From Lasiosphaeris hirsuta (lineage: Eukaryota; Ascomycota; Sordariomycetes; Sordariales; Lasiosphaeriaceae): DNA of 64,000 nt. This document shows positions 1 to 64,000 of this stretch, in pieces (the stretch's first letter is position 1; each line of letters starts with the position of its first letter). The DNA is taken from the NCBI GenBank assembly GCA_030549175.1, contig JAUKUA010000001.1, positions 1,178,001 to 1,242,000 of the forward strand. Direction: 5' to 3'. The notes beneath the pieces are model-generated. The model did no database searches. It saw only the letters and a program-made list of their open reading frames with translations, and was not told the DNA's origin. The position numbers were made by a program, and so were the translations under genes.

Positions 1-276
1 TGTGGCTTGCGCCAGAGCTCAGCGAAGTCCCGAAAAGGCTTACGCACCTCCAAAAATAGGAGGGCGGGCCTCGAACAAATTGATGTAGTCGCCGGTGGTT
101 GCCTTATCACCATGTCTTCCTCGTCTCCTTGACGGTGCCAACGACTTCTCCCGCTCGACAGTGTTTGTTCTTTTGCTCGCGTCGCGCATTGACATTTTGC
201 TTGCGAGGTGGACGGACCCGTGGGAGAGGGAGGAGGGGTAACGATATGCTGTGGGGATGAAATTATCAGGACTAAC
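1..276 (-). other. First intron of SUB2, 5' part only
   Basis: Exon 1 of the flanking SUB2 gene ends in a GTTAGT donor at 276-271. The expected continuation of the helicase (Val-Gln-Gln after His-Pro-Ser-Glu) is not found in any frame on the minus strand between here and the window edge, so the intron is at least 276 nt long and its acceptor lies outside the window. Confidence 0.6.
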
Positions 277-502
277 CCTCCGAGGGATGCTCGAATCCGC
301 AGTCGGCGATAGCGCGCAGAAGTTCGGGCTTCAATAGGAAGTCGCGGAAGCCGGTCGAGTGGATACCAACGTAGGAACCCTTCTTGTCGACATTTTGGCC
401 GGCAGCAGCGGCCTCGCCCTTCTTGCCGTTGGCAGCAGGAGCGGCGGTTTCGTTGTTGAGCTCGTCATCCGAGTAGTCGATGAGATCTTCTTCGGCCGAC
501 AT
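277..502 (-). CDS. SUB2: ATP-dependent RNA helicase SUB2 (UAP56/DDX39B), first exon only
   Basis: This is the N-terminal 75 residues plus one base of the next codon of the TREX-complex DEAD-box helicase that acts in the nucleus in spliceosome assembly and mRNA export. The start [15 protein letters not shown] and the segment [22 protein letters not shown] are characteristic: the second is the Q-motif region that precedes helicase motif I. The exon stops after the conserved CGFEHPSE at a GTTAGT donor, where this family continues with Val-Gln-Gln. The rest of the protein, including all ATPase motifs, lies to the left of the window. Only one start codon fits. The gene is divergent from RPR2 across 477 bp. 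Identity is firm from the N-terminus alone; integrity of the gene cannot be judged here. Confidence 0.93.
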
Positions 503-979
503 GTTGGCGGTTGTGGGTTGCGAGTCTCGACGCGCAGTGGCGTGTCAGGATAAACAAAGAGCGAGATGCGCAGGCTGCGTGGCCGCGTGGTGTTGGTGAG
601 AAATATGAAAGGTGGAAGGTCGATACGGTGGTTGATGGGGCGATTATGCGCAAGATCGGAGGCCCGAGTTTGCTGTGGAGAAGTCGAGCGGGCTGATGGT
701 GGAATGGAGAAAAGGTTGAAAAATTCAGAGGGGAAGGAGGGCGAGCGGAAAGCGAAAATAAGGTTGAGGTTGAAAGAGGCACAGCCTCCAACCTGGCGGA
801 AAGCCGAGCTAATCCCTTTGTGGCCTAGAGCGAGCACAGGCCACTTGACGTATCTCGTTCAACTTTTTAAAAATTGCCGAATCTCAGGGCCAGACTCTCC
901 AGATCTGAATCGGGGCTTGACAGGGAAGCAGACTGGTACGCCAGAGTCACCAAAGGGGTGCTGCAAGTGACTGGAAGCC
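503..979. promoter_or_regulatory. Shared divergent promoter region SUB2/RPR2
   Basis: This 477-bp spacer separates the start codons of SUB2 (minus) and RPR2 (plus), so it must hold both 5'UTRs and promoters. I see no TATA box near either start and no coding potential that competes with these assignments. Confidence 0.5.
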
Positions 980-1501
980 ATGGCCAAGGGAAAGCCCAAC
1001 GGAGGTGTCCAGAACCGGGCCATCTACTCGCGCGTTTCCTTCCTCCATCAGGCCGCGGCGTTTCTCTCCTCGTCATCACCACGCCAAGTACGGCTGCCGC
1101 AGCAGCCGCCCCGGAATTCCAACGAATGCAACGCCACTGCGGCCCCCGGCTCGGCTACGGCCACGACCACGGCAGCCGCTGAAGTCACAGTCGCAAGCCA
1201 CTCTTCAGCAGAGGCTGCTGCTCTCTCCCTTGAGGGCATGGCGCGTTGCCTAGCCACGGATCTGCGCTCCGTGTCGCTCAAGACGCGCATCAGGCTCACG
1301 CCGGACATGAAGCAGACTATGTGCAAGTTTTGCGACTCGATTCTCATTGAGGGACAGTCGGTCACGTCAACGGTGGAGAATCGAAGCCGTGGGGGCAGGA
1401 AATCTTGGGCCGACGTCTTGGTGCGCAAGTGCCACGCGTGCGGTCGTGAGAGGAGGTATCCCGTTAGTGCCGCAAGGCCGAAAAGGAAGGGAGAGAGGTG
1501 A
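980..1501 (+). CDS. RPR2: RNase P/MRP-type protein, Rpr2/Rpp21/Snm1 family
   Basis: Single-exon 173-residue protein. The C-terminal third carries the family zinc ribbon: C-K-F-C near residue 115, then the stretch VENRSRGGRKSWADVL and a second pair C-H-A-C followed by GRERRYPV. This arrangement binds zinc in Rpr2 (RNase P) and Snm1 (RNase MRP) subunits, which help process the 5' ends of pre-tRNA or pre-rRNA in the nucleus. The N-terminal MAKGKPNGGVQNRAIYSRVSFLHQAA is the conserved helix that contacts the partner protein Pop4/Rpp29 in this family. Residues 40-80 are a low-complexity Ala/Ser/Thr spacer typical of fungal versions. The first ATG gives this conserved N-terminus, so the start is secure. 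I cannot separate Rpr2 from Snm1 with certainty from sequence alone. Confidence 0.85.
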   Translation: MAKGKPNGGVQNRAIYSRVSFLHQAAAFLSSSSPRQVRLPQQPPRNSNECNATAAPGSATATTTAAAEVTVASHSSAEAAALSLEGMARCLATDLRSVSLKTRIRLTPDMKQTMCKFCDSILIEGQSVTSTVENRSRGGRKSWADVLVRKCHACGRERRYPVSAARPKRKGER

Positions 1502-2241
1502 GCAGCTGCCGGCGCGGAGAGCGGCATGATGGCGAGGGCAGAGGCTGGGTGAAAACTCCCGGCTGACTAGAAAGGTTGATATATCAACAACCAGAGCGTC
1601 TGCCCTAGGCGTGGCCTGTCACAAAAAGACACGGTGGCTCGCGGTACTTAGATATGAACATGCCACGGCCCGCTTCATTCGTCAGGCTATGATATGTCTT
1701 GGGCCCAAGGAAACCGAACCTCAATTGATGGAGCAAGCCAAGCCAGGGGGGCAAGTTGAAGGGGGTAAGGTCACTGGTATCGTCACCAACCAGAGGTGAA
1801 TGGTTGAGAAACTTAACCCAGTTTTAGGGAGGCCATTTTTATATTGCAATACCTCGGCGACAGCAGCGAAGAGTATATAGCGCCTTATCACGGCGTGCCT
1901 CGCGGTATCAGAAGCCGAGAACCCGTATAAGCCGGGACTTAGGCGCCGAAACAGCCCAGTCTTGGGCGGTAGCCCATAGCTAGTCGTTGATACACCATGA
2001 ATCCAGACAGACCCAAGATACTTCTCCCTAGTCCCCCCCCCCCCCCAGCCTGGCGGCATTCGACGCCAGTACCACCCTATGAAGAAGCATCTTGTTTGGG
2101 AGCCCAGTCGGGGCTTACATACGTGAGGCCGCGGCGTACCCGTCGAGTCTCATCCTGCATCTACCCGGGCTTCTCTCGGCTGATTTGAACAGCATTGTAC
2201 CTTGACCATCCATCCTTTGTTCACTTGCTACAAGAACGCCC
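1502..2241. other. Convergent 3' intergenic region RPR2/HSK3
   Basis: RPR2 (plus) and HSK3 (minus) end facing each other across about 740 bp. Apart from a 14-nt C homopolymer at 2033-2046, I see only presumed 3'UTR and spacer sequence. Confidence 0.5.
2033..2046. repeat. Poly-C tract, 14 nt
   Basis: An uninterrupted run of 14 cytosines on the plus strand in the spacer between RPR2 and HSK3. Confidence 0.9.
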
Positions 2242-2918
2242 TCACTTCTTCTGCACTGACTCCTCGCCTAGGACTTTACTCGCAGCCATGAACCTATCCC
2301 AGGAGGTCAGCGGTGTCGTAGGGAAATATACAAGTGACGGGTAACAGAAAATAACTTACAACCCTCCGTGCCAACTCCCAAGACCTCGCATGCACTCGGC
2401 CTGCACGCTAGTCATACGTAGGAGGTTCTCCGTGTCGGCGAGGTTGGCCGACAGCTGCGCCAGCTGCGAATGGAGTTGGGTCTACATGTAGACAGACACC
2501 CATTAGCACTGCTGTCTCTTATACCAGTGCCCCTCCCGTCTCTTTCCCCTTTGTCCTCCGATACCTCCCGGCGCCTCCCGCTGGAACCTGAGCGCATGCA
2601 ATAAAAACAAAAGGGGAAGTTTAATGCGCCTTCGCGCGGCCCACACCGCCTTGGCAGGCACCAGAAGGGCTCCCGACCGGAGCGCCCGGCTGCAGTGCGG
2701 CAACTACCCCGAGCCGTCGGTGATACCGGGAAGCCCCTAACGGCTGAGACTTATCTGCATGCCGTTTGCGTGTTTCACAGAAAACGCAAAGAAAAGAAGA
2801 GAGGTGGAAAACATACCAGCTGCCGCGCCTTGACGGCACTACCCGACGAAGGCATTGACTGCCGTGGAGCTCCTCCGCTCTGCGTGTTTGTGTTTGTGCT
2901 GAAGTTGCGGGTCGCCAT
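2242..2918 (-). CDS. HSK3: DASH complex subunit Hsk3, three exons
   Basis: Exons on the minus strand are 2918-2817, 2481-2360 and 2293-2242, giving 91 residues with an exact reading frame. Intron 1 (335 nt) starts GTATGT; intron 2 (66 nt) starts GTAAGT and ends ATAG. The joined protein contains QLAQLSANLADTENLLRMTS, then a conserved Trp-His-Gly-Gly-Leu-Phe-Met-Ala-Ala-Ser-Lys-Val-Leu-Gly-Glu-Glu-Ser-Val stretch, which is the fungal Hsk3 core. Hsk3 is a small helical subunit of the DASH/Dam1 ring that couples kinetochores to spindle microtubules. The first 30 residues are polar and unconserved. The gene cannot be seen as a single open frame because the exons are short and intron 1 is long. Its convergent neighbour is RPR2. 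The family call is firm; the first exon is less certain than the rest. Confidence 0.85.
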
Positions 2919-4881
2919 AGCGCAGATATTTATTGGCTTGCCGTCTGGGTCAGGCTTGTTTGTTTGATGCCTGTTACTTTTCTGTTGTAGTTGTGTGCTC
3001 GGATTTGATTATATGCGGAGTACGCGCATGCGGTGATTTGGATCAGACACTTAGTCCGGATGACGCCGCGTGTTGTTGATTCTCGGCAAGGTTGTGTGTG
3101 TTGCTTTGGTGCCCCGCGTCTTTTTGCAACGCGCCGCGGAGTAGCGCGGGAATGCGGGGCAGCACCGTATGGACGCTCCAATGTAAGCTACCTACTGAAG
3201 TATCAAGATGGTGCTTCGGCAGATTCATACCGCCATCTTGAGACGATAGAGCCTTAGCTATGGGTGAAAGAAAGAAAAATGATGGCGTGATTTAGTGATA
3301 ACTGAGGAAATGCAATTGCTAACAACCTCAAGGAGCCTAAAACATAATAATGGCCAAAATGTCCCACCAGACCTGCGTCCCGTATCGCAATACTCCTGCC
3401 CCCTCGCGTAGCCTCCTTATCACCCTCGGATCTCGCTTCGGCACTTCTTAGCCATATACGGTCACTGGGGCCACGCCGTGTGACAAAAGCCAGGTACAAG
3501 CATGATTACGAGCCCGCGACTCCGTGGGGGACTTTGAGGTTATCTCCACGACATGCCTCGAGTATGGCCACCGTCACAAGTAACACTCTGAGTACATAAC
3601 CTAGTTTGAGGTTCCTCAAAGCTTGCGTAGTAGAGACAACTTAACACACACCATCACGCGGTTGATGGCGAGAGGCACTGAGCTGCTTGTTGCCACCGGC
3701 CAATACGGAAAGGTTCAGATCACTTCATTGCACGGTTGGCAGCCGATCGCCTAATTCCAACCTTACTGGTAACAATCTCATGTGAATCGAGAACTTTTGA
3801 TTGCTTCTTTCAACTCGGTACCCAAAGCCCCCGTCTACGCAATCTGGAACTAGAACTGTTCATTACGTCGACAAAACATGCTGAATGGACATAGCTTCAT
3901 ATCCGAGACAACACCAACTCCGTACTGCTGCTTGAATTGGACAACTTCCCCCACTGCTAATCGAGACAACACCGACACCACACGACAAACACCAACGTAG
4001 AGAATTTTGCCCACGGTACATGCAACAAGAGCACAAGCTAGCCGCAAGTTCATTTTAGACTCAACCGTGGGCTGAGGCCGTCAGACCGAGCCATCGAATT
4101 TCCTGTCCTGTCTGCTTGGTCTAACCCCAAAACAACCTAACCACAAATATAATCATCCTCCCCTTCTCATTTCTGAACCACTCTTCTTCCCTTCTTTGCC
4201 TTTGCCGTGTCAGTGTGCATGTCTCCATATCGATAATCCAACTGTCACCAACAACCTGCACCAAGACCTCGGCCTCAAACCGGCAGCCACAGACAGAGAT
4301 AAAAAAAAACACACATTAACCATTGACCACCCCTCCCGGGCGCGTTTTGATGCAGTTATTACCACAAGACTGGCAATAGTAAAGTAGAACGTTAGAAGAG
4401 AAAAAGTGTTAATCTGATGGTCATAGTCCCGTCCCGAGTCTCCGTGATAAAAAAAAGAGCTAGTAAAAAAAAAGAGACAATATGCCTTATGTACTGGTTG
4501 GTCGGTTTGGTTGCTGACGTGACCGTGATGAGCCAACTAAGATTATGTGTCGTACGCCGCCCGTCATCGAATAAGCCAAAAGGATTTTCCCCTCGTCTCC
4601 CGTCCAAATCGCTCCTCTAAAACCCTGAGATGTGTATCGGTAGTGGCGTGTCGTTTCTTCCCGCCCCATCCTATGGGACTCCCTCGAATATAAAAAACTT
4701 CTTTCTTTTTGCTTCTAGACCGGATTCATGCCGCGGGACGGCAGGCGCGGACGAGAAGCCAGGATCAGGTTTGGGAATCGTGTGGAGCTGGAAGACCGTG
4801 AGATCAAACTTTTCTCAGCGTTATCCAGTTCGCCAGCAACAACGGCTGGCTGCCGCAACGTGTTGGCCTGGTGAACGATAC
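2919..4881. other. Intergenic region, HSK3 promoter and Mug72-like 3' flank
   Basis: About 1.96 kb with no supportable gene. The left end must hold the HSK3 promoter. The right part (about 4100-4880) is relatively A/T-rich with several short poly-A runs and probably includes the 3'UTR of the downstream minus-strand gene. Short open frames here show no recognisable motif. Confidence 0.5.
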
Positions 4882-7493
4882 TTAGCGGACCCCAATGGGT
4901 GGCCGGGGGCCTAGGCTGCTTTGGCTGCTGTGCGCAGACGGTTCGGAGTCGAGGTGGGTAGAATCACCACTGCCCGCGCTGGCGCTCGCACTACCAGTCA
5001 GACTTCGCACATTCTTTCCTTTTGGTGGTTGGAGGGCGCTCACCCCAGCGTGCTGCTCTACAGCCTGTGGCGCAACAGCGTTACCGTGGCCGGGAGGATA
5101 CCGGGGAACAGGCTGCCGCATGCCGTCAGGAGGCGATGGCCGCCCATTCATATGCGGTCCCCCGTTCATATGTGGCCCCCCACCGTTCATATGTGGTCCA
5201 CCTCCATTTACATGCGGTCCCTGGTATCCGTTTGGTGGTGACGGACGTCCTGTCCCACCACCTCGGATTGATGGGCTGTATGGATTCCCTGGAGACTGGC
5301 TTGCCCTCCTTGCTCCGTTACCATTCATACCCATCGGCGGCGGGCCCTGGGTGTACGTCAGCTCGTCGAGACGGGCGGCTGTCAAAGAATTCGCCCTCGA
5401 CTCTGCTTGCATGGTACCTCGGTCCACGGCGCCATATCGATTTGATGTGAAGCCCATCAACGGATCGTCCAAAATGTCACCGTGCAATCCGGGAACACCA
5501 GACATAACCTGACTGGTTCGATTCCTACCAAAGCTCGGTCGGAATCTGCTGCCTCGGGACGCCCCACTCGAATCGGGGTCTGGATTCTTGCGAAATTGGG
5601 CGGCGCTTGGTGCTTTCCGGTTCTTCTTCGACGTAACGCTCATCATGTCGAAATTATCCGGATCTATCATGGACGCTGCAGGCGCAGCGGTGGGATCAAA
5701 ATAGTCATCATCGTCGTCGTCATCGTCGTACATGGCGCCGCCGCCGCCGTTGTGTCGCATTGGTGTGGGGCCTCTTCTCGGCACAGGTCCAGGTCCGGGG
5801 CCTGGCCCGACACCAGCTGCGGCACGCCTCAACCTCATCTCCTGTTCCCTCAACGCTAGTTCCCGCTGTTTCAATTGAAGTTCCCTTTCTTTCAGCGCAA
5901 GCTCGTGGGGCTGCGGCGGGTAGCCAACTTCGCCTTCCGGGATGTCGTCGTACACAACCAAGTGGCTGAACTCGTCCAAGTCAGCACCCTCCATCGAACC
6001 TCTCCGGGATGGCTGACGTCCATTTGGCATTCCGTTTGGTGGCATGCCGTTGGGAATCCCGTTCATTGAAGGTCGTCCATATCCGTTTGATGCCCCTCCA
6101 TTCATAGGTGGCGGCCGGCGCATCCCGTTCGGCGGTAGCTGAGAAGAGCCCCTTGGCCTCGGTCGTGGCGGGAGCATGCCATTTCCATTGGGCATCCCAT
6201 TGGATGCTACCCGCATCGGAGGACCTTGCGAGGACATCCTGGGTAGAGGTGAAGGCGTGCCAGACGGCGACCCTGGCTGCATTGGAGCGGCAATGACGTC
6301 CAACTTTGGCCTGGAACGGTTGAGAATGTTCAAATTATGGAGGACGGCGTACAACGTCTCGATCCTGGGCACCGGAATTCCAGTTTCCTGCGATAGCCTG
6401 ATGGGGGAACCGAGGTATGTTTCGACTTCCATGGGACGCTTTGCGGTGAAATCCTGCCACATGATGTTGTCGTTCGTGTTTCTTGTGAACTCGTCAATCG
6501 TGTTCTGCTTAAACTCGGGCGGAAATTTGCAGCCCTGGGCTACTGCTAATGCTAGCAATTCGTCGATTATGTCCGAAACGAGCTTGGGCACCCCAACCTT
6601 GTCCATAAGAGCGGCGATGCTGGGGGTCTCGAAAAGGACCGTTAGGGGGTGGAATGCAATGGGACTTGGGAATCGGTCAGCCAGACTTCTCAGCCGAAAC
6701 AGCACGAAAGCAACTCTACTCACCCAATTACTCGCTCGTACTGCTGTTGCCGAATGTTACTCGACACCTTGCAGTCAACTTGGCCAGTGCTAAGGGTCAT
6801 AGCCAGAGCCTGCGCCATATCCTCCTGTATTGAGGGCGGAATGTTTGGGTTCCCGTTGGCAGGGCCAACCCACACCTCTGTTGACCCTTTATGCTCGAAT
6901 TCGCTTCCGCCGAGCTGGGCAAGGTCGGCGCCGCAGACAAGTGATAAGACCACATTAGTGGGGAACCGTTCCTCGATGGCCGACTCAAGGCCGAGAGAGT
7001 GGGTTGTATTGACGAGAATGCATGTGTGCTGGGGAGTGACGACGGAATCGATCACCGAAGCAAGGTCGTAGACATCGGGAAGCGCTTTTATACAGAGGAT
7101 GACGTAGTCGAAAGGTCCGTCTTTCCTCGAAGCCGCTTCTTCTGGTGCCCGGACGACTGCAACATTACAAACTTTAGCAAACGCTCGGTTGTGGGACGGC
7201 TGAAGGGGAGATTGAGAAGCCAGAAAGTGCATACCGTATCGAGGCTTAAACCGCTCATTACCAAACACAGGAGACCTGGCCCAGTGTGTCAGTACAAGGC
7301 ACAGAATATGTAAAGCAGGAAGTTGCGCCTAAACCTACTTGAAAGATATTCCGTATTGCGACACATGTTCATAGCCCGTCTTCCACACGAGTGTGACGTC
7401 GCAGGCATTGGTCGCTTGTAGTCGCCATGATAAGAAGGCCGAAACTGGGTTCCCGCCGACTACGACCACATTCATCAGCTCATATTCGGACAT
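4882..7493 (-). CDS. Ketopantoate reductase-like protein with long disordered tail (Mug72 type)
   Basis: Three exons (7493-7339, 7275-6724, 6664-4882) join to 829 residues. Introns are 63 and 59 nt with GTAGGT and GTGAGT donors. Residues 1-50 form the Rossmann start, MNVVVVGGNPVSAFLSWRL, an NAD(P)-binding loop variant of the ApbA/PanE family. DYVILCIKALPDV follows, then a C-terminal helical domain (YERVIGPIAFHPLTVL and on) as in 2-dehydropantoate 2-reductases. After about residue 375 comes about 450 residues of low complexity: Asn/Gly/Met/Pro-rich stretches, an Asp run of eight, a Lys/Glu/Arg/Leu helix (ALKERELQLKQRELALREQE) and PHMN repeats. This layout matches fungal proteins annotated after S. 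pombe mug72. The tail argues against a simple pantothenate enzyme. The substrate is unknown. A further in-frame Met lies 15 codons upstream, but the chosen start directly precedes the fold. Confidence 0.85.
5130..5225 (-). repeat. In-frame PHMNGGG-type tandem repeat in the Mug72-like tail
   Basis: Four imperfect copies of a codon block encoding Gly-Pro-His-(Met/Val)-Asn-Gly-Gly lie head to tail in the coding frame. The spacing is kept in multiples of three, so copy-number change would not break the frame. Confidence 0.7.
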
Positions 7494-7499
7494 GTCTGT

Positions 7500-7750
7500 C
7501 TGCGCGGGCGAGGACGCATGTGCAGCGGTCCACCACACAACAAAAAAAAAGTATATAGAAGAAATAAACGAGCGTGATATGAGGTGGGATGTTCAGAGGA
7601 GAGAGAGTTGGGAGGCGGAGCGTCAAGAGAAGAAGCCCACTTCTTGGTAGACTCGCACCCGGGAATGGTGTCACGCTAGGCTTGAAGAAGGGGATCACAG
7701 AAGAGCGGAGAGGATGTACAAGGCCAGACAGGCGCTGAACGGGGACTTAC
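7500..7750 (-). other. Probable 5'UTR intron of the Mug72-like gene
   Basis: A strong donor (CAG followed by GTAAGT, donor bases 7750-7745) lies upstream of the start codon, and CGCAG at 7504-7500 ends only six bases before the ATG. The implied 251-nt intron would leave almost no spacer before the start. The exact acceptor could also be the next AG, four bases closer. Confidence 0.4.
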
Positions 7751-10700
7751 CTGACAAGATCTTGAGTCGAGGCGTCAAGGGTGCCATGGTGGAGGCCCGA
7801 TCCGGGATAGTGGGCTGAACAAGTTTCGAAGCTGCAACCGCAGCGGCCGTCTCTGACGGACAGCACTCGACTAGAATGGGTCAAAAGTCGACGCTTGTGC
7901 GTACCACAGGCGCGACCCGAATCCCCTTGTGGCTTGTTGATTTGGTGCTGGCTCCTTATTTTTGCTCCTTTCCCCTTGTTTCTCGTTAATTCAGGCGTGT
8001 GTGTTGTCTCTCTCGTCACTCTCTTCAATTCCCCACAGGCCGCAGGCGGCGGTCTCACGACGGCCAGGAGCTGACCTCCTGAGGCGTAGACTATTTTGCA
8101 AGGGCAGCAGGTCGACTTGAGCGGCCGTGCCCGAGATTTGTCCAACGGGGCTTGCAGATCGGGGACGAGGGTGAGGCGATTGACAGATCACAGACCTATT
8201 CGGGTGGAGGGGTGTGGTATGGGGTTTCGGTATCTGGGTATCAAAACGACCGGACGAGTCTCTCCACGACAGGCGGCTGCAGCTCAGGCAGGCAGTCGCA
8301 ACCTCAGCAAGCAGGATGGTCAATTCGACGATCGGCGGGCGGAGTGGCGCTGGAAAAATCTAGCGTAATAAAAAAAAGAGACCAGCGCGATCCAATGCAG
8401 TCCAGCGAAGCAGTGGTAGTAGTCCGCCTGTAGATTAAACGAGCGTGACGCCTGGGTAGGATAAGGCAGCTGTCGGCTGGTCCTAGGTAGGGTTCGCTGG
8501 GTGGGAGGGATGCTGGATGTTGAATGCTGGGATTCGATAGCTCGGGCTCGGGTGGCTGGGCAAGGCGGCGTCTAGGTGCGGTGACGAAGGCGGCGATGAT
8601 AGGCCCACGGGCCTGGGAGGAGAGAGGACGGCGTTGCTTGGAGCCCCTAATGCCTGTGTGGGTATCAGAATGGGGGAGGTGAGTGCGTGCGGTGCGGCAG
8701 TCTGGTGCGTCTGTCGCGGTCTCACAAGTATCCGTAGTTGGTACTTTGTGTTTGGCGCAGGAGCAGGAAGAGCTAGGATTGGGAGCAATGGGGGTGCGAT
8801 GGCCGAGCTGCGCGGTGCATTGCGGGATGGGATGCAGGCGGGTAACGAGCGACGGACGGACGAGTTCGGTCTGGCAAGGAGCCACGGGCAAGCAAGGTGC
8901 TTGCTTGCTGTTCGCCGCTTGCTGCTTCAGCCAAAATCTTCTTTCGAGACACTTGGGGCGCTGCCAAGAGGCGTCCGCTAGTTGCCAGCTGCAGGTGGTA
9001 GGTTAGGGCGGCCAGGCGAGCAGGCAGTCAGCGCGATGGAGACAGGCCGGCACGCAAGACAGGGAACCGCTTCGTTCTGTGTGTGTGGAACAAAGACTCC
9101 CGTGCAAAGAAGAAGAAAAAATACTAGAATTAGAATTAGGTAGGAAGCATGGAGAAGAGGAGAAAAGGCCGCGGCGACACGAAAAGAGCTAGAAAACAGA
9201 TAGCACCCGGTGGATGCAAAGTGGATGCGGCGACCTGGAAATGCTTTGCTTGCGTTGCAACAGGATGTTGCGTGTTTCGCTTGCAGACGGGACTTGGCCC
9301 TGCTCCCGCTCTGTCGCTCTCTCGTGTTCCTGCGGTCGCTGCACGCTGCGTTCTCAGGGTGGTGCCGTGGTGCCTAGGTGGTCACTGCTAGAGGGAATGC
9401 CGCCCATGCTTGTGGCAGGCGGGCATTGTCCATGGCAGCCCATGGAAGCGGGCGACTCGGGTGGTTGAATGGCCCGTCGCGGCGTAACAGCAGCAGGGCA
9501 GGCATGCATGCAGCACCATCCAGGCTCGCCAGGTTTTTCCCAGGCGGAGGGCAGGGCAAGCCAGCACCCAGCCAGAATGGGCCCTACGGAGGAGCATGGA
9601 ACATTGGAAACAGCCACCGCCAGAGACAGCCCAAGACAGATATCCGATCCGACTTTCTTTAGTCCACACTGGCCACAGATAAACACAAAATGGGGCCTGT
9701 CTCGAATGTCTTGGATGTCGACGGTTGATTGTCGATTGTCTGGTCAAACCCGTTCAACGGCCGCGCCTCGATTGACCGGTCCATCACGATGAAGGGCAAT
9801 CTCTTGCTGTCAGCTCTTGCGACTAGACCTGACAGCAAGCACCCCTGGCGGGCCCTTGAAGCCTGAATTTTTTGAAAGGCCATCCCGAGCCAGCCGGAAT
9901 CCCGCCGTTTTCGATCGAATGAGAATAAATAATATACTAGCTTTCAGGGGTAGGAAGGTGGCCCACAAAACAATGGATCGCTTCGTCAGAGGTCCCGATG
10001 TGACGCCTGTTGAAAATCAGGATGTGCGGGACATTCTCTGTTTCTTTCCACTACACACTAGTGGGTGTATTTTCCTGCCTCGGAAAGGGATGCGCGCAAC
10101 ACCCACACCTCCCCCTCTGTAAAATCGCGACAGGGAGCAGGCCTGCAGTGATGAGAGTGGATCGGTGACGCGGTGGATAGGTGTGTGGCTTTGCTCGGCA
10201 GCGAAAAGCCATCAACACATCCAGTGACGTGGGGTTCTGTGAGTGGGATGGAATGATGGAACGCACGGGCTGTATGAGGGGCAGGGGGGGCAGGGGTGGT
10301 TGGCTGCTCGTTGCGCATGGGCGGGTAGTTGAAGAACAAAACATAAAAAATGTCAGAAAGGAGAGGGCTGCGATTGCTGTTGGAGCGTCGAGGTTGGGTT
10401 TTCGAAGATTTTTTTTTTGGCCGTCCAAACTTTGTCCCTAGGACCTGCACCCCAGAATGCGGCAAAGGATCTCGGACGAACCGCATCGCTTGGTGAGCGG
10501 CGGCGGCGACCTACCAGACCCAGACCTTGACAACTTGGGGACGCGTTCTCTCGCAAACCAATGCCAACAGAACATCAACAGGCCTGATAAGATTCCCGGT
10601 CAAATCGCTCGGCCCTATCCGTACCACCGTGATTTTCAGTGTAAGACAACGGTCACTGTTGATTTTGCTGATGCGCGCAGGGGCCTCAGCCGCAAACTCT

Positions 10701-11613
10701 CCCCCTTCAGTGTTTCCGTCTCAAGTCCCTAGGCTGTCTGCCCTGTGCTTTGCGATGTCGACATTCACATAGGACACACGGCCACCAAAGTACAGATAGT
10801 CAGATTGTCCTCAGCAATCGCTTCCGTGCCAGCTACCTAACGCGCCTCGGATCAGCCCCCTGGAAAAGCTGGACAATATCTCGAAATAGAGTCCCGCGTT
10901 ATCTTCCAGGTTACGATCCTAGTCTTTCGGTAGCGCTCATGATTTGCCCCCTTGCGCCCGTTAGCGCGACATGACCCGCAGACGACGTGTACCAGGTACC
11001 CAGTGGCTCTCCAAGGCAGTCCAGCGCTGAAGGCTCGCTTTTCATACAGACCCGACGGCCTGTTGGAAGCACCCGCGTCAACGCGAATTACCTCCAGGAC
11101 AAGGAACGTCTTAGAACAGCATCGCATTGCAGAGGCCAGGCGCAATGCTAACTATTCTGTCAGTACCAGGGTACAGATGGCCTTGAGCCCTAAACACCAA
11201 GCCTTGATCGCAGGAAAGGGGGTTTGTTCCACGGATGATAGCAAGTTCCATGGCTTCCAGTCGGCTAGCCGGGTCACCCGCCTCCTTCCCACTCGCCTGA
11301 TGAGACTAGGTACATACACCACAACGCCGCCTCTCTTATCAAGTCCCGCAGCGCAAAAGCCACTGTCTCTCATCCTGACTTGTGAGCTCATGGCGGTGTG
11401 ATTGTCAAACCGTGGACAGTGTCCGAACACGATGACAAATGGCGTCGTTGCCCGCCTCCCTGCCAGCGCTGAGGTACCTCAAGTAGGTGCGCGTGTGGAG
11501 GTCCGTCCGATAAGATATACATACCTACACATGCAGGAGCTTGCGTGGCGGCAAATGCCAGGAGAGAAAAGCTCTAAAAAATTCTCGCCCTGCCAGGCCC
11601 TACCAGCCCAAAA

Positions 11614-11626
11614 GGGGGGGGGGGGG
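11614..11626. repeat. Poly-G tract, 13 nt
   Basis: An uninterrupted run of 13 guanines on the plus strand within the gene-poor stretch. Confidence 0.9.
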
Positions 11627-13475
11627 CACGCCGGCGTTTCATCTTCGATGAAATCCTCATCAACCCCAAAACTTGGGAGCTGGCCGTTGGCACCACCTAG
11701 CAAAAAAGCCCCATGCCTTCCGAGCCAGCTCTTGTTCTTTTCGGCTTCCTTCGATAGCTAGGAACTTGAGTCTTTATCGAGGGGACCTGGACAAGGCATT
11801 GCTTGTTGCTGCCGAGTCAGCGGCCGGCATTTATCAAATTATCATTGATACCAAATGTCCGTGGATTTCTTTTCTTTTTCGCCTCTGAAAATTGAAGCAC
11901 GGGCCGACTTGTAAGCCACACCCCGAGATGTGCATCGTTGGGGTAGACTAGTGCAATGTACGAACACGCTAGTGACCTGTATGTATACACGCAGGACGGC
12001 GGCGTGCTCTACCAACACAACCGGTTATTGTGACAGAAGCCCTCGATTGAGTTTTTATATATCTGGCACAAACAGTAGGTACAGGCCAAACAATATAACT
12101 TGCAGCCCTTACAACCGTCAAGACCTCGTAACGCTTTAGGTTGATTGTGCAGGTGCCATGGCATATGGATACGAGCCCTGACTTGTCTAAATCTCAAATT
12201 TCGATCCGTCAGAGGGCGCCCCCTAAGCCTAGGAGCTGCTGGTCAGACAGCTTGCGCATACTGGATCCATCAGGGTGCATCAGAACGCGACAGAATGACC
12301 TGACCATCTCCGGAAGCTCACGGTCTCACTAATTTATGAGAGCAGGCGCAGACCAGGAGAATGGTAACTTGCCGTCGACAGTCACGATTGCTTTCGCTCG
12401 CCATTTCGAACGAATAACTCCTCGTATCTTTCTTGTTCGCGGGGGAGAAGGATCGCTCGCGGGCCCCTTGCCCCTTGTCGAGCTGGGCAAGTCGCGCTTC
12501 TAGTGGGTCATCGTGGCTTGGTGCCATGCAGGCCCCCATGTGGGCCAAGTCCGTGTCAAATTCAGATGAATGACGCACCAGATAACCTTCTTTTCCAGCT
12601 TTCCCCAGGCTGGCCGTCTAGCCAATTGAACACCCAATCGATCTACCCACCCACCTACCTACCCAGGGCCCCAGCATTTCTTCCAATGCGACGAAAGGAG
12701 AAAATGCCAACGCGAGGAAGCACGAAGTCCACCAACCTTGGTTGACAAAAAAGGCACTGGCCGCCAGGCCAAGCCAGAAACACGAGCACGCAGGCCCCCG
12801 CCGAACGTCTCACCCGTCAGCTTCTAGAGCAGCCCAACTCTCCACCACCTGCTTCCTGTTACATATTTCTTTGATCATGTCATCCTCCTTGACTCGCCAC
12901 TGCCAGTTATGGGGGCCTCAAGGGTGTTTCCCCACACTCGAAGCCGACGCCCTGGGCTCCGTCCCAGCATTCTACGCGGGGTTGCGCGATCCTTTCATCT
13001 TCGTTCTCGCGTTCCCCAATCACCAGTAAACTGTTTTCCCCTGTTGCCCCCTATGCCGTCAACGCAGGAGATGAAGTTTGACCCAGTCTGCGGCACGGTT
13101 ATATGAGGAGAAAGCGGGCGTCAATGGTGGTCCACGGGTGGATCCCCATTTTGCCAATGGATCAAGACGGCACGGACAACGCATACCGGTCCATCAACCC
13201 CTCCAACCCCAATCATACCCAGCATCGCGACACCTATGTACGTCGAGGAAGGTCTCTCTACCTACCCGTTGAGACCACGCTAGTGGTATGTTTTCTTTCT
13301 CCAGACGATCAGGATCTTGCCCAAAATATTCCCACGAACCAGACTAGATTGGATTAACGTCCCTGGGGAGCTGAGGTGCCTGTTCGGCTTCCTTCCTCTG
13401 CCCGCCCCGACTCGGAACGTGACACAAATTGGCTGAGGCCAATCAAGAGAAATTTCACAAACTAGTTTCCGATGG

Positions 13476-13492
13476 TTTTTTTTTTTTTTTTT
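13476..13492. repeat. Poly-T tract, 17 nt
   Basis: An uninterrupted run of 17 thymines on the plus strand within the gene-poor stretch. Confidence 0.9.
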
Positions 13493-16400
13493 GGATCGGG
13501 GCCTCTTGGCAAACGGGAAATCAATAAAAATGAAGAGCTCATTGCTGACAACAAAACTTGGAAGAAGGCAGGTGGGGGTTACATCCACAGGGGCTACGAG
13601 CTATGGGAGTCAACGGCTGGACACTGGTCCAAAGGGGGCGCATCAATGGCCGCAATCACGCTCTAAACCCTCCGCTCCAATTGCTTCCTGAGCCACTCTA
13701 TCTTAAAACGGGGGTGGTATGCCTCTTTGAGCTTGGGGCCAGGCTCTCTCCAGGAGTGCCAAAACTGGGAGATTCCCATCTTCGAAACGCCATATGCAGG
13801 TGTTTTCCCGCAACGCCCATGCTGAAAGCGCATGGCAAGACCAGGCATGGTGGCGGCCCAAAAACTCCGGGGAGCAACCTTGATAAGCGCTCGCTCCAGA
13901 CCCAGGTCCCGTCAGTGCTTGAGGTCTGTTCGGTATCAGTAGAAGAGAGCCTCACCCCTTCATCCCATTTAGCTGCAAAGCTTGGGTTAGAGATGCTCCT
14001 TCCCAGACTTCTCCTCGGGCTCGCTGCAACCCTTCTTTTGGCAGATAATAAACGTAGCTCGAGGTACTACTCTCTTGCCCATGGCGAGATAGCCATCCAC
14101 GAGTACAAATGCGCAAGTTCATGGTGACGTTCAAGCCCCTATCAGACATGACACCCGTGCTGTGCAACTCAACACCGGGACCGCTCTCAATAGGCTATCA
14201 AGATTCTGGGGATTCTGATTCCGCCTTCGAACCCGCTCGTTGTCGACGTCGGTCACTTTCCTTGGAAATATAGTGCTGCCCAGCTCGCCACCGGGACCAC
14301 ACAAGCCTTCTAACCACCTTGCCCAGTTGGCTGACAAGTTTGGAAGAGTGGGCGGGCGGTCCAAAAATCCCAAGCTCTTTCCAAGGAACTTGGGGACAGA
14401 TGGTTACCCTCGCCTGCAGGTCCGGATATCACCAAGTCAGCCCAGGACCAATGCACAACAAGTTAGACGACCCCAGAAGGCATATGTGCCAACTTGACCT
14501 CGCAGCAATATTGCCTGGCCATCGTTGTGGGCAATCACAACCTGGCAGAGAATCCAGGCCCTGCATTGGTCGTGGGTGGGGCCATAGCCAGAACTGGCCA
14601 GCAGTTTAGGATCCTCTTCTCTGCGTTGTCGTGTTGGCGTTGCCAGAAGAGGATGGTGCAAGGCTTGATGTGGGCTACAAGGGACATCCTACTCCCCAAG
14701 ATGTCACTGCATGACATACTAAGAGGCCGTCTGTCGCCACAAGGCTTAACAACAAACCATGAGCGAGTTCACAGGAGGACGTCTTTCCCCAGACGAGGCT
14801 ATCATTGGATCGTAGCGAACCAGTCCCATGAGGCAAGCATATCGTGGACGATCCGCGCCGAGCTGGTCATTCAGCCCCTTGCTCTCGGATACCCATATGG
14901 AGCATGATAGTAAAGGGCAGTGTGAACAAGAATGCGTAGGCAGGCGGCTACTCTATCTCCTACATGTGTCCCGCATGCGCTCTTCCCGCCCGTCTTACCG
15001 AGCACCGGGAGCTTGCACAGATTGCTGCGGTACCACTTAACACCAAGCTCGACTGAACTTAGATCCGTTGCTCGGGCAAGCACTGCTGGTGCTGGCCCTC
15101 TTATCTTCCCGACTATGGGGGATCGAGAGAGTTACAGAAACTTAGCCATTGTATACAGACTCTGGCCCCAAGATGATGATTTGCATACGGGGGCGAGCTG
15201 TTATTCTGGCCCGGGATTGTTACATGTGCGTTACCAGAGATGCCCGCCCCGGCTAATTGTACCGAGCAGGCAGAAGACGGCATTAACGAGGCCGTCGACT
15301 GTTGGTCGTGTGCGCTGTGTATAAGCTAGCGTACCTATATGCCAGCGATCGGCCTACCTAGAATGAGACTAGGTTCAATATACACGACCAAGGCCTTCTG
15401 TTGGTGACGGCTGGCTCGGCGAAGGTTTTGATTCGCTCGCAAATGCAGTCTGGCGGCCCGGCCGGGGGCAGGTCCGCCTTTTTGTCCATAGTAAGATGGT
15501 TATTGATGGGCTTTTTGTTCATTCCCGTGCAGTTGGTTGGTTGATGGGATGGCGTTTTGATGGCTTTGCGATGGGTGCGTCATAACATGTTGCACTTACA
15601 CGTTCCTTGGAATGGTGATTACGGATTGATTGGAGGGCGTCGCTGTGGGCTGGGGTCGAATTTTAGGCCCGGGCTAGACTTGAGCTCTAACTAGTTAGTT
15701 CAAACGTTGCTTAGTGACCGAGACTGGTGTTGGTGTTTGGGTCTTGGTGATTTGCGCTTGAGGTTCGTGTTGATGTTTTGCAGGCCTGAGCTAGGTCAAT
15801 AATGACGACTCGAGTGAGGGTATCACGAAGTGTGGCACGGATTACACTCTTGTGCGGCAGTAATTACCTAACTCGTTCTCTACCAAATCGCGAAGTTAAT
15901 GGCGGGTTGATAGTCGCTCGGAACGATCTCCAAAGTGGCGTCCCCCCTTGACCTCCTGAACGTAGCAGCCAGTTGGGGACGTTTCAGCCTCTCTCTGCAG
16001 CTATTCAGTCAAAGCCAGCCACGATGGTGCATAGTCCGAGACACTTTCCACCTTATATGCTGCAAAGTGGAATCCATCTGCCTATTACATTGCAGTAGTA
16101 ATTATATGTATGTCTCTGGAGATATCACACGAGCGGCCACCTCTCATCAATGTCTCTCTTCCACGCAGTATCGGTTCCAGGGGCTCGGTTTTTGGGCCAT
16201 TAAACCGACCTGCCATGTCATCCGTAGGTGGGATGGAAAAAGGAAACGGAAATGGGCTTTCGGGAATGGCCGAGGCTGTGTGATCCTCCCCTCTTTCTAG
16301 GGCAAACGCCTCACCATGGCCTGGCTCGGATCCGCTGCTGTTCTCGTGCGTGGTGCTTGGAGGGGGGCAGTGATGTGGTGTCACGCGACGTAAGCCTCCT

Positions 16401-18177
16401 GTCTGTCTACCACTACAGTACACGTGGCCGGCTGAGCAGAGATGAACGGGATAAGGTGGTTTCCTGGACGTAGAGGGGTTGCAGGAGTGGCCGCTGGCGC
16501 GTCTCGGCAGATGCCGTTATCGTCGTGGTCGGATCCGGCCTGTAAGTGGAGGGATTGGGTCGGAAGATCGGAAATGAGACTATATTTTCGACGGGGGGGG
16601 CTTCGAGATGGCGTTTTTCTCTCTTCTTGGTTTCGTGTAGATACTTATTTAGCTAATATTTGAGACATATTTATGCTGACATTAGTGCCGTGTTAGGGGT
16701 GGTCGAAGCGAACTTTGAGATATTCCCCAGTTGTAGTCTCGGCTGTGGTTCGTTTCTTGAGCGGACTGGAACTGGACCGCCGTCTGGGACCTCGCCGACG
16801 GAGTTCTGGACAAGTGATGTGGCAGACTGGATTTGTCTATCCTGCCGAGTATACAGGTGTCGGTTGTCCTTCCTAGGAGTTAGCGATACCCAGAGGCATT
16901 GTCGAAGATGTACGCACAGCTGCGACAATAGTAGCTGTTCTCCTCCCTACCAACTTGAAGACATTATCAACTTCCGCGACAGTACAGCTTAGTTAGGGCT
17001 ATCTGAATGCAGCCAGTTGATCATGTTCAGACACTTGACAATCGAATTTCAGTTGACATCCCGTGGCCTGTCTCCCCGCTCCTCGACCCTGATCAACAAT
17101 TTCTGGTCAGGGGCATATCACCAGTTGCTGACTACTAGGAGATGAACCACATGTGCTTTCTAATGCCAAGAAAGGCGGCAACAATGACTTCACGCCATAT
17201 TTCCTGAATACCGCAGTCTCGGAACCAAGGGAGTGGGAATAAGGATGGCGGTTACAGACTATGCCTTTCACAGTCTACAAAGTAAAAGGGGGCATTGGAG
17301 CTTATTCTCTTGAGGATTTCCAGCCTCGTCGACATCGTACTCGCTTCTGCCTCGTAAAACGATGTTCACATAGAGCCATGTGCTGGACGGCAGTCGAATG
17401 CCCACTGATCTTGAAATGTCATAGGGAGGGCCCATGGATAGGAGCCTCACGCCTGCCTCGAGAAGTTTGAGCGAGGGCTATGCTCTGGATACCATGTCTG
17501 GCTCTGTTAGTCAAGCCGATGGAAAAAGACATCCGAGCTCTAGATACGAGGAGGAGGTGGGACGACACAGGGCGTCCCCCCTTGCCGAGGACTTTCCGAA
17601 GCAATCCACCGTGTGCAACTTGGGTCGAGTTACCACCCATCAATCTATCAGCATCAGGTAACATGCAATCGCCATTTCACAATATCACGGTAGCTGCGTG
17701 TCTCTATTCCAAGATAGTAGGTAGAGTCATGATATTTTCCTTTTCACTGTTCAACCAAAAACAACCTGATATACGCCTCATGACCGGTGTACCCAAGCCC
17801 TTCGCCGTACGGCGTGTCCCCGCGATGTTGTATAGACAGCCATCATCACCCACACCTGGTGGTTTATATATAAGTTATAACTCATGACTACTCCTTTTCC
17901 TCATCAGCCCTGCCTTGGCGGATGGACCTGCCTCCTTCACGCCCAGCCAATCACTCTAAGCTTGCGAGGACTGTGATCATCAGGTAATGCCATTATCTCC
18001 TCTGGCTCCGCAGAGGCCACAACTCTAATGCCTCCGCTTCGAAATTCGCTCCATAGCGAGTCTCGGGATAACCTCAAAGGTCAGCTTTTTGGGTGGGGAG
18101 AGGCACCCGCCCGCCGCCCTGCCCCGAGCTGACCAGTGGCATATAACAAGTCCCTGAAACAATTCTTGTCCGGGTCT

Positions 18178-19746
18178 TCAAAAGACACCCCAGAACCACA
18201 TTTTCCACCCAACTTCGGAGATCTTCGCCGCCATAAAGGCCAATACTGACCCAACATAAACCGTACCCGTGAGCACAATGAGTCCCCAATACTGTCCCTT
18301 GTTGGCGGTTACCACGCTCCCAGCAATCGGAATCCCCACCAACACTGCCAAAGATACCACCGTGTAGCATGTCGCATAGTACCGCCCGTATTCTTGCGTC
18401 CGGCACAGCCTTCCAATCGCCACCGGAATCAAGCTGATATTCGCCCCGCTCGTAAACCCAAACACCAGCGAGAACACGATGATCCCCGGCTTGGTATGCC
18501 CCAGCGGCAGCCACACCCCAAAACACGCCACAACCGTGACGGCAGCTGAGATGATGTTTGCATTGAAAGGCCCAATACAGTCGGCCCAGTATCCAGGGAG
18601 GACACGGCCGAAGATGGAGCCAGCATTGACAATAGTCAGGACATCAAACGAGAAGGCCTGGCTGAAGCCCTTACTGAGCGCATAGCTCGAGATGTAGGTC
18701 AGGGGGATAAAAAGTGCGAACTCAAGCATGAAGACCGCTCCGGTGGCGAGGGCAAATGTCTTATTCTTGAAGATTCTGATATCCGGGTGCGGGCTGGCGT
18801 TGCGGGCAGGCGGCAGCCGCGAGCGGATGAGGAAGTTGGCGATGATGGTAAGCGCGAAGCATATGAAAGCAAGGATGCGGATTGCCCAGGCCCAACCCAC
18901 GCTCGAAAAGAGGCGCGTGAGCATCAGCGGGAAGATGATGCCGCCAAATGACCCTGCGGTGCTCGCGATTCCGGTAGCGAAACCACGTCGGGCACGGAAG
19001 AAGTGGCCGACAGCGGCAATAGAGGGGGTGAAGAGTAGGGAGCTGGCGAGGCCGCTGAGGATGCCGAACGCAAGGAGGAAGTGCCAGAACTCATAACTGA
19101 TGCTGAGCAGCATCAGGCTGAGGGCCATGCACAGAGTACCGGCGAAAATCAGCCAGCGCGGGCCATACTTATCGAAGAGGGGGCCGATGTATATGCCTAG
19201 GAAGAAACTGACAAAGGTGTAGACGGAGAAAATCCAGCCAATGGTGCCTTCGCTGTACTGGACTAGTTGGTTGGTCGACACATAGGTCTGGAAGGTGGCT
19301 AGAATGTTCATGAGACTGAGCGAGGCAAAGAGTGCGAGCCAGCACCCCAGCACCACAAGCCATGCCCTTACGCCTCCCTCTGGGTAATCATTGCCATCAC
19401 CATCAACGCTGAGCGGTGGTGCAACGGCGACAGAGGAGTCGGAGTCGGAGCCCATGGATGAGGAGTTCTTCTCGCCCATCAAGAGCACGGGCTCCGAGGA
19501 CAGGCCATGGCCGGCGATGATATCTGATGACTTCTCATTTTCGCCATCGTCGCTGCTTTTGCTGTCCGCCCTCAGAACGGTTGGGCGCACCGTGATGACC
19601 GGAGTGACCTTCGGGGTGGGATCGGCGCCAGGGACCGGCACGGCGGTCGCGTTTGCGGGGGGGGCCGTCTTGGCGCTCTCATGTCGCCTGTCAGACGCTG
19701 CATCCGGGTCGGAAGCTGACCGTGGCCAAGCCTTCTTCTGGCTCAT
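18178..19746 (-). CDS. MFS transporter, monocarboxylate-transporter-like
   Basis: Single exon, 522 residues from MSQKKAW. The first ~120 residues are hydrophilic and presumably cytoplasmic, with Ser/Asp/Glu-rich stretches. The membrane part opens with YPEGGVRAWLVVLGCW, the typical entry of fungal MCT/Mch-type permeases, followed by about twelve hydrophobic segments. The loop FDKYGPRWLIFAGTL matches the motif-A position between helices 2 and 3, and ARRGFATGIASTAGSFGG is the conserved segment of helix 5. These proteins move small carboxylates or related solutes across plasma or organelle membranes; yeast Mch proteins have unclear substrates. An ATG-less in-frame extension of four codons precedes the chosen start. 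No gene cluster surrounds it, so the substrate stays unassigned. Confidence 0.9.
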   Translation of the reverse strand: MSQKKAWPRSASDPDAASDRRHESAKTAPPANATAVPVPGADPTPKVTPVITVRPTVLRADSKSSDDGENEKSSDIIAGHGLSSEPVLLMGEKNSSSMGSDSDSSVAVAPPLSVDGDGNDYPEGGVRAWLVVLGCWLALFASLSLMNILATFQTYVSTNQLVQYSEGTIGWIFSVYTFVSFFLGIYIGPLFDKYGPRWLIFAGTLCMALSLMLLSISYEFWHFLLAFGILSGLASSLLFTPSIAAVGHFFRARRGFATGIASTAGSFGGIIFPLMLTRLFSSVGWAWAIRILAFICFALTIIANFLIRSRLPPARNASPHPDIRIFKNKTFALATGAVFMLEFALFIPLTYISSYALSKGFSQAFSFDVLTIVNAGSIFGRVLPGYWADCIGPFNANIISAAVTVVACFGVWLPLGHTKPGIIVFSLVFGFTSGANISLIPVAIGRLCRTQEYGRYYATCYTVVSLAVLVGIPIAGSVVTANKGQYWGLIVLTGTVYVGSVLAFMAAKISEVGWKMWFWGVF

Positions 19747-20861
19747 GTCAGAGAGCACAGCAGCGTATCAGCTGCCAGTATCCGTGTGTTGCTCGCCACG
19801 ACGCGGTCCGACGTTCAATCCTGCTACAATTGAGCAGTTAGGTGTGAAGGCGAGGTGAGGAGAGCCAAACAAGGGCGAAACGTAATTGAGAGAGGGAGAG
19901 CGGGAGAGCGGGAAGAAGAGAGCGGAAGCGGGATGCAGTGTTCTTGTCGGAACCGTTCACCTGCAAGGTGTCTGGTAGAAGGCGCCGCGGTCTGGGAGGG
20001 CGTGGGCTAGGGTTTGCCAAGCTCAATAGATGTCCCCCGCCTTTGCTGTTCGGGCTTCCCGCTTCCCGCCTGGGCTCAAGGGCCTAGACTCGAGAGGGCT
20101 GCCTTTGTGCAATTACGAACATACTAAGGGACGAGTCGAGCCGGCACCCCCATAAAGAAGCCATAAAGAACTCACCGTCCACATCATATTGGTGGCGTCC
20201 AACACAAGCACAATCCTTCTAGATTTCGGCGGCTAAATAACGGAATGGTTTCTTTCTGCTGATATATCTGATGGCATATCTCGTGGCATATCTGCTGTCG
20301 CTGTCGACTCTGGCCATCCTCGCGGCCGGGTGATACGCTAATTCAGTTTTGATGTTCTTATCCCTTGCGCTGCGCGCGATCCCGCCAGGCAGACAGCTGT
20401 TGTTACTGGGTGCGTGAATCTGCCGAAAAGCCACAATCCATACGGATTACGAGCTAGCAACGACCTGCGACCAACATCACGGCAATTATTGCCCAAAAAC
20501 CTTCAATTGAGCGCGGATGGATATGTGGTGTTTTGGGCGCAGACTGACAGTGCAAAAGTGTAACTTGTTGAAACGGCCCGACCTTTTTCGCTCTGTTGGG
20601 GTTGTTGCTACGGTGCCATCCACTTTGTTAGTCCCAACAGCCACAGACCGACTAACCTGACACACCAGGGCGGATTCATCACCCTTGCAGCGCATCATGG
20701 AACGCCGAGAAATAGTTTTTCGTCTGATCGGTTTTGATTCCCAGGCTGCCTCGTGCCGTGCTTCCCGGTCTTCGATTTTCAAGCCTTGTGCATGAGCCGA
20801 TCACGCGAGGGTGAGGCGGCAACAATCCGGGCGTGTTGGAGCCAAGACACAGAGGTGAATC
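19747..20861. other. Intergenic region between MFS gene and WBP11-domain gene
   Basis: About 1.1 kb that holds the promoter of the MFS gene and the 3' flank of the WBP11-domain gene. I see no RNA gene or coding exon that I can support. Confidence 0.5.
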
Positions 20862-21796
20862 TCAATCTTCATCATCTTCTGCGTCCTCCACCATGACCCT
20901 TCGTGGCGGAGCCTCTTGCTGGTCAACCTCCATCTCCTCACCGCCACCTGTTTTCAAATAGCCCTCTCGTTCGAGTTGATCTGCCTCCTCAGGCTCTAAC
21001 AACCCGCTTTGCCCCTTTACCTTCTCAATTTTCATGCGCACAGCTGTCGGCATGAAGGCACTCACGGCCTCCTTCTTCAGATCGCGCACCACTGGCTGGG
21101 CCTCGTATACAATCTTAGCCTCCACCACCGGCGCTTCTGATCGCTGCCGCGCTCCACTATAGCGCTCGTTGTCCCCTAGAGGCTCCTTGTTTGCGTTTGT
21201 ACCAGCGCTAGGATTTGTATTTTCATTCGCGCTGGCGTGCGCAGCCCGCCTCGCTCTCCGCTTCGCGTACCACTCGTCCAACACCTCTTTTGGTATCGGG
21301 GGCGGCGTGTCGCGTGGCATCGGGATACTCTTCACATCCTCGGGTGCGTCGCTGTCATCGCTGCCGGATGCGTCATCGTCGCGCCTCCGCTTCCCGAGGA
21401 CACCGCCGCCGCCGTTGTTATCTCGTGATCGTGGGCCGTCATGGTGGCTAAATGTAGGTGCTTTGTCGCCGAGAGCCTCGCGCGCTTTTTTGACGGCCTT
21501 GAGATCCTTCTCGAGAGCTTCGAGCGCCTGTTCTTCGTGGTTGGTGAGCTTGCCGCCGCTCTCCTTCAGGGCTTTGAGGTCGTCAATTTGTTTCTGGATT
21601 CGATTCGGGTTCTGCTTAGCGAGTTTCTCGTTGCGGCGGGCTTGTTGTTCTGACTTGCCTGTGAGAATAATGGTTAGTCACTTGTACTGAGTGGTTGACG
21701 GGCTGCACGTTGAATCGACATACCCTTCTTGATTGCTTTGGCCTTGTCGGCCTTGTGCTGGGCCTGCACGGGGTTATAGTTGCGCTCCTTTGGCAT
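20862..21796 (-). CDS. WW domain-binding protein 11 (WBP11) family pre-mRNA splicing protein
   Basis: Two exons, 21796-21724 and 21658-20862, give 289 residues; the 65-nt intron starts GTATGT and ends CACAG. The N-terminus MPKERNYNPVQAQHKADKAK, then KKGKSEQQARRNEKLAKQNP and IQKQIDDLKAL, is the Wbp11 domain, a basic coiled segment found in nuclear splicing-associated proteins. A short acidic and basic linker (KRRRDDDASGSDDSD) resembles a nuclear targeting region. The middle has a Pro-rich piece (PMPRDTPPPIPKEVLDEWYAKRRARRAA), and the C-terminus is acidic. It is shorter than animal WBP11 and lacks the long PGR-rich tail, as is usual in filamentous fungi. It is divergent from the DBF2 kinase. 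The family is firm; a splicing role is inferred from the family. Confidence 0.87.
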
Positions 21797-22623
21797 CTTG
21801 AGCGACTGGTGCTGGTGTTTCTACGGGGGAGCTGAATTGCTGCGTAGCGTAGGGGAATGGTGTACGGTCCGGAGTAATCAGGTTGCTGTGTCGTTTCCTT
21901 GTCGGTTTCGTGGCTTGGGGCAGCTGAATGCGCCAGATGGATAGGTAGCTCACTCTGTAACAAAACGTGGGCCTTTGAATTTGGATTGGGTGAGAGTATA
22001 AGCCAATTGTTGTTTCTAACCGGGAACCTATTTTAAAATGCTCAGTGCCGTCAGTCTGTATGGATTGCTGATGACGAGCTGTGGTTCGCATGGAAATGGT
22101 TGATAAGATAAGTTTGCGAATTTCCGAGCTTCTGGCAGCGCCCCGAGAGTCGGTCCGCCAAGACGTGGCTCCCTGCATTTTTTGTACACTGGCATTGACC
22201 CCGCGATTCGAGTGCTGTTGCTGCTCCAACTTCCATGTTGACGTCTGCCCCGCCCCGCATTCGCGCCCAATCAATCCATCGTGTGTTTGGGTGGGAATAA
22301 TTTAAGCTCAGCTGCATCATCACATCACAGCAAGCCCCCCTCTCATGTCCCCACCACAGACAGCTAACAGAACCAAACAATCCCCTTCATTGCATTGTTG
22401 CATCGCTCTCTTGCATCGCTTTACTCACCATATTCCGGCTTTTGTGTTTTACTGCAAGCCAAACAACCGTGCCAGTCCTGCCTCTTGCAGGCAGAGGCGA
22501 CACTCAATCATCGGGCGCTGCGCGGGCGTGAAACACGGGCCCGACACTTTTGCTTCTTCTTCTCATCCTCGCGAAATTGGTCTTGGCGCGCTATCCGCGA
22601 CTCCAGCGACCACAGATAACAAA
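21797..22623. promoter_or_regulatory. Divergent promoter region, WBP11-domain gene and DBF2
   Basis: 827 bp separate the two start codons. An in-frame ATG lies 93 codons upstream of the chosen DBF2 start, but the intervening residues look like 5'UTR (Cys/His/Ser-rich and unlike NDR kinases), so I treat it as leader. A 5'-leader ATG of this kind could affect translation. Confidence 0.45.
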
Positions 22624-24737
22624 ATGGCGAGCTTCATGGCCAATTTCTTCCCTGGGGGGAAGCAACAAGACAAGGCCGATACACCGCGGCCGACCACTCC
22701 GACAAAGGCTGGCACCAGCTTCGTCACCCCCGTGAGCACTCCCCAGGGCAGTCCCAGCAAGAAGACGGTTCCACCAGGCGCAAACGACCTCCCCGTCGCT
22801 ATCGAAAGCATGAAACTCGCCGCACCCAGCGTTTTCGACAGCCCCGTCAAGCTCGGCCGCCCCCAAAGTGTTACCACACCGCTGTCTCCTGGCAAAAGCA
22901 ACCTCCAAAACATTGACGAGGGCTCTCCGTCAATTGACAACAGCATCATCCACAAAGGCACGCCGACCACTGGCAGTCCCCTCAAGAGCCAGGGCCAGGA
23001 GAACACGCCACCCGTCCTGACCCGCGATCCGCCTACGGAGCCACCGCCGACATATCAGCCCAGCCATGCTGCTGTTTCACGACAGGAGCTATACCATCTC
23101 CGCGAGCGCCCTTCGCCTACTGTGAAGAGATTCAACACGCAGCGGGGACTCACTGCCGAGGAGCTAGAAATCCTTCAGAAGCCCAATATCAAGCGCATGG
23201 TCAATGTGACACAGTTGTGTGAGTCCTAGTCCCCCGTCCGAGTCGTCTATGGTGGAGATATTAACTCGAGATAGACTTTCTCGACTACTACTTTGACCTG
23301 CTCACCTATGTCGGCTCACGACAAAACCGTCTTAGCGCTTTTAAGGCGGAGTACCCCAAACCTCCTGAGACGGACGAGGCGACTTACAACCAAATGTGGT
23401 CAAAGTACGCGGGTCGGGAGCGGGCCAACCTGCGCAAGCGGCGGGTGCGCCTGCGGCAAGGTGATTTCCAGATCCTGACGCAGGTTGGCCAGGGTGGTTA
23501 CGGTCAAGTCTTTCTTGCTCAGAAAAAAGATACAAAGGAAGTGTGCGCGCTCAAGGTCATGAGCAAGAAGCTACTGTTCAAGTTGGACGAAATTCGCCAT
23601 GTGCTGACGGAGCGCGACATTCTTACAACCGCCAAGAGCGACTGGCTCGTACGTTTGCTGTACTCGTTCCAAGACGACAAGAATATCTATCTTGCCATGG
23701 AATACGTGCCCGGCGGCGACTTTCGCACTCTGCTCAACAACACGGGCGTCCTATCGAACCGTCACGCCCGCTTCTACATCGCCGAGATGTTTTGCTCGGT
23801 CGATGCGCTGCACCAACTGGGTTACATCCACCGCGATCTCAAGCCAGAGAACTTTTTAGTCGACTCGACCGGACATGTCAAACTGACCGATTTCGGACTT
23901 GCAGCCGGTTTCCTGGCGCCGGCCAAAATCGAGTCAATGCGGGTCCGATTGGAGAAAGCTTCCGAGACATCAGTACCGTTCGGCAAGCCGATGGAGCAGC
24001 GGACAGTGGCGGAGCGGCGCGAGGGGTACCGGTCGATGCGCGAGAAGGACGTCAACTACGCGAAGTCGATTGTGGGTTCGCCTGATTACATGGCGCCCGA
24101 GGTGTTGCGAGGCGAGGAGTATGATTTTACAGTCGATTACTGGAGCTTGGGGTGCATGCTGTTCGAAGCACTGACGGGCTTCCCACCGTTTGCGGGCTCC
24201 AACGCAGACGAGACGTGGCGTAATCTCAAGCACTGGCGCGAAGTGCTCAAGCGGCCAGTATGGGAGGACCCCAGCTACTTTTTGAGCAACAGGACGTGGA
24301 ACTTTATCACGACGTGAGTATTTTCCCGAGTGACGTGCCACGTATGATAAGCGCTGACTAATGTTGACAGTTGTATCAACTCTCGCTCCAAGCGCTTCTC
24401 CAACATCAAGGACATCTTTGAGCACCAGTACTTTGGCGAAGTAGACTGGCAGACGTTGCGCGATACCAAGGCGCCGTTTGTGCCCGAGCTGGACTCGGAG
24501 ACAGATGCTGGCTACTTTGATGACTTCAGCAACGAGGCCGACATGGCAAAGTACAAAGAGGTGCATGAAAAGCAGATGGCACTTGAGACCATGGCGGAGC
24601 GCGAGGAGGAGATGAGCAAGAGCTTATTTGTCGGTTTCACGTTCCGACACCGCAAACCGGCCGGCGAGGACGGCAGCAGCCCGCGCAAGCCGATCCCGTT
24701 TGCATCCGAGGAGAACACATTTGGCACGATGCTGTAG
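22624..24737 (+). CDS. DBF2: NDR-family kinase Dbf2/Sid2 (SidB)
   Basis: Exons 22624-23218, 23275-24313 and 24371-24737 give 666 residues; introns are 56 and 57 nt with GTGAGT donors. Residues 1-150 are disordered with many Ser/Thr-Pro sites. Next comes the Mob1-binding N-terminal regulatory segment (VTQLYFLDYYFDLLTYVGSR). The kinase begins near residue 260: glycine loop VGQGGYGQV, catalytic HRDLKPEN, DFG in LTDFGLAAGF, the ~50-residue insert between DFG and the activation loop typical of NDR/LATS kinases, then SIVGSPDYMAPEVL. The C-terminal hydrophobic motif is LFVGFTFRH, whose Thr is the usual site for an upstream Ste20-type kinase. This is the terminal kinase of the septation-initiation/mitotic-exit network, acting at spindle pole bodies and septa. 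Confidence 0.95.
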
Positions 24738-27700
24738 GGCGGCAGCCAGCAGCAGAGAGCCGGGAATCCAAGCATGTACGGGTATCATCACGGTGGTTAT
24801 GGGTATGGGTATGATGGGTATGAGTACCCGAGAGCCGGGGCCGGATGGAGGGCGGGTCTCCATGTGTCTGGACAGGGGGCTGTGGCGTCACCTCCGCTGC
24901 CGCAGCAGTCGCAGCACCGGCGCCAACATCAGTGGCTTGGACGGATGCATGATGGGATGCAGGAACAAGTGCAGCGGGTACATGCACAGAGAGAGTTTGT
25001 GTTGATGTGATGTGGTTCGGATGGGAGCGTTTTCACCTAGAGTTGGGCAGGGGAGAAAGGATGACGGCGATATGGTTTTTGAGGAGGTTAATGTCTGCTC
25101 CTTTTTTTCTCCGGTCTGTCTGGTTTATTATTGTCTTGTATTGCCGCAGGGCCTTTCTTTTCAACACAGCCACAACCACTGCTCTGTTTTGCGTGTATGG
25201 AGTTTTCTATTCGGGCTTTTTCCTCGTCAAGGGAGAGATGATGCTTAGAGGGCGGCGATGGGCATGGGAATACGGTATGGAGCAATGAAATAGAATTGAG
25301 ACCAAGAAGAACTTTGCATACCACCTAACAGTAGGGCAACTATTGTGGGGCCAGGTGTAAGTGTAGCGGTCAAGCCCTTGGACAAGAAAAAGTAAACCTA
25401 TGGGGTTTTCAGGGGAGCGAGCGACGCGTCATGAAAGGCAGGGCAGATGATCTCGGAACATCGGATATCAAGTGCCATCTTTAACCCTTACATGTATGTA
25501 TGAAGTAAGGGGGAGGGGGGACGGTATTTTCCATCCACTTATGCAGTAGCTCCCGCGTCAAACCAGCTGTCGGGCTGGGGAAAAAAAGATGACAGACATG
25601 GAAAAGTCTGCTGTGTGCGCATAGATGCGGTGGGAGGCAGCATCAGAAAAAGTCTGGTTGCAGGAAGCATTGCAGAAAACATGCAAAATGCAAGCCGCGA
25701 CTAGTCGGTTCGGCTGGCAGTGCTCATGTGGTCTGAAGTTCTTCCTGGCTGTCGTCGTCATCACATCGGGGAATCGGCGCTTGCAAGTACAGTGCGGCAG
25801 TCATGGGAAGGGAGGGTGGCTGCCGAATAGCTGCGCTAGCAAACAAACCAGGGTTGGATTGTAGTGTAGAATTTGGGCGGCTCTGTGGAAGGACCCGACT
25901 TGCTTGAGTCCTCACACCGAGAGGAGAAAAAAGATCGACAGATGACAACCTCGCTGAGAGCGCGGGCAAAGGAAGGTTCTCTGTGTTATGGTATATAAGT
26001 GAGATTGATAAGATTAGATCCTTATATTTTATTGGATAAAGCAACAGTAATTTGGACCTCACAGAATCCAGGGTTTAGGTGCTGGGCAGGGCCGTGAGCG
26101 CTGCCCCTATCCTGTGCTGGCAGGTTGGGCTTACCCGAACAGGGTTTAATCTGAAACAGGGATATTTTGGGAGGGAAGGCTGCCAATGCCGCAATGCTGG
26201 TTTCTCGTTTCTCGTTCCTCAGTCCACCTAGAATCTACCTTCTGTCTGTACTCAGCCCTACCTATCCAGCAGACTGCACGACAGACGTCACGGAGCGAAC
26301 GCGCTGCTTCTTTCGGCAACGTTTTTTTTCTCTCTCTTTTTTTGGGACCGTCTTTTTTCAGCCCCGCGGACTTTCGAAGGAGGGGTGGGAAGCAGGAGCG
26401 GCGGGGATGCACCGGCGGTGGAGGCGTTGAGGTCATGATCTGACCAAAATCCAACGACGCTCGACCCGGTCCCAAACTCACAGAGCGCTTGGGATTGGCG
26501 CATCGGACATTCCCCAAGCTTGAGGCGCCACATCCGGCGGCACAACCTGCTAGCTGCACTTCACTCTTCCGCTCCTCTGCCGGCCTTCTCGCACTTCTGC
26601 GAGTAGCCCCAGGTCAAGGTGACTAAAAGGGTCCACGCCGTTGGACCGGCAGCCTTGTCGCTGGCCAATCAGTCGAGTAGTGACCGGCGTAGTGACTGGT
26701 CTGGTCGCGCTCCCAAAGGCTCGGTTTTCGGTCCCTGTCATTCTCTCTCGGGCGAGAAATATGTGCAATGTCAGCCAGCCTAGAGCCTGGGCCGCCCTGC
26801 CCTGCCCCGCTCTAGCCCATTTCGGTCGAGATCACGTTCGGTCCCGAGACGTGATGGCAACGATGACGGCCAGCTCGCTCCCCTACCCATAATTTTCATG
26901 CGCCTTCGTGTCGCCAGTGGTTCGTCGGTGCTTCGGTGCCCAGCTGCCCGTCGTCAATGGCTGTGAGCTGCGAAGGGCTGCGTTGGATTCGCAACCCAGC
27001 CCCGCCTGACGGAAGAAGTACTGCGCGCTGCTGCCAGAGTCTGCCACTCAGGGCCAAGCGCGCCTGTCGTCCTGTCTGCCGTCGTCTGTGCTACTCGCCG
27101 AAAGGGAGGTCCTCGCGCGACACAGGCACGCAGGCACACACACCCAACTCACACAGGGTCGCACTCACACGCGGATTACAGGGACATCGGTATGCAGGAC
27201 GCGCGGCTGCCCCATCCCCATCATCTCACATCTCCCCCAGGCTCTGTCCTCGATGGGCGCCGCCGCACCGGCAGTGCGAGCAGCGACCGCCGACGATCCC
27301 CAGCCCATGGGCGTCCCTGGGCGGCCATTGGCGTCAGGCTCCGGCCGCCCCTAGGGCCGCGCGGTGCCCTACTTTGTGAACATGGCGCGCGGTGCGTTGT
27401 CCCTCGCCTGGACGGGCCCAGTGGCCGGGCGGTCCAAGGTAAAGTAGTCCCGGAGCCAAACAGCGCAAAGCGTGATGCGATGTATATTTAAATAAATATG
27501 TACGTCAATGGTGACACCCAATGCAATGGCGGGCCAAGTCATGCCGCCAGTCCAGAGACTTAGCATAAGCTCAATCCCTTTGCTAGCAAGCCTCTAAGCC
27601 TCCACCGATCATTGAAACGGAAACCACGCAGTGCTGTGTAATCCTACCTCCCCCCTGTTCCTGGCTTGGGCTGAAGATCATCTCACTTACCCTCCGTTGT

Positions 27701-27934
27701 TGCCGGGGCCACCACCAACAGCCAGAACCAGCCCCAGCGCACCTTGTCCGTCGATCTTGAGAAGCGAGGCTCCGGGCATATATCAGTCCCCCTCCCTCGG
27801 GTCCCCAGTCCATCCTCTCTCCTTTCCCCAGCTCAATCTATCTAGCCACTTTCGCTTCTGCTACCTGCATACAATCAGCAGTCCCGACCCAAGTCACACT
27901 TCAGGAAAACGTTTTACCTCAAACCCCCGCAAAA
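24738..27934. other. Intergenic region of 3.2 kb
   Basis: This holds the 3'UTR of the kinase on the left and the promoter of the secreted GPI protein on the right. I found no open frame with a recognisable motif and no tRNA. Short CA-rich stretches occur near 27120-27170. Confidence 0.45.
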
Positions 27935-28828
27935 ATGAAGGCCGCAACCCTTTCCGCCATCTTGGCGCCTGCTCTCGTCCACGCTCAGTGGTGGGGTGGT
28001 GCTCCGGACTGCGCCGTAAGTTTCTCTGGTCGTCGAACCCCCCACTCAGGTTCATGACCGCTGACCCCCACCCAGCAAGACTGTTTCTCGTCCTACTTCA
28101 CCTCGCAGAGCTCTTGGCCCGCGCCGACCAACTACTGCTCGGCCACCCAGGGCGCCTCGGTGTCTAGCTGCATCAACTCAGCTTGCTCGGCCACCCCCAC
28201 TGCCGTGACATCGTACAGCTCGCTGTCCTCGTCGCTCTGCGCTGCCTACGCTTCTTGCAGCAGCGCCGGCTCTACTGGTGTTTACACCATCTCGCTCCCA
28301 GGCTTCACCGGCACTCTTGGTGATGGACCCGGTGGCTTCGGTGGTCCCGGAGGGCGCGGTGGAGCTGGCGGCCGTGGCGGCCCTGGGTACTGGGGCACCA
28401 ACGATGACTGGGATGCTGGTTCCACGAAGACCTGGACCGGCGGTGTCTACACCGTTACTGGCTGCGAGTGGGACGGCTCCCCGTGGGCTGGCGGCCCGGG
28501 TGGCTGGTCGGGCGCTGGTGGCCAGGGTGGCTCGCCTTGGGGCAACTGGGGCCACGGCTGGAAGTGGTCGACGGCCACCGCCACCATTACTCAGACTATC
28601 ACCTACACCACCGGCGGCGTAACTGCCTTCTCGACTGTTGTCGGCCCGGCGACCTATGCTCTCGCTGTTAGTGGCGATGTTACGCAAACTTCAGTCATCA
28701 ACGCCGGCGCAGCGAGCCCCACTAACAGTGCTGGAAGTGCGGCGGCCCCCAACAACGGTGAGGGTGTCGCCGTCAAGGTCGTGGGCGCACTTCTCGGTGG
28801 TGTCGTCGCCGTCGCTGGTCTGCTCTAA
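27935..28828 (+). CDS. CFEM-like GPI-anchored secreted protein, Gly-rich
   Basis: Exons 27935-28015 and 28076-28828 join to 277 residues; the 60-nt intron has GTAAGT and CCCAG ends. A signal peptide (MKAATLSAILAPALVHA) is followed by a Cys-rich domain of about 75 residues starting PDCAQDCFSSYF, with seven cysteines spaced like the CFEM domain. One cysteine of the usual eight is missing, so this is a divergent member. A Gly-rich linker (GGFGGPGGRGGAGGRGG) and Thr/Ser-rich segments follow. The end, VKVVGALLGGVVAVAGLL, is a typical GPI-attachment signal after Asn/Gly residues. Such proteins sit in the plasma membrane or wall; some bind haem, but that cannot be claimed here. The start is supported by the signal peptide. 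Confidence 0.85.
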
Positions 28829-29344
28829 AATGATTTGAGTGTGTGTTATCATCAATCACAAGCAACGTGTATGGGCATATGATTTCCTTCGGTGTCTTGG
28901 CTTTTGGGGGATGTTTGGGTGGGAAAGGGGTAAATGAGTAATGGGTTTCGTTCCTTTTTATTTTTTACCAGTACCAACAATGGCATGTCAAATCCCGGTG
29001 GGAGAGGAGGAGTAACAAACACATGGGCATTTGAGAAAAACGGCTTTATATGACGATTTAGGAGCCTATTACATAGAAATGATCACAGCAAGGCATACGT
29101 TGCCTCATTTGGTTCATTCAAATGGGACGACGGGTTGATGTGCAAGGAATAGATTGTTTTCATCATATATTCGAGGTGAACAACATCGTAAACAGTCTTG
29201 GGGACTCACATCAGCTTTGATGTATCTCTCGTTCGAGGACAGGGCAAAATAAACCGAAGAAATGAACAGTTAATTCACTTACAGGTTATTATATCTATCT
29301 ATAGGAGAGAACATCAAAATAAAGGTTTCTCTCCCGAGATTCAT
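28829..29344. other. Intergenic spacer
   Basis: A/T-richer spacer between the CFEM-like gene and tRNA-His. It includes the 3'UTR of the former and, on the minus strand about 25 nt after the tRNA, a T4 run (29317-29320 as A4 on plus) that could end Pol III transcription. Confidence 0.4.
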
Positions 29345-29432
29345 TGGGATTAGCAGGAATCGAACCTGCGTCGTCTCAGAACATGTGATCAAACACCACA
29401 ATGAGATATACTAACCACTATACTATAATCCC
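29345..29432 (-). tRNA. tRNA-His (GTG) with a 16-nt anticodon-loop intron
   Basis: The 7-bp acceptor stem GGGATTA/TAATCCC, the D-arm TAGTATAGTGGTTAGTATA, and the T-arm GCAGG-TTCGATT-CCTGC all form. The anticodon stem is TCTCA/TGAGA with loop TTGTGGC, giving anticodon GTG. A 16-nt intron follows position 37, the canonical site cut by the tRNA splicing endonuclease. Mature length without the intron is 72 nt with discriminator A, as in yeast tRNA-His. No G-1 is encoded where it would pair with the discriminator; it is normally added enzymatically. Confidence 0.92.
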
Positions 29433-30303
29433 CCAAATACTTTTGGAAACCGGGTCCCAAGTCAAGTCTATGGAGCTCCCTCGGTCACTTTTGTGAGTTA
29501 AACCTTCATCGAGGGGTGGAGTTCGTTCGGGTTGAGAGGTGGGTCACAGATGATGGTTTGTGCTCGTGTGGATTGGACCGCCTCTCAAGTTTCAAAGTTT
29601 CTGGACTTGCATTTATTTCCTCCATGTGTTGAATCCCATCTTAGTCATGTCGGTTCTTTACTGCCTCGCATATCGACCTCGAGACTTGGTGATGTTGGTA
29701 CTTTTGTTGACGTCGCACCTCAATGCGGAGCACATCATCTATGCAGGCTTCACACGTGGACGAGGTCCATAAGTCTCACGGATATCCACCCGTTGCTGCT
29801 AGTAACAAACATGGTGGATTGCAGGTTGTAAAGCAATACGCCAGCCCCACCTCAAGATTGGAAATCTTGCATAAACGTTTTAGACAGGCAAAGAATTCTG
29901 CCTCGCCGGTATTTTGCACTCGGTGACTCCCGATAACTGAAAGAGGGTAATGGTTGCGGCCTGGCATAAGGCAATTGCCTGGCTCCAAGCTGTGATAAAG
30001 GGCCACGAGTGAGCAGCCTGGGGATGTGGCAGGTTGATCAATTTAAGCTCAGGCCTTGGTCCAACGCAGTAAGCGGGGCCGCTGCAGCTTGACGCCAAGA
30101 GACCCCCACCCAGTGTTGTGTTATCGATAAGGCACCAGTTCGGCCGCATCAAACCGGGGAGGGGCTGGGCACGCTGGGGCTGCCCGCTGGGTCAACATCA
30201 CGCGATCCGACACACTCGGGCATTCACCATCACAGCTCAAATTGATATATAACCCATTATCGTCTCGCCCTAGTGCCCGGACCGGCCGTAACCAGCAGTC
30301 ACC
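29433..30303. other. Intergenic spacer upstream of the CREG/PNPOx-like gene
   Basis: No gene is recognised here. The right end carries the TATA element and leader of the next gene. Confidence 0.45.
30247..30253 (+). promoter_or_regulatory. TATA box of the CREG/PNPOx-like gene
   Basis: TATATAA lies 51 nt before the ATG of the secreted protein, a distance that leaves room for a start site about 25-30 nt downstream and a short leader. Confidence 0.5.
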
Positions 30304-31092
30304 ATGAAGCCCGCCACCTTTCTTCTTACGAGCTGCACCGCGGCCGCAGCCGCAGCCGTAGCCGTCCCTCCCCCCTCTTCCTCCTCGTCCTCCTCCTCCA
30401 ACACCCGGATCCCAACCTCCTATGAATCCGCCGTCCTCGCCCGGCGAATCCTGGCCCTGACCCCGCTCGGCACACTGGCCACAATATTCCCCTCGAACTC
30501 TCCATCCACGGCAGAAGACCGCCCTAGCAGCGTAGCGGGGATGCCGCACTCCCTGATGGACTACATCTCGGACTGCGAGCCCGTCTCGACAGGCAACCCC
30601 ACCCTACTAGCACTTTCCATTGAGACGACCTTCAAAAACACCGCCGCCGGCAGCAACCTCTCCATCGCCGTCCAATGGACCCCGCCCCACCCCCCACCTC
30701 GCTCCCTCCTTTCCTCCCTGGCCACTTACTTCACCTCTGCCTCGCCGCCGCTCAGGTACTCCCCCGCTGCCCTCCCTCGCTTCTCGCTGCTCGGTTACGT
30801 CGAGCCCATCCCTAACGGCGACGACCGCACGCCGGGTGCCCCCGGTGCCGCGCTTGCCAAATGCTTCACGTCATCGCACCCCGACGCGCGGTACTGGCTG
30901 CCTGGGAACCGGATCCACGAGTCGCACTTTGTGCGGCTGGTCGTTGAGCAGGTGTACTGGATCGGTGGGTTTGGGGATCGGGCGTTTATTGGCTGGATTC
31001 CCGTGGACGAGTGGAGGAGTGTGACCGAGGAGGAATGGCAGGCGGTGAGGCTGCCCGGGGAGGAGGAGGGTGCGCTTTTGGGAGATTTATAA
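30304..31092 (+). CDS. Secreted CREG-like protein, pyridoxamine 5'-phosphate oxidase fold
   Basis: Single exon, 262 residues. An N-terminal signal peptide (MKPATFLLTSCTAAAAAAVAV) is followed by a Pro/Ser run. From about residue 38 the sequence YESAVLARRILALTPLGTLATI matches the first helix and strand of the Pyridox_oxase_2/CREG split-barrel domain; later SDCEPVSTGNPTLLALSIETTFKN, LPRFSLLGYVEPI and YWIGGFGDRAFIGWIPVDEWRSV are typical of it. Relatives include animal CREG1, a secreted glycoprotein that has the FMN-binding fold but usually lacks oxidase activity. I therefore infer a secreted or vacuolar non-enzymatic or flavin-binding protein; substrate and cofactor are unknown. Codon use is strongly C-ending, as in its neighbours. 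Confidence 0.8.
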   Translation: MKPATFLLTSCTAAAAAAVAVPPPSSSSSSSSNTRIPTSYESAVLARRILALTPLGTLATIFPSNSPSTAEDRPSSVAGMPHSLMDYISDCEPVSTGNPTLLALSIETTFKNTAAGSNLSIAVQWTPPHPPPRSLLSSLATYFTSASPPLRYSPAALPRFSLLGYVEPIPNGDDRTPGAPGAALAKCFTSSHPDARYWLPGNRIHESHFVRLVVEQVYWIGGFGDRAFIGWIPVDEWRSVTEEEWQAVRLPGEEEGALLGDL

Positions 31093-31358
31093 ACCACTTT
31101 TGGATGGAAGAGAGGGGGGGTGAGACAGGGAAAGGGGTTGTTGTGTTACAGTTGGGACTGCTCGTGTGACCGGAGTTTTGTTTACATACACAGCATCAGA
31201 GACGATATCAAGGGGCATGCTGCGGGAGCCCACGCGTACATAACGAAGCGAGTTCTTATATAGCAAACTATTTTGCCATCCATGATATTTTAGAGGAAAG
31301 CTGTCATCGCACTCGGAAGATCCGCGTGCTTTCCCTTGGCCGCCGCCCGCCTGTGATG

Positions 31359-31788
31359 CTATTCTGGCAAGAAGAACGCAGCGAAAATACCAATCAGAGC
31401 GGCAGGTGCCAAACCCACCCCGAGTCCGATTTTCCCTCCCCGGCTTATATTTAGATCACTCCGAGGCTCCAGCACCATCTTTCCTGCGGAATGTATATTC
31501 CACTCCATCCAAGCGTTAGTATACGACTCCCAAGAGCTCTTCGGGTCTTACTTACCAACGAGAGCAACAGAATCGGTATAATATGTTAAGAGACATTGCT
31601 TTAGGTTTTGTGTGCAGGTGTGTGTATAAGCTAGGAAATAGCTTGACATAGGAAACCAGACGGAGGTGAAGAGGGCAACGACTTGTTATATTATACCGGA
31701 ATCCCTTAGTCTTTTCCATGTGATAACCCATGGCACACTGAGAGCCCATCGAGCTTAGGGGCTTTGCACTGCGCCGCCCCAGTACCAT
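31359..31788 (-). CDS. Candidate spliced small membrane protein, or relic of one
   Basis: The last exon (31483-31359) and the exon before it are joined by a very well-formed 72-nt intron (31555-31484): GTAAGT donor, TACTAAC branch site, CCGCAG acceptor. The joined frame reads ...YYTDSVALVG-KMVLEPRSDLN and ends in one hydrophobic segment, KIGLGVGLAPAALIGIFAAF, then stops. That is the usual C-terminus of fungal single-pass surface proteins. The upstream exon is open back to about 31680 (VVALFTSVWFPMSSYF and on). The start is unclear: an ATG at 31788 can reach it only through a weak GTTATC...AAG intron, giving a protein of about 110 residues. No signal peptide is seen. It may be the surviving 3' end of a larger, decayed gene. 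Confidence 0.35.
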
Positions 31789-32151
31789 GTTATCCGGGTT
31801 TGCTAGGTAGTAATGTTGTCAAGGCGCCCCCCAAGCAAGACGGGTTTATGGCAATATAGGTCTGGCTGATTGGCCAATGTAGGCCGCCGAGGTTGCATCA
31901 ACACACGCGAAGGATTGCTTAGATGATGGCCCCTATCATACATGAACCCCTACGTCATGCTCGGGTCCCTCTACTGTTTGCATGTACTCGTTATTGGTTT
32001 ACGCAGGGTATCAAACACAATCTAGCCGTATACACAGATAAACCTCGCTTTTGGTTCAACCTGCCATCCATCCTTCCAGACCATGTTTATACAAATATCA
32101 AATACCGCCTTCCCGGACGCCTTCCTGAGTTCTACCAGAACTACCCCGAGC
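31789..32151. other. Short intergenic spacer
   Basis: I see nothing supportable here beyond flanking sequence of the two minus-strand neighbours. Confidence 0.4.
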
Positions 32152-35100
32152 TCAATCCACGCGAATGATAACCTTCCACCCGAGCGCGCCAGCCTCCCGT
32201 ATCGCACAGGCCAAACAGCCCCTTCTCCTCCGACTGATCAGGGCGTTCCAGCCCTTCTCGGCGCAAAACGCCCTGGCTAGGATCTCCATATCAGACCCGA
32301 ACTGACGCCGCCGTGTCTCCGAGTGCATCTTTTTCGACGCACTCTCAGTGGCGTCAGCGGTGGCTTTGTCATCACTTGTCTCAGCCCCAGGTCGTTGAGG
32401 CGATGGGAAGGCAGCCGATCCCCAACTATCCCCCCGGCTGAGAATAGGAGATAACGGAATCTCATGTTCCTGTGGTAAAGATTGGAAGCCGGTGATGCAA
32501 TCAACCACCAGCACCTTTGCGGCGCTGGTTGAAGTTACCGGGGTAAGGCTCGGGCGGTGCGCCGTCGACGAGTACGTACCCAGCAACGCCGAGAGAGAGA
32601 AGTCCTGTTTCGCCAGTAACTCGGATAGATGGAGTGCTGTGTATGTGTAATATTTATGCAGGGGATGTCCTGTGGTTGGGTCAACATAGGGTTAGAAAGC
32701 AGGGATGCTGAAAAATCTCTTACCGACAACACTAGCGGTCTTACCAGCCATGCCGTAGCCAGACGTGTCCACCTGCTGGATAGTGGGACTTGAGGGAGAC
32801 TTCAAGATTTTGACATGCTGAGAAGGCACACAGGGATGTGCTGTTAGGAAGTTGATGTCTTTGCCCATCCCATATGTGTATTCCTTCTCCTCCCCTGTAC
32901 CGCTGTTTATCACTGCGAAAACAACAGACGCAGTGTATGTGTGGATTTCTGGAGCCTTGCTCAGGTCCGACAGTGGCGTTATGCCATGGTCCGTTGGCGT
33001 CGTATGAACCGAGTCAGCTGGTGCGAACATATTCAGAGTTTTGAGTTCAACCCAGAGACTGGGGGGTGCCTTGTCTCGGTAAATGTTTTCAAAGGGAATG
33101 ATAAAGTCCGCTGGAAGGACAGAGGAAAGATCGGCATCGCCGAGCACCCGGGACTCTCTTTCGACAGACTGCTTAGCCCATAATCGAGCCTTCTTGTCGG
33201 TGTAATGCGCATCCTCTGCCGATCCGTTAGCTTCGATATGGTTTTGGAGAGTTCAATGCTGTAGGGGGTCCTTACCTGCTGTTTCCTCGACTTCGACATT
33301 GATCCAACCATCCCCGAGCCCCTGGGGAATTATATCACTTGATATCCAGCCCATGCACTCCGCAGAGCCCTTGCCCGCCGCAAGGACACGCCCAATCACG
33401 CATGATGTGCTCCAGAAACTCTTGCCCGAGTAGACAAATCCGCCGCAGAGGTTCGCCATGGGACCAAGTTTTGCCATGGCCTCCTGATCATTCTCCAACA
33501 GAGTCGCCATCAAAAAGTGGCAAAGCCCCTCACCCGGCAGCATCAGGCCAGAGACGTAGCTCTTTGATAGCCAACCGGACGGATGGAGGGCTGCGGATAT
33601 CTTTCTTCGCCTCGACGTTACACGTTTGGGGTGCGGATCGGGTTTGGTAACATCGCCAAAGTACGACGAGCGTCGGCTCCCGGCTCGACTGCTGGGACTA
33701 GCAAGCGGTGTGTTGAGCGGGGTGCCTTCCGTAACGCTCCGGCAATTATCCGAAATCCTCGTCGACGAGTACGAGTCGAGATCCGGCCACCGTAGTTGCC
33801 TTGCAAAATGGATTAAACCGTTAACCTGGCGCTGGACATGGTTCCCCTTAATCGCATAGACAGGGCCGTGATGATGGTGTACGTGGTTTGGGCCATGCTC
33901 GCGGGACAACGACATTCGCTTGGTCAGGGTTGCCAGCCAGCCAGAAGGTTTCTCGGTAGGGCTCGGGGGTTCCGTAGATTCTGTCTTGACCACTTCAATG
34001 TTCTCTAACCACGCTCGAGCGAGATGGAGTGACCATTTGACGGACTTGTTGGCATCTTTTTCGAATCTTAGAATCTCTGATGGCTTGATACTCTCAATGC
34101 CGAGTTCCTCCCCCTCTGTGATCGCGTCCAGTCGTACAAGCAGCTCACAAGCCAGCAAAATTTGCATGAGCAGCCAATACCTCTCCTCGTGGATATCGCT
34201 TATAGAATCACCGGTCATGACGGATCCCCCATCACTGATTTCATCCTCATTATTTCCCCATAGCAACTGGCCAAGGCGAATCCGCCACTCGACATGCGAA
34301 AAGTCGATCCACATATTCGGCGCTGCGAGAACCTTCACCAAGGCTGAAATCTGCACCGAGAGACTGTAAGGATCTCTATGGTCAAGCACCTTTGTCGGGG
34401 GGTGCAGGATCTGGAGGAACAACTCATTGTAAAGCTCGCTCGAGACCCGTCGCTCCCGTGGGTGCGGCTCGCTGTACCGCCGTCCATTTTTTATCAGCTG
34501 CTCCAAGATCAATGTCTCCTCCATATGGCGGAGACCATCCTTGGAAGTAAGCATCTTTTGACGCTGCTCAATAATGGCATGCGTCCTGACGGCTAGACCC
34601 TCAAAGCCCCACTGCTCTTCTTGCAGGGCATCGGCCACACCCAGCTCTAAAGCTGCCTGGTAGCCAATGCTCCCTTTCTCGAGCCCGGCCATGCTGAGCA
34701 TGCTGGGCCTTTCGCGGCAGCGGGGGTAGAAATGGGCCCGGCGTTTCTCCTCTGATGCCTTCTTGGCGGCGGAACGGTCACCCTGGACATCGCGAGTGAT
34801 GTGAGGCCAGGCCGTGACACAGCCCCATGCCTTATCCTCGATTTGCGTGTGGTCGGTAAGATCCCTGATCTCCAGCTTCTCGTCCCACGGAAACGCTACG
34901 GAAGGATGGGGGGCACCGGTGTAATGGCCCTCGGAGCGGGCAAAGTACTGCGGAGCCCCCGAGAAGAGCTTCTCAATCTCAGACTCAGTCAGGGTCGCCA
35001 TGATGCGGGCGAGCTTGAGGACCGGTTTCACTGGGGGACCTCGAGCCTCTTCACTATCGGGCGGAGGGGGGGAAGGAAGCGGCTTATTAGGGTTAATTGG

Positions 35101-35962
35101 CGAGCGCGGGGACAGCGGCGAGGCGACCTGATGTGTGCCACGAATCGTCAGTCAACCACATTCGCAGGGTCAGCTCGTGTTGTATGGCGGTCCATGTAAC
35201 GATTGGTGCAGACGGAGACGGTGAAGGGGTCGTGGGCAGTCACACGGGCAGTCTGTCGAGCCAGAGGCGCAGTGTGTAGACGCAGTCTGTATGCGCAGCT
35301 TGCTGGGCCGTGAAGAGTGAGGTCGATTGGGGAGCCTGGGGAAGAGGGGAGACAACACTCGCTGCAGACCAGGGGCGGGAGGGGCCCGTACCAAGCAAAC
35401 GCCGGCACCTCGTATGCCATGAATTCGCAGATTGCCCGCCTTGCCTGGATCCAACTGGGGGTGCAGCAGTAGCAGATGCAGCAACTCGTCACTGCACGCT
35501 GTGGGCGCAAGTGCAATTGGGTGTAGTTGGCCACTCTAGCTCTGCATATCCCCCGGTGTGCTGAAAGACGGGGAACGGACTGCACGGGGGCGATGACGAC
35601 GGAAAAGCAGCATTGAGGGGTAACTCGGGTGGTTACTGGGCGCTTGGGGTCAGGCAAGAATAGGAGAGTGGTGTCTTTCTTACCGATAGCTGTGGCTGCG
35701 AGGCCGCTCTTCCCCGCTGAGGGGTCGCCCATGGCGCCGCCTTCCCGACAAGTCGATTGCGGAGATCGTAGAGCAAATCCCTCTTTTTTGACATTCGCTG
35801 TTTCCTTTCTCCGTCGTTGATGACAACACTCTCTTTTTGCACACCCGGGGGAGCCAGGGGGCTTGGGGGGCTGACGCTGCGGCTATCGCCCTCTTTGGTC
35901 GCTGCTTGCTGGTCCAGCCCCCTGGGCCGTGGCGAACGTCTCAGCATCGGGAATGAGGGCAT
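32152..35962 (-). CDS. Conserved fungal protein of unknown function, 1,046 residues
   Basis: Four exons (35962-35684, 35127-33276, 33215-32724, 32669-32152) join in frame. Introns are 556, 60 and 54 nt with GTAAGA, GTAAGG and GTAAGA donors. The N-terminus (MPSFPMLRRSPRPRGLD) is basic and disordered; MSKKRDLLYDLRNRLVGKA may be a short helix. From about residue 140 (MATLTESEIEKLFSGAPQYF) the protein is mostly helical and Trp-rich, with a disordered Ser/Arg insert near 480-560. The middle has GLMLPGEGLCHFLMATLLEN and GGFVYSGKSFWSTSCVIGRV. The C-terminus NALISRRRRGCLACAIREAG is notable. I do not recognise an enzyme family, signal peptide or membrane segment. The splice sites and frame strongly support one long protein. 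The 556-nt intron is long for this genome, so a missed small exon cannot be excluded. Confidence 0.75.
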
Positions 35963-37647
35963 CGTGGAAGTGATGGCTATGCGCCGCTAGAACTTGGGGC
36001 CGTTGCTGTCTCATGGAATGGCGCCGAGGCCAAAATGTCCTGCTGCACCTCCCTGCGGTACGCGGGCGGCCGGTAGCCCGCAGATCAGATCTGGGGGACT
36101 GGGAAAAGGCCTAACTGCCCTGCGGCTGGCCGTTTTAGCAGAACAAGACTCAACTCTCGGGTTGCAGGTTGGGAGCGAAGGACTGAGGACACACCAGATC
36201 CGGCATGGAGGACACAAATAAAAAATAAAAGTGAAAAGAAGAGAACACCTAAAAAAAAGAAAACACAAAAGAAGGAAGGTCAGGAAGCAAGAGATTGCGG
36301 GAGGTGAGCCAGGTAGGGCAGGGTAAGAGGAGGGAGCTGTCTCAGGCTCATCAGTTATATCGTCAAACATCCCATAGCGACACCTGGGCCAGATCTGGGA
36401 AGCCAATGATAGTCGACAACGGCCCTGTTATTCAATCGAAAACCTTAGCAGATGATGCTTATTGTGTGGAGGGCCGAAGGCACAATGCCCGCGGCGCCCT
36501 AGAGGCCCAACGCCCTCCTGCACGAGAAATAATACCGGTTCCGTGAGGGTGGAGAGCTGGTAGTGCGCCCACCATCTCGGCGGTGGCCACTCACAGACCA
36601 AGGGTCATGACGCATTGTTTCGAGCTCGAGTGTATCTGCAAATTCTTTGGGAAGGCGTCGTGGAACGGAGAAATGTCTGAGAACAGTGCTGCCCTATAAG
36701 CACGCAGTGCTTTATCGAATGAGGCCCAATAAGGCAGCTTCGAGATCCGGAGCTCTTTCAACTGGGCTTGCGCCCCCTCGAGATGCCTTTTCGAGGTAGG
36801 AGCTCAAGAGGAACCGCCGAGGTCCACCACTCCATGTCATCGATGCGGTCGAGACAATCAATGCTGAAGTGCAACACCTACATCGACATCTCGAAAGCCC
36901 CTGCTTTTCCTCTCCGCAAGACCCCCAGGGAGATCGCAAGCGATATCTAAGGAGTGTGTTTCGTCGAGCTGGAATAGAGTGCATCCTTGAGCTAAAGTGT
37001 AGCCATCCATGTCTGGAGCTACGTGTCCATGGTGCAACTGAAGACGACCGCAACAGGTTCTAGCGCGGCCATTAGCCAAGGCGGTGCAGAACACCGTCGC
37101 GATGATTTGCCCTCGGATCGCGAACCCCCACCATCGACTCAGCGCAGCCAAATTCTCCAGCTCATTTCCTTCTACGATAGGCTGAATTCTTTTCTTCTTG
37201 GGAAATCGAAAAGCAAGTGCGCGTTGCTGCCTCGGCCAACCACAAGTCAATCATCCCCTCCTCCGCGAGGAGGCTCAACGGCGGCGATACTGACACTAAC
37301 TCGCGGAGTCGTCCGGAAGAACGGGTCGGTTGGGATCTGACATTAAGCGGCATTCAGGTTCAGGTAATTCAGCTGCGGCCTTCCCGCTCCAGAGGGGGCC
37401 TCACTTATCAGCCGCCCTTTGACAACCAGCGTAATCTCGGGGTATCATTTCTTGTCAATCACCAATTGACGCGCAACTCCCGCCGGCCTAATTCTGCCAA
37501 ACAAAAAAGGGCCAAAATAAAAAAAGAAGTCAACAGCGCCGATAGGAGGCGTCGCCTTATGACTAGGTAGTCGATAGTTGCCTCCTGCCAGGCACCAGAA
37601 ACACCTGCCGCAGATAAATGAGCCAATCTGCTCCCCCGCTCGCCCTC
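35963..37647. other. Intergenic region of 1.7 kb
   Basis: This contains the promoter of the 1,046-residue protein gene and the 3' flank of the roadblock gene. A plus-strand stretch around 36820-37060 reads as a plausible protein segment (HVIDAVETINAEVQHLHRHL and following, to a stop at 37063), but I cannot attach a start or splice sites to it. Confidence 0.4.
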
Positions 37648-38192
37648 TTATGCTGGAGGAGTGTCGTGCACGACGATCAATAGATACTTCGCGTCGGGGA
37701 CGATGACAAGCTCCTGCTTTTTTGTCCGTAGCCGTAGTAGTTTTAATTCATCCTACACATGTCAGCTCGCGCGGGCCCTTCGTTTCCAAGAGGATGCAGA
37801 ACCGTACCTCGATATCTAGCTCCTGCACCAGGCTGCCGGCCGTGCTGATGAAGTTCCAGACCATTGCTGCCAGTTCCTCAACGCCTTGGTCCTGGCCCGA
37901 CGACGTGTTGGCGCCTGCATCGCTCGAGAATGAGCCCGTAGCTTGGCCAGGTAGGGCAGGTGAAGAACCAAGGGGCCTGGCTTTGCGGATCGACGAGACC
38001 TGGCCGCTGGTCTTCAAGATGGCACCCGTCGCCTTGTCGAGCACGATGGCGGCCTTAACACCCGGCTTCTTGGAGAGACGGCCCAGAGTCTCCTCCAGAG
38101 CGTCGGCACCAATGCCCTGCAAGGCGGAGTCAGATAATGAGCTTGTCTGTTGCAACACACCCGGACTAACGTACCAAAACCTGATCTGACAT
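37648..38192 (-). CDS. Roadblock/LC7-domain dynein light chain
   Basis: Exons 38192-38175, 38116-37808 and 37752-37648 give 143 residues. The first exon is only 18 nt (MSDQVL), followed by a 58-nt intron starting GTACGT; the second intron is 55 nt starting GTACGG. The whole protein is one Robl/LC7 domain: DALEETLGRLSKKPGVKAAI, VLDKATGAILKTSGQVSSIR, an extended linker, VEELAAMVWNFISTAGSLVQ, then LKLLRLRTKKQELVIVPDAK and YLLIVVHDTPPA. Roadblock proteins are homodimeric light chains that bind the dynein intermediate chain and support microtubule transport of nuclei and vesicles. The Ser/Gly linker between the two halves is longer than in animal roadblock, as usual in ascomycetes. It is divergent from IPI1, 361 bp away. 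Confidence 0.92.
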
Positions 38193-38553
38193 TTGGGACA
38201 CGTGTAGAGGTGGAGTCGCCAATATTAATTTCAGCTGATTCGTGAAAAAAAGACCGAAGAATCGAGGCGAGGTCATTGAGCAGAAGTAACAGCTGGGCAA
38301 GCTTGAGATCGCTCGGTCGCTGGCACGTCAAGAGCCCGCAGGGGCCCAGAGCTCCTGTTCCAACCTAACTGTCTTTCATGGCGTGGGTCTCGTGGATTCT
38401 GCCGTGTCACACCGCTAAAATTTCCATTTTCACCCCTGTCCCACCAGAACTGCACATGTCCAAGTTGCTCTGAGTGAGTCGCTGCCATCGGGTATTCTAG
38501 GACTGCAAATGTAACTTGCGTATTGGGGCCGAGAGTGTCCTAATGGGATCAGA
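38193..38553. promoter_or_regulatory. Divergent promoter region roadblock/IPI1
   Basis: 361 bp separate the two start codons, so both promoters and leaders must fit here. I see no TATA box near either start. Confidence 0.5.
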
Positions 38554-39683
38554 ATGGGCTCCAGCAACAAGAAAAAAAAAGAAAAGAAGAAGGACTTCAA
38601 TGTGCGAATCCTCGAGAAATTCCGCTTGCCTCGCCGTCACTGACACTCGCTCCAGAAAGCCAAGCTGAAAGTCGGAAAAGCGAAAGCAAAGGCCGCCAAT
38701 TTTACAGACACGAGCTTCAAGTCAAAGTGTAATCTCTCCCCCCCCTCCCCCAAAACCATCTTGGTGAATATGTCTGACACACTGCAGCTATCGTTGTCAA
38801 CCAAGAGGCCATCGCAGTAGACAACATCGACCCGACTAAGCAGTTCAAACAGAACTTGTCGCTTGCCGCCACATCCAAGACGGACAACATCAGGCGAGAT
38901 GCGCTCTCGTATCTCATCAACCAGCTGTCGGCGAAGCCGCGACATGACCCCATCGGTACGGCTGGGATTTTGACGAAGCTGCTCCCGCTAGTGTCGGACA
39001 GCTCAAAGGCGGTGCGTGCCCGACTGCTGGCGCTTTTCCGGGTCTTGCCACCGTCCGAGGTACGGCCGCATGCCGAAAAGATACTCATGTACACCCGAGG
39101 TGGCATGACTCATCTGTCAAACGACATCCGCAACGACACACTCAACGTCATGGAGTGGCTCATCGAAGTTGCCGGCGACGACGTCGTCTCATGCCCAGGC
39201 GGGTGGCTCAAGACACTCAACAGCTTCAGCTCCATGCTGGGCTGGAACCCAAATGTGGGGTCCGCTATGAGCAGCAAGGGCTGGACGACGGGCTCCAAGA
39301 CATTGCTCGGGACCAAGAAGGGACCCGAATCCCAGGCGAGGCAGATGCAGGTCCTCGCTCAGTTTCTCAAAGCTGGCTTCCAGCCAGAGATGTCGGCACC
39401 GTATGAATCCAGGGCATACTGGGACAACATTTATCGGCTGCCCGGGATGCCAAATCCATTTGCATATCTCAATCTTTTTGGCACTCCTCGGGATGAGGGG
39501 AGCGAAATGTACCCGGACCGCACGTCGAGGAAGCGGGTTTTTGATTTGAAATGGAAGGTTGCTATTTACACAGGCATAGACGGCGCAAAGAAGGAGGGTG
39601 GCCTTGTTGGCAGAGCTGCCGCCGCCTTAGACAAGGTCTTGGCCGAGGGACTCAAAGAAGGCAACTCGGTACCAGAAAACTAG
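38554..39683 (+). CDS. IPI1: Pre-rRNA-processing protein Ipi1 (Rix1 complex)
   Basis: Exons 38554-38601, 38656-38728 and 38788-39683 give 338 residues. The first 16 codons are Lys-rich, within an A9 run. The first donor, GTGCGA, is non-consensus; the second is GTAATC; both acceptors are good, CCAG and GCAG. KAKLKVGKAKAKAANFTDTSFK and QNLSLAATSKTDNIRRDALSY match the N-terminus of Ipi1/TEX10. Armadillo-like helices follow, then HLSNDIRNDTLNVMEWLIEV and CPGGWLKTLNSFSSMLGW, the Ipi1_N signature. Ipi1 works with Rix1/Ipi2 and Ipi3 in the nucleolus and nucleoplasm, in ITS2 removal and in loading the Mdn1 AAA ATPase on pre-60S particles. Length agrees with fungal orthologues. Confidence 0.93.
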
Positions 39684-40486
39684 CGTTGATTTTTGTCTGG
39701 AATTAAGCCCATGTCCGTGGTGTCAGGTATATACCATAGATCTCTTTATATTTCTCATGGCCATGGCCAACCTGAATGCCCACACTGCCATGGTCATCTC
39801 CCAACCCCGTCTCTGTTCCGAGATCGCGCTAACTAACAACTTAAGCCGGGTACTTTCTACTGGCTATTGTATATGTCCCACTCGTCAACATGCTGTTCCG
39901 GTAGTATGGCTTATACTGAGATGTCTAGCCCATGTCACGGGATCGCCCCTACTTTGAAATTCCGAAGTTCAACAAGGAGGTTCTCTGTCAGTCCCTTCGT
40001 TGTCTTTGACTACGCCTTTTGACCTTCACGTCCGGTTTCGCTCGTCATGCGGAATAAGAGATGTTGTTTTTCTTAGTGTTATCAAGTGCCGGGCGTAGTT
40101 GTTTCTCAGCATGCTGCCTCGAACGCAGCTTTGGTCGACTCGTGTTTGGGAGAGTATATGGGAATCACCTTGGTAGTGTAAGAAACATGGCTGGTCTACC
40201 CGGCCTGGTGGTCGAGATATTACCCCCAAAACACCATTGGTAAATAAACATCACGGCGGATTTCATGCTTCGTATCACCGGCCTACCTATTAGCCAACTG
40301 CCCCGGGCCATTACATGAGTTTGGGGTCCTCGGAAAGACCACTTGGTGCTTCTGAAAATCTCGGGTTATGGACCTGCGCCGGCACCTTCCTGCTTCTATT
40401 CATTGTTTGGTCCTGTCCGAGTCCCTGGACCCGCGCCGGCACCCTCATTCCCCCCCCGAATTCTCTCGGCGTCCCTTCTGGATGGG
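39684..40486. other. Intergenic region with two copies of a GC-rich promoter element
   Basis: Spacer between IPI1 and the helicase promoter. Two near-identical 17-mers, GGACCTGCGCCGGCACC at 40370-40386 and GGACCCGCGCCGGCACC at 40427-40443, lie 57 bp apart and 44-101 bp upstream of the TATA box. Both contain the palindrome GCGCCGGC-like core and could be activator sites. Confidence 0.4.
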
Positions 40487-40494
40487 TATAAATA
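40487..40494 (+). promoter_or_regulatory. TATA box of the DEAD-box helicase gene
   Basis: TATAAATA lies about 160 bp before a well-formed 5'UTR splice donor and 690 bp before the helicase ATG. No other gene starts between them except a short open frame inside the leader intron. Confidence 0.6.
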
Positions 40495-40656
40495 CCTCCA
40501 CGCCCCTCGATCCTGCAAACTTTTCTTCCCTCCACAACACGCAACCACAGGTTTGCAGGTTTTCCTTAATTTGAAAACTCGCAACCACATCCTCCCGTCC
40601 TTGCAGGATCTGATATCTCGACTGCAGCACTGAAACACCACATCGTTTCCAACGAG

Positions 40657-41156
40657 GTAAGCATTATGAGTCTTGATATCACCATCACCAAGCTCTTCCC
40701 CCTTCCATACACGGCCGAAGAGGTTCATGCTGCCTTGCGCGTGCGCTCCTTCCGCTTTCTCGTTCCTTCTTCCCCTGCAACACATAAGCAGGGTTCGGGA
40801 TATTGGACAGGCTCGTACCTGCCTCGCGGCTTCTCCTCGGTTACCATAGAGACCTCCTACTGGCCACAAGACCGTGTTCCTCCTACTCTCGCTCCCCATC
40901 TCACACAACACTAAGTTCAGTTTGGTGGCCTGTCTTGTGGGCAGCTAGGGTCTTGACTCCCCCCCCCAATTGTTGGCCCTCGTTTGACAGCAGCAAATCA
41001 AATAAATACCCGGACCTAGGACAGGATATCGGAGGTAACTGAATTTGCCTGTACTTACGCATTCCTCGCTACACTCTGCACACTCTACCTCTATCAAAGC
41101 ATCATTCCAACCGGGCGACGGCACGTCAGTTAGCTAACTGCCACATCTGTGTTCAG
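40657..41156 (+). other. 500-nt 5'UTR intron of the helicase gene
   Basis: The donor is GAG/GTAAGC at 40657, the branch site GCTAACTG falls at 41133-41140 and the acceptor GTTCAG ends at 41156, 26 nt before the start codon. All three signals have the spacing normal for this genome. The intron is long and encloses an 82-codon open frame. Confidence 0.6.
40666..40914 (+). CDS. Possible 82-residue small ORF inside the helicase leader intron
   Basis: Starts MSLDITITKLFPLPYTAEEV and ends PTLAPHLTQH. Codons are mostly C-ending, as in real genes nearby, and the frame begins nine bases after the predicted donor. I recognise no domain, signal peptide or membrane segment. If the intron is spliced this frame would be removed; if it is retained, the frame would be the first one in the message and could repress the helicase. 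It may equally be chance. Confidence 0.22.
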   Translation: MSLDITITKLFPLPYTAEEVHAALRVRSFRFLVPSSPATHKQGSGYWTGSYLPRGFSSVTIETSYWPQDRVPPTLAPHLTQH

Positions 41157-41182
41157 AAATCAACTTCGTCAAAACCAACAAG

Positions 41183-43268
41183 ATGGCTGACCAGGGCTGG
41201 GACGTTCCCGCCGTGACCGCTGGTTTCACTGACACTGGCCCCGGAAACGACAATTGGGACAATGCCGGCAACCAGGCTCCCGAGGCCAGCGCTGGTAATC
41301 GCGAAATCACCGACAATGCTGGTAACGACAACGAGCCTGCCGAGGTCGTTCAAGTCGTGCAGAACATTCCTGCCCCTCTTGATGGCTGGGTTGCCCCCAA
41401 GCCCTATGATTACACCACCGAGGACCCCAATGAGTGGGAGTCGAATGCCCGTGTGTATGAGTGGGATGGTGAGGTCGGCGACGTAGGCCCTGAGTTTCCC
41501 GACTTGGAGCTCCAGCTGTTCGGCCCCAAGGGTAACCGCGAACCCACTCACGGCATTGATTTCAGTCGGTAAGTTTGAACTTGATCCCCAAGATTGTAAC
41601 GCATTTGCTAATGCCAGCAGGATCGCCGAGATCGAGGTTCTCCAAGAGGGCCCGGTTCGAATCGAGCCTATTGCCTCGTTCGACACTGCTGGTCTGCACC
41701 CGATCATGCTCGCGAACGTGAAGTTTTCACGTTATGGAATTCCCACACCCATCCAGAAGTACTGCATTCCGGCAGTTCATCAGGGATATGATGTGATAGC
41801 TATCGCGCAGACAGGTGAGTAGCCACCCAGTTCACCATGTCAATATATCTTGGTCTTGCTCACACAGTCAAACAGGTTCTGGAAAAACTGCGGCGTACTT
41901 GATCCCCATTCTGAATAAGCTGATGGGTAAAGCCAAGAAGCTCGCTGCTCCTCGCCCCAACCCGGCCACCTTTCGCCCGGGAGTCGACGTCCCGGCCCGC
42001 GCGGAGCCCTTGGTTGTCATTGTCGCCCCGACTCGCGAGCTCGCTGTTCAGATCTTCAACGAGGCCCGCAAGTTTTGCTACCGCTCGATGCTTCGCCCTT
42101 GCGTCGTGTATGGCGGCGGTCCCATACGTGATCAGATCGACCAGCTGCAGAAGGGCTGTGATGTCCTGGTCGCTTCCCCTGGACGACTGATCGATTTTAT
42201 CGATCGGCCCGCAGTCCTGAGCCTGCGCCGCCTGCGTTACATGGTCATTGATGAGGCTGATGAGATGCTTCACAGCGACTGGGAGGAGGAATTCGGAAAG
42301 ATCCTGTCTGGTGGTGGTAAGTACAGTCAAGGTTGATATCACCACGACGAATATCCAGCTAACAATTCAAATAGACCAGGAGGAGGGCAATGTCAAATAC
42401 ATGTTCTTCTCGGCAACATTCCCCAAGCCCATTCGTGAGCTTGCGAAAACTCATCTCGCCGAGGATCACGTTCGCATTGCCGTCGGTCGTGCTGGCAGCT
42501 GCCACGAGAACATCAAGCAGAGTGTTGTCCTCGTCGACCCTATGATGAAGAAAGTTGCTCTCTTTGATCTCTTAAGCTCTCTTCCGGCGACTCGGACTAT
42601 CATATTCGTCAACAACAAGAGAGTAGCCGACGAACTCGATGACTTCCTCTACAACAAGGGAGTTCCGTGCACCTCAATCCACGCCGACCGCACGCAAAAA
42701 GAGCGAGAGGCTTCGATGCGTGCCTTCCGTGCTGGCGACTCGCCGGTTTTGATTGCCACAGGCATCTCTGCGCGCGGCATCGATGTGAGAAACGTAATGC
42801 ATGTGATCAACTATGATCTTCCCTCGATCGAGCATGGCGGGATCGAGGAATACACCCATCGCATTGGTAAGTCTCATCTACTCCGAGTCATACTCTATCG
42901 ATTATCTAACTATCGTAGGTCGTACCGGCCGTATTGGTCACCGTGGCTTGGCTACGTCCTTCTACACCGAGCGTGATGAGCCCTTAGCCTCGGTGCTGAC
43001 CAGAACCCTCCTTGAGACAAAGCAGGAGATTCCTGATTTCCTGGAGGGCTTCAAGCCTGAAGGTGATGACCTGGTGAACCTCAAGTTCGAGGCGGAGGAG
43101 GATTTTGATGACGCTGAAATCAACACTGGCGAGGAGGCTGATGCTGCTTTCGGCGATGGCCATAACAACGCAGAGGATGATGGCGGCGCTTCGGCAGAGC
43201 ACAACCCCGAGGTTGCCAAGGCCAGCGCTTCCGGTGGTAACTGGGGCTCCGGTTCGGGATGGGCATAG
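41183..43268 (+). CDS. DEAD-box ATP-dependent RNA helicase, Ded1/vasa-like
   Basis: Five exons (41183-41568, 41621-41814, 41876-42316, 42375-42866, 42919-43268) give 620 residues; all introns are 52-61 nt. Motifs in order: Q-motif FSRYGIPTPIQKYCIP, motif I AIAQTGSGKTAA, Ia APTRELA, Ib ASPGRL, II VIDEADEM, III SAT, IV TIIFVNNKR, V ATGISARGIDV, VI HRIGRTGR. All catalytic residues are present. The N-terminal ~110 residues and the tail (EEDFDDAEINTGEEADAAFG, ending in NWGSGSGWA) are acidic and Gly/Asn-rich, unlike the RGG-rich tails of canonical Ded1, so this may be the second fungal Ded1/vasa paralogue. These helicases remodel mRNA 5' ends and ribonucleoprotein granules in the cytoplasm. Expression is probably driven by the upstream TATA box through a leader intron. 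Confidence 0.93.
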
Positions 43269-43961
43269 ACCTTGGGCCATCGCTGCGTTGACTGGAGCTT
43301 CCACTGGGACTCTTGTGTTGCGCATACGTTTATGGTGACATCGTCTCTCGCTTTTGCGTCATTTGGGGGAATTTTCACTTGTAGTTATCATGAGTCACTG
43401 AGATGGATTTAGTGTCTGGCATCCCCATGACATCTCTTTCCTTCAGACAGTTCTCGGTCAGATAGCTCTGGGTGGAAATTCAGAATACGCCCCATACGAA
43501 AATACGAAACTTGATTTTTAACTCCCTCTTGTCTCTCTGATTTCTCTTCTTCGCGATTTCTCTATGTTCTCGGTGATGATCTCTTCTCTCCGTGAGCATT
43601 TATCGTGATTGTCTAGTAATACACATACCATCGCAGGCTGACTTGCCCTAGCCGCCAGCCAAAGTGAGTCGAAGGCTTTTGACTTGATACATTACGCTCC
43701 AGCCCCAGCTTATCTCTTCGCGCACAACACCCGAAGGAACATTGAGATCTGAAAAGGTCTCGTATCGAAAAAGGCATGGTTGCATAAAAAAGGGCATTGC
43801 TGGAATCTCAAAGGGCACTTTCTGGGCCTTATTCTCGTTTAGAAGGTTCGGGTTATTCATGACATACATATATTTTGTGATATTTATGTACATTGTATCA
43901 TCCCCATGCTAAACGTGACGCAAACTCCCCAAACCAACCTTTCTGTCAGTATCTTGGTTAG
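43269..43961. other. Convergent 3' region, helicase and acetyl-CoA transporter
   Basis: The two genes end facing each other across about 690 bp of A/T-richer sequence with pyrimidine runs; it presumably holds both 3'UTRs. I see no gene. Confidence 0.5.
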
Positions 43962-45788
43962 TTAATGCTTTGGTGATGAAGAAGCGTCCCCGGATAGCCG
44001 CCACGCTCGCAGCGGGAGCGCCTGCAGGCGCAGCACCTTGGGCCTGATGAAGAGCACAAAGGTGGCGACGCCGAGTGCGACGCAGATGACGTTGACGCTA
44101 TAGTAGCCGTCACGCTGGACGGTGCAGGCGCCGCCTGTGGCGAGGCAGGCGTCCTTGTCGGGCTGGAGGGCGCACGAGTACGGGGCTTCCTTGGAGAGCG
44201 GGGGAGGGGTGCAGGTGGCGGTAGTAAAGGCGTCGACCAGGCGGAGGACGAAGAAACGCGGGAAGGTACCGCCTAGATTGCAGACGCTGGGAAGATGGTT
44301 AGTCAGGGGGGAGGGAGGGGGGAAGGGGATGGGGGCTTACGTGGCTAGGAGGGTCATGTAGGTCCCGCCGATGACCGGGTCGGCTATCTTGGCGTGGAAG
44401 GCGGACACGGCGACGAACATGACGGTGTTGGTGAAGGTGGAGAAGATGTGCTCGGCGATGACGACGAGCAGGTACCACGAGGTGACGCCGCCGGCGGGGA
44501 AGATGGCGACGGTCAGCTGGGCGAGGACGGCGGCGACCAGGCGGCCCATGAAACCCCAGCACCAGAGGCGCATGGGTGTGAACTCCTGCGACCACTTGCC
44601 GGCGTAGTAGCCGAGCGCGATCTCGAAGGGGAAATCGATGAGCACGGTCAGGGCCAGGTTCTCGGTGCCAAAGCCCTTGTCGAGAAGCTTCAGGTTTGTG
44701 ACTCCGTCGTTGGCTTGGAAGCCGATCTTGGCGATGAGGTGGACGATAATGATAGTCTGGATGTTGCGGAGCTTGAGTACGCCCCACATGATCTTGTAAA
44801 CGTCCCAGATGCCGTCCTCGTTGCGAGTGCGCTCCTCGCGCTTGATCAGGCCGAGGCCAATGGTGACGGCAATGTAGGCCCAGCCCCAGAAGGTCAGGTA
44901 GCCACCCAGGCCCATCAGGCCATGGTCGAGTGGCGTGGCACGGAACCAGCGGTTGGCAAAGTCCTTGGAGTGGAAGGCGAGGAAAACAGTGTATGATAGG
45001 AACTGGCCAGCCGTGAGGCCAACCGTCTGGGCCGTCGATGCGTACGAGATGTTACCTGGGCTCAGCAGGGTCAACGCCCAGCCGTCCACAGCAATGTCCT
45101 GGGTGGCGCACATGAGGACGAGGAAGAACCACCAACCGGTGAAGTTCCAGATGGTAGGGCCCCCGGCTGTTCCAGTGGCGGCCATCATGCCCTCGATGTG
45201 AGAGCCGAGCCAGAGCATGCCGATACCCGAGAGCAGCTGGATGGGCAGGATCCAACTCTTGCGACGGCCAACCTTAGGGCTCCAGACCGCATCCACGATG
45301 GGGCTCCAAAGCAGCTTGAGAGAATAGGGGTATGATGCCAGACTGAAGATGCCTATCTCGCCGTACGACATGTGCTGCTTGAGCAGGAAGGGGACGGATC
45401 CGGTGGCGAGGCCGAGCGGGACGCCCTGCAGAAAGTAGAGCAGCACGAGGAGGCCAAAGTTCTTTTGGTCCTGCTCGGGCATGTCGAAGAAGCCTGTGCT
45501 AGCGACGTTGTTCCCCTTGCCTTCCGTTTTGGAGGGGTCGTTGTCGAGCGAAAAGGCCTCGCGCGATATGAGGTTGGCTGTAACAGCTTCGGACGAATCG
45601 TGCAAGATGTTGCGCCGCGATAGCTCAATATTGGAATTCATCCTCCTGACGGTGCCCTTGCCCTTGGCTCTGCCGATGCTATTGCCGTTGACGTTGGCGT
45701 GGCCGTTCGATATCCCGGCCTCTTTCGAGGAGCCGGGGGACGTCCCGTTATGCGTCGGCGATTTCGTGCGACGGGCCCGGGTACCCAT
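43962..45788 (-). CDS. Acetyl-CoA transporter (AT-1/SLC33A1 family)
   Basis: Two exons, 45788-44341 and 44286-43962, give 590 residues; the 54-nt intron starts GTAAGC and ends CCCAG. After a polar N-terminus of about 110 residues the membrane domain starts with NFGLLVLLYFLQGVPLGLATGSVPF, the hallmark of Acatn proteins, then ASYPYSLKLLWSPIVDAVW and GRRKSWILPIQLLSG (MFS motif A position), CATQDIAVDGWALTLLS and KIGFQANDGVTNLKLLDKGF. About twelve hydrophobic segments are visible. A Cys-containing loop between the last two helices and the final FVLFIRPKVLRLQAL are typical. The family carries acetyl-CoA into the ER lumen for acetylation of secretory cargo. The open frame extends 79 codons further upstream but has no ATG there. 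Confidence 0.92.
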
Positions 45789-47161
45789 CGGTAAGGGGGT
45801 CGTGTCTCTGGTGGGGAGGGGCGAGGGGACGAGACCCGCGGGGTTTGCTCGGTCGCGTAACGCGCTCTTCGGCGTCGGGAAAGGGGTACACGTCCGACCT
45901 TTTCCGCTATACAATTGGAACCAACAGCTGATGGCGTCTGGTGCCCGTGGGGGTTCGACTCGAGGCCGGTACGACTGACACGAGGGGTGGAATGCGATGC
46001 GCAATGTCGTCTGGAACACACTCAACCGACGGTTAACGAGAGACGAGAAATCTGAAAGCCGGGTTCAGAGGCAAAATGGCAAATGGAAAATGACTGTAAT
46101 GTGGCCTGTTCAAAGAACCGACAATACCCAGGCAGGATTAGAGATGGGTTGGATGGGAAAATTCAATCCGCAAGCACACGCGAAATGGTAAGGCACCTGG
46201 TGACCTGGTGCCGGCGCGGCGGGCAACATCCACTACCCCTGAGCATCCCCAAATCTGGGGGAGCTGCGGGTTGGTCAGGGGCATGGATGCTGCTACCGTG
46301 GCCTTTCGCTGACTGCTTCAGCCTCCCGTTAGCGGACAACATCCAAAGAGAGACGCTAATGGATCGAAAAGGGCTCTCAAATATATATAGAAATGGCATA
46401 TTTGATATTTTAAAAGACCCTATTCATATTGTAACAACCCCCTCCTCCCCCCCGTCGGTCATAGGAATTATCACTTGAAGAGGTTACCGCGAAGTTCTGA
46501 GTTATCTGTCTCTTATCTGCAGCTTTGAAGTCACGCGCTAACGGACAAACAAGGGCTGGATCCAGTGTCCGGGTCTTGGGCAACTGCTGCAATGGGAACA
46601 GAGCAAATCTCACCAGCATATTGAGAAGAGGGGCTTTTCGCACAATAGTAGATAAAAATTTACGTCCTATCTTTTCCTAGGTTTTGTCTGGATTACTGTG
46701 TGTCCCCGGCTCGTATTCCAACTTCCAGTCTTCCGTTTTATCTGTCTCGTCTCTTGCTGGGAATTGCTGGGAACGAGGAGACAATCCCGGCAGGCAAGTG
46801 CCCACCCAGTGACCCAGACAGAGATGTGGCGCATTTACCTTGGCAGTCTTGGGGGCAGGCTAGCGCAGGGGCCACATGGACGTCATTGCTGCGAGCAAGG
46901 GCTAGAGAACTGCTGCGACTGCGACCGCGACATGGCTCACTCAATCATCGCGGTTTAAGTTTCACAAACAAACAATTCATACACAGCGCATTACCACATC
47001 ACTGCACATCAACTTGCTTTTCTATGACTTGAATATCCGGAAGCCCATTCTCTATTAATTGAGACTCAGTCTTTTTGAAACTTGTGTGAATTGCAGTCTC
47101 TTCAACATTAGTGAACACCGCAAACACGCGGCCTGACGCGTCTCATTAAACAATTATCACG
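45789..47161. promoter_or_regulatory. Divergent promoter region, acetyl-CoA transporter and CENP-O
   Basis: About 1.37 kb between two start codons pointing apart. No other gene is evident. An A/T-rich patch lies near 46380-46430. Confidence 0.4.
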
Positions 47162-48087
47162 ATGGCGTCACTTGACGACGAGATCGAAAATCTCCAAGCC
47201 CGAGGTAAGTAACCACCACCCCTGTTTTTATCATTACATTCAGTTAATGAACCCCAGTATCAACACTAAAATCTCAACTCCAAATCCAAACATCTACCCT
47301 CCTCGCCGCCCCCTCCACACGCAAGCTCCTCAGCCCTCCCTCCTCAGCCCTCAGCCTCCCAGCCGACGACAACACGCCCCTCCGCCAAAAGCTCCTCGCC
47401 CGCTCCGGCATCCAGCACGCCCACAATCAGCAGTGCCTGTACCGCGCCTGCGCCGGGCTCACCCTCTTCCGAGCGCACGACCCGGATCCGTCCGCTGTCG
47501 ACGGGGGTGCCATCCTCGGCCTGCGCATCGAGGTCGTCAGCCGCGCCAAGTTCCTGCGGCCCTACTACGTCTTACTAAACAGGCCGTATCCGGGCAGCGG
47601 GCACCTGCGCGTGCACCGGCACACCATCCCGGCGTGTATCCCGCTCGCGGGGCTGGCGGTGCGGTGGCTACCCCCGCCGAAGGGGGAGGCGAAGCAGGAT
47701 CTGGCGAGGTTTGCGAGGGTGTTGCGGTTGGAGGTGGTCAGGTATCACCACCGGCTGGGGGCGGTGGCGGATTTGAGGAAGGCGGCGGGGTTGGGGAGGA
47801 AGAAGAGCCGTGCAGCGGCCGAGGCGGAGGAGCAGGATGTGCTGGGGGCCAGGGCCGAACTGGCGGGTGGGAAGTTGGTGGATATCACCCCGGCAGATGC
47901 CGAGGCGAAGCAGATTAGTGTCGAGTGGGCTGATGGACGCGCCGGGCGGTTGGTTATGGGGGATGATGGGGAGATTGTCAAGTTGGTGGTAGTTGGGGAG
48001 GGGGGCCGTGATCGTGAGGCGGTGCGGGAGCTGCTCGGGGAGGCGACAACGATAGAGGATGTGGTGAGAAGGCTGACTTCCGGCTGA
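47162..48087 (+). CDS. Kinetochore protein CENP-O/Mcm21
   Basis: Exons 47162-47204 and 47258-48087 give 290 residues; the intron is 53 nt, GTAAGT to CCCAG. The N-terminus is a coiled coil (MASLDDEIENLQARVSTLKSQL and following). The CENP-O domain is clear in YRACAGLTLFRAHDPDPSAVD, GGAILGLRIEVVSRAKFLRPYYVLLNRP and LRVHRHTIPACIPLAGLAVRWLPPP, then a helical C-terminal part with ARFARVLRLEVVRYHHRLGAV. Mcm21/CENP-O is part of the COMA/CENP-O module that links centromeric nucleosomes to the outer kinetochore. The C-terminal third is Ala/Gly-rich and more variable than the domain core. Together with HSK3 about 45 kb away it is the second kinetochore gene in the window, but there is no sign of physical clustering. 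Confidence 0.9.
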
Positions 48088-49772
48088 AGCTGGACTTGCA
48101 ATCGCTGCTCTCGGTATGTGGAATCACAATGAGTGCCTCCAGCCACAAGACGTTCTCGACGCTAACATGGATCTGTCTACGAATCGCCTTACCGAATATA
48201 TAGGGGCGTGTACCTATCGAAGGCTCCCTCAACATCGGAGGCAGATACTATACTACAACAACGCATCCAAACCTGCCGAAAGCCTTCAACGCATCCCGTC
48301 AACCGGAAAGTTCCAGCTCCGCGTAGTTGAGAGCTAACGGGGTTTCCCATTGGCCGCCTCGAGTCAACGAAGTCGGTCAGCGGTGGAGCGTGTCGGAAGA
48401 ACGAACAGCAACAATTCGCCCGAATATGAGCGTCTTGGCAAATCTCACCGGGCCCGGCCGTCATGGATTTTGTTCCTTGGCCTCGTATTATGAGAAGAGG
48501 GGATGGCCGCTATAGTACTATCATCACCACGCATTACACCGGAACCGAAAATGGTAACCAAAAAAATCAACTTGAAAGGAAAATCTGTTACGTCACGTTT
48601 ATTACTCCCAGCCGCCTGAGCCAATTCGTGTTGTCATCCACCCTGCCCCTCACCTAGGTAAGACCAGCTTTCCAGCCAGGGCAATATCCAGCATCATGCC
48701 CGACACCCTCCTCCCACCCAATCGCCTAGGCGCCTTGTGTAAAGAGCTCACCCCATCAGCACACCTCGCACTTTGCACATGGCACTATAAGACGCGAATT
48801 AAAGGATCGGTACCTGCCTCTGGCCTTCCGAGCGTTTTGCGGGGGCGGGTCGCCAGCCTGCTTTTACCGTCCGGGTAATATGGGGGAAACAAATCCGTTC
48901 GCAGCGGAGGGCGGTACTGGCAGAGCCGGGGTGGCCACCCACTCAAAAAGAAGGGGGAAGCGAGATGAGAGGGAACTTAAGCTTGTTTTCGCTCGGATAA
49001 TTCTTTGTTGGTTCTCAGGGTCCTGCTATTCCCGCTTGTGTTGCATTTAGGTGGTGTGGGTAGGCAGACCCGCCTCCTAGGACGGGGCCTGGTCCTTTGG
49101 TTATGTTTTTGCGGCTGTGATGGTGGGCTGATGATGGAGAAGAGGATTGCTGATAGGGTTGGTTAGTCTCGCTCTCAGCGTTCTCGCATCGCTGAATGTC
49201 GTAAAGACACTCGAGTCCTAGTATGCAAAAAAACAGCATGGCTCGATATAATTAGTAATCATTCAAATTTTAATGAGGGCTTTGATAGAGACTTGAGGTG
49301 TCTCCTTGTTTAATGTTGACTGCGTTCTCGGATCTTTGGTCTTTTCGGAGGTTCGAAATATGTTTCCGAAGGACAAAAAAGGAGACCTCAGATTGGGATG
49401 GGCTAACAAGCAGTCCTGTACTGGAGTGTACTTCACGAACGAGGGTCTATCGATATAGTTCAAGTAATTGTATATTAATGCTAAGTTATTACAACTCTGC
49501 TGAACACGTCTGTAGCCCCTCGCGGTCTAAGGGATATGGGCCAGAGTGGTTCAAGCAGTAAAGATGATGTCCAAAAACCAAAGAGGCCAGTCTATACATA
49601 TCTCTCCTGCGCAGCCTGAGAAAATGGTGATAATGCCGGCCGTGAACAGCCCGTTCCAATGAGCACCTCATCTCCCCACGGTATCATGTTTTGTGTTTTA
49701 ACACACAAATTTTGCCTCGTACCTCCAAACCTTTCCGTAAGAACTGACGGGGACCATGCCAAAAGAAAGGAT
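48088..49772. other. Convergent intergenic region of 1.7 kb
   Basis: This lies between the ends of the CENP-O gene (plus) and the GPI wall-protein gene (minus). I found no tRNA, no coding frame with a motif and no repeat. Confidence 0.45.
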
Positions 49773-50419
49773 TTAGAAGAGCGCGGCGGCAACGGCGAGG
49801 GCAGCCAGGGCACCACCAGCAACCTGCGCATTCTGCACAGCTCCGGCCGTAACCGCCGTCTGGATTGCCGACGTCGTCTTGACCGGGGGCGGGAAGACAG
49901 TGCCGATCGAGTTGGTTACTGACGGAACAGTCGGCGCGGGCGGGGGCGGTGCCGGAACCACCGAGGTGACGACGGGGGGCGGGGGAGGGGGCTTGACGCT
50001 GGCGGGCGGGGGAGGGGGGGCACAACGCTGACGGGCGGGGGAGGCGCAACGCTGAAGGTCGGGACCGGGGCCGGGGGGAGCGAGGGCGGCGCAACCGTGG
50101 GCTTGGGAAGGTCGGTCACAGGGCACACGGTAGTTGAAACCGGGATAATAACGGTAGTGACGACGGTGCTCGCGGCTGGGCACTTGGGCACCGACGGCGG
50201 GCAGCTGGTGATGGTGTGAACCGTGGTCGAATAGACGGTGCTTGTCGTCCAGGGCCCGCCGTGGGGCGGGACCCCGGGACCGGAGGGGGCCCAGGTCGGA
50301 TAGGGCAGAGTGAACTTGGGCGTGTCATGGTACCAGTCCGTGTTGGAGGGCTTCCAGTCGCCAAAGGTCGCAGCCGCCAAGGCGGCAAAGGCGATGAGCG
50401 GGACTGCGGAGTTCTTCAT
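49773..50419 (-). pseudogene. GPI-anchored cell-wall protein gene with an apparent 1-nt frameshift
   Basis: The frame from the ATG at 50419 encodes a signal peptide (MKNSAVPLIAFAALAAATFG), a Trp/Pro-rich segment, Thr/Ser-rich SCPPSVPKCPAASTVVTTVI and VSTTVCPVTDLPKP, and a Pro-rich stretch ending SVAPPPPVSVVPP. At the C7 run (minus strand, 50020-50014) the frame is lost into Arg-rich nonsense. The neighbouring frame continues smoothly with PPASVKPPPPPPVVTSVV and ends at 49773 with VQNAQVAGGALAALAVAAALF, a textbook GPI signal. One extra C in the run would restore one continuous protein of about 215 residues. Such proteins are wall-bound. The break may be a sequencing error in a G/C homopolymer rather than a true mutation. 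No intron fits this position. Confidence 0.7.
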
Positions 50420-52691
50420 TGTGAATATGACGGGTATCTTTCTCGCTATGGTATCCGTGGCAAGTTGGTGTAAGTGCGGTCCCCTTTTCCAGGCTTGTGA
50501 GTGATAAGAGTGAATGTACGGTATCGGAAGACACTACAGGGTGAGGGTGGACTGGACATGGAAGGGAGGGGAGGGAGGCCCTTTAAAATACATTTCCATC
50601 GCGACTATATAGAGGGGGCTAATACAGCAAATACCGGCTTCAGGGGGAGAATTACACAGCTACATGGCAGCGCCGATGTCCGACCAAGCAATGACGAAAA
50701 TAGAGGAGTACTACCAAGTAACTCATTGGCGGCGAGGTACGCCGATCTGGATGGCCTTTGCGGCTAAAGGGAAGGTGTGGAAGTGGTGTGGTGATGTGGT
50801 GGTGTGGCAGGAGAAGGTGTGCCTTGCAATCGTGGTCCCATAACACACCGTCTATACCTAACACTTGGCGGGCGAGAGGTTGTGGACGGGCCTACGCTAA
50901 CAGGAAGCGAGACACACACACGAAGAGACATACATGGCAGGGAGGAGTTCCCGGTGCAGGGCACAAGATGCAAGACGGCTCCGCACTAGCACAGCCCCGA
51001 GGCGCTTCTCCGGCTCGGCCGACAACAGTTAAGCTTTTCGGGTGATCGCCCCCTGCTCCCTGCGTGAGGTTCGATGTTTCTGGGGGGATGCGATGTCACC
51101 TCTGCACCGCACCCGCATGCGCGTCTGGATATGTTCCTGCATTGGTGGCTGTGGGCTTCAGATAGCGTCCACTCCTGGCACAGGTCGCCGCCCCTGCCGC
51201 CCGCATGTTTCAAGCCCCTCGGACCCCAAGTTGTCTCTCGGCTTACCAGCAGTCTCACGACAGACGTGATCTCAACGACTCGAGAACAGACTACGTAGAT
51301 CGTCATGCGAGAAACCCGGCGTCGAGGGAGCGATATGCCCTCTGATATGCATTGAGAATAACATTGTTGTAATGCAGGCCTAGCCACTCAGCCGGCGGGG
51401 ATTCATGCGTTGACGTAGGGAGGTAGACAATAACCTTGCACCGCATCACCAACAGGTCCTGTTCCTCTCCAGACTCGTGGTTAACACCCTCCCAATAACC
51501 TGGACTGGTTCCGTAGGACTTGAATTGGGGACCCAAAATGAATTGTATCAGGATAGCCCCGAGTTGGTGGCAAATGCCGTACAACTGTGTACGGGGCATC
51601 CAGCAGCGCGCCTGAATCGTCTCAACAAGCCGGGTCTTACTCGAGCGAATAGCTGCCATGTATGGAACGGAATGTCATGGTGATTTCGCGGGGACTGAGT
51701 GATTGCCTCGAATCGCTTCTCGAGCCGCTTCAAGAGAAGTGCCGATGAAGGACGCCAAGTCAGGGCAAATTGAGGCGAGCGACTCAGTTACTCGAGTAGT
51801 GGTGCCTGGGAGCATCCGGCACCGCCGCGACTATGCAGGCGGTAAGCCGCAAAAATAACTGACTCGGGAGGCATAGGTCGATTTCAGATACAAAGGGATG
51901 TAGCTTGAAATATATATGAAGGTGTGCAGGCGCTCCCACCTGCAGTGCGACGCCCGAGCCCGGACAGACGGGAGAGCCAGAGGAAGAATGAGCTTCCCCA
52001 GCGAAACTCGACGTCTAAACTCAGCAATTGGCCTCTCGTCGAAATCATTTTGGTCAATCATGTCGACATGGCTGCCCTTCTGGTTGTAGGCGCGAAGGAC
52101 ACGAGATGAGCTTGTCATCGACCTGCTGAAGATTGTTCTTCGCTGTTGCTGGCACCATCGCCGTGAAGGTAACTAGCTTGGGAGGAGTGGGAGTTGTGGA
52201 GGGAAGAGCCTGGACCGCCAAAAATGCCCAGAGCATCGTTCGTGTTCGTCAGTGTGCTCGGCTCCTGGACTGGCAGCCCAAACCCAGAAGGTGGATGATG
52301 TGGCTTGACATTGGACCAGGCTCCAACGGGCCGGCGTGGCTCAATTACCCCAACTTTGGGCTCCATTGCCGGGACCCTCGGCCCTTGCCGGTGGCAGTGT
52401 CAACACGTTGTCCGACGGCTCGAATCGATGCTGTAACGCTGCTAATGCCCCGTCTTCCCGTTTTGCTTCTCTATTCCCTTAGTTGTCATTTTGCCTTCTG
52501 GTGTTGATATCTCTGTGTGTTCTCTACACGTGCGGGCCCGCGAGAGAGATTAGAGGTTCATTTTCTTTTCTTTGCCCAGTGGTTGCTGAGTTCAGGTTGC
52601 CTCGTCAGGATTTCGAGCGAGAGCTTCGCTTCCTCCCTCCCACTTCGCGCCAGGGCATCACCACCAGTGCCCCTCCGGCCAAGTCACAGGG
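50420..52691. promoter_or_regulatory. Divergent promoter region, wall-protein gene and MFSD10-like gene
   Basis: About 2.3 kb between two starts pointing apart. A CTATATAG element at 50605-50612 lies 186-193 bp upstream of the wall-protein ATG on the minus strand and may be its TATA box. I see no other gene in this stretch. Confidence 0.4.
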
Positions 52692-54202
52692 ATGGCACCA
52701 GTCGATGCCGCAACCCGCAAACGGGTCTTGAAGGTCATCTTCGTCTCTCTGCTGTTAGATTTGGTATGCGCTTCCAATAAGCCCGCTTGCGACCGTTCGT
52801 GGGGTCTCTGAACTTTGACTGACGGGCCTGTCGCAGATCTCCTTCACCTTCATCCTCCCCCTGTTCCCGCAGCTACTCGAGTTCTACCGCAACGTCGAGG
52901 CACCGACCGACGCCTCTGCCCCGCCTACCAAGACGCTGCTCTCCAATCTCTTAGGATACCTCAACACATACAAGGCGGCCTTTGCGCGCCCCATCGATTC
53001 ACGATATGATATTGTACTGCTAGGTGGTGCATTGGGGAGCCTTTTCTCGTGCGTCTTCTCCTTCCTTGTCCCCCTATCTGTCTTGTCTTCACCTAACGAC
53101 CCTCCGCAGCCTCCTCCAAGCCATCGCTTCCCCCATCATCGGACACCTCTCGGACAAGTATGGCCGGCGCACAGCGCTGCTCACGAGCATGGTAGGCAAC
53201 ATCCTGTCGGTGCTCTTGTGGGTTGTGGCCGTCGACTTCCGCACCTTTCTGGCGTCACGCATCGTCGGCGGCCTGTCCGAGGGCAACGTGCAGCTCGCCA
53301 CCGCCATTGCGACCGACATCTCGGACACGAGCAGCCGCGGCTCGACCATGGCTCTGATCGGCGCATGCTTCTCCATCTCCTTCACCTTTGGGCCGGCGCT
53401 GGGCGCCTGGCTCAGCACCATCAGCAGCGTGGCCGCCAACCCGTTTGCCACAGCCGCCGGCGTCTCTCTTTTTCTCATCGTCACCGAGACTGTGTACCTG
53501 TACTTCAACCTGCCCGAAACACTTCCATCGTTGACGAGGGAAAAGACCGCTCCCGGCACCACTACCGCTAAGACACCGGTCGAGACACCGGCCGCGCCTG
53601 TCCAGCGGACCAACTCACACTTCCTCCTTAACCTTGTTCACATGACCTTCCTGCTCTTCTTTTCGGGCATGGAATTCTCACTGCCATTCATGACGTACGA
53701 CTTGTTCGGGTACCGCTCTGCCAACAATGGACGTCTGCTCGGGTATGTAGGTTTGGTCGCTTCGCTGCTACAGGGCGGCGTGACGCGCCGGCTGCCTCCA
53801 TTGCTCTCGGTCCGCATCGGCGTTGTTGCGTGTCTCATCGCCTTTGGTCTGCTCGGCCAGATCTCGACAGTGCCGGCCCTTTATCTGGCTGCAACCTGTT
53901 TAGCTACAACGTCAGCAACTGTCGTTACGGGCTTAAACGCCCTGAGCAGCTTCGAAGCCAACGAGGGCGAGCGCGGCGGGAAGCTGGGCATGCTGCGGAG
54001 CTGGGGTCAGCTCGGAAGAGGACTTGGCCCTGTATTGTTTACCAGTGTATACTGGTGGGCTGGACGCGAGGTGGCGTACGGCATGGGCGCGACGGGCATT
54101 GCGGGAGTGAGTTTATTGGTATTTTTCGGGCTCAAGACGCCTGCGGCGTCTGCGGTAGCTAGTGAGCCGAAGAGTCTGAGAGTGGAGAAGAAGGAGCTAT
54201 AA
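52692..54202 (+). CDS. MFS transporter, MFSD10/TETRAN-like
   Basis: Exons 52692-52763, 52837-53048 and 53110-54202 give 458 residues. Introns are 73 and 61 nt (GTATGC and GTGCGT donors). The first helix is split by intron 1: KVIFVSLLLDLISFTFILPL. Motif A is ASPIIGHLSDKYGRRTALLT, followed by SRIVGGLSEGNVQLATAIAT, typical of the TetA-like branch that includes animal MFSD10. Twelve helices are visible, with a hydrophilic central loop around residue 240 (EKTAPGTTTAKTPVETPAAP). These are proton-coupled exporters of organic ions; the actual substrate here is unknown. The tail EPKSLRVEKKEL is short and charged. Splice sites and frame are exact, so the structure is secure. Confidence 0.9.
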
Positions 54203-54598
54203 AATGGGGCTGGGTTGGATATTGTGTATATGGGACGAGGTGGGTGGTACGATGTTGTATTACATGTGGATGGCCATCTTCAATAAAGTCAAGGTGGCTC
54301 ATATTTTTCTTTGCAGTGATGAATACTTGGTATCAATGACAATACGTACAGGCCCAGTTAATGTAGCAGTTTCACCTAGTGCCTGCCTAGGTAGCTGTGG
54401 TGAAAAGACTGTAGGTGGACATATCTTTGTTTCCCTTTCGCTGTGAGACATGAGCGATGCTGTGATCAACAAACAATCAGTCCCGGTGCTGCCGGTCCGG
54501 TAAACTTCATTTTGGTAATTTCTCTTTGGAGCCATACACCCATTGCTTGTTTGAATGGTCAAGGTGTGCTGGACAAAATGCAATGTGCAAATGGTGCC
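54203..54598. other. Spacer between MFS gene and tRNA-Arg
   Basis: About 400 bp holding the 3'UTR of the transporter. Nothing else is recognisable. Confidence 0.4.
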
Positions 54599-54606
54599 AA
54601 AAAAAA
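54599..54606 (-). terminator. Pol III T8 terminator of tRNA-Arg
   Basis: Eight thymines on the minus strand begin nine bases after the discriminator base of the tRNA-Arg gene. This is a strong RNA polymerase III stop. Confidence 0.8.
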
Positions 54607-54614
54607 TTCCATTG

Positions 54615-54751
54615 CACCCCCGACGGGACTCGAACCCTTATGAGCATTAGCTGTCTGTTTGTGAAGGACAAAGGAGAAAGGGTACTTACCGCAATATCCA
54701 GATGGATCTCCCGATTAGGAGTCTGACGAGTTACCATTTCTCCACGAGGGC
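54615..54751 (-). tRNA. tRNA-Arg (CCT) with a canonical 12-nt intron and a 53-nt insert in the T-arm
   Basis: Reading the minus strand: acceptor GCCCTCG pairs with CGGGGGT (two G-U pairs), the D-arm is GAGAAATGGTAACTC, the anticodon stem TCAGA/TCTGG closes loop CTCCTAA (anticodon CCT), and a 12-nt intron (54715-54704) follows position 37 as in normal nuclear tRNAs. After variable loop ATATT the T-stem starts GCG and is then interrupted by 53 nt (54689-54637) beginning GTAAGT and ending AAG. Removing it gives GCGGG-TTCGAGT-CCCGT, a perfect T-arm, and a mature 72-nt tRNA with discriminator G. The B box GGTTCGAGTCC starts right at the 3' edge of the insert and is unbroken; no T4 run lies inside the gene. 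It may be functional or a pseudogene disabled by the insert. Confidence 0.85.
54637..54689 (-). other. 53-nt spliceosomal-looking insert within the tRNA-Arg T-stem
   Basis: The insert has a consensus donor GTAAGT, a pyrimidine tract, a GCTAATG branch-like site 9 nt before the final AAG, and a length in the range of the pre-mRNA introns of this window (52-75 nt for most). Of the three equivalent registers, only one gives GT...AG ends. The first bases (ACCCTT, 54683-54678) can also pair with AAGGGT at the 3' junction, so cleavage by the tRNA splicing endonuclease at a bulge-helix-bulge is an alternative. Confidence 0.7.
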
Positions 54752-55929
54752 CGTACGCACTGCCGTTACACCATGGGGGATCAGGCAGTGTGTCTCTTTG
54801 TTGAGAAGTCAAGGAATAATTTGCACCCTTAACCCTCAAACGATAGGCAAGTGCGGGCAAGTGCTTTCGCCAGGACGCCCCATACTTCTTGCCTCTCCTG
54901 CTCATGCCGTTGGCACCATACTTCCCGCCCTCCTCGTGGCTTCCGCCCCATCTTTGGCCAAGTGGGTGAGGCTGGTGGTGCCTTCACTTCTTGTCAATGG
55001 TGGGTACTCCACCGTTTCCGTTGCCTCCCGCCGCCAATCTATTGGAGCAAGGTATTGGAACAAGGAAGCTACGCATTGACTTGTTTAGAGTTGTATCTCA
55101 ACGATTCTCAGTTCCTTCACTTTCTGTCTGATTCTTTCTGCCAACAATATGCCTTAATAGAGAGCAATGTGTTCGGCACACGGGTACTTGCCGGATCATC
55201 CCCACTTGATAGCTTTTAGCATTGAAATCAATCCAGTCACCTCGGTCCATCGACATATGCTCGGAGACGGGCATGATGTAGATACCCATGGGGCACAGCC
55301 GAAGAAAGGAATTGCCATTGGGAAGCCTAGCAGCAGCCCTAAATCTTGAAGTATCGAGAAGCCACCAAGAAGGTTTAGCAGGAATACCATTCAGTTCATC
55401 GTCCCACTGTAGGTTCCAACGATTGCTTGTAGGCAGTAAATAAACTTCTGACGGAAATGACTACCGGCAGCTTGGCTACTGCCTATTGGCATGGAGGTTG
55501 GTGCCGAGTTAAGTCAAGCATACTAAGGTGATCAGATCAAATATGTTTCCCAGGCACAAAGAACTGAGACAACATGGTGAGGTCAGGGAGTTGCTGTTGG
55601 AGCACCCCCAATTGCAATTACCGCGGCCCAAATATAGCTCTAATCTGCCATTATATAACATAAAAGAAAGAAGACCAACTAGCACGTCCTGTTCTCGAAG
55701 CCCATCAAGATTTCTCAAGAGCCGTGTTAAGATTGAGCTCAAAGTGATCCCCAATGACAGGAGGAAGGGTTAGGGTTCGGTACTGAAGCTCGGTGTGACT
55801 CTTATCGGAGAAGCTTCTTGATAAAAGCTGCCCCGCCATCAACAGCCCCTCCCGTATGTGGGATCTTACAGCACTCACAAAGTCATCTTATACCGTCAAC
55901 CCAGCAGGCGCCGCGTATCGCATTTCGTC
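54752..55929. other. Intergenic region upstream of VMS1
   Basis: About 1.2 kb with the tRNA 5' flank on the left and the VMS1 promoter on the right. The VMS1 frame stays open for 24 codons upstream of the chosen ATG without another ATG. I see no other gene. Confidence 0.4.
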
Positions 55930-57927
55930 ATGGAGAAGAAACAGGAGAAGCAAGAAAAACCGGAGGAGGCGGTGCGGCGCCCGCTTTACCTCTACGACCT
56001 CCCAGCCGAGGTTCTCAACTCGCTATCTCTCAAGGCGGACGCGGGGTCGCCTGAGCAGCTGTCTGAGCAGCTGTCGCCAGAAACGACACCTACTCAGTTG
56101 CAAAGCCCAGGCCCCGCCACCCCTGATAGCAGCTTCGTTGGCTCGCAAGCGTGCTCCCTCTGTAGCTTGACGTTTGTTACTGTTCAAGAGCAGCGAGACC
56201 ATCTTAAGACCGATCTCCACCATTACAACCTCAAGCAAAAGCTCAATGACCTCAACCCCGTGACCGAAAGCCAATTCGAGAAGCTTGTTGGAGACTTGGA
56301 TGAAAGTCTCTCGGGGTCTGACACATCCGGTAGCGAAGATGAAGAGGGGGACGGCACTTCGCGCAAGGACACGACCCTTTCTGCCCTGCTGAAAAAGCAG
56401 GCCACTCTGGCCGACAGGCAACGTAATCCCGGCAATGAAGCAGGCGAGAAAAGCTCGAAAAACCCACGGGGGACGGGGAAACCCCCCCTGCTTTGGTTCA
56501 GCTCGCCTACCTTACCGGACAAGACATATTATGGCGTCTACCGGGCGATTTTTACGCCCGAGGAGCTAGCAAGAGAGGATGTTATCGTTGAGGCCATCAA
56601 GCAGAGGCAGCTAGCCCCCATATTGATGCCAAAGCCCCCAAAAGACGTGAGCTCTGTGCCCCCAGCGTATAACGGTCGCCATATTTTTCTTTGCATGATC
56701 GGAGGCGGTCATTTCGCCGCCATGGTCGTCTCCCTCGCTCCCAAACAGAGCAAACACGCCTCAACGGGCCCCATGAACAGGGAAGCCATTGTCCTAGCTC
56801 ACAAAACCTTCCACCGATACACGACCAGGCGGAAGCAAGGTGGTTCGCAGTCTGCCAATGATAACGCGAAGGGAACGGCACATTCTGCCGGCTCTTCCCT
56901 TCGCCGCTACAACGAACAGGCACTCGTCGAAGACGTCCGCGAACTTCTAAGGGACTGGAAAGCTCTCATCGACACGTCTGATCTCCTCTTCATCCGTGCG
57001 ACAGGAACAACAAACAGACGCACTCTGTTTGGCCCCTACGATGGCCAAGTCATGCGCGGAAACGATCCTCGTATGCGAGGTTTCCCGTTCAGCACACGCA
57101 GAGCGACACAAAACGAGCTCATGCGTTCCTTCATCGAACTGACACGACTCAAGGTGAAGGAACTTACTGTCGCCGTACCCCTTCCCATCGCCACAGAAGA
57201 TACCACCACCAAACAAAAAGCTCCCGTGAAACCAGGTGTGCCCAAACTATCGGAGGAGGAAGAGACCGCCCTCCACCACACCACCCAAATTCAAGCCCTC
57301 ATCCGCCGTTCCAAACTACCCGCCCTCCTCGCCTACCTCAAAACCTCGAGTCTAGACCCTAACACCTTCCGTTTCTACCCGTCAGACTCGCAGCAGAACC
57401 ACCACGCACCCACGGCGCTCCACCTCGCCGCAGCCCAGAACTCGGCTCCGCTCGTCGCGGGTCTCCTCGCCCGCGGGGGCGCCGACCCGACGCTTCGCAA
57501 TGACGAAGCCAAGACACCGTTCGAGATTGCCGGTGACCGTGCTACGCGTGACGCCTTTCGGGTGGCACGCGCCGAGCTAGGCGAAGCGGCGTGGGACTGG
57601 GAGGAGGCGGCGGTACCGCCCGCGCTGAAGCGCGAGGAGGCGGAGAAGCGGGCAGAGCGGGAGAGGAAGGAGAAGGAGAAAGAGGAGAAGGAGAGGTGGA
57701 GAGTAGAAGAGGAGAAGCTGAAGAGGGAAGGGCCGAAGGTGAAGACGAGCACAGCGAGGGCGGGGGCTGCGGGTGGGATCTTGGGGGGTGGCGTGCCGAG
57801 GTCGGCGCAGGAAAAGAGAGAAGAGGAGGCCAGAGGCTTGACGCCTGAGCAGAGGATGCGGTTGGATCGAGAGCGGAGGGCAAGGGCGGCGGAGGAGAGG
57901 ATGCGGAAGTTACAGGGGGGTGGATAA
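55930..57927 (+). CDS. VMS1: Vms1/ANKZF1 peptidyl-tRNA hydrolase of ribosome quality control
   Basis: Single exon, 665 residues from MEKKQEKQEK. A C2H2 finger lies at Cys75, Cys78, His91 and His97 (ACSLCSLTFVTVQEQRDHLK). The VLRF1 domain follows: RHIFLCMIGGGHFAAMVVSL, KTFHRYTTRRKQGGSQSAND, in which the Gln of Gly-Gly-Ser-Gln matches the catalytic Gln of yeast Vms1, then LLFIRATGTTNRRTLFG. Ankyrin repeats (TALHLAAAQNSAPLVAGLLA) and a charged coiled coil (REEAEKRAERERKEKEKEEK) come next. The final VCP-interacting segment is EEEARGLTPEQRMRLDRERR. The protein releases stalled nascent chains from 60S-peptidyl-tRNA at ribosomes and mitochondria and binds Cdc48. All domains are intact and in the normal order. 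Confidence 0.95.
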   Translation: MEKKQEKQEKPEEAVRRPLYLYDLPAEVLNSLSLKADAGSPEQLSEQLSPETTPTQLQSPGPATPDSSFVGSQACSLCSLTFVTVQEQRDHLKTDLHHYNLKQKLNDLNPVTESQFEKLVGDLDESLSGSDTSGSEDEEGDGTSRKDTTLSALLKKQATLADRQRNPGNEAGEKSSKNPRGTGKPPLLWFSSPTLPDKTYYGVYRAIFTPEELAREDVIVEAIKQRQLAPILMPKPPKDVSSVPPAYNGRHIFLCMIGGGHFAAMVVSLAPKQSKHASTGPMNREAIVLAHKTFHRYTTRRKQGGSQSANDNAKGTAHSAGSSLRRYNEQALVEDVRELLRDWKALIDTSDLLFIRATGTTNRRTLFGPYDGQVMRGNDPRMRGFPFSTRRATQNELMRSFIELTRLKVKELTVAVPLPIATEDTTTKQKAPVKPGVPKLSEEEETALHHTTQIQALIRRSKLPALLAYLKTSSLDPNTFRFYPSDSQQNHHAPTALHLAAAQNSAPLVAGLLARGGADPTLRNDEAKTPFEIAGDRATRDAFRVARAELGEAAWDWEEAAVPPALKREEAEKRAERERKEKEKEEKERWRVEEEKLKREGPKVKTSTARAGAAGGILGGGVPRSAQEKREEEARGLTPEQRMRLDRERRARAAEERMRKLQGGG

Positions 57928-58203
57928 GAGAGAAAACCGGTAGTGTGGTGTTTGGTGTAGAAGCACTTATAGAGATGCCGGACGAATCGACGAATGTTGT
58001 TTAGGTTGACATGAACTTGACAACAAGGGAATAGAATGGTACTCCCAGAACGTGGCTTTGGGCAGAGAACCAGCTTACTGACCGATGGTATTGCAAGCCG
58101 CCTGGCTAAGCGCCGTGGGAAGCAACCGAATCTGGCTCAACCATCAGACACCATTACTACCCCTGAGTAATGTCCAAATGTGCATTGTATGTTGATTCGA
58201 CCT

Positions 58204-59861
58204 CTACCTGCTACTGCCTCCCAAAACCTCCATCACAGCGCCGGCAGCAGCAAGTAGCCGTGCATCGTCCCAGTATTGCCCGATCAACTGCAGCCCAGCC
58301 GTGTTCGCCACGTCTTTATGACCGCCCTCGGCAGCAACTCGCACTGGGATACTCACAGCCGGTAGTCCAGCGAGGCTCGCTGGCACAGTAAACACATCAT
58401 TCACATATGCATTTACAGGGCTCTGCCCCTCCGCCCCGACGACGTCCTCCAGCTTAGGCGCGAGGGTCGGCGCCGTGGGACACAGCAGGAAGTCGACACC
58501 GACTGGCCCGAGCTTGTTCTCCATCAGGATATCCTCGGACAGGTCACTGAGGTCGAACGGCTCAGGCTCGCCCTGCAGGGGGTTGGCAAGCGCAAAGGCG
58601 CGGTCGAAGTCGCGCCGGACGAGGCGCCGGATCTTTTGCGCTTTGATAAAATAGTTGTCCATGGCTTCGGAGCTGAGCGTGTATGCGCCAAGGAGGATGC
58701 GGCGCTGGACTTCGCTGCCAAAGCTGCGGCCACGACTGGCGGCGTAGAGTACGCCGCCGTCGGCTGCGTCGCTCGATCCCGCGTCGGTGTCACTGGCCCG
58801 CGAGCCGTAACGGACGCCGTCGTACTTGGCCAGGTTAGAGGAGGCCTCGGCAGGGGCGATGATGTAGTACGCGGAGAGGGCGTGGCGGGTCGTAGGCAGA
58901 GAAACAGGAACGATTCGGGCCCCGAGCTTCTGGAGGGCTGCTGCCGCGGCGGCCCATGCATCGCGGATCCGGGGATCGAGTTCCTCGACGTTATACTCCA
59001 ACGGAATGCCGAACTTCAGCCCCCTTAGCACCTCCTCCGGCTTTCCCCCGTCCACCCCGGCATACCCCTTCCTTACACTCGCACACCTCGCCCTCGCCGC
59101 CTCCGACAAGCTCGTCGGATCCCTCGGGTCATGCTCCAACCACAACCCGCCGCCCACAACCAGCTCCCGAATCTCCTTGACCCCCCGCGCCAACAACCCC
59201 ACCGTATCTAGCGAGTTCGCATACGGCACCACGCCGTGCCGCGACAGCATCCCATACGACGGCTTGAACCCCACGACCCCGGTATACGCCGCGGGCAGGC
59301 GCACCGATCCACCGGTATCAGTGCCCAGCGCGACATCGGCCTCGCCGGCAGCGACGGCGACCGCACTGCCGCCCGAGCTCCCGCCGGCCGAGTACTCCTC
59401 ACCCCCCTCGTTGGGGAGGGTCTGCGACACGGCGCCGAAGGCCGAGTGCGTCGAGTGGCTGCCCATGCCGAACTCGTCCAGGTTGGTCTTGCCGACGAGG
59501 CAGGCGCCCCGCGAGCGCAGCTGGGTGACGATGGTCGCCTCGAAGGGGCTGTGGTAGGCGTTGAGGAAGGAGGAGGCGCATGTCGTGGGGAGGGACTGCG
59601 TGGCGATGTTGTCCTTGACGGCGAGGGTGAAGGGGGGGAACGGGGGTTGTGTATCTGGCGTGTCGTCTTGGAGCGGAGCTGGGAAAAGAAAAGTTAGCAA
59701 AGGGAGGATTGGTGATGGGGGCAGTGGGGGGGTCAAGATGTCGTGCCTTTGGAGATGAACTGGTTCAGCAGCCGGCGCTGCTGGTGCGAGGTCGCAGCAT
59801 GGCGTCTCTTGGAGCTCACATGGCGCAGACACAGGCCTTGAAGCCTGGACCTGGTTGACAT
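58204..59861 (-). CDS. Glutamyl-tRNA(Gln) amidotransferase subunit A, mitochondrial
   Basis: Two exons, 59861-59747 and 59678-58204, give 529 residues. Exon 1 encodes a basic N-terminus (MSTRSRLQGLCLRHVSSKRR) fit for mitochondrial import and ends ...LLNQFISK. The 68-nt intron has a GC donor (AAAG/GCACGA), a TTGCTAAC branch site and TTTTCCCAG acceptor; the joined frame is exact. Amidase-signature residues are all present: Lys60 in AVKDNIAT, cis-Ser139 in GGSSGGSAVAVAAG and the nucleophile Ser163 in DTGGSVRLPAAY, with the 24-residue spacing between the two serines that is normal for GatA. The enzyme supplies ammonia to convert Glu-tRNA(Gln) to Gln-tRNA(Gln) in mitochondria, as yeast Her2. Without the intron the frame would start at a second ATG and lose the presequence. 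Convergent with VMS1. Confidence 0.93.
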
Positions 59862-60294
59862 GTAGTCTTACTGCCTGTAGGCTCCTCTAGGCACTCAATT
59901 AGGTCGGTGTCGGTTACGGATCACCATAGTTTGGAGATTGTTGCTAAAGGGTGCTTTATGTTCAATCGCGACAAGAAATCGAGGTCATCATTGAAGGGTC
60001 AAGCCGCAACAAGTTCCCGGCCGGCAGCGGCGTTCCTTAGGGTCAGGGTTATGTATGGCCAACAGGCACCAGGTGCTCGCCGCGATCAGCCCCAGCACAA
60101 ATCCATCTGACAATCTCAATTCATGCTCAGTGGGCTTTCGGATTATATCGTCGTATCAGCATTCAATTGACTATTATGTGGGAAAATTAACAACCCAAAC
60201 TCCCGTCTATAGGTGGTATCAAACTCATCAAAATCTAAAGCCCATTATCATACACGTCTCAACTCATTAGATAATGCATCCACAATTGCTTCCC
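59862..60294. other. Spacer between GatA promoter and DUF4336 gene end
   Basis: About 430 bp with the GatA promoter on the left and the 3' flank of the DUF4336 gene on the right. Nothing else is recognised. Confidence 0.4.
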
Positions 60295-61181
60295 TCACTT
60301 GCGACCCAGCAAGTGCCACTCAAACACCTTTTGGAAGACGGCCTTGGCACCGCCCTCAATGACCTCGCCGTGACAGGGGATGATGGTGTCAAAGTCCCAG
60401 CTGTCAATCCTCTTGATGCTCTCGTTGAATCCCTCACGGTTACCCCTGCTGATGGCGTGCCAGATGAAGCGCTTCATGCCCTTGGCCTCGCCCTCGGTCG
60501 TCTGGAAGCTGACAAAGAAGCGCGCGAGCAGGCCCAGCTTGGGCTTGTCGGCCTCGGGGACGCGCGAGTACTGCTCGATGGCGGGCAGGTTGAACATGAG
60601 GTCGGCCTGGATTAGGACGCGGTCGGGCTTGTACAGGAACACCAGCTCGCGATTGGCGTGAGCATCAACGTACTCAAATTCAAAGTCGGCGTCGAAGTCA
60701 GCACCGATCGAGACCTCGCGCTTGTTGGCGGGTGTAAAGACGACGGCGAAGGGCTCCTTGCCGATCTTCTCGTCGGTGTCAGCCAGCCGCTTCTCAGGAA
60801 GTCCCTCGGGGCCGATAAGCTTGGCGGATGGGTAGGCCGTGGCCCAGTCTGAGATGAAGATGTGGTGCTCGATATCGGGCGCAATGAGGTACTGCACATT
60901 GCCACCGAGCTCTTGAACCTTGGCCTTGACCTCAGGGGTAAGTGCCACTGGGGAGAAGACGGCAAGCGCGCCAGATGTCAAGCGGACTAGGGGCAATTGT
61001 TAGTCTGGGGTTGATTTAAGCATGTGGCAAGGTGAAGTGAGTGCTTACCGATGGTGCCCCTGCCGCCAATCGGGATCTTGCCGAAGCGCAAAAAAGGTAC
61101 GGAGAGTGCGACAACATTTGGAGTGATGTTGCGAATCACCATCACATCAGAAGGGTTGGTGGGGACAAGCTTGGACGACAT
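60295..61181 (-). CDS. DUF4336 family protein
   Basis: Exons 61181-61049 and 60986-60295 give 274 residues; the 62-nt intron starts GTAAGC and ends CTAG. Conserved blocks are NITPNVVALSVPFLRFGKIP, GGRGTIVRLTSGALAVFSPV, LIAPDIEHHIFISDWATAYP (with a His-His pair), GPEGLPEKR, and near the end FDTIIPCHGEVIEGG. Histidines at comparable positions bind metal in the metallo-beta-lactamase fold that this family resembles, so a hydrolase-like fold is likely, but no reaction is known. The frame continues 81 codons upstream of the chosen ATG without a stop and without any ATG, and that part contains a hydrophobic helix (SLVAGALILGTSVALFSN); it may be leader or a non-AUG isoform. Confidence 0.85.
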
Positions 61182-61483
61182 ATTGTCTTTTTGGTTGTTG
61201 GTGCTGCTGTTGCTGAAGAGTGCGACTGAGGTGCCTAGGATGAGTGCTCCTGCGACTAGGCTCTTCTTTGAGATGAAGGGTGTTGGACTGTGTGGGCTGA
61301 ATGAAGCTTGGAGAGCTGTAGCTGTGGAAGTGCAGGTGGCCGGCTTCTTATGTTGTGGTGGCGAAAGATGGGGTGCTTGGGTTATGAGTAAGCGGTGCTG
61401 GATGTTTAGGACGGATGGCTTCAAGTTCTGGTCTGGGTGTTAATACTGGTGTTTGAGGTTGTTTGATGGCTGAGTGTGCTGTG

Positions 61484-61485
<2 letters not shown>

Positions 61486-61555
<70 letters not shown>
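61486..61555. repeat. (TG)35 microsatellite
   Basis: Seventy bases of uninterrupted TG dinucleotide, about 305 bp upstream of the DUF4336 start codon (CA on that gene's strand). Confidence 0.97.
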
Positions 61556-61558
<3 letters not shown>

Positions 61559-62048
61559 AGAGGAATTCAACTTCAATCGGAAGGCCGGTGAAGCTGCTCA
61601 TCTATATAGCAGAACTGACTCGGGCGCAGACAACTCACGTTGTTCGCGATTTGGACTTACAAATTGTCGGCGCAGCATCGTAGGCGCGCGGAGGAGCTGC
61701 ATGTCTCCTCCCCTGAGTCTCCTCGGCGTCGCGATACAAACTGGGAAGATGGGTAATCGAAAAAGCCTCGGCAGGTGCTTTTCCACAAAGAGCTCTTTGT
61801 CAGGTTTGGGCGTATGCGGTTTTACGGGGATCTCGAAAGCTCCGACACGCACTGAAATGCCAATAAAATGCTGTGAATGGCTGCCGCTGGGTGTCATTCG
61901 TCCTTTCGCGGCGCTGGAATTTGGAATAAAGTGCCCAGGACCCCCAGGCTGAGGAACCCCTGGTCCTGCCGGAAATCAATAGCTCCCTGGGGTAGCTTCG
62001 CAAGCTTCGTCGCTTGTTCCATTGCTGACTGGACATGTGCATGACATC

Positions 62049-62256
62049 ATGTCGAAGGAGCCAGTCCCCAAGCGGCTTGGCATCGTCGGCTCAGCACCTC
62101 GGAGAAGTCATCTCTGGCCAAACAACCGATTACTCATCGGTCTCTCGACTGGCAGACCGCTGCCGGGACGTGACGGTTTTGATCGCCGAGCGTTTTCTTC
62201 TGACTCGTCGATGGGCTGCACATGGCGCAAAGACATGCCTGCCGCCAAGGCAGGTG
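62049..62256 (+). pseudogene. Decayed N-terminal fragment of an FAD-dependent oxidoreductase (D-amino-acid-oxidase-like)
   Basis: From the ATG at 62049 one frame reads KEPVPKRLGIVGS, the beginning of a Rossmann FAD-binding strand. The next frame then carries SSAQHLGEVISGQ ... VSRLADRCRDVTVLIAERF, which looks like helix 1 and strand 2 of the same fold, and the first frame resumes with SSDSSMG. D-amino-acid oxidases have a similar order (glycine loop, then VTVIAERF-like strand, then a Ser/Asp-rich loop). The glycine loop itself is missing and the frame changes at least twice. Nothing downstream continues the protein. I read it as a short relic; a spliced functional gene is not excluded but I cannot build one. 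Confidence 0.35.
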
Positions 62257-62567
62257 ATTTGAGTTTATTCGCACGCGATTCCACCTACCTTATCAACTTA
62301 TCCAACACAATTTCGTACTCGGCTCATTCTGCGGTATGCTGTACGCTGTACGCTATGCGCTGTCCGCTGAAGGATTAATCGATTATCCGTGCCTTAGACA
62401 TCATCATTACATCCCTCTCCAGAACATGCTGCAGACATCCTGACCTGTTTGCGCAGCCTGATTACAAACTCTAAACGCAGAGGAACCCAGATGCAAATGC
62501 AGTTCTAGGCGCCAATTTCCCCAAGGGTATGCATCGAGATAGCCTCCAATGTTCTAATACTAGGTAC

Positions 62568-64000
62568 CTATTCACACTCGGCAGCCCAGACGCACCTAAA
62601 TATTGACTGCAGCCAAAACAAGCCCCTATCTGCGAACACCTCCCCAGCCCTCCCCAGCACCTCCCTTCTCTCCCGCAACATCTCCCTGCCCTTCTCCCCA
62701 GCTCTACTCTCCGGGAACACAATGCCATGCCACACCTGCTGGGCCCACAACACCATGGGATCCACCGCCAGTCGATAGTCTACCTCGCCGAGGGGTGACC
62801 ACCCGGGATACGGCGCCTTGTCGTAGATGTCGCGCAGGTACGCATGACGCCAGTCGTTGGCGTGCACCCATATCCCACGCTCGAACCGCACCGCCGTGGC
62901 CGCCAGCCACGTCAGCAGCACAAAGGCCAGCAGGAAGATGTCCACGAGCGTGCGCGCCGAGGGCGCCCTGCGCAGCCAGGCTGGTTTGGAGAGCGGGGGG
63001 AGGAGCGAGAGCAAGGGGAGCGATTCCGGCGTGCGGACTTGGATGGAGAACGGGAGGTGGAAGCGGAAGCGGCCGTACCCCTCGACGAGGGCAAGGCCGG
63101 TGAGGTGTAGGATGTAAAGAGGCAGGCCGGTGGTGAGGGAGATGCAGAAGTAGAAGAGGTTTTGGAGGTTGTAGAGTCGGATGAGGAGGACGAAGATGAT
63201 CCAGGTGGCGGCGGTGAGGAGTTGGCAGATATAAGTCCAGGTTAGGCTGTTGGCCGGGAGGTGACCGTGGCCGTGGTGGCTCACGCAGCCGGGCTGATAG
63301 ACAAAGGTAGAAGGTGGCTGAGAACGCATGGTGCGAGGTGTCGGGGTGGCTTGCCCGTCTCCGTATTCTGCGGCGGTGCCGATTGTACCGTCTTGGGTGT
63401 CCCCGACATGGGCGTCCTCGGTCTGGATGTCCAAGCCCTGGCCAACTGGAGGCACCGGAACCTCCTCGTCGAGCTGCTGTGGCACGGTTCCGGCACAGCA
63501 GCCCCCGTGGACCATGTTGTAGTAAACCGCCGGCAAAAAAAACTGCAGCAACGAACAGAAGCAAGCTTTAGTGCCGCGATTCTCCGCTCTGTGTTGCTCC
63601 TGGAGCGCAAGCAACGCTTCTACAGTGCCCCTTTCTGCCAAGTGCTGGCTCCGAGCGACCTCTTCCTCTATCAGCAACTTCATCCTCGCAATCTTGGCCC
63701 TAGCTTGCTCGAGCATGAGCTCCTTCCTGCCCCGTGATATATATAGAGCGTGTTCCTGGTTCTTGGATCTGGCGAGCCTCTGCTTGGTCTCCTCCACTTC
63801 GTCTTCCAGCTGCCTCATTTTCTCCCGTATCGCCGCCTCATTCTTGGCTGTACGGCGCCTGTTTTCTTCCACTTGTTCGTCGAGCTCCCGCATCCTCTCG
63901 AGCCTGGCCGCATCCTCTTCAGCCGCACGCCGCTCGTGCTCCTTCAGCTGATGTGCCCTCTCCTTGACTTCTAGCTTGGCCTCCCTAAGCAGCCGTTGTT
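62568..64000 (-). CDS. Coiled-coil membrane protein, 5' end beyond the window
   Basis: The frame is open from 62568 to the right edge. The visible N-terminal part is a long charged coiled coil (KEHERRAAEEDAARLERMRE, then RKELMLEQARAKIARMKLLI and on). A Cys-containing loop with a polar linker follows (DEEVPVPPVGQGLDIQTEDA), and then about four hydrophobic segments: TWTYICQLLTAATWIIFVLL, FYFCISLTTGLPLYILHLTG, LSLLPPLSKPAW region, and VDIFLLAFVLLTWLAATAV. The last ~100 residues (GEVDYRLAVDPMVLWAQQVW) are soluble. I do not recognise the family. The domain order suggests a membrane-anchored coiled-coil protein, perhaps at an organelle or nuclear membrane, but that is inference. A His-rich piece (SHHGHGHLP) precedes the first helix. 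The start codon lies outside the window. Confidence 0.7.
   Translation of the reverse strand, partial: QRLLREAKLEVKERAHQLKEHERRAAEEDAARLERMRELDEQVEENRRRTAKNEAAIREKMRQLEDEVEETKQRLARSKNQEHALYISRGRKELMLEQARAKIARMKLLIEEEVARSQHLAERGTVEALLALQEQHRAENRGTKACFCSLLQFFLPAVYYNMVHGGCCAGTVPQQLDEEVPVPPVGQGLDIQTEDAHVGDTQDGTIGTAAEYGDGQATPTPRTMRSQPPSTFVYQPGCVSHHGHGHLPANSLTWTYICQLLTAATWIIFVLLIRLYNLQNLFYFCISLTTGLPLYILHLTGLALVEGYGRFRFHLPFSIQVRTPESLPLLSLLPPLSKPAWLRRAPSARTLVDIFLLAFVLLTWLAATAVRFERGIWVHANDWRHAYLRDIYDKAPYPGWSPLGEVDYRLAVDPMVLWAQQVWHGIVFPESRAGEKGREMLRERREVLGRAGEVFADRGLFWLQSIFRCVWAAECE

Follow-up and report, generated by a model that had tools for sequence, protein, structure and literature searches.

A minus-strand tRNA locus in the nuclear genome of Lasiosphaeris hirsuta carries a 53-nt insert in its T stem. 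The insert has the signals of an mRNA intron, fits the stem exactly and, when taken out together with a 12-nt anticodon intron, leaves an intact cloverleaf. The explanation that best accommodates these observations, to which we give close to an even chance, is that of a divergent nuclear CCU tRNA gene with an mRNA-type intron, which the spliceosome would remove from a Pol III transcript.

The genome comprises 44.4 Mb in 14 contigs, and the window, the stretch of 64,000 nucleotides analysed here, is C1:1178001-1242000. Within it, the tRNA at 54751-54615 was matched by Rfam RF00005 (33.5 bits; cut-off 29). Its recognisable neighbours lie on the plus strand, an MFS-like frame ending at 54202 and a VLRF1-domain (PF18826) gene with a frame from 55825. 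The closest protein relative of the 55918-57924 product is 92% identical and comes from Lasiosphaeria hispida (Sordariales, Lasiosphaeriaceae). The other Rfam tRNA of the window is an ordinary tRNA-His(GUG) at 29345-29432 on the minus strand, with a 16-nt anticodon intron. The parts of the locus are as follows.

54615..54751, minus strand: whole tRNA gene including mature ends (RF00005, 33.5 bits)
54716..54751, minus strand: exon 1, with the acceptor 5' strand, D arm and anticodon arm to base 37, anticodon CCU (from sequence, ARAGORN and pairing comparison)
54704..54715, minus strand: 12-nt anticodon intron at the canonical 37/38 site, ATCGGGAGATCC, its GGGAG able to pair with CUCCU (ARAGORN and Rfam alternative: variable arm)
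54690..54703, minus strand: rest of exon 1, with base 38, anticodon-stem 3' strand, variable loop and T-stem bases 49-51 (GCG)
54637..54689, minus strand: 53-nt T-stem insert with mRNA-type signals GTAAGT, CTAAT (54650-54646) and AAG
54615..54636, minus strand: exon 2, with T-stem bases 52-53, T loop, acceptor 3' strand and discriminator G
54626..54636, minus strand: B box GGTTCGAGTCC, intact
54599..54606, minus strand: T8, Pol III terminator-like
54763..54773, minus strand: upstream consensus A box TGGTGTAACGG, within a half-tRNA-like stretch at 54780-54752
54799..54804, minus strand: TCAACA, a start-site-like motif

The spliced cloverleaf and the T-stem insert

Without the 53 nt (54689-54637) and the 12-nt anticodon intron, the gene folds into a cloverleaf of 72 nt with 20 of 21 stem pairs and all four scored invariant positions (4/4), so that the complete cloverleaf described in an earlier note on this DNA is confirmed. 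The same note had called the T arm perfect after removal of the insert. The stem is indeed restored, but the word was slightly too strong, as pair 49-65 is G-U; the other imperfect position of the spliced form is an A.A at 13.22. ARAGORN made no call in the 137-mer and reported tRNA-Arg(cct) once the 53 nt had been removed. Its drawing of the resulting 84-mer replaces the 12-nt intron by a small variable arm and contains an A.G mismatch within the anticodon stem, which the Rfam model pairs in the same way. The 12-nt anticodon intron is preferred here because all five anticodon-stem pairs then form (one of them U-G) and because TCTGGATATTGCG then aligns with TCTGAATGTTGCG of tRNA-Lys(UUU). The intron had been described as normal, which holds for its place at 37/38 in the preferred reading. 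Nevertheless, its form is odd: judged by eye, pairing of GGGAG with CUCCU leaves a 3' bulge of 5 nt, compared with 3 nt in tRNA-Lys L052. The pair between base 32 and intron position -3, present in 29 of 45 introns (by reading, since ARAGORN misplaces some), is absent, as it also is in both canonical Arg(CCU) genes. Of the 29 intact tRNAs in the B-box sample L094-L173, 24 have an anticodon-loop intron according to ARAGORN; both the length and the sequence of these introns differ among genes that share an anticodon, for example Glu(CUC) and Ser(GCU).

ARAGORN is permissive towards deletions. At the window locus a tRNA is called after any of 966 different single deletions, and 19 of 52 B-box sites that are not intact, this locus included, yield at least one call after a single deletion. 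When every single deletion of 8-110 nt in a stretch of 201 nt was scanned, 1022 calls resulted, and of the 40 commonest kinds listed 36 were Arg(cct) starting at 54751. As Arg(cct) is called over many deletion lengths, ARAGORN does not fix the 53 nt. A stricter search was scored on stem pairs and the four invariant positions, with an insert of 20-100 nt allowed at any place in the T stem, a variable loop of 4-6, a D loop of 7-10 and an anticodon intron of 0 or 6-40 nt. The window locus reached a score of 24, and both solutions shown have an insert of 53 nt; without a T-stem insert its best score is 20, with 2/5 pairs in the anticodon stem and 4/5 in the T stem. Shuffling the letters of the 5' part at 81 sites gave a maximum of 22 (0/486 shuffles reach 24). 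Any solution at all was obtained for 16 of the 81 B-box sites, and among the 80 others the best site that is neither tRNA-like nor ARAGORN-positive scored 20.

Two kinds of locus equal or exceed the 24 of the window locus. Three tRNA-Ser genes score 24 because their variable arm is counted as an insert, and a pair of tRNA-like twins, L116 and L169, reaches 25 with a T-stem insert of 44 nt that lacks GT-AG. A plain 52-nt anticodon intron explains the twins nearly as well (score 23). A T-stem insert by itself therefore does not set the window locus apart under this score. Among the solutions printed, the insert of the window locus is the only one with splice signals. Taken as whole 321-nt stretches, L116 and L169 are tRNA-Asn(GUU)-like, show paired differences in the acceptor stem and have about 52 extra nt.

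The insert, GTAAGTACCCTTTCTCCTTTGTCCTTCACAAACAGACAGCTAATGCTCATAAG, starts with the 5' site GTAAGT, has a branch-like CTAAT within GCTAATG and ends in CATAAG. Pyrimidines make up 22 of the 32 letters between the 5' site and the branch, TTTT is absent and both boundaries may be shifted by one base (G). In coordinates, strand, GTAAGT, pyrimidine tract, GCTAATG and AAG the insert is as first described, and so are the intact B box at 54636-54626, the lack of TTTT and the T8 behind the gene at 54606-54599.

The insert was compared with 56 candidate introns of the same genome, drawn from 241,293 bases (59 records). Each had a GTRNG(A/C/T) start, a CTRAY with 6-30 nt from its A to the first AG and a length of 44-110 nt, and had to connect open frames of 40 codons or more on either side, with 150 or more in sum; by this construction the set is biased to consensus and may hold false members. 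Their lengths run from 44 to 106 nt with a median of 58.5, so the view that 53 nt is close to the introns of protein genes is borne out. GTAAGT is found in 7 of the 56, CTAAT in 8 and AAG in 12, and the distance from the branch A to the 3' end is 7-22 nt, compared with 10 nt in the insert. The insert thus has the features tested for a U2-type intron, namely GT...AG ends with a species-like 5' site, a CTRAY branch near the 3' end and a suitable length. The combination of GTRNGT, CTRAY in place and AG occurs in 3 of the 127,894 53-mers of the window (both strands, insert included), 2 of them with GTAAGT. The chance of such signals at the insert, allowing for two registers, is roughly 1e-5 to 1e-4. 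Moreover, the boundaries derived from the structure coincide with the GT...AG ends within the one-base slide, and CTAAT stands at a normal distance. The stability of the unspliced RNA is not out of the ordinary (z -1.26).

Searches of the genome recovered the insert once only, at up to 3 mismatches as well as in a DNA search to E 10, from which one candidate was taken past a first look. The 137-mer matched itself alone in a DNA search of the genome (E 0.001). A tRNA-derived, SINE-like repeat was accordingly rejected, as the 137-mer and the insert are each single-copy. With no near copy in the genome, the insert does not resemble a fresh insertion with a living donor, although the donor may have been lost. 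The T stem and B box are nevertheless intact.

The tRNA body, its relatives and its promoter

The spliced 72-mer shares 55/72 bases with tRNA-Lys(UUU), with a 2-nt gap in the D loop, 52/72 with tRNA-Arg(UCU) L012, ungapped, and 46/72 with tRNA-Arg(CCU) L077. Its body is mixed, the anticodon stem and variable loop being Lys-like and the acceptor and D loop Arg-like. Relative to tRNA-Lys(UUU) there are 13 stem substitutions, with 20/21 pairs kept and 4 pairs changed on both sides; relative to L012 there are 17, with 6 pairs changed on both sides. The simulated P values, 2e-5 and 1e-5, respectively, flatter the case, as the simulation assumes random substitution and the boundaries were chosen with knowledge of the fold. 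The stems hold against each of six reference tRNAs tried. This pairing indicates that the tRNA was maintained by selection through much of its past, and says nothing about the age of the insert. An origin from tRNA-Lys(UUU) was favoured at first and is not firm, for L012, with its intron set at 37/38, shares its 52/72 bases without a gap. The intron of L012, a gene read here as Arg(UCU), had been put in the wrong place by ARAGORN. According to the available part of one study, tRNAs whose anticodon and body disagree are probably not functional, though not automatically pseudogenes (PMC8450103).

Two canonical tRNA-Arg(CCU) genes were found elsewhere in the genome, L077 at C1:7587848-7587932 with a 13-nt intron (L085 is the same gene) and L090 on C9 near 578143 with an 11-nt intron. 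A third CCU variant, L126 (C7:3885047-3885367), has an Arg(CCG)-like body and, by ARAGORN, one acceptor mismatch. L077 and L090 resemble the window gene in their CCU anticodon, discriminator G and 37/38 intron. Unlike it, they have an uninterrupted T stem, and the likeness of L077 stops at 46 of 72 bases. With other intact Arg(CCU) genes present, AGG can be decoded even if the window gene is not spliced, and the suggestion that it might be the sole gene of its kind no longer stands. Their presence is one half of what the earlier note had named as a refutation, the other half being the lack of a spliced product from this locus.

The pattern AACNCGNNNNACTCCTAA with one mismatch has 30 matches in the genome, compared with 80 for the reversed pattern, and at none of the seven other places examined from it did ARAGORN find a tRNA. 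Four of these seven, L044, L045, L046 and L047, are dispersed copies of one repeat and look like pieces of transposon-encoded protein. The RF00005 search of the genome listed 63 matches and missed intron-bearing tRNAs, so the tRNA counts given here are lower bounds. On different contigs, L149 and L162 contain similar tRNA-like stretches, AACTTAGGT...CCTAAG, which may form a small family derived from tRNA.

The gene's own A box reads TGGAGAAATGG. The A at its fourth place (A11) is found in 0/85 distinct tRNAs with flanks, and 79 of the 85 match the A-box consensus used here. A run of at least four T lies within 40 nt behind 73 of these 85 tRNAs. The sole consensus A box on the minus strand in 54811-54600 is the upstream one at 54773-54763, the rate in the window being 0.30 matches per kb of strand; as a guess, it might serve the window gene. 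TCAACA, which we take to be a marker of transcription start, occurs within 60 nt upstream of 18 of the 85 tRNAs, 6-32 nt before the mature end. At this locus it stands 53 nt before the mature end and 24 nt before the half-tRNA-like stretch. This stretch, TCCCCCATGGTGTAACGGCAGTGCGTACG (54780-54752, minus strand), lies directly before the tRNA, and 12 nt of it, ATGGTGTAACGG, equal those in tRNA-Glu(CUC) genes. Its reading as a duplicated tRNA 5' half was rejected, as the likeness is not above that of shuffles (38/200 reach it).

Proposed removal of the insert

In the explanation preferred here, a spliceosomal (U2-type) intron would have entered the T stem of a tRNA gene, and the Pol III transcript of this gene would carry two introns of different kinds. 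The small intron at 37/38 would go to the tRNA endonuclease and ligase, while the 53-nt intron would go to the spliceosome, its removal restoring the T arm. From the sequence we infer Pol III transcription, splicing, charging and use of the tRNA. It is a tentative proposition, which we place a little short of an even chance, that one precursor is processed at 37/38 by the endonuclease and in the T stem by the spliceosome, two machines with no relation to each other, and that the tRNA thereby depends on mRNA splicing. Several observations weigh against spliceosomal removal. The gene is redundant, given L077, L090 and the variant L126; its own A box carries an A11 without counterpart among the 85 tRNAs, its anticodon intron has the 5-nt 3' bulge and lacks the 32/-3 pair, and its body is a Lys/Arg mixture (cf. 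the available part of PMC8450103). In addition, L116 and L169 accommodate a T-stem insert without GT-AG, and the pairing was scored on fold-informed boundaries. U6, another Pol III RNA, has no intron here: all four matches in the genome (4/4) span the whole model in 106-108 nt. With 0/4 matches interrupted, U6 introns were dropped as a precedent within this genome.

Some of the same observations would suit a retired copy: a formerly functional gene that acquired an intron-like sequence and has ceased to yield tRNA, its Arg(CCU) counterparts elsewhere in the genome being sufficient. Such a sequence might, for example, have arrived through reverse splicing and then reverse transcription, or have been copied from a protein gene. 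This possibility, which we regard as a serious if less probable one, draws on the presence of those other genes, the off-consensus A box, the odd anticodon intron and the mixed body. Nevertheless, 20/21 pairs and the four scored invariant positions remain, the terminator-like T8 and the B box are intact, and as the donor of the insert is unrecognised, time may have passed without visible decay. Since the insert is intron-like and the stems look selected, spliceosomal removal is favoured over a long-dead copy. It is unlikely that the insert is instead spliced from a Pol II transcript crossing the locus, with the tRNA as a relic within it. The signals are of the mRNA-intron type, and a 158-codon stop-to-stop frame on the same strand (54983-54507) spans the locus. 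However, no adjacent minus-strand protein gene was recognised in the frame list for 50500-58500, a list made without splice-aware prediction; the real-looking neighbours are both on the plus strand, and an intron placed by chance would have to heal the T stem.

Removal by the tRNA splicing endonuclease as a second, ectopic intron, as in Cyanidioschyzon or Crenarchaeota, seems more doubtful still. Such introns exist in red algae and archaea, as the accessible portion of PMC3978253 describes. At the T-stem junction the strict bulge-helix-bulge central helix has 2/4 and 0/4 pairs in the two registers, a weak test that discriminates poorly, as the gene's ordinary anticodon intron itself scores 2/4 (3/4 one base off). 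Moreover, endonuclease cleavage would leave GTAAGT, CTAAT and AG unexplained, and the yeast enzyme is confined to 37/38 according to the part of a review available (PMC4033280). Least probable of all is a tRNA-like element with no second intron and an odd long variable region, in the fold of the Rfam model. Rfam does align the locus in that fold at 33.5 bits, whereas without the T-stem insert the best score drops from 24 to 20, with 2/5 anticodon-stem and 4/5 T-stem pairs. The earlier note had left three options, spliceosome, endonuclease or dead copy. The intron-like nature of the insert has been strengthened since, endonuclease removal has been weakened to a minor possibility, and a long-dead copy is less favoured.

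Precedents and possible consequences of splicing

Being a part of the spliceosome, U6 has a reverse-splicing route open to it for intron gain. The U6 snRNA gene of fission yeast has an mRNA-type intron in a Pol III transcript, removed by the spliceosome (PMC8917221, in the part available). It shares with the window gene that a fungal Pol III transcript contains an mRNA-type intron. A tRNA, unlike U6, is not part of the spliceosome, and removal of the window insert is a prediction. Spliceosomal introns in the rDNA of lichen fungi are a further parallel; one of 57 bp from Cladonia grayi was removed by yeast from a Pol I transcript, as the accessible text of PMC8527467 reports. These are likewise short, mRNA-type and situated in an ascomycete structural RNA gene, but they concern ribosomal RNA and Pol I rather than tRNA and Pol III. 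The ectopic tRNA introns of Cyanidioschyzon and Crenarchaeota lie away from 37/38, the T arm included (PMC3978253, in its accessible portion). They share with the insert a non-37/38 position, which may be in the T arm, and a nuclear or archaeal tRNA gene as host. Their junctions are mostly bulge-helix-bulge, in contrast to the window insert, where none was found by the weak test and GT-AG is present instead. In the literature covered, partly accessible and with most subscription papers and all preprints outside its scope, these red-algal and archaeal introns were found, and no spliceosomal intron in a nuclear tRNA gene.

tRNA finders that allow introns in the anticodon loop only can miss genes of this kind; ARAGORN is silent at this locus, where the Rfam model is positive. 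If the insert is spliced, a Pol III tRNA precursor can be a substrate of the spliceosome. A tRNA would then be tied to mRNA splicing, and the gene would be a natural case in which to test the ways by which introns enter structured RNAs.
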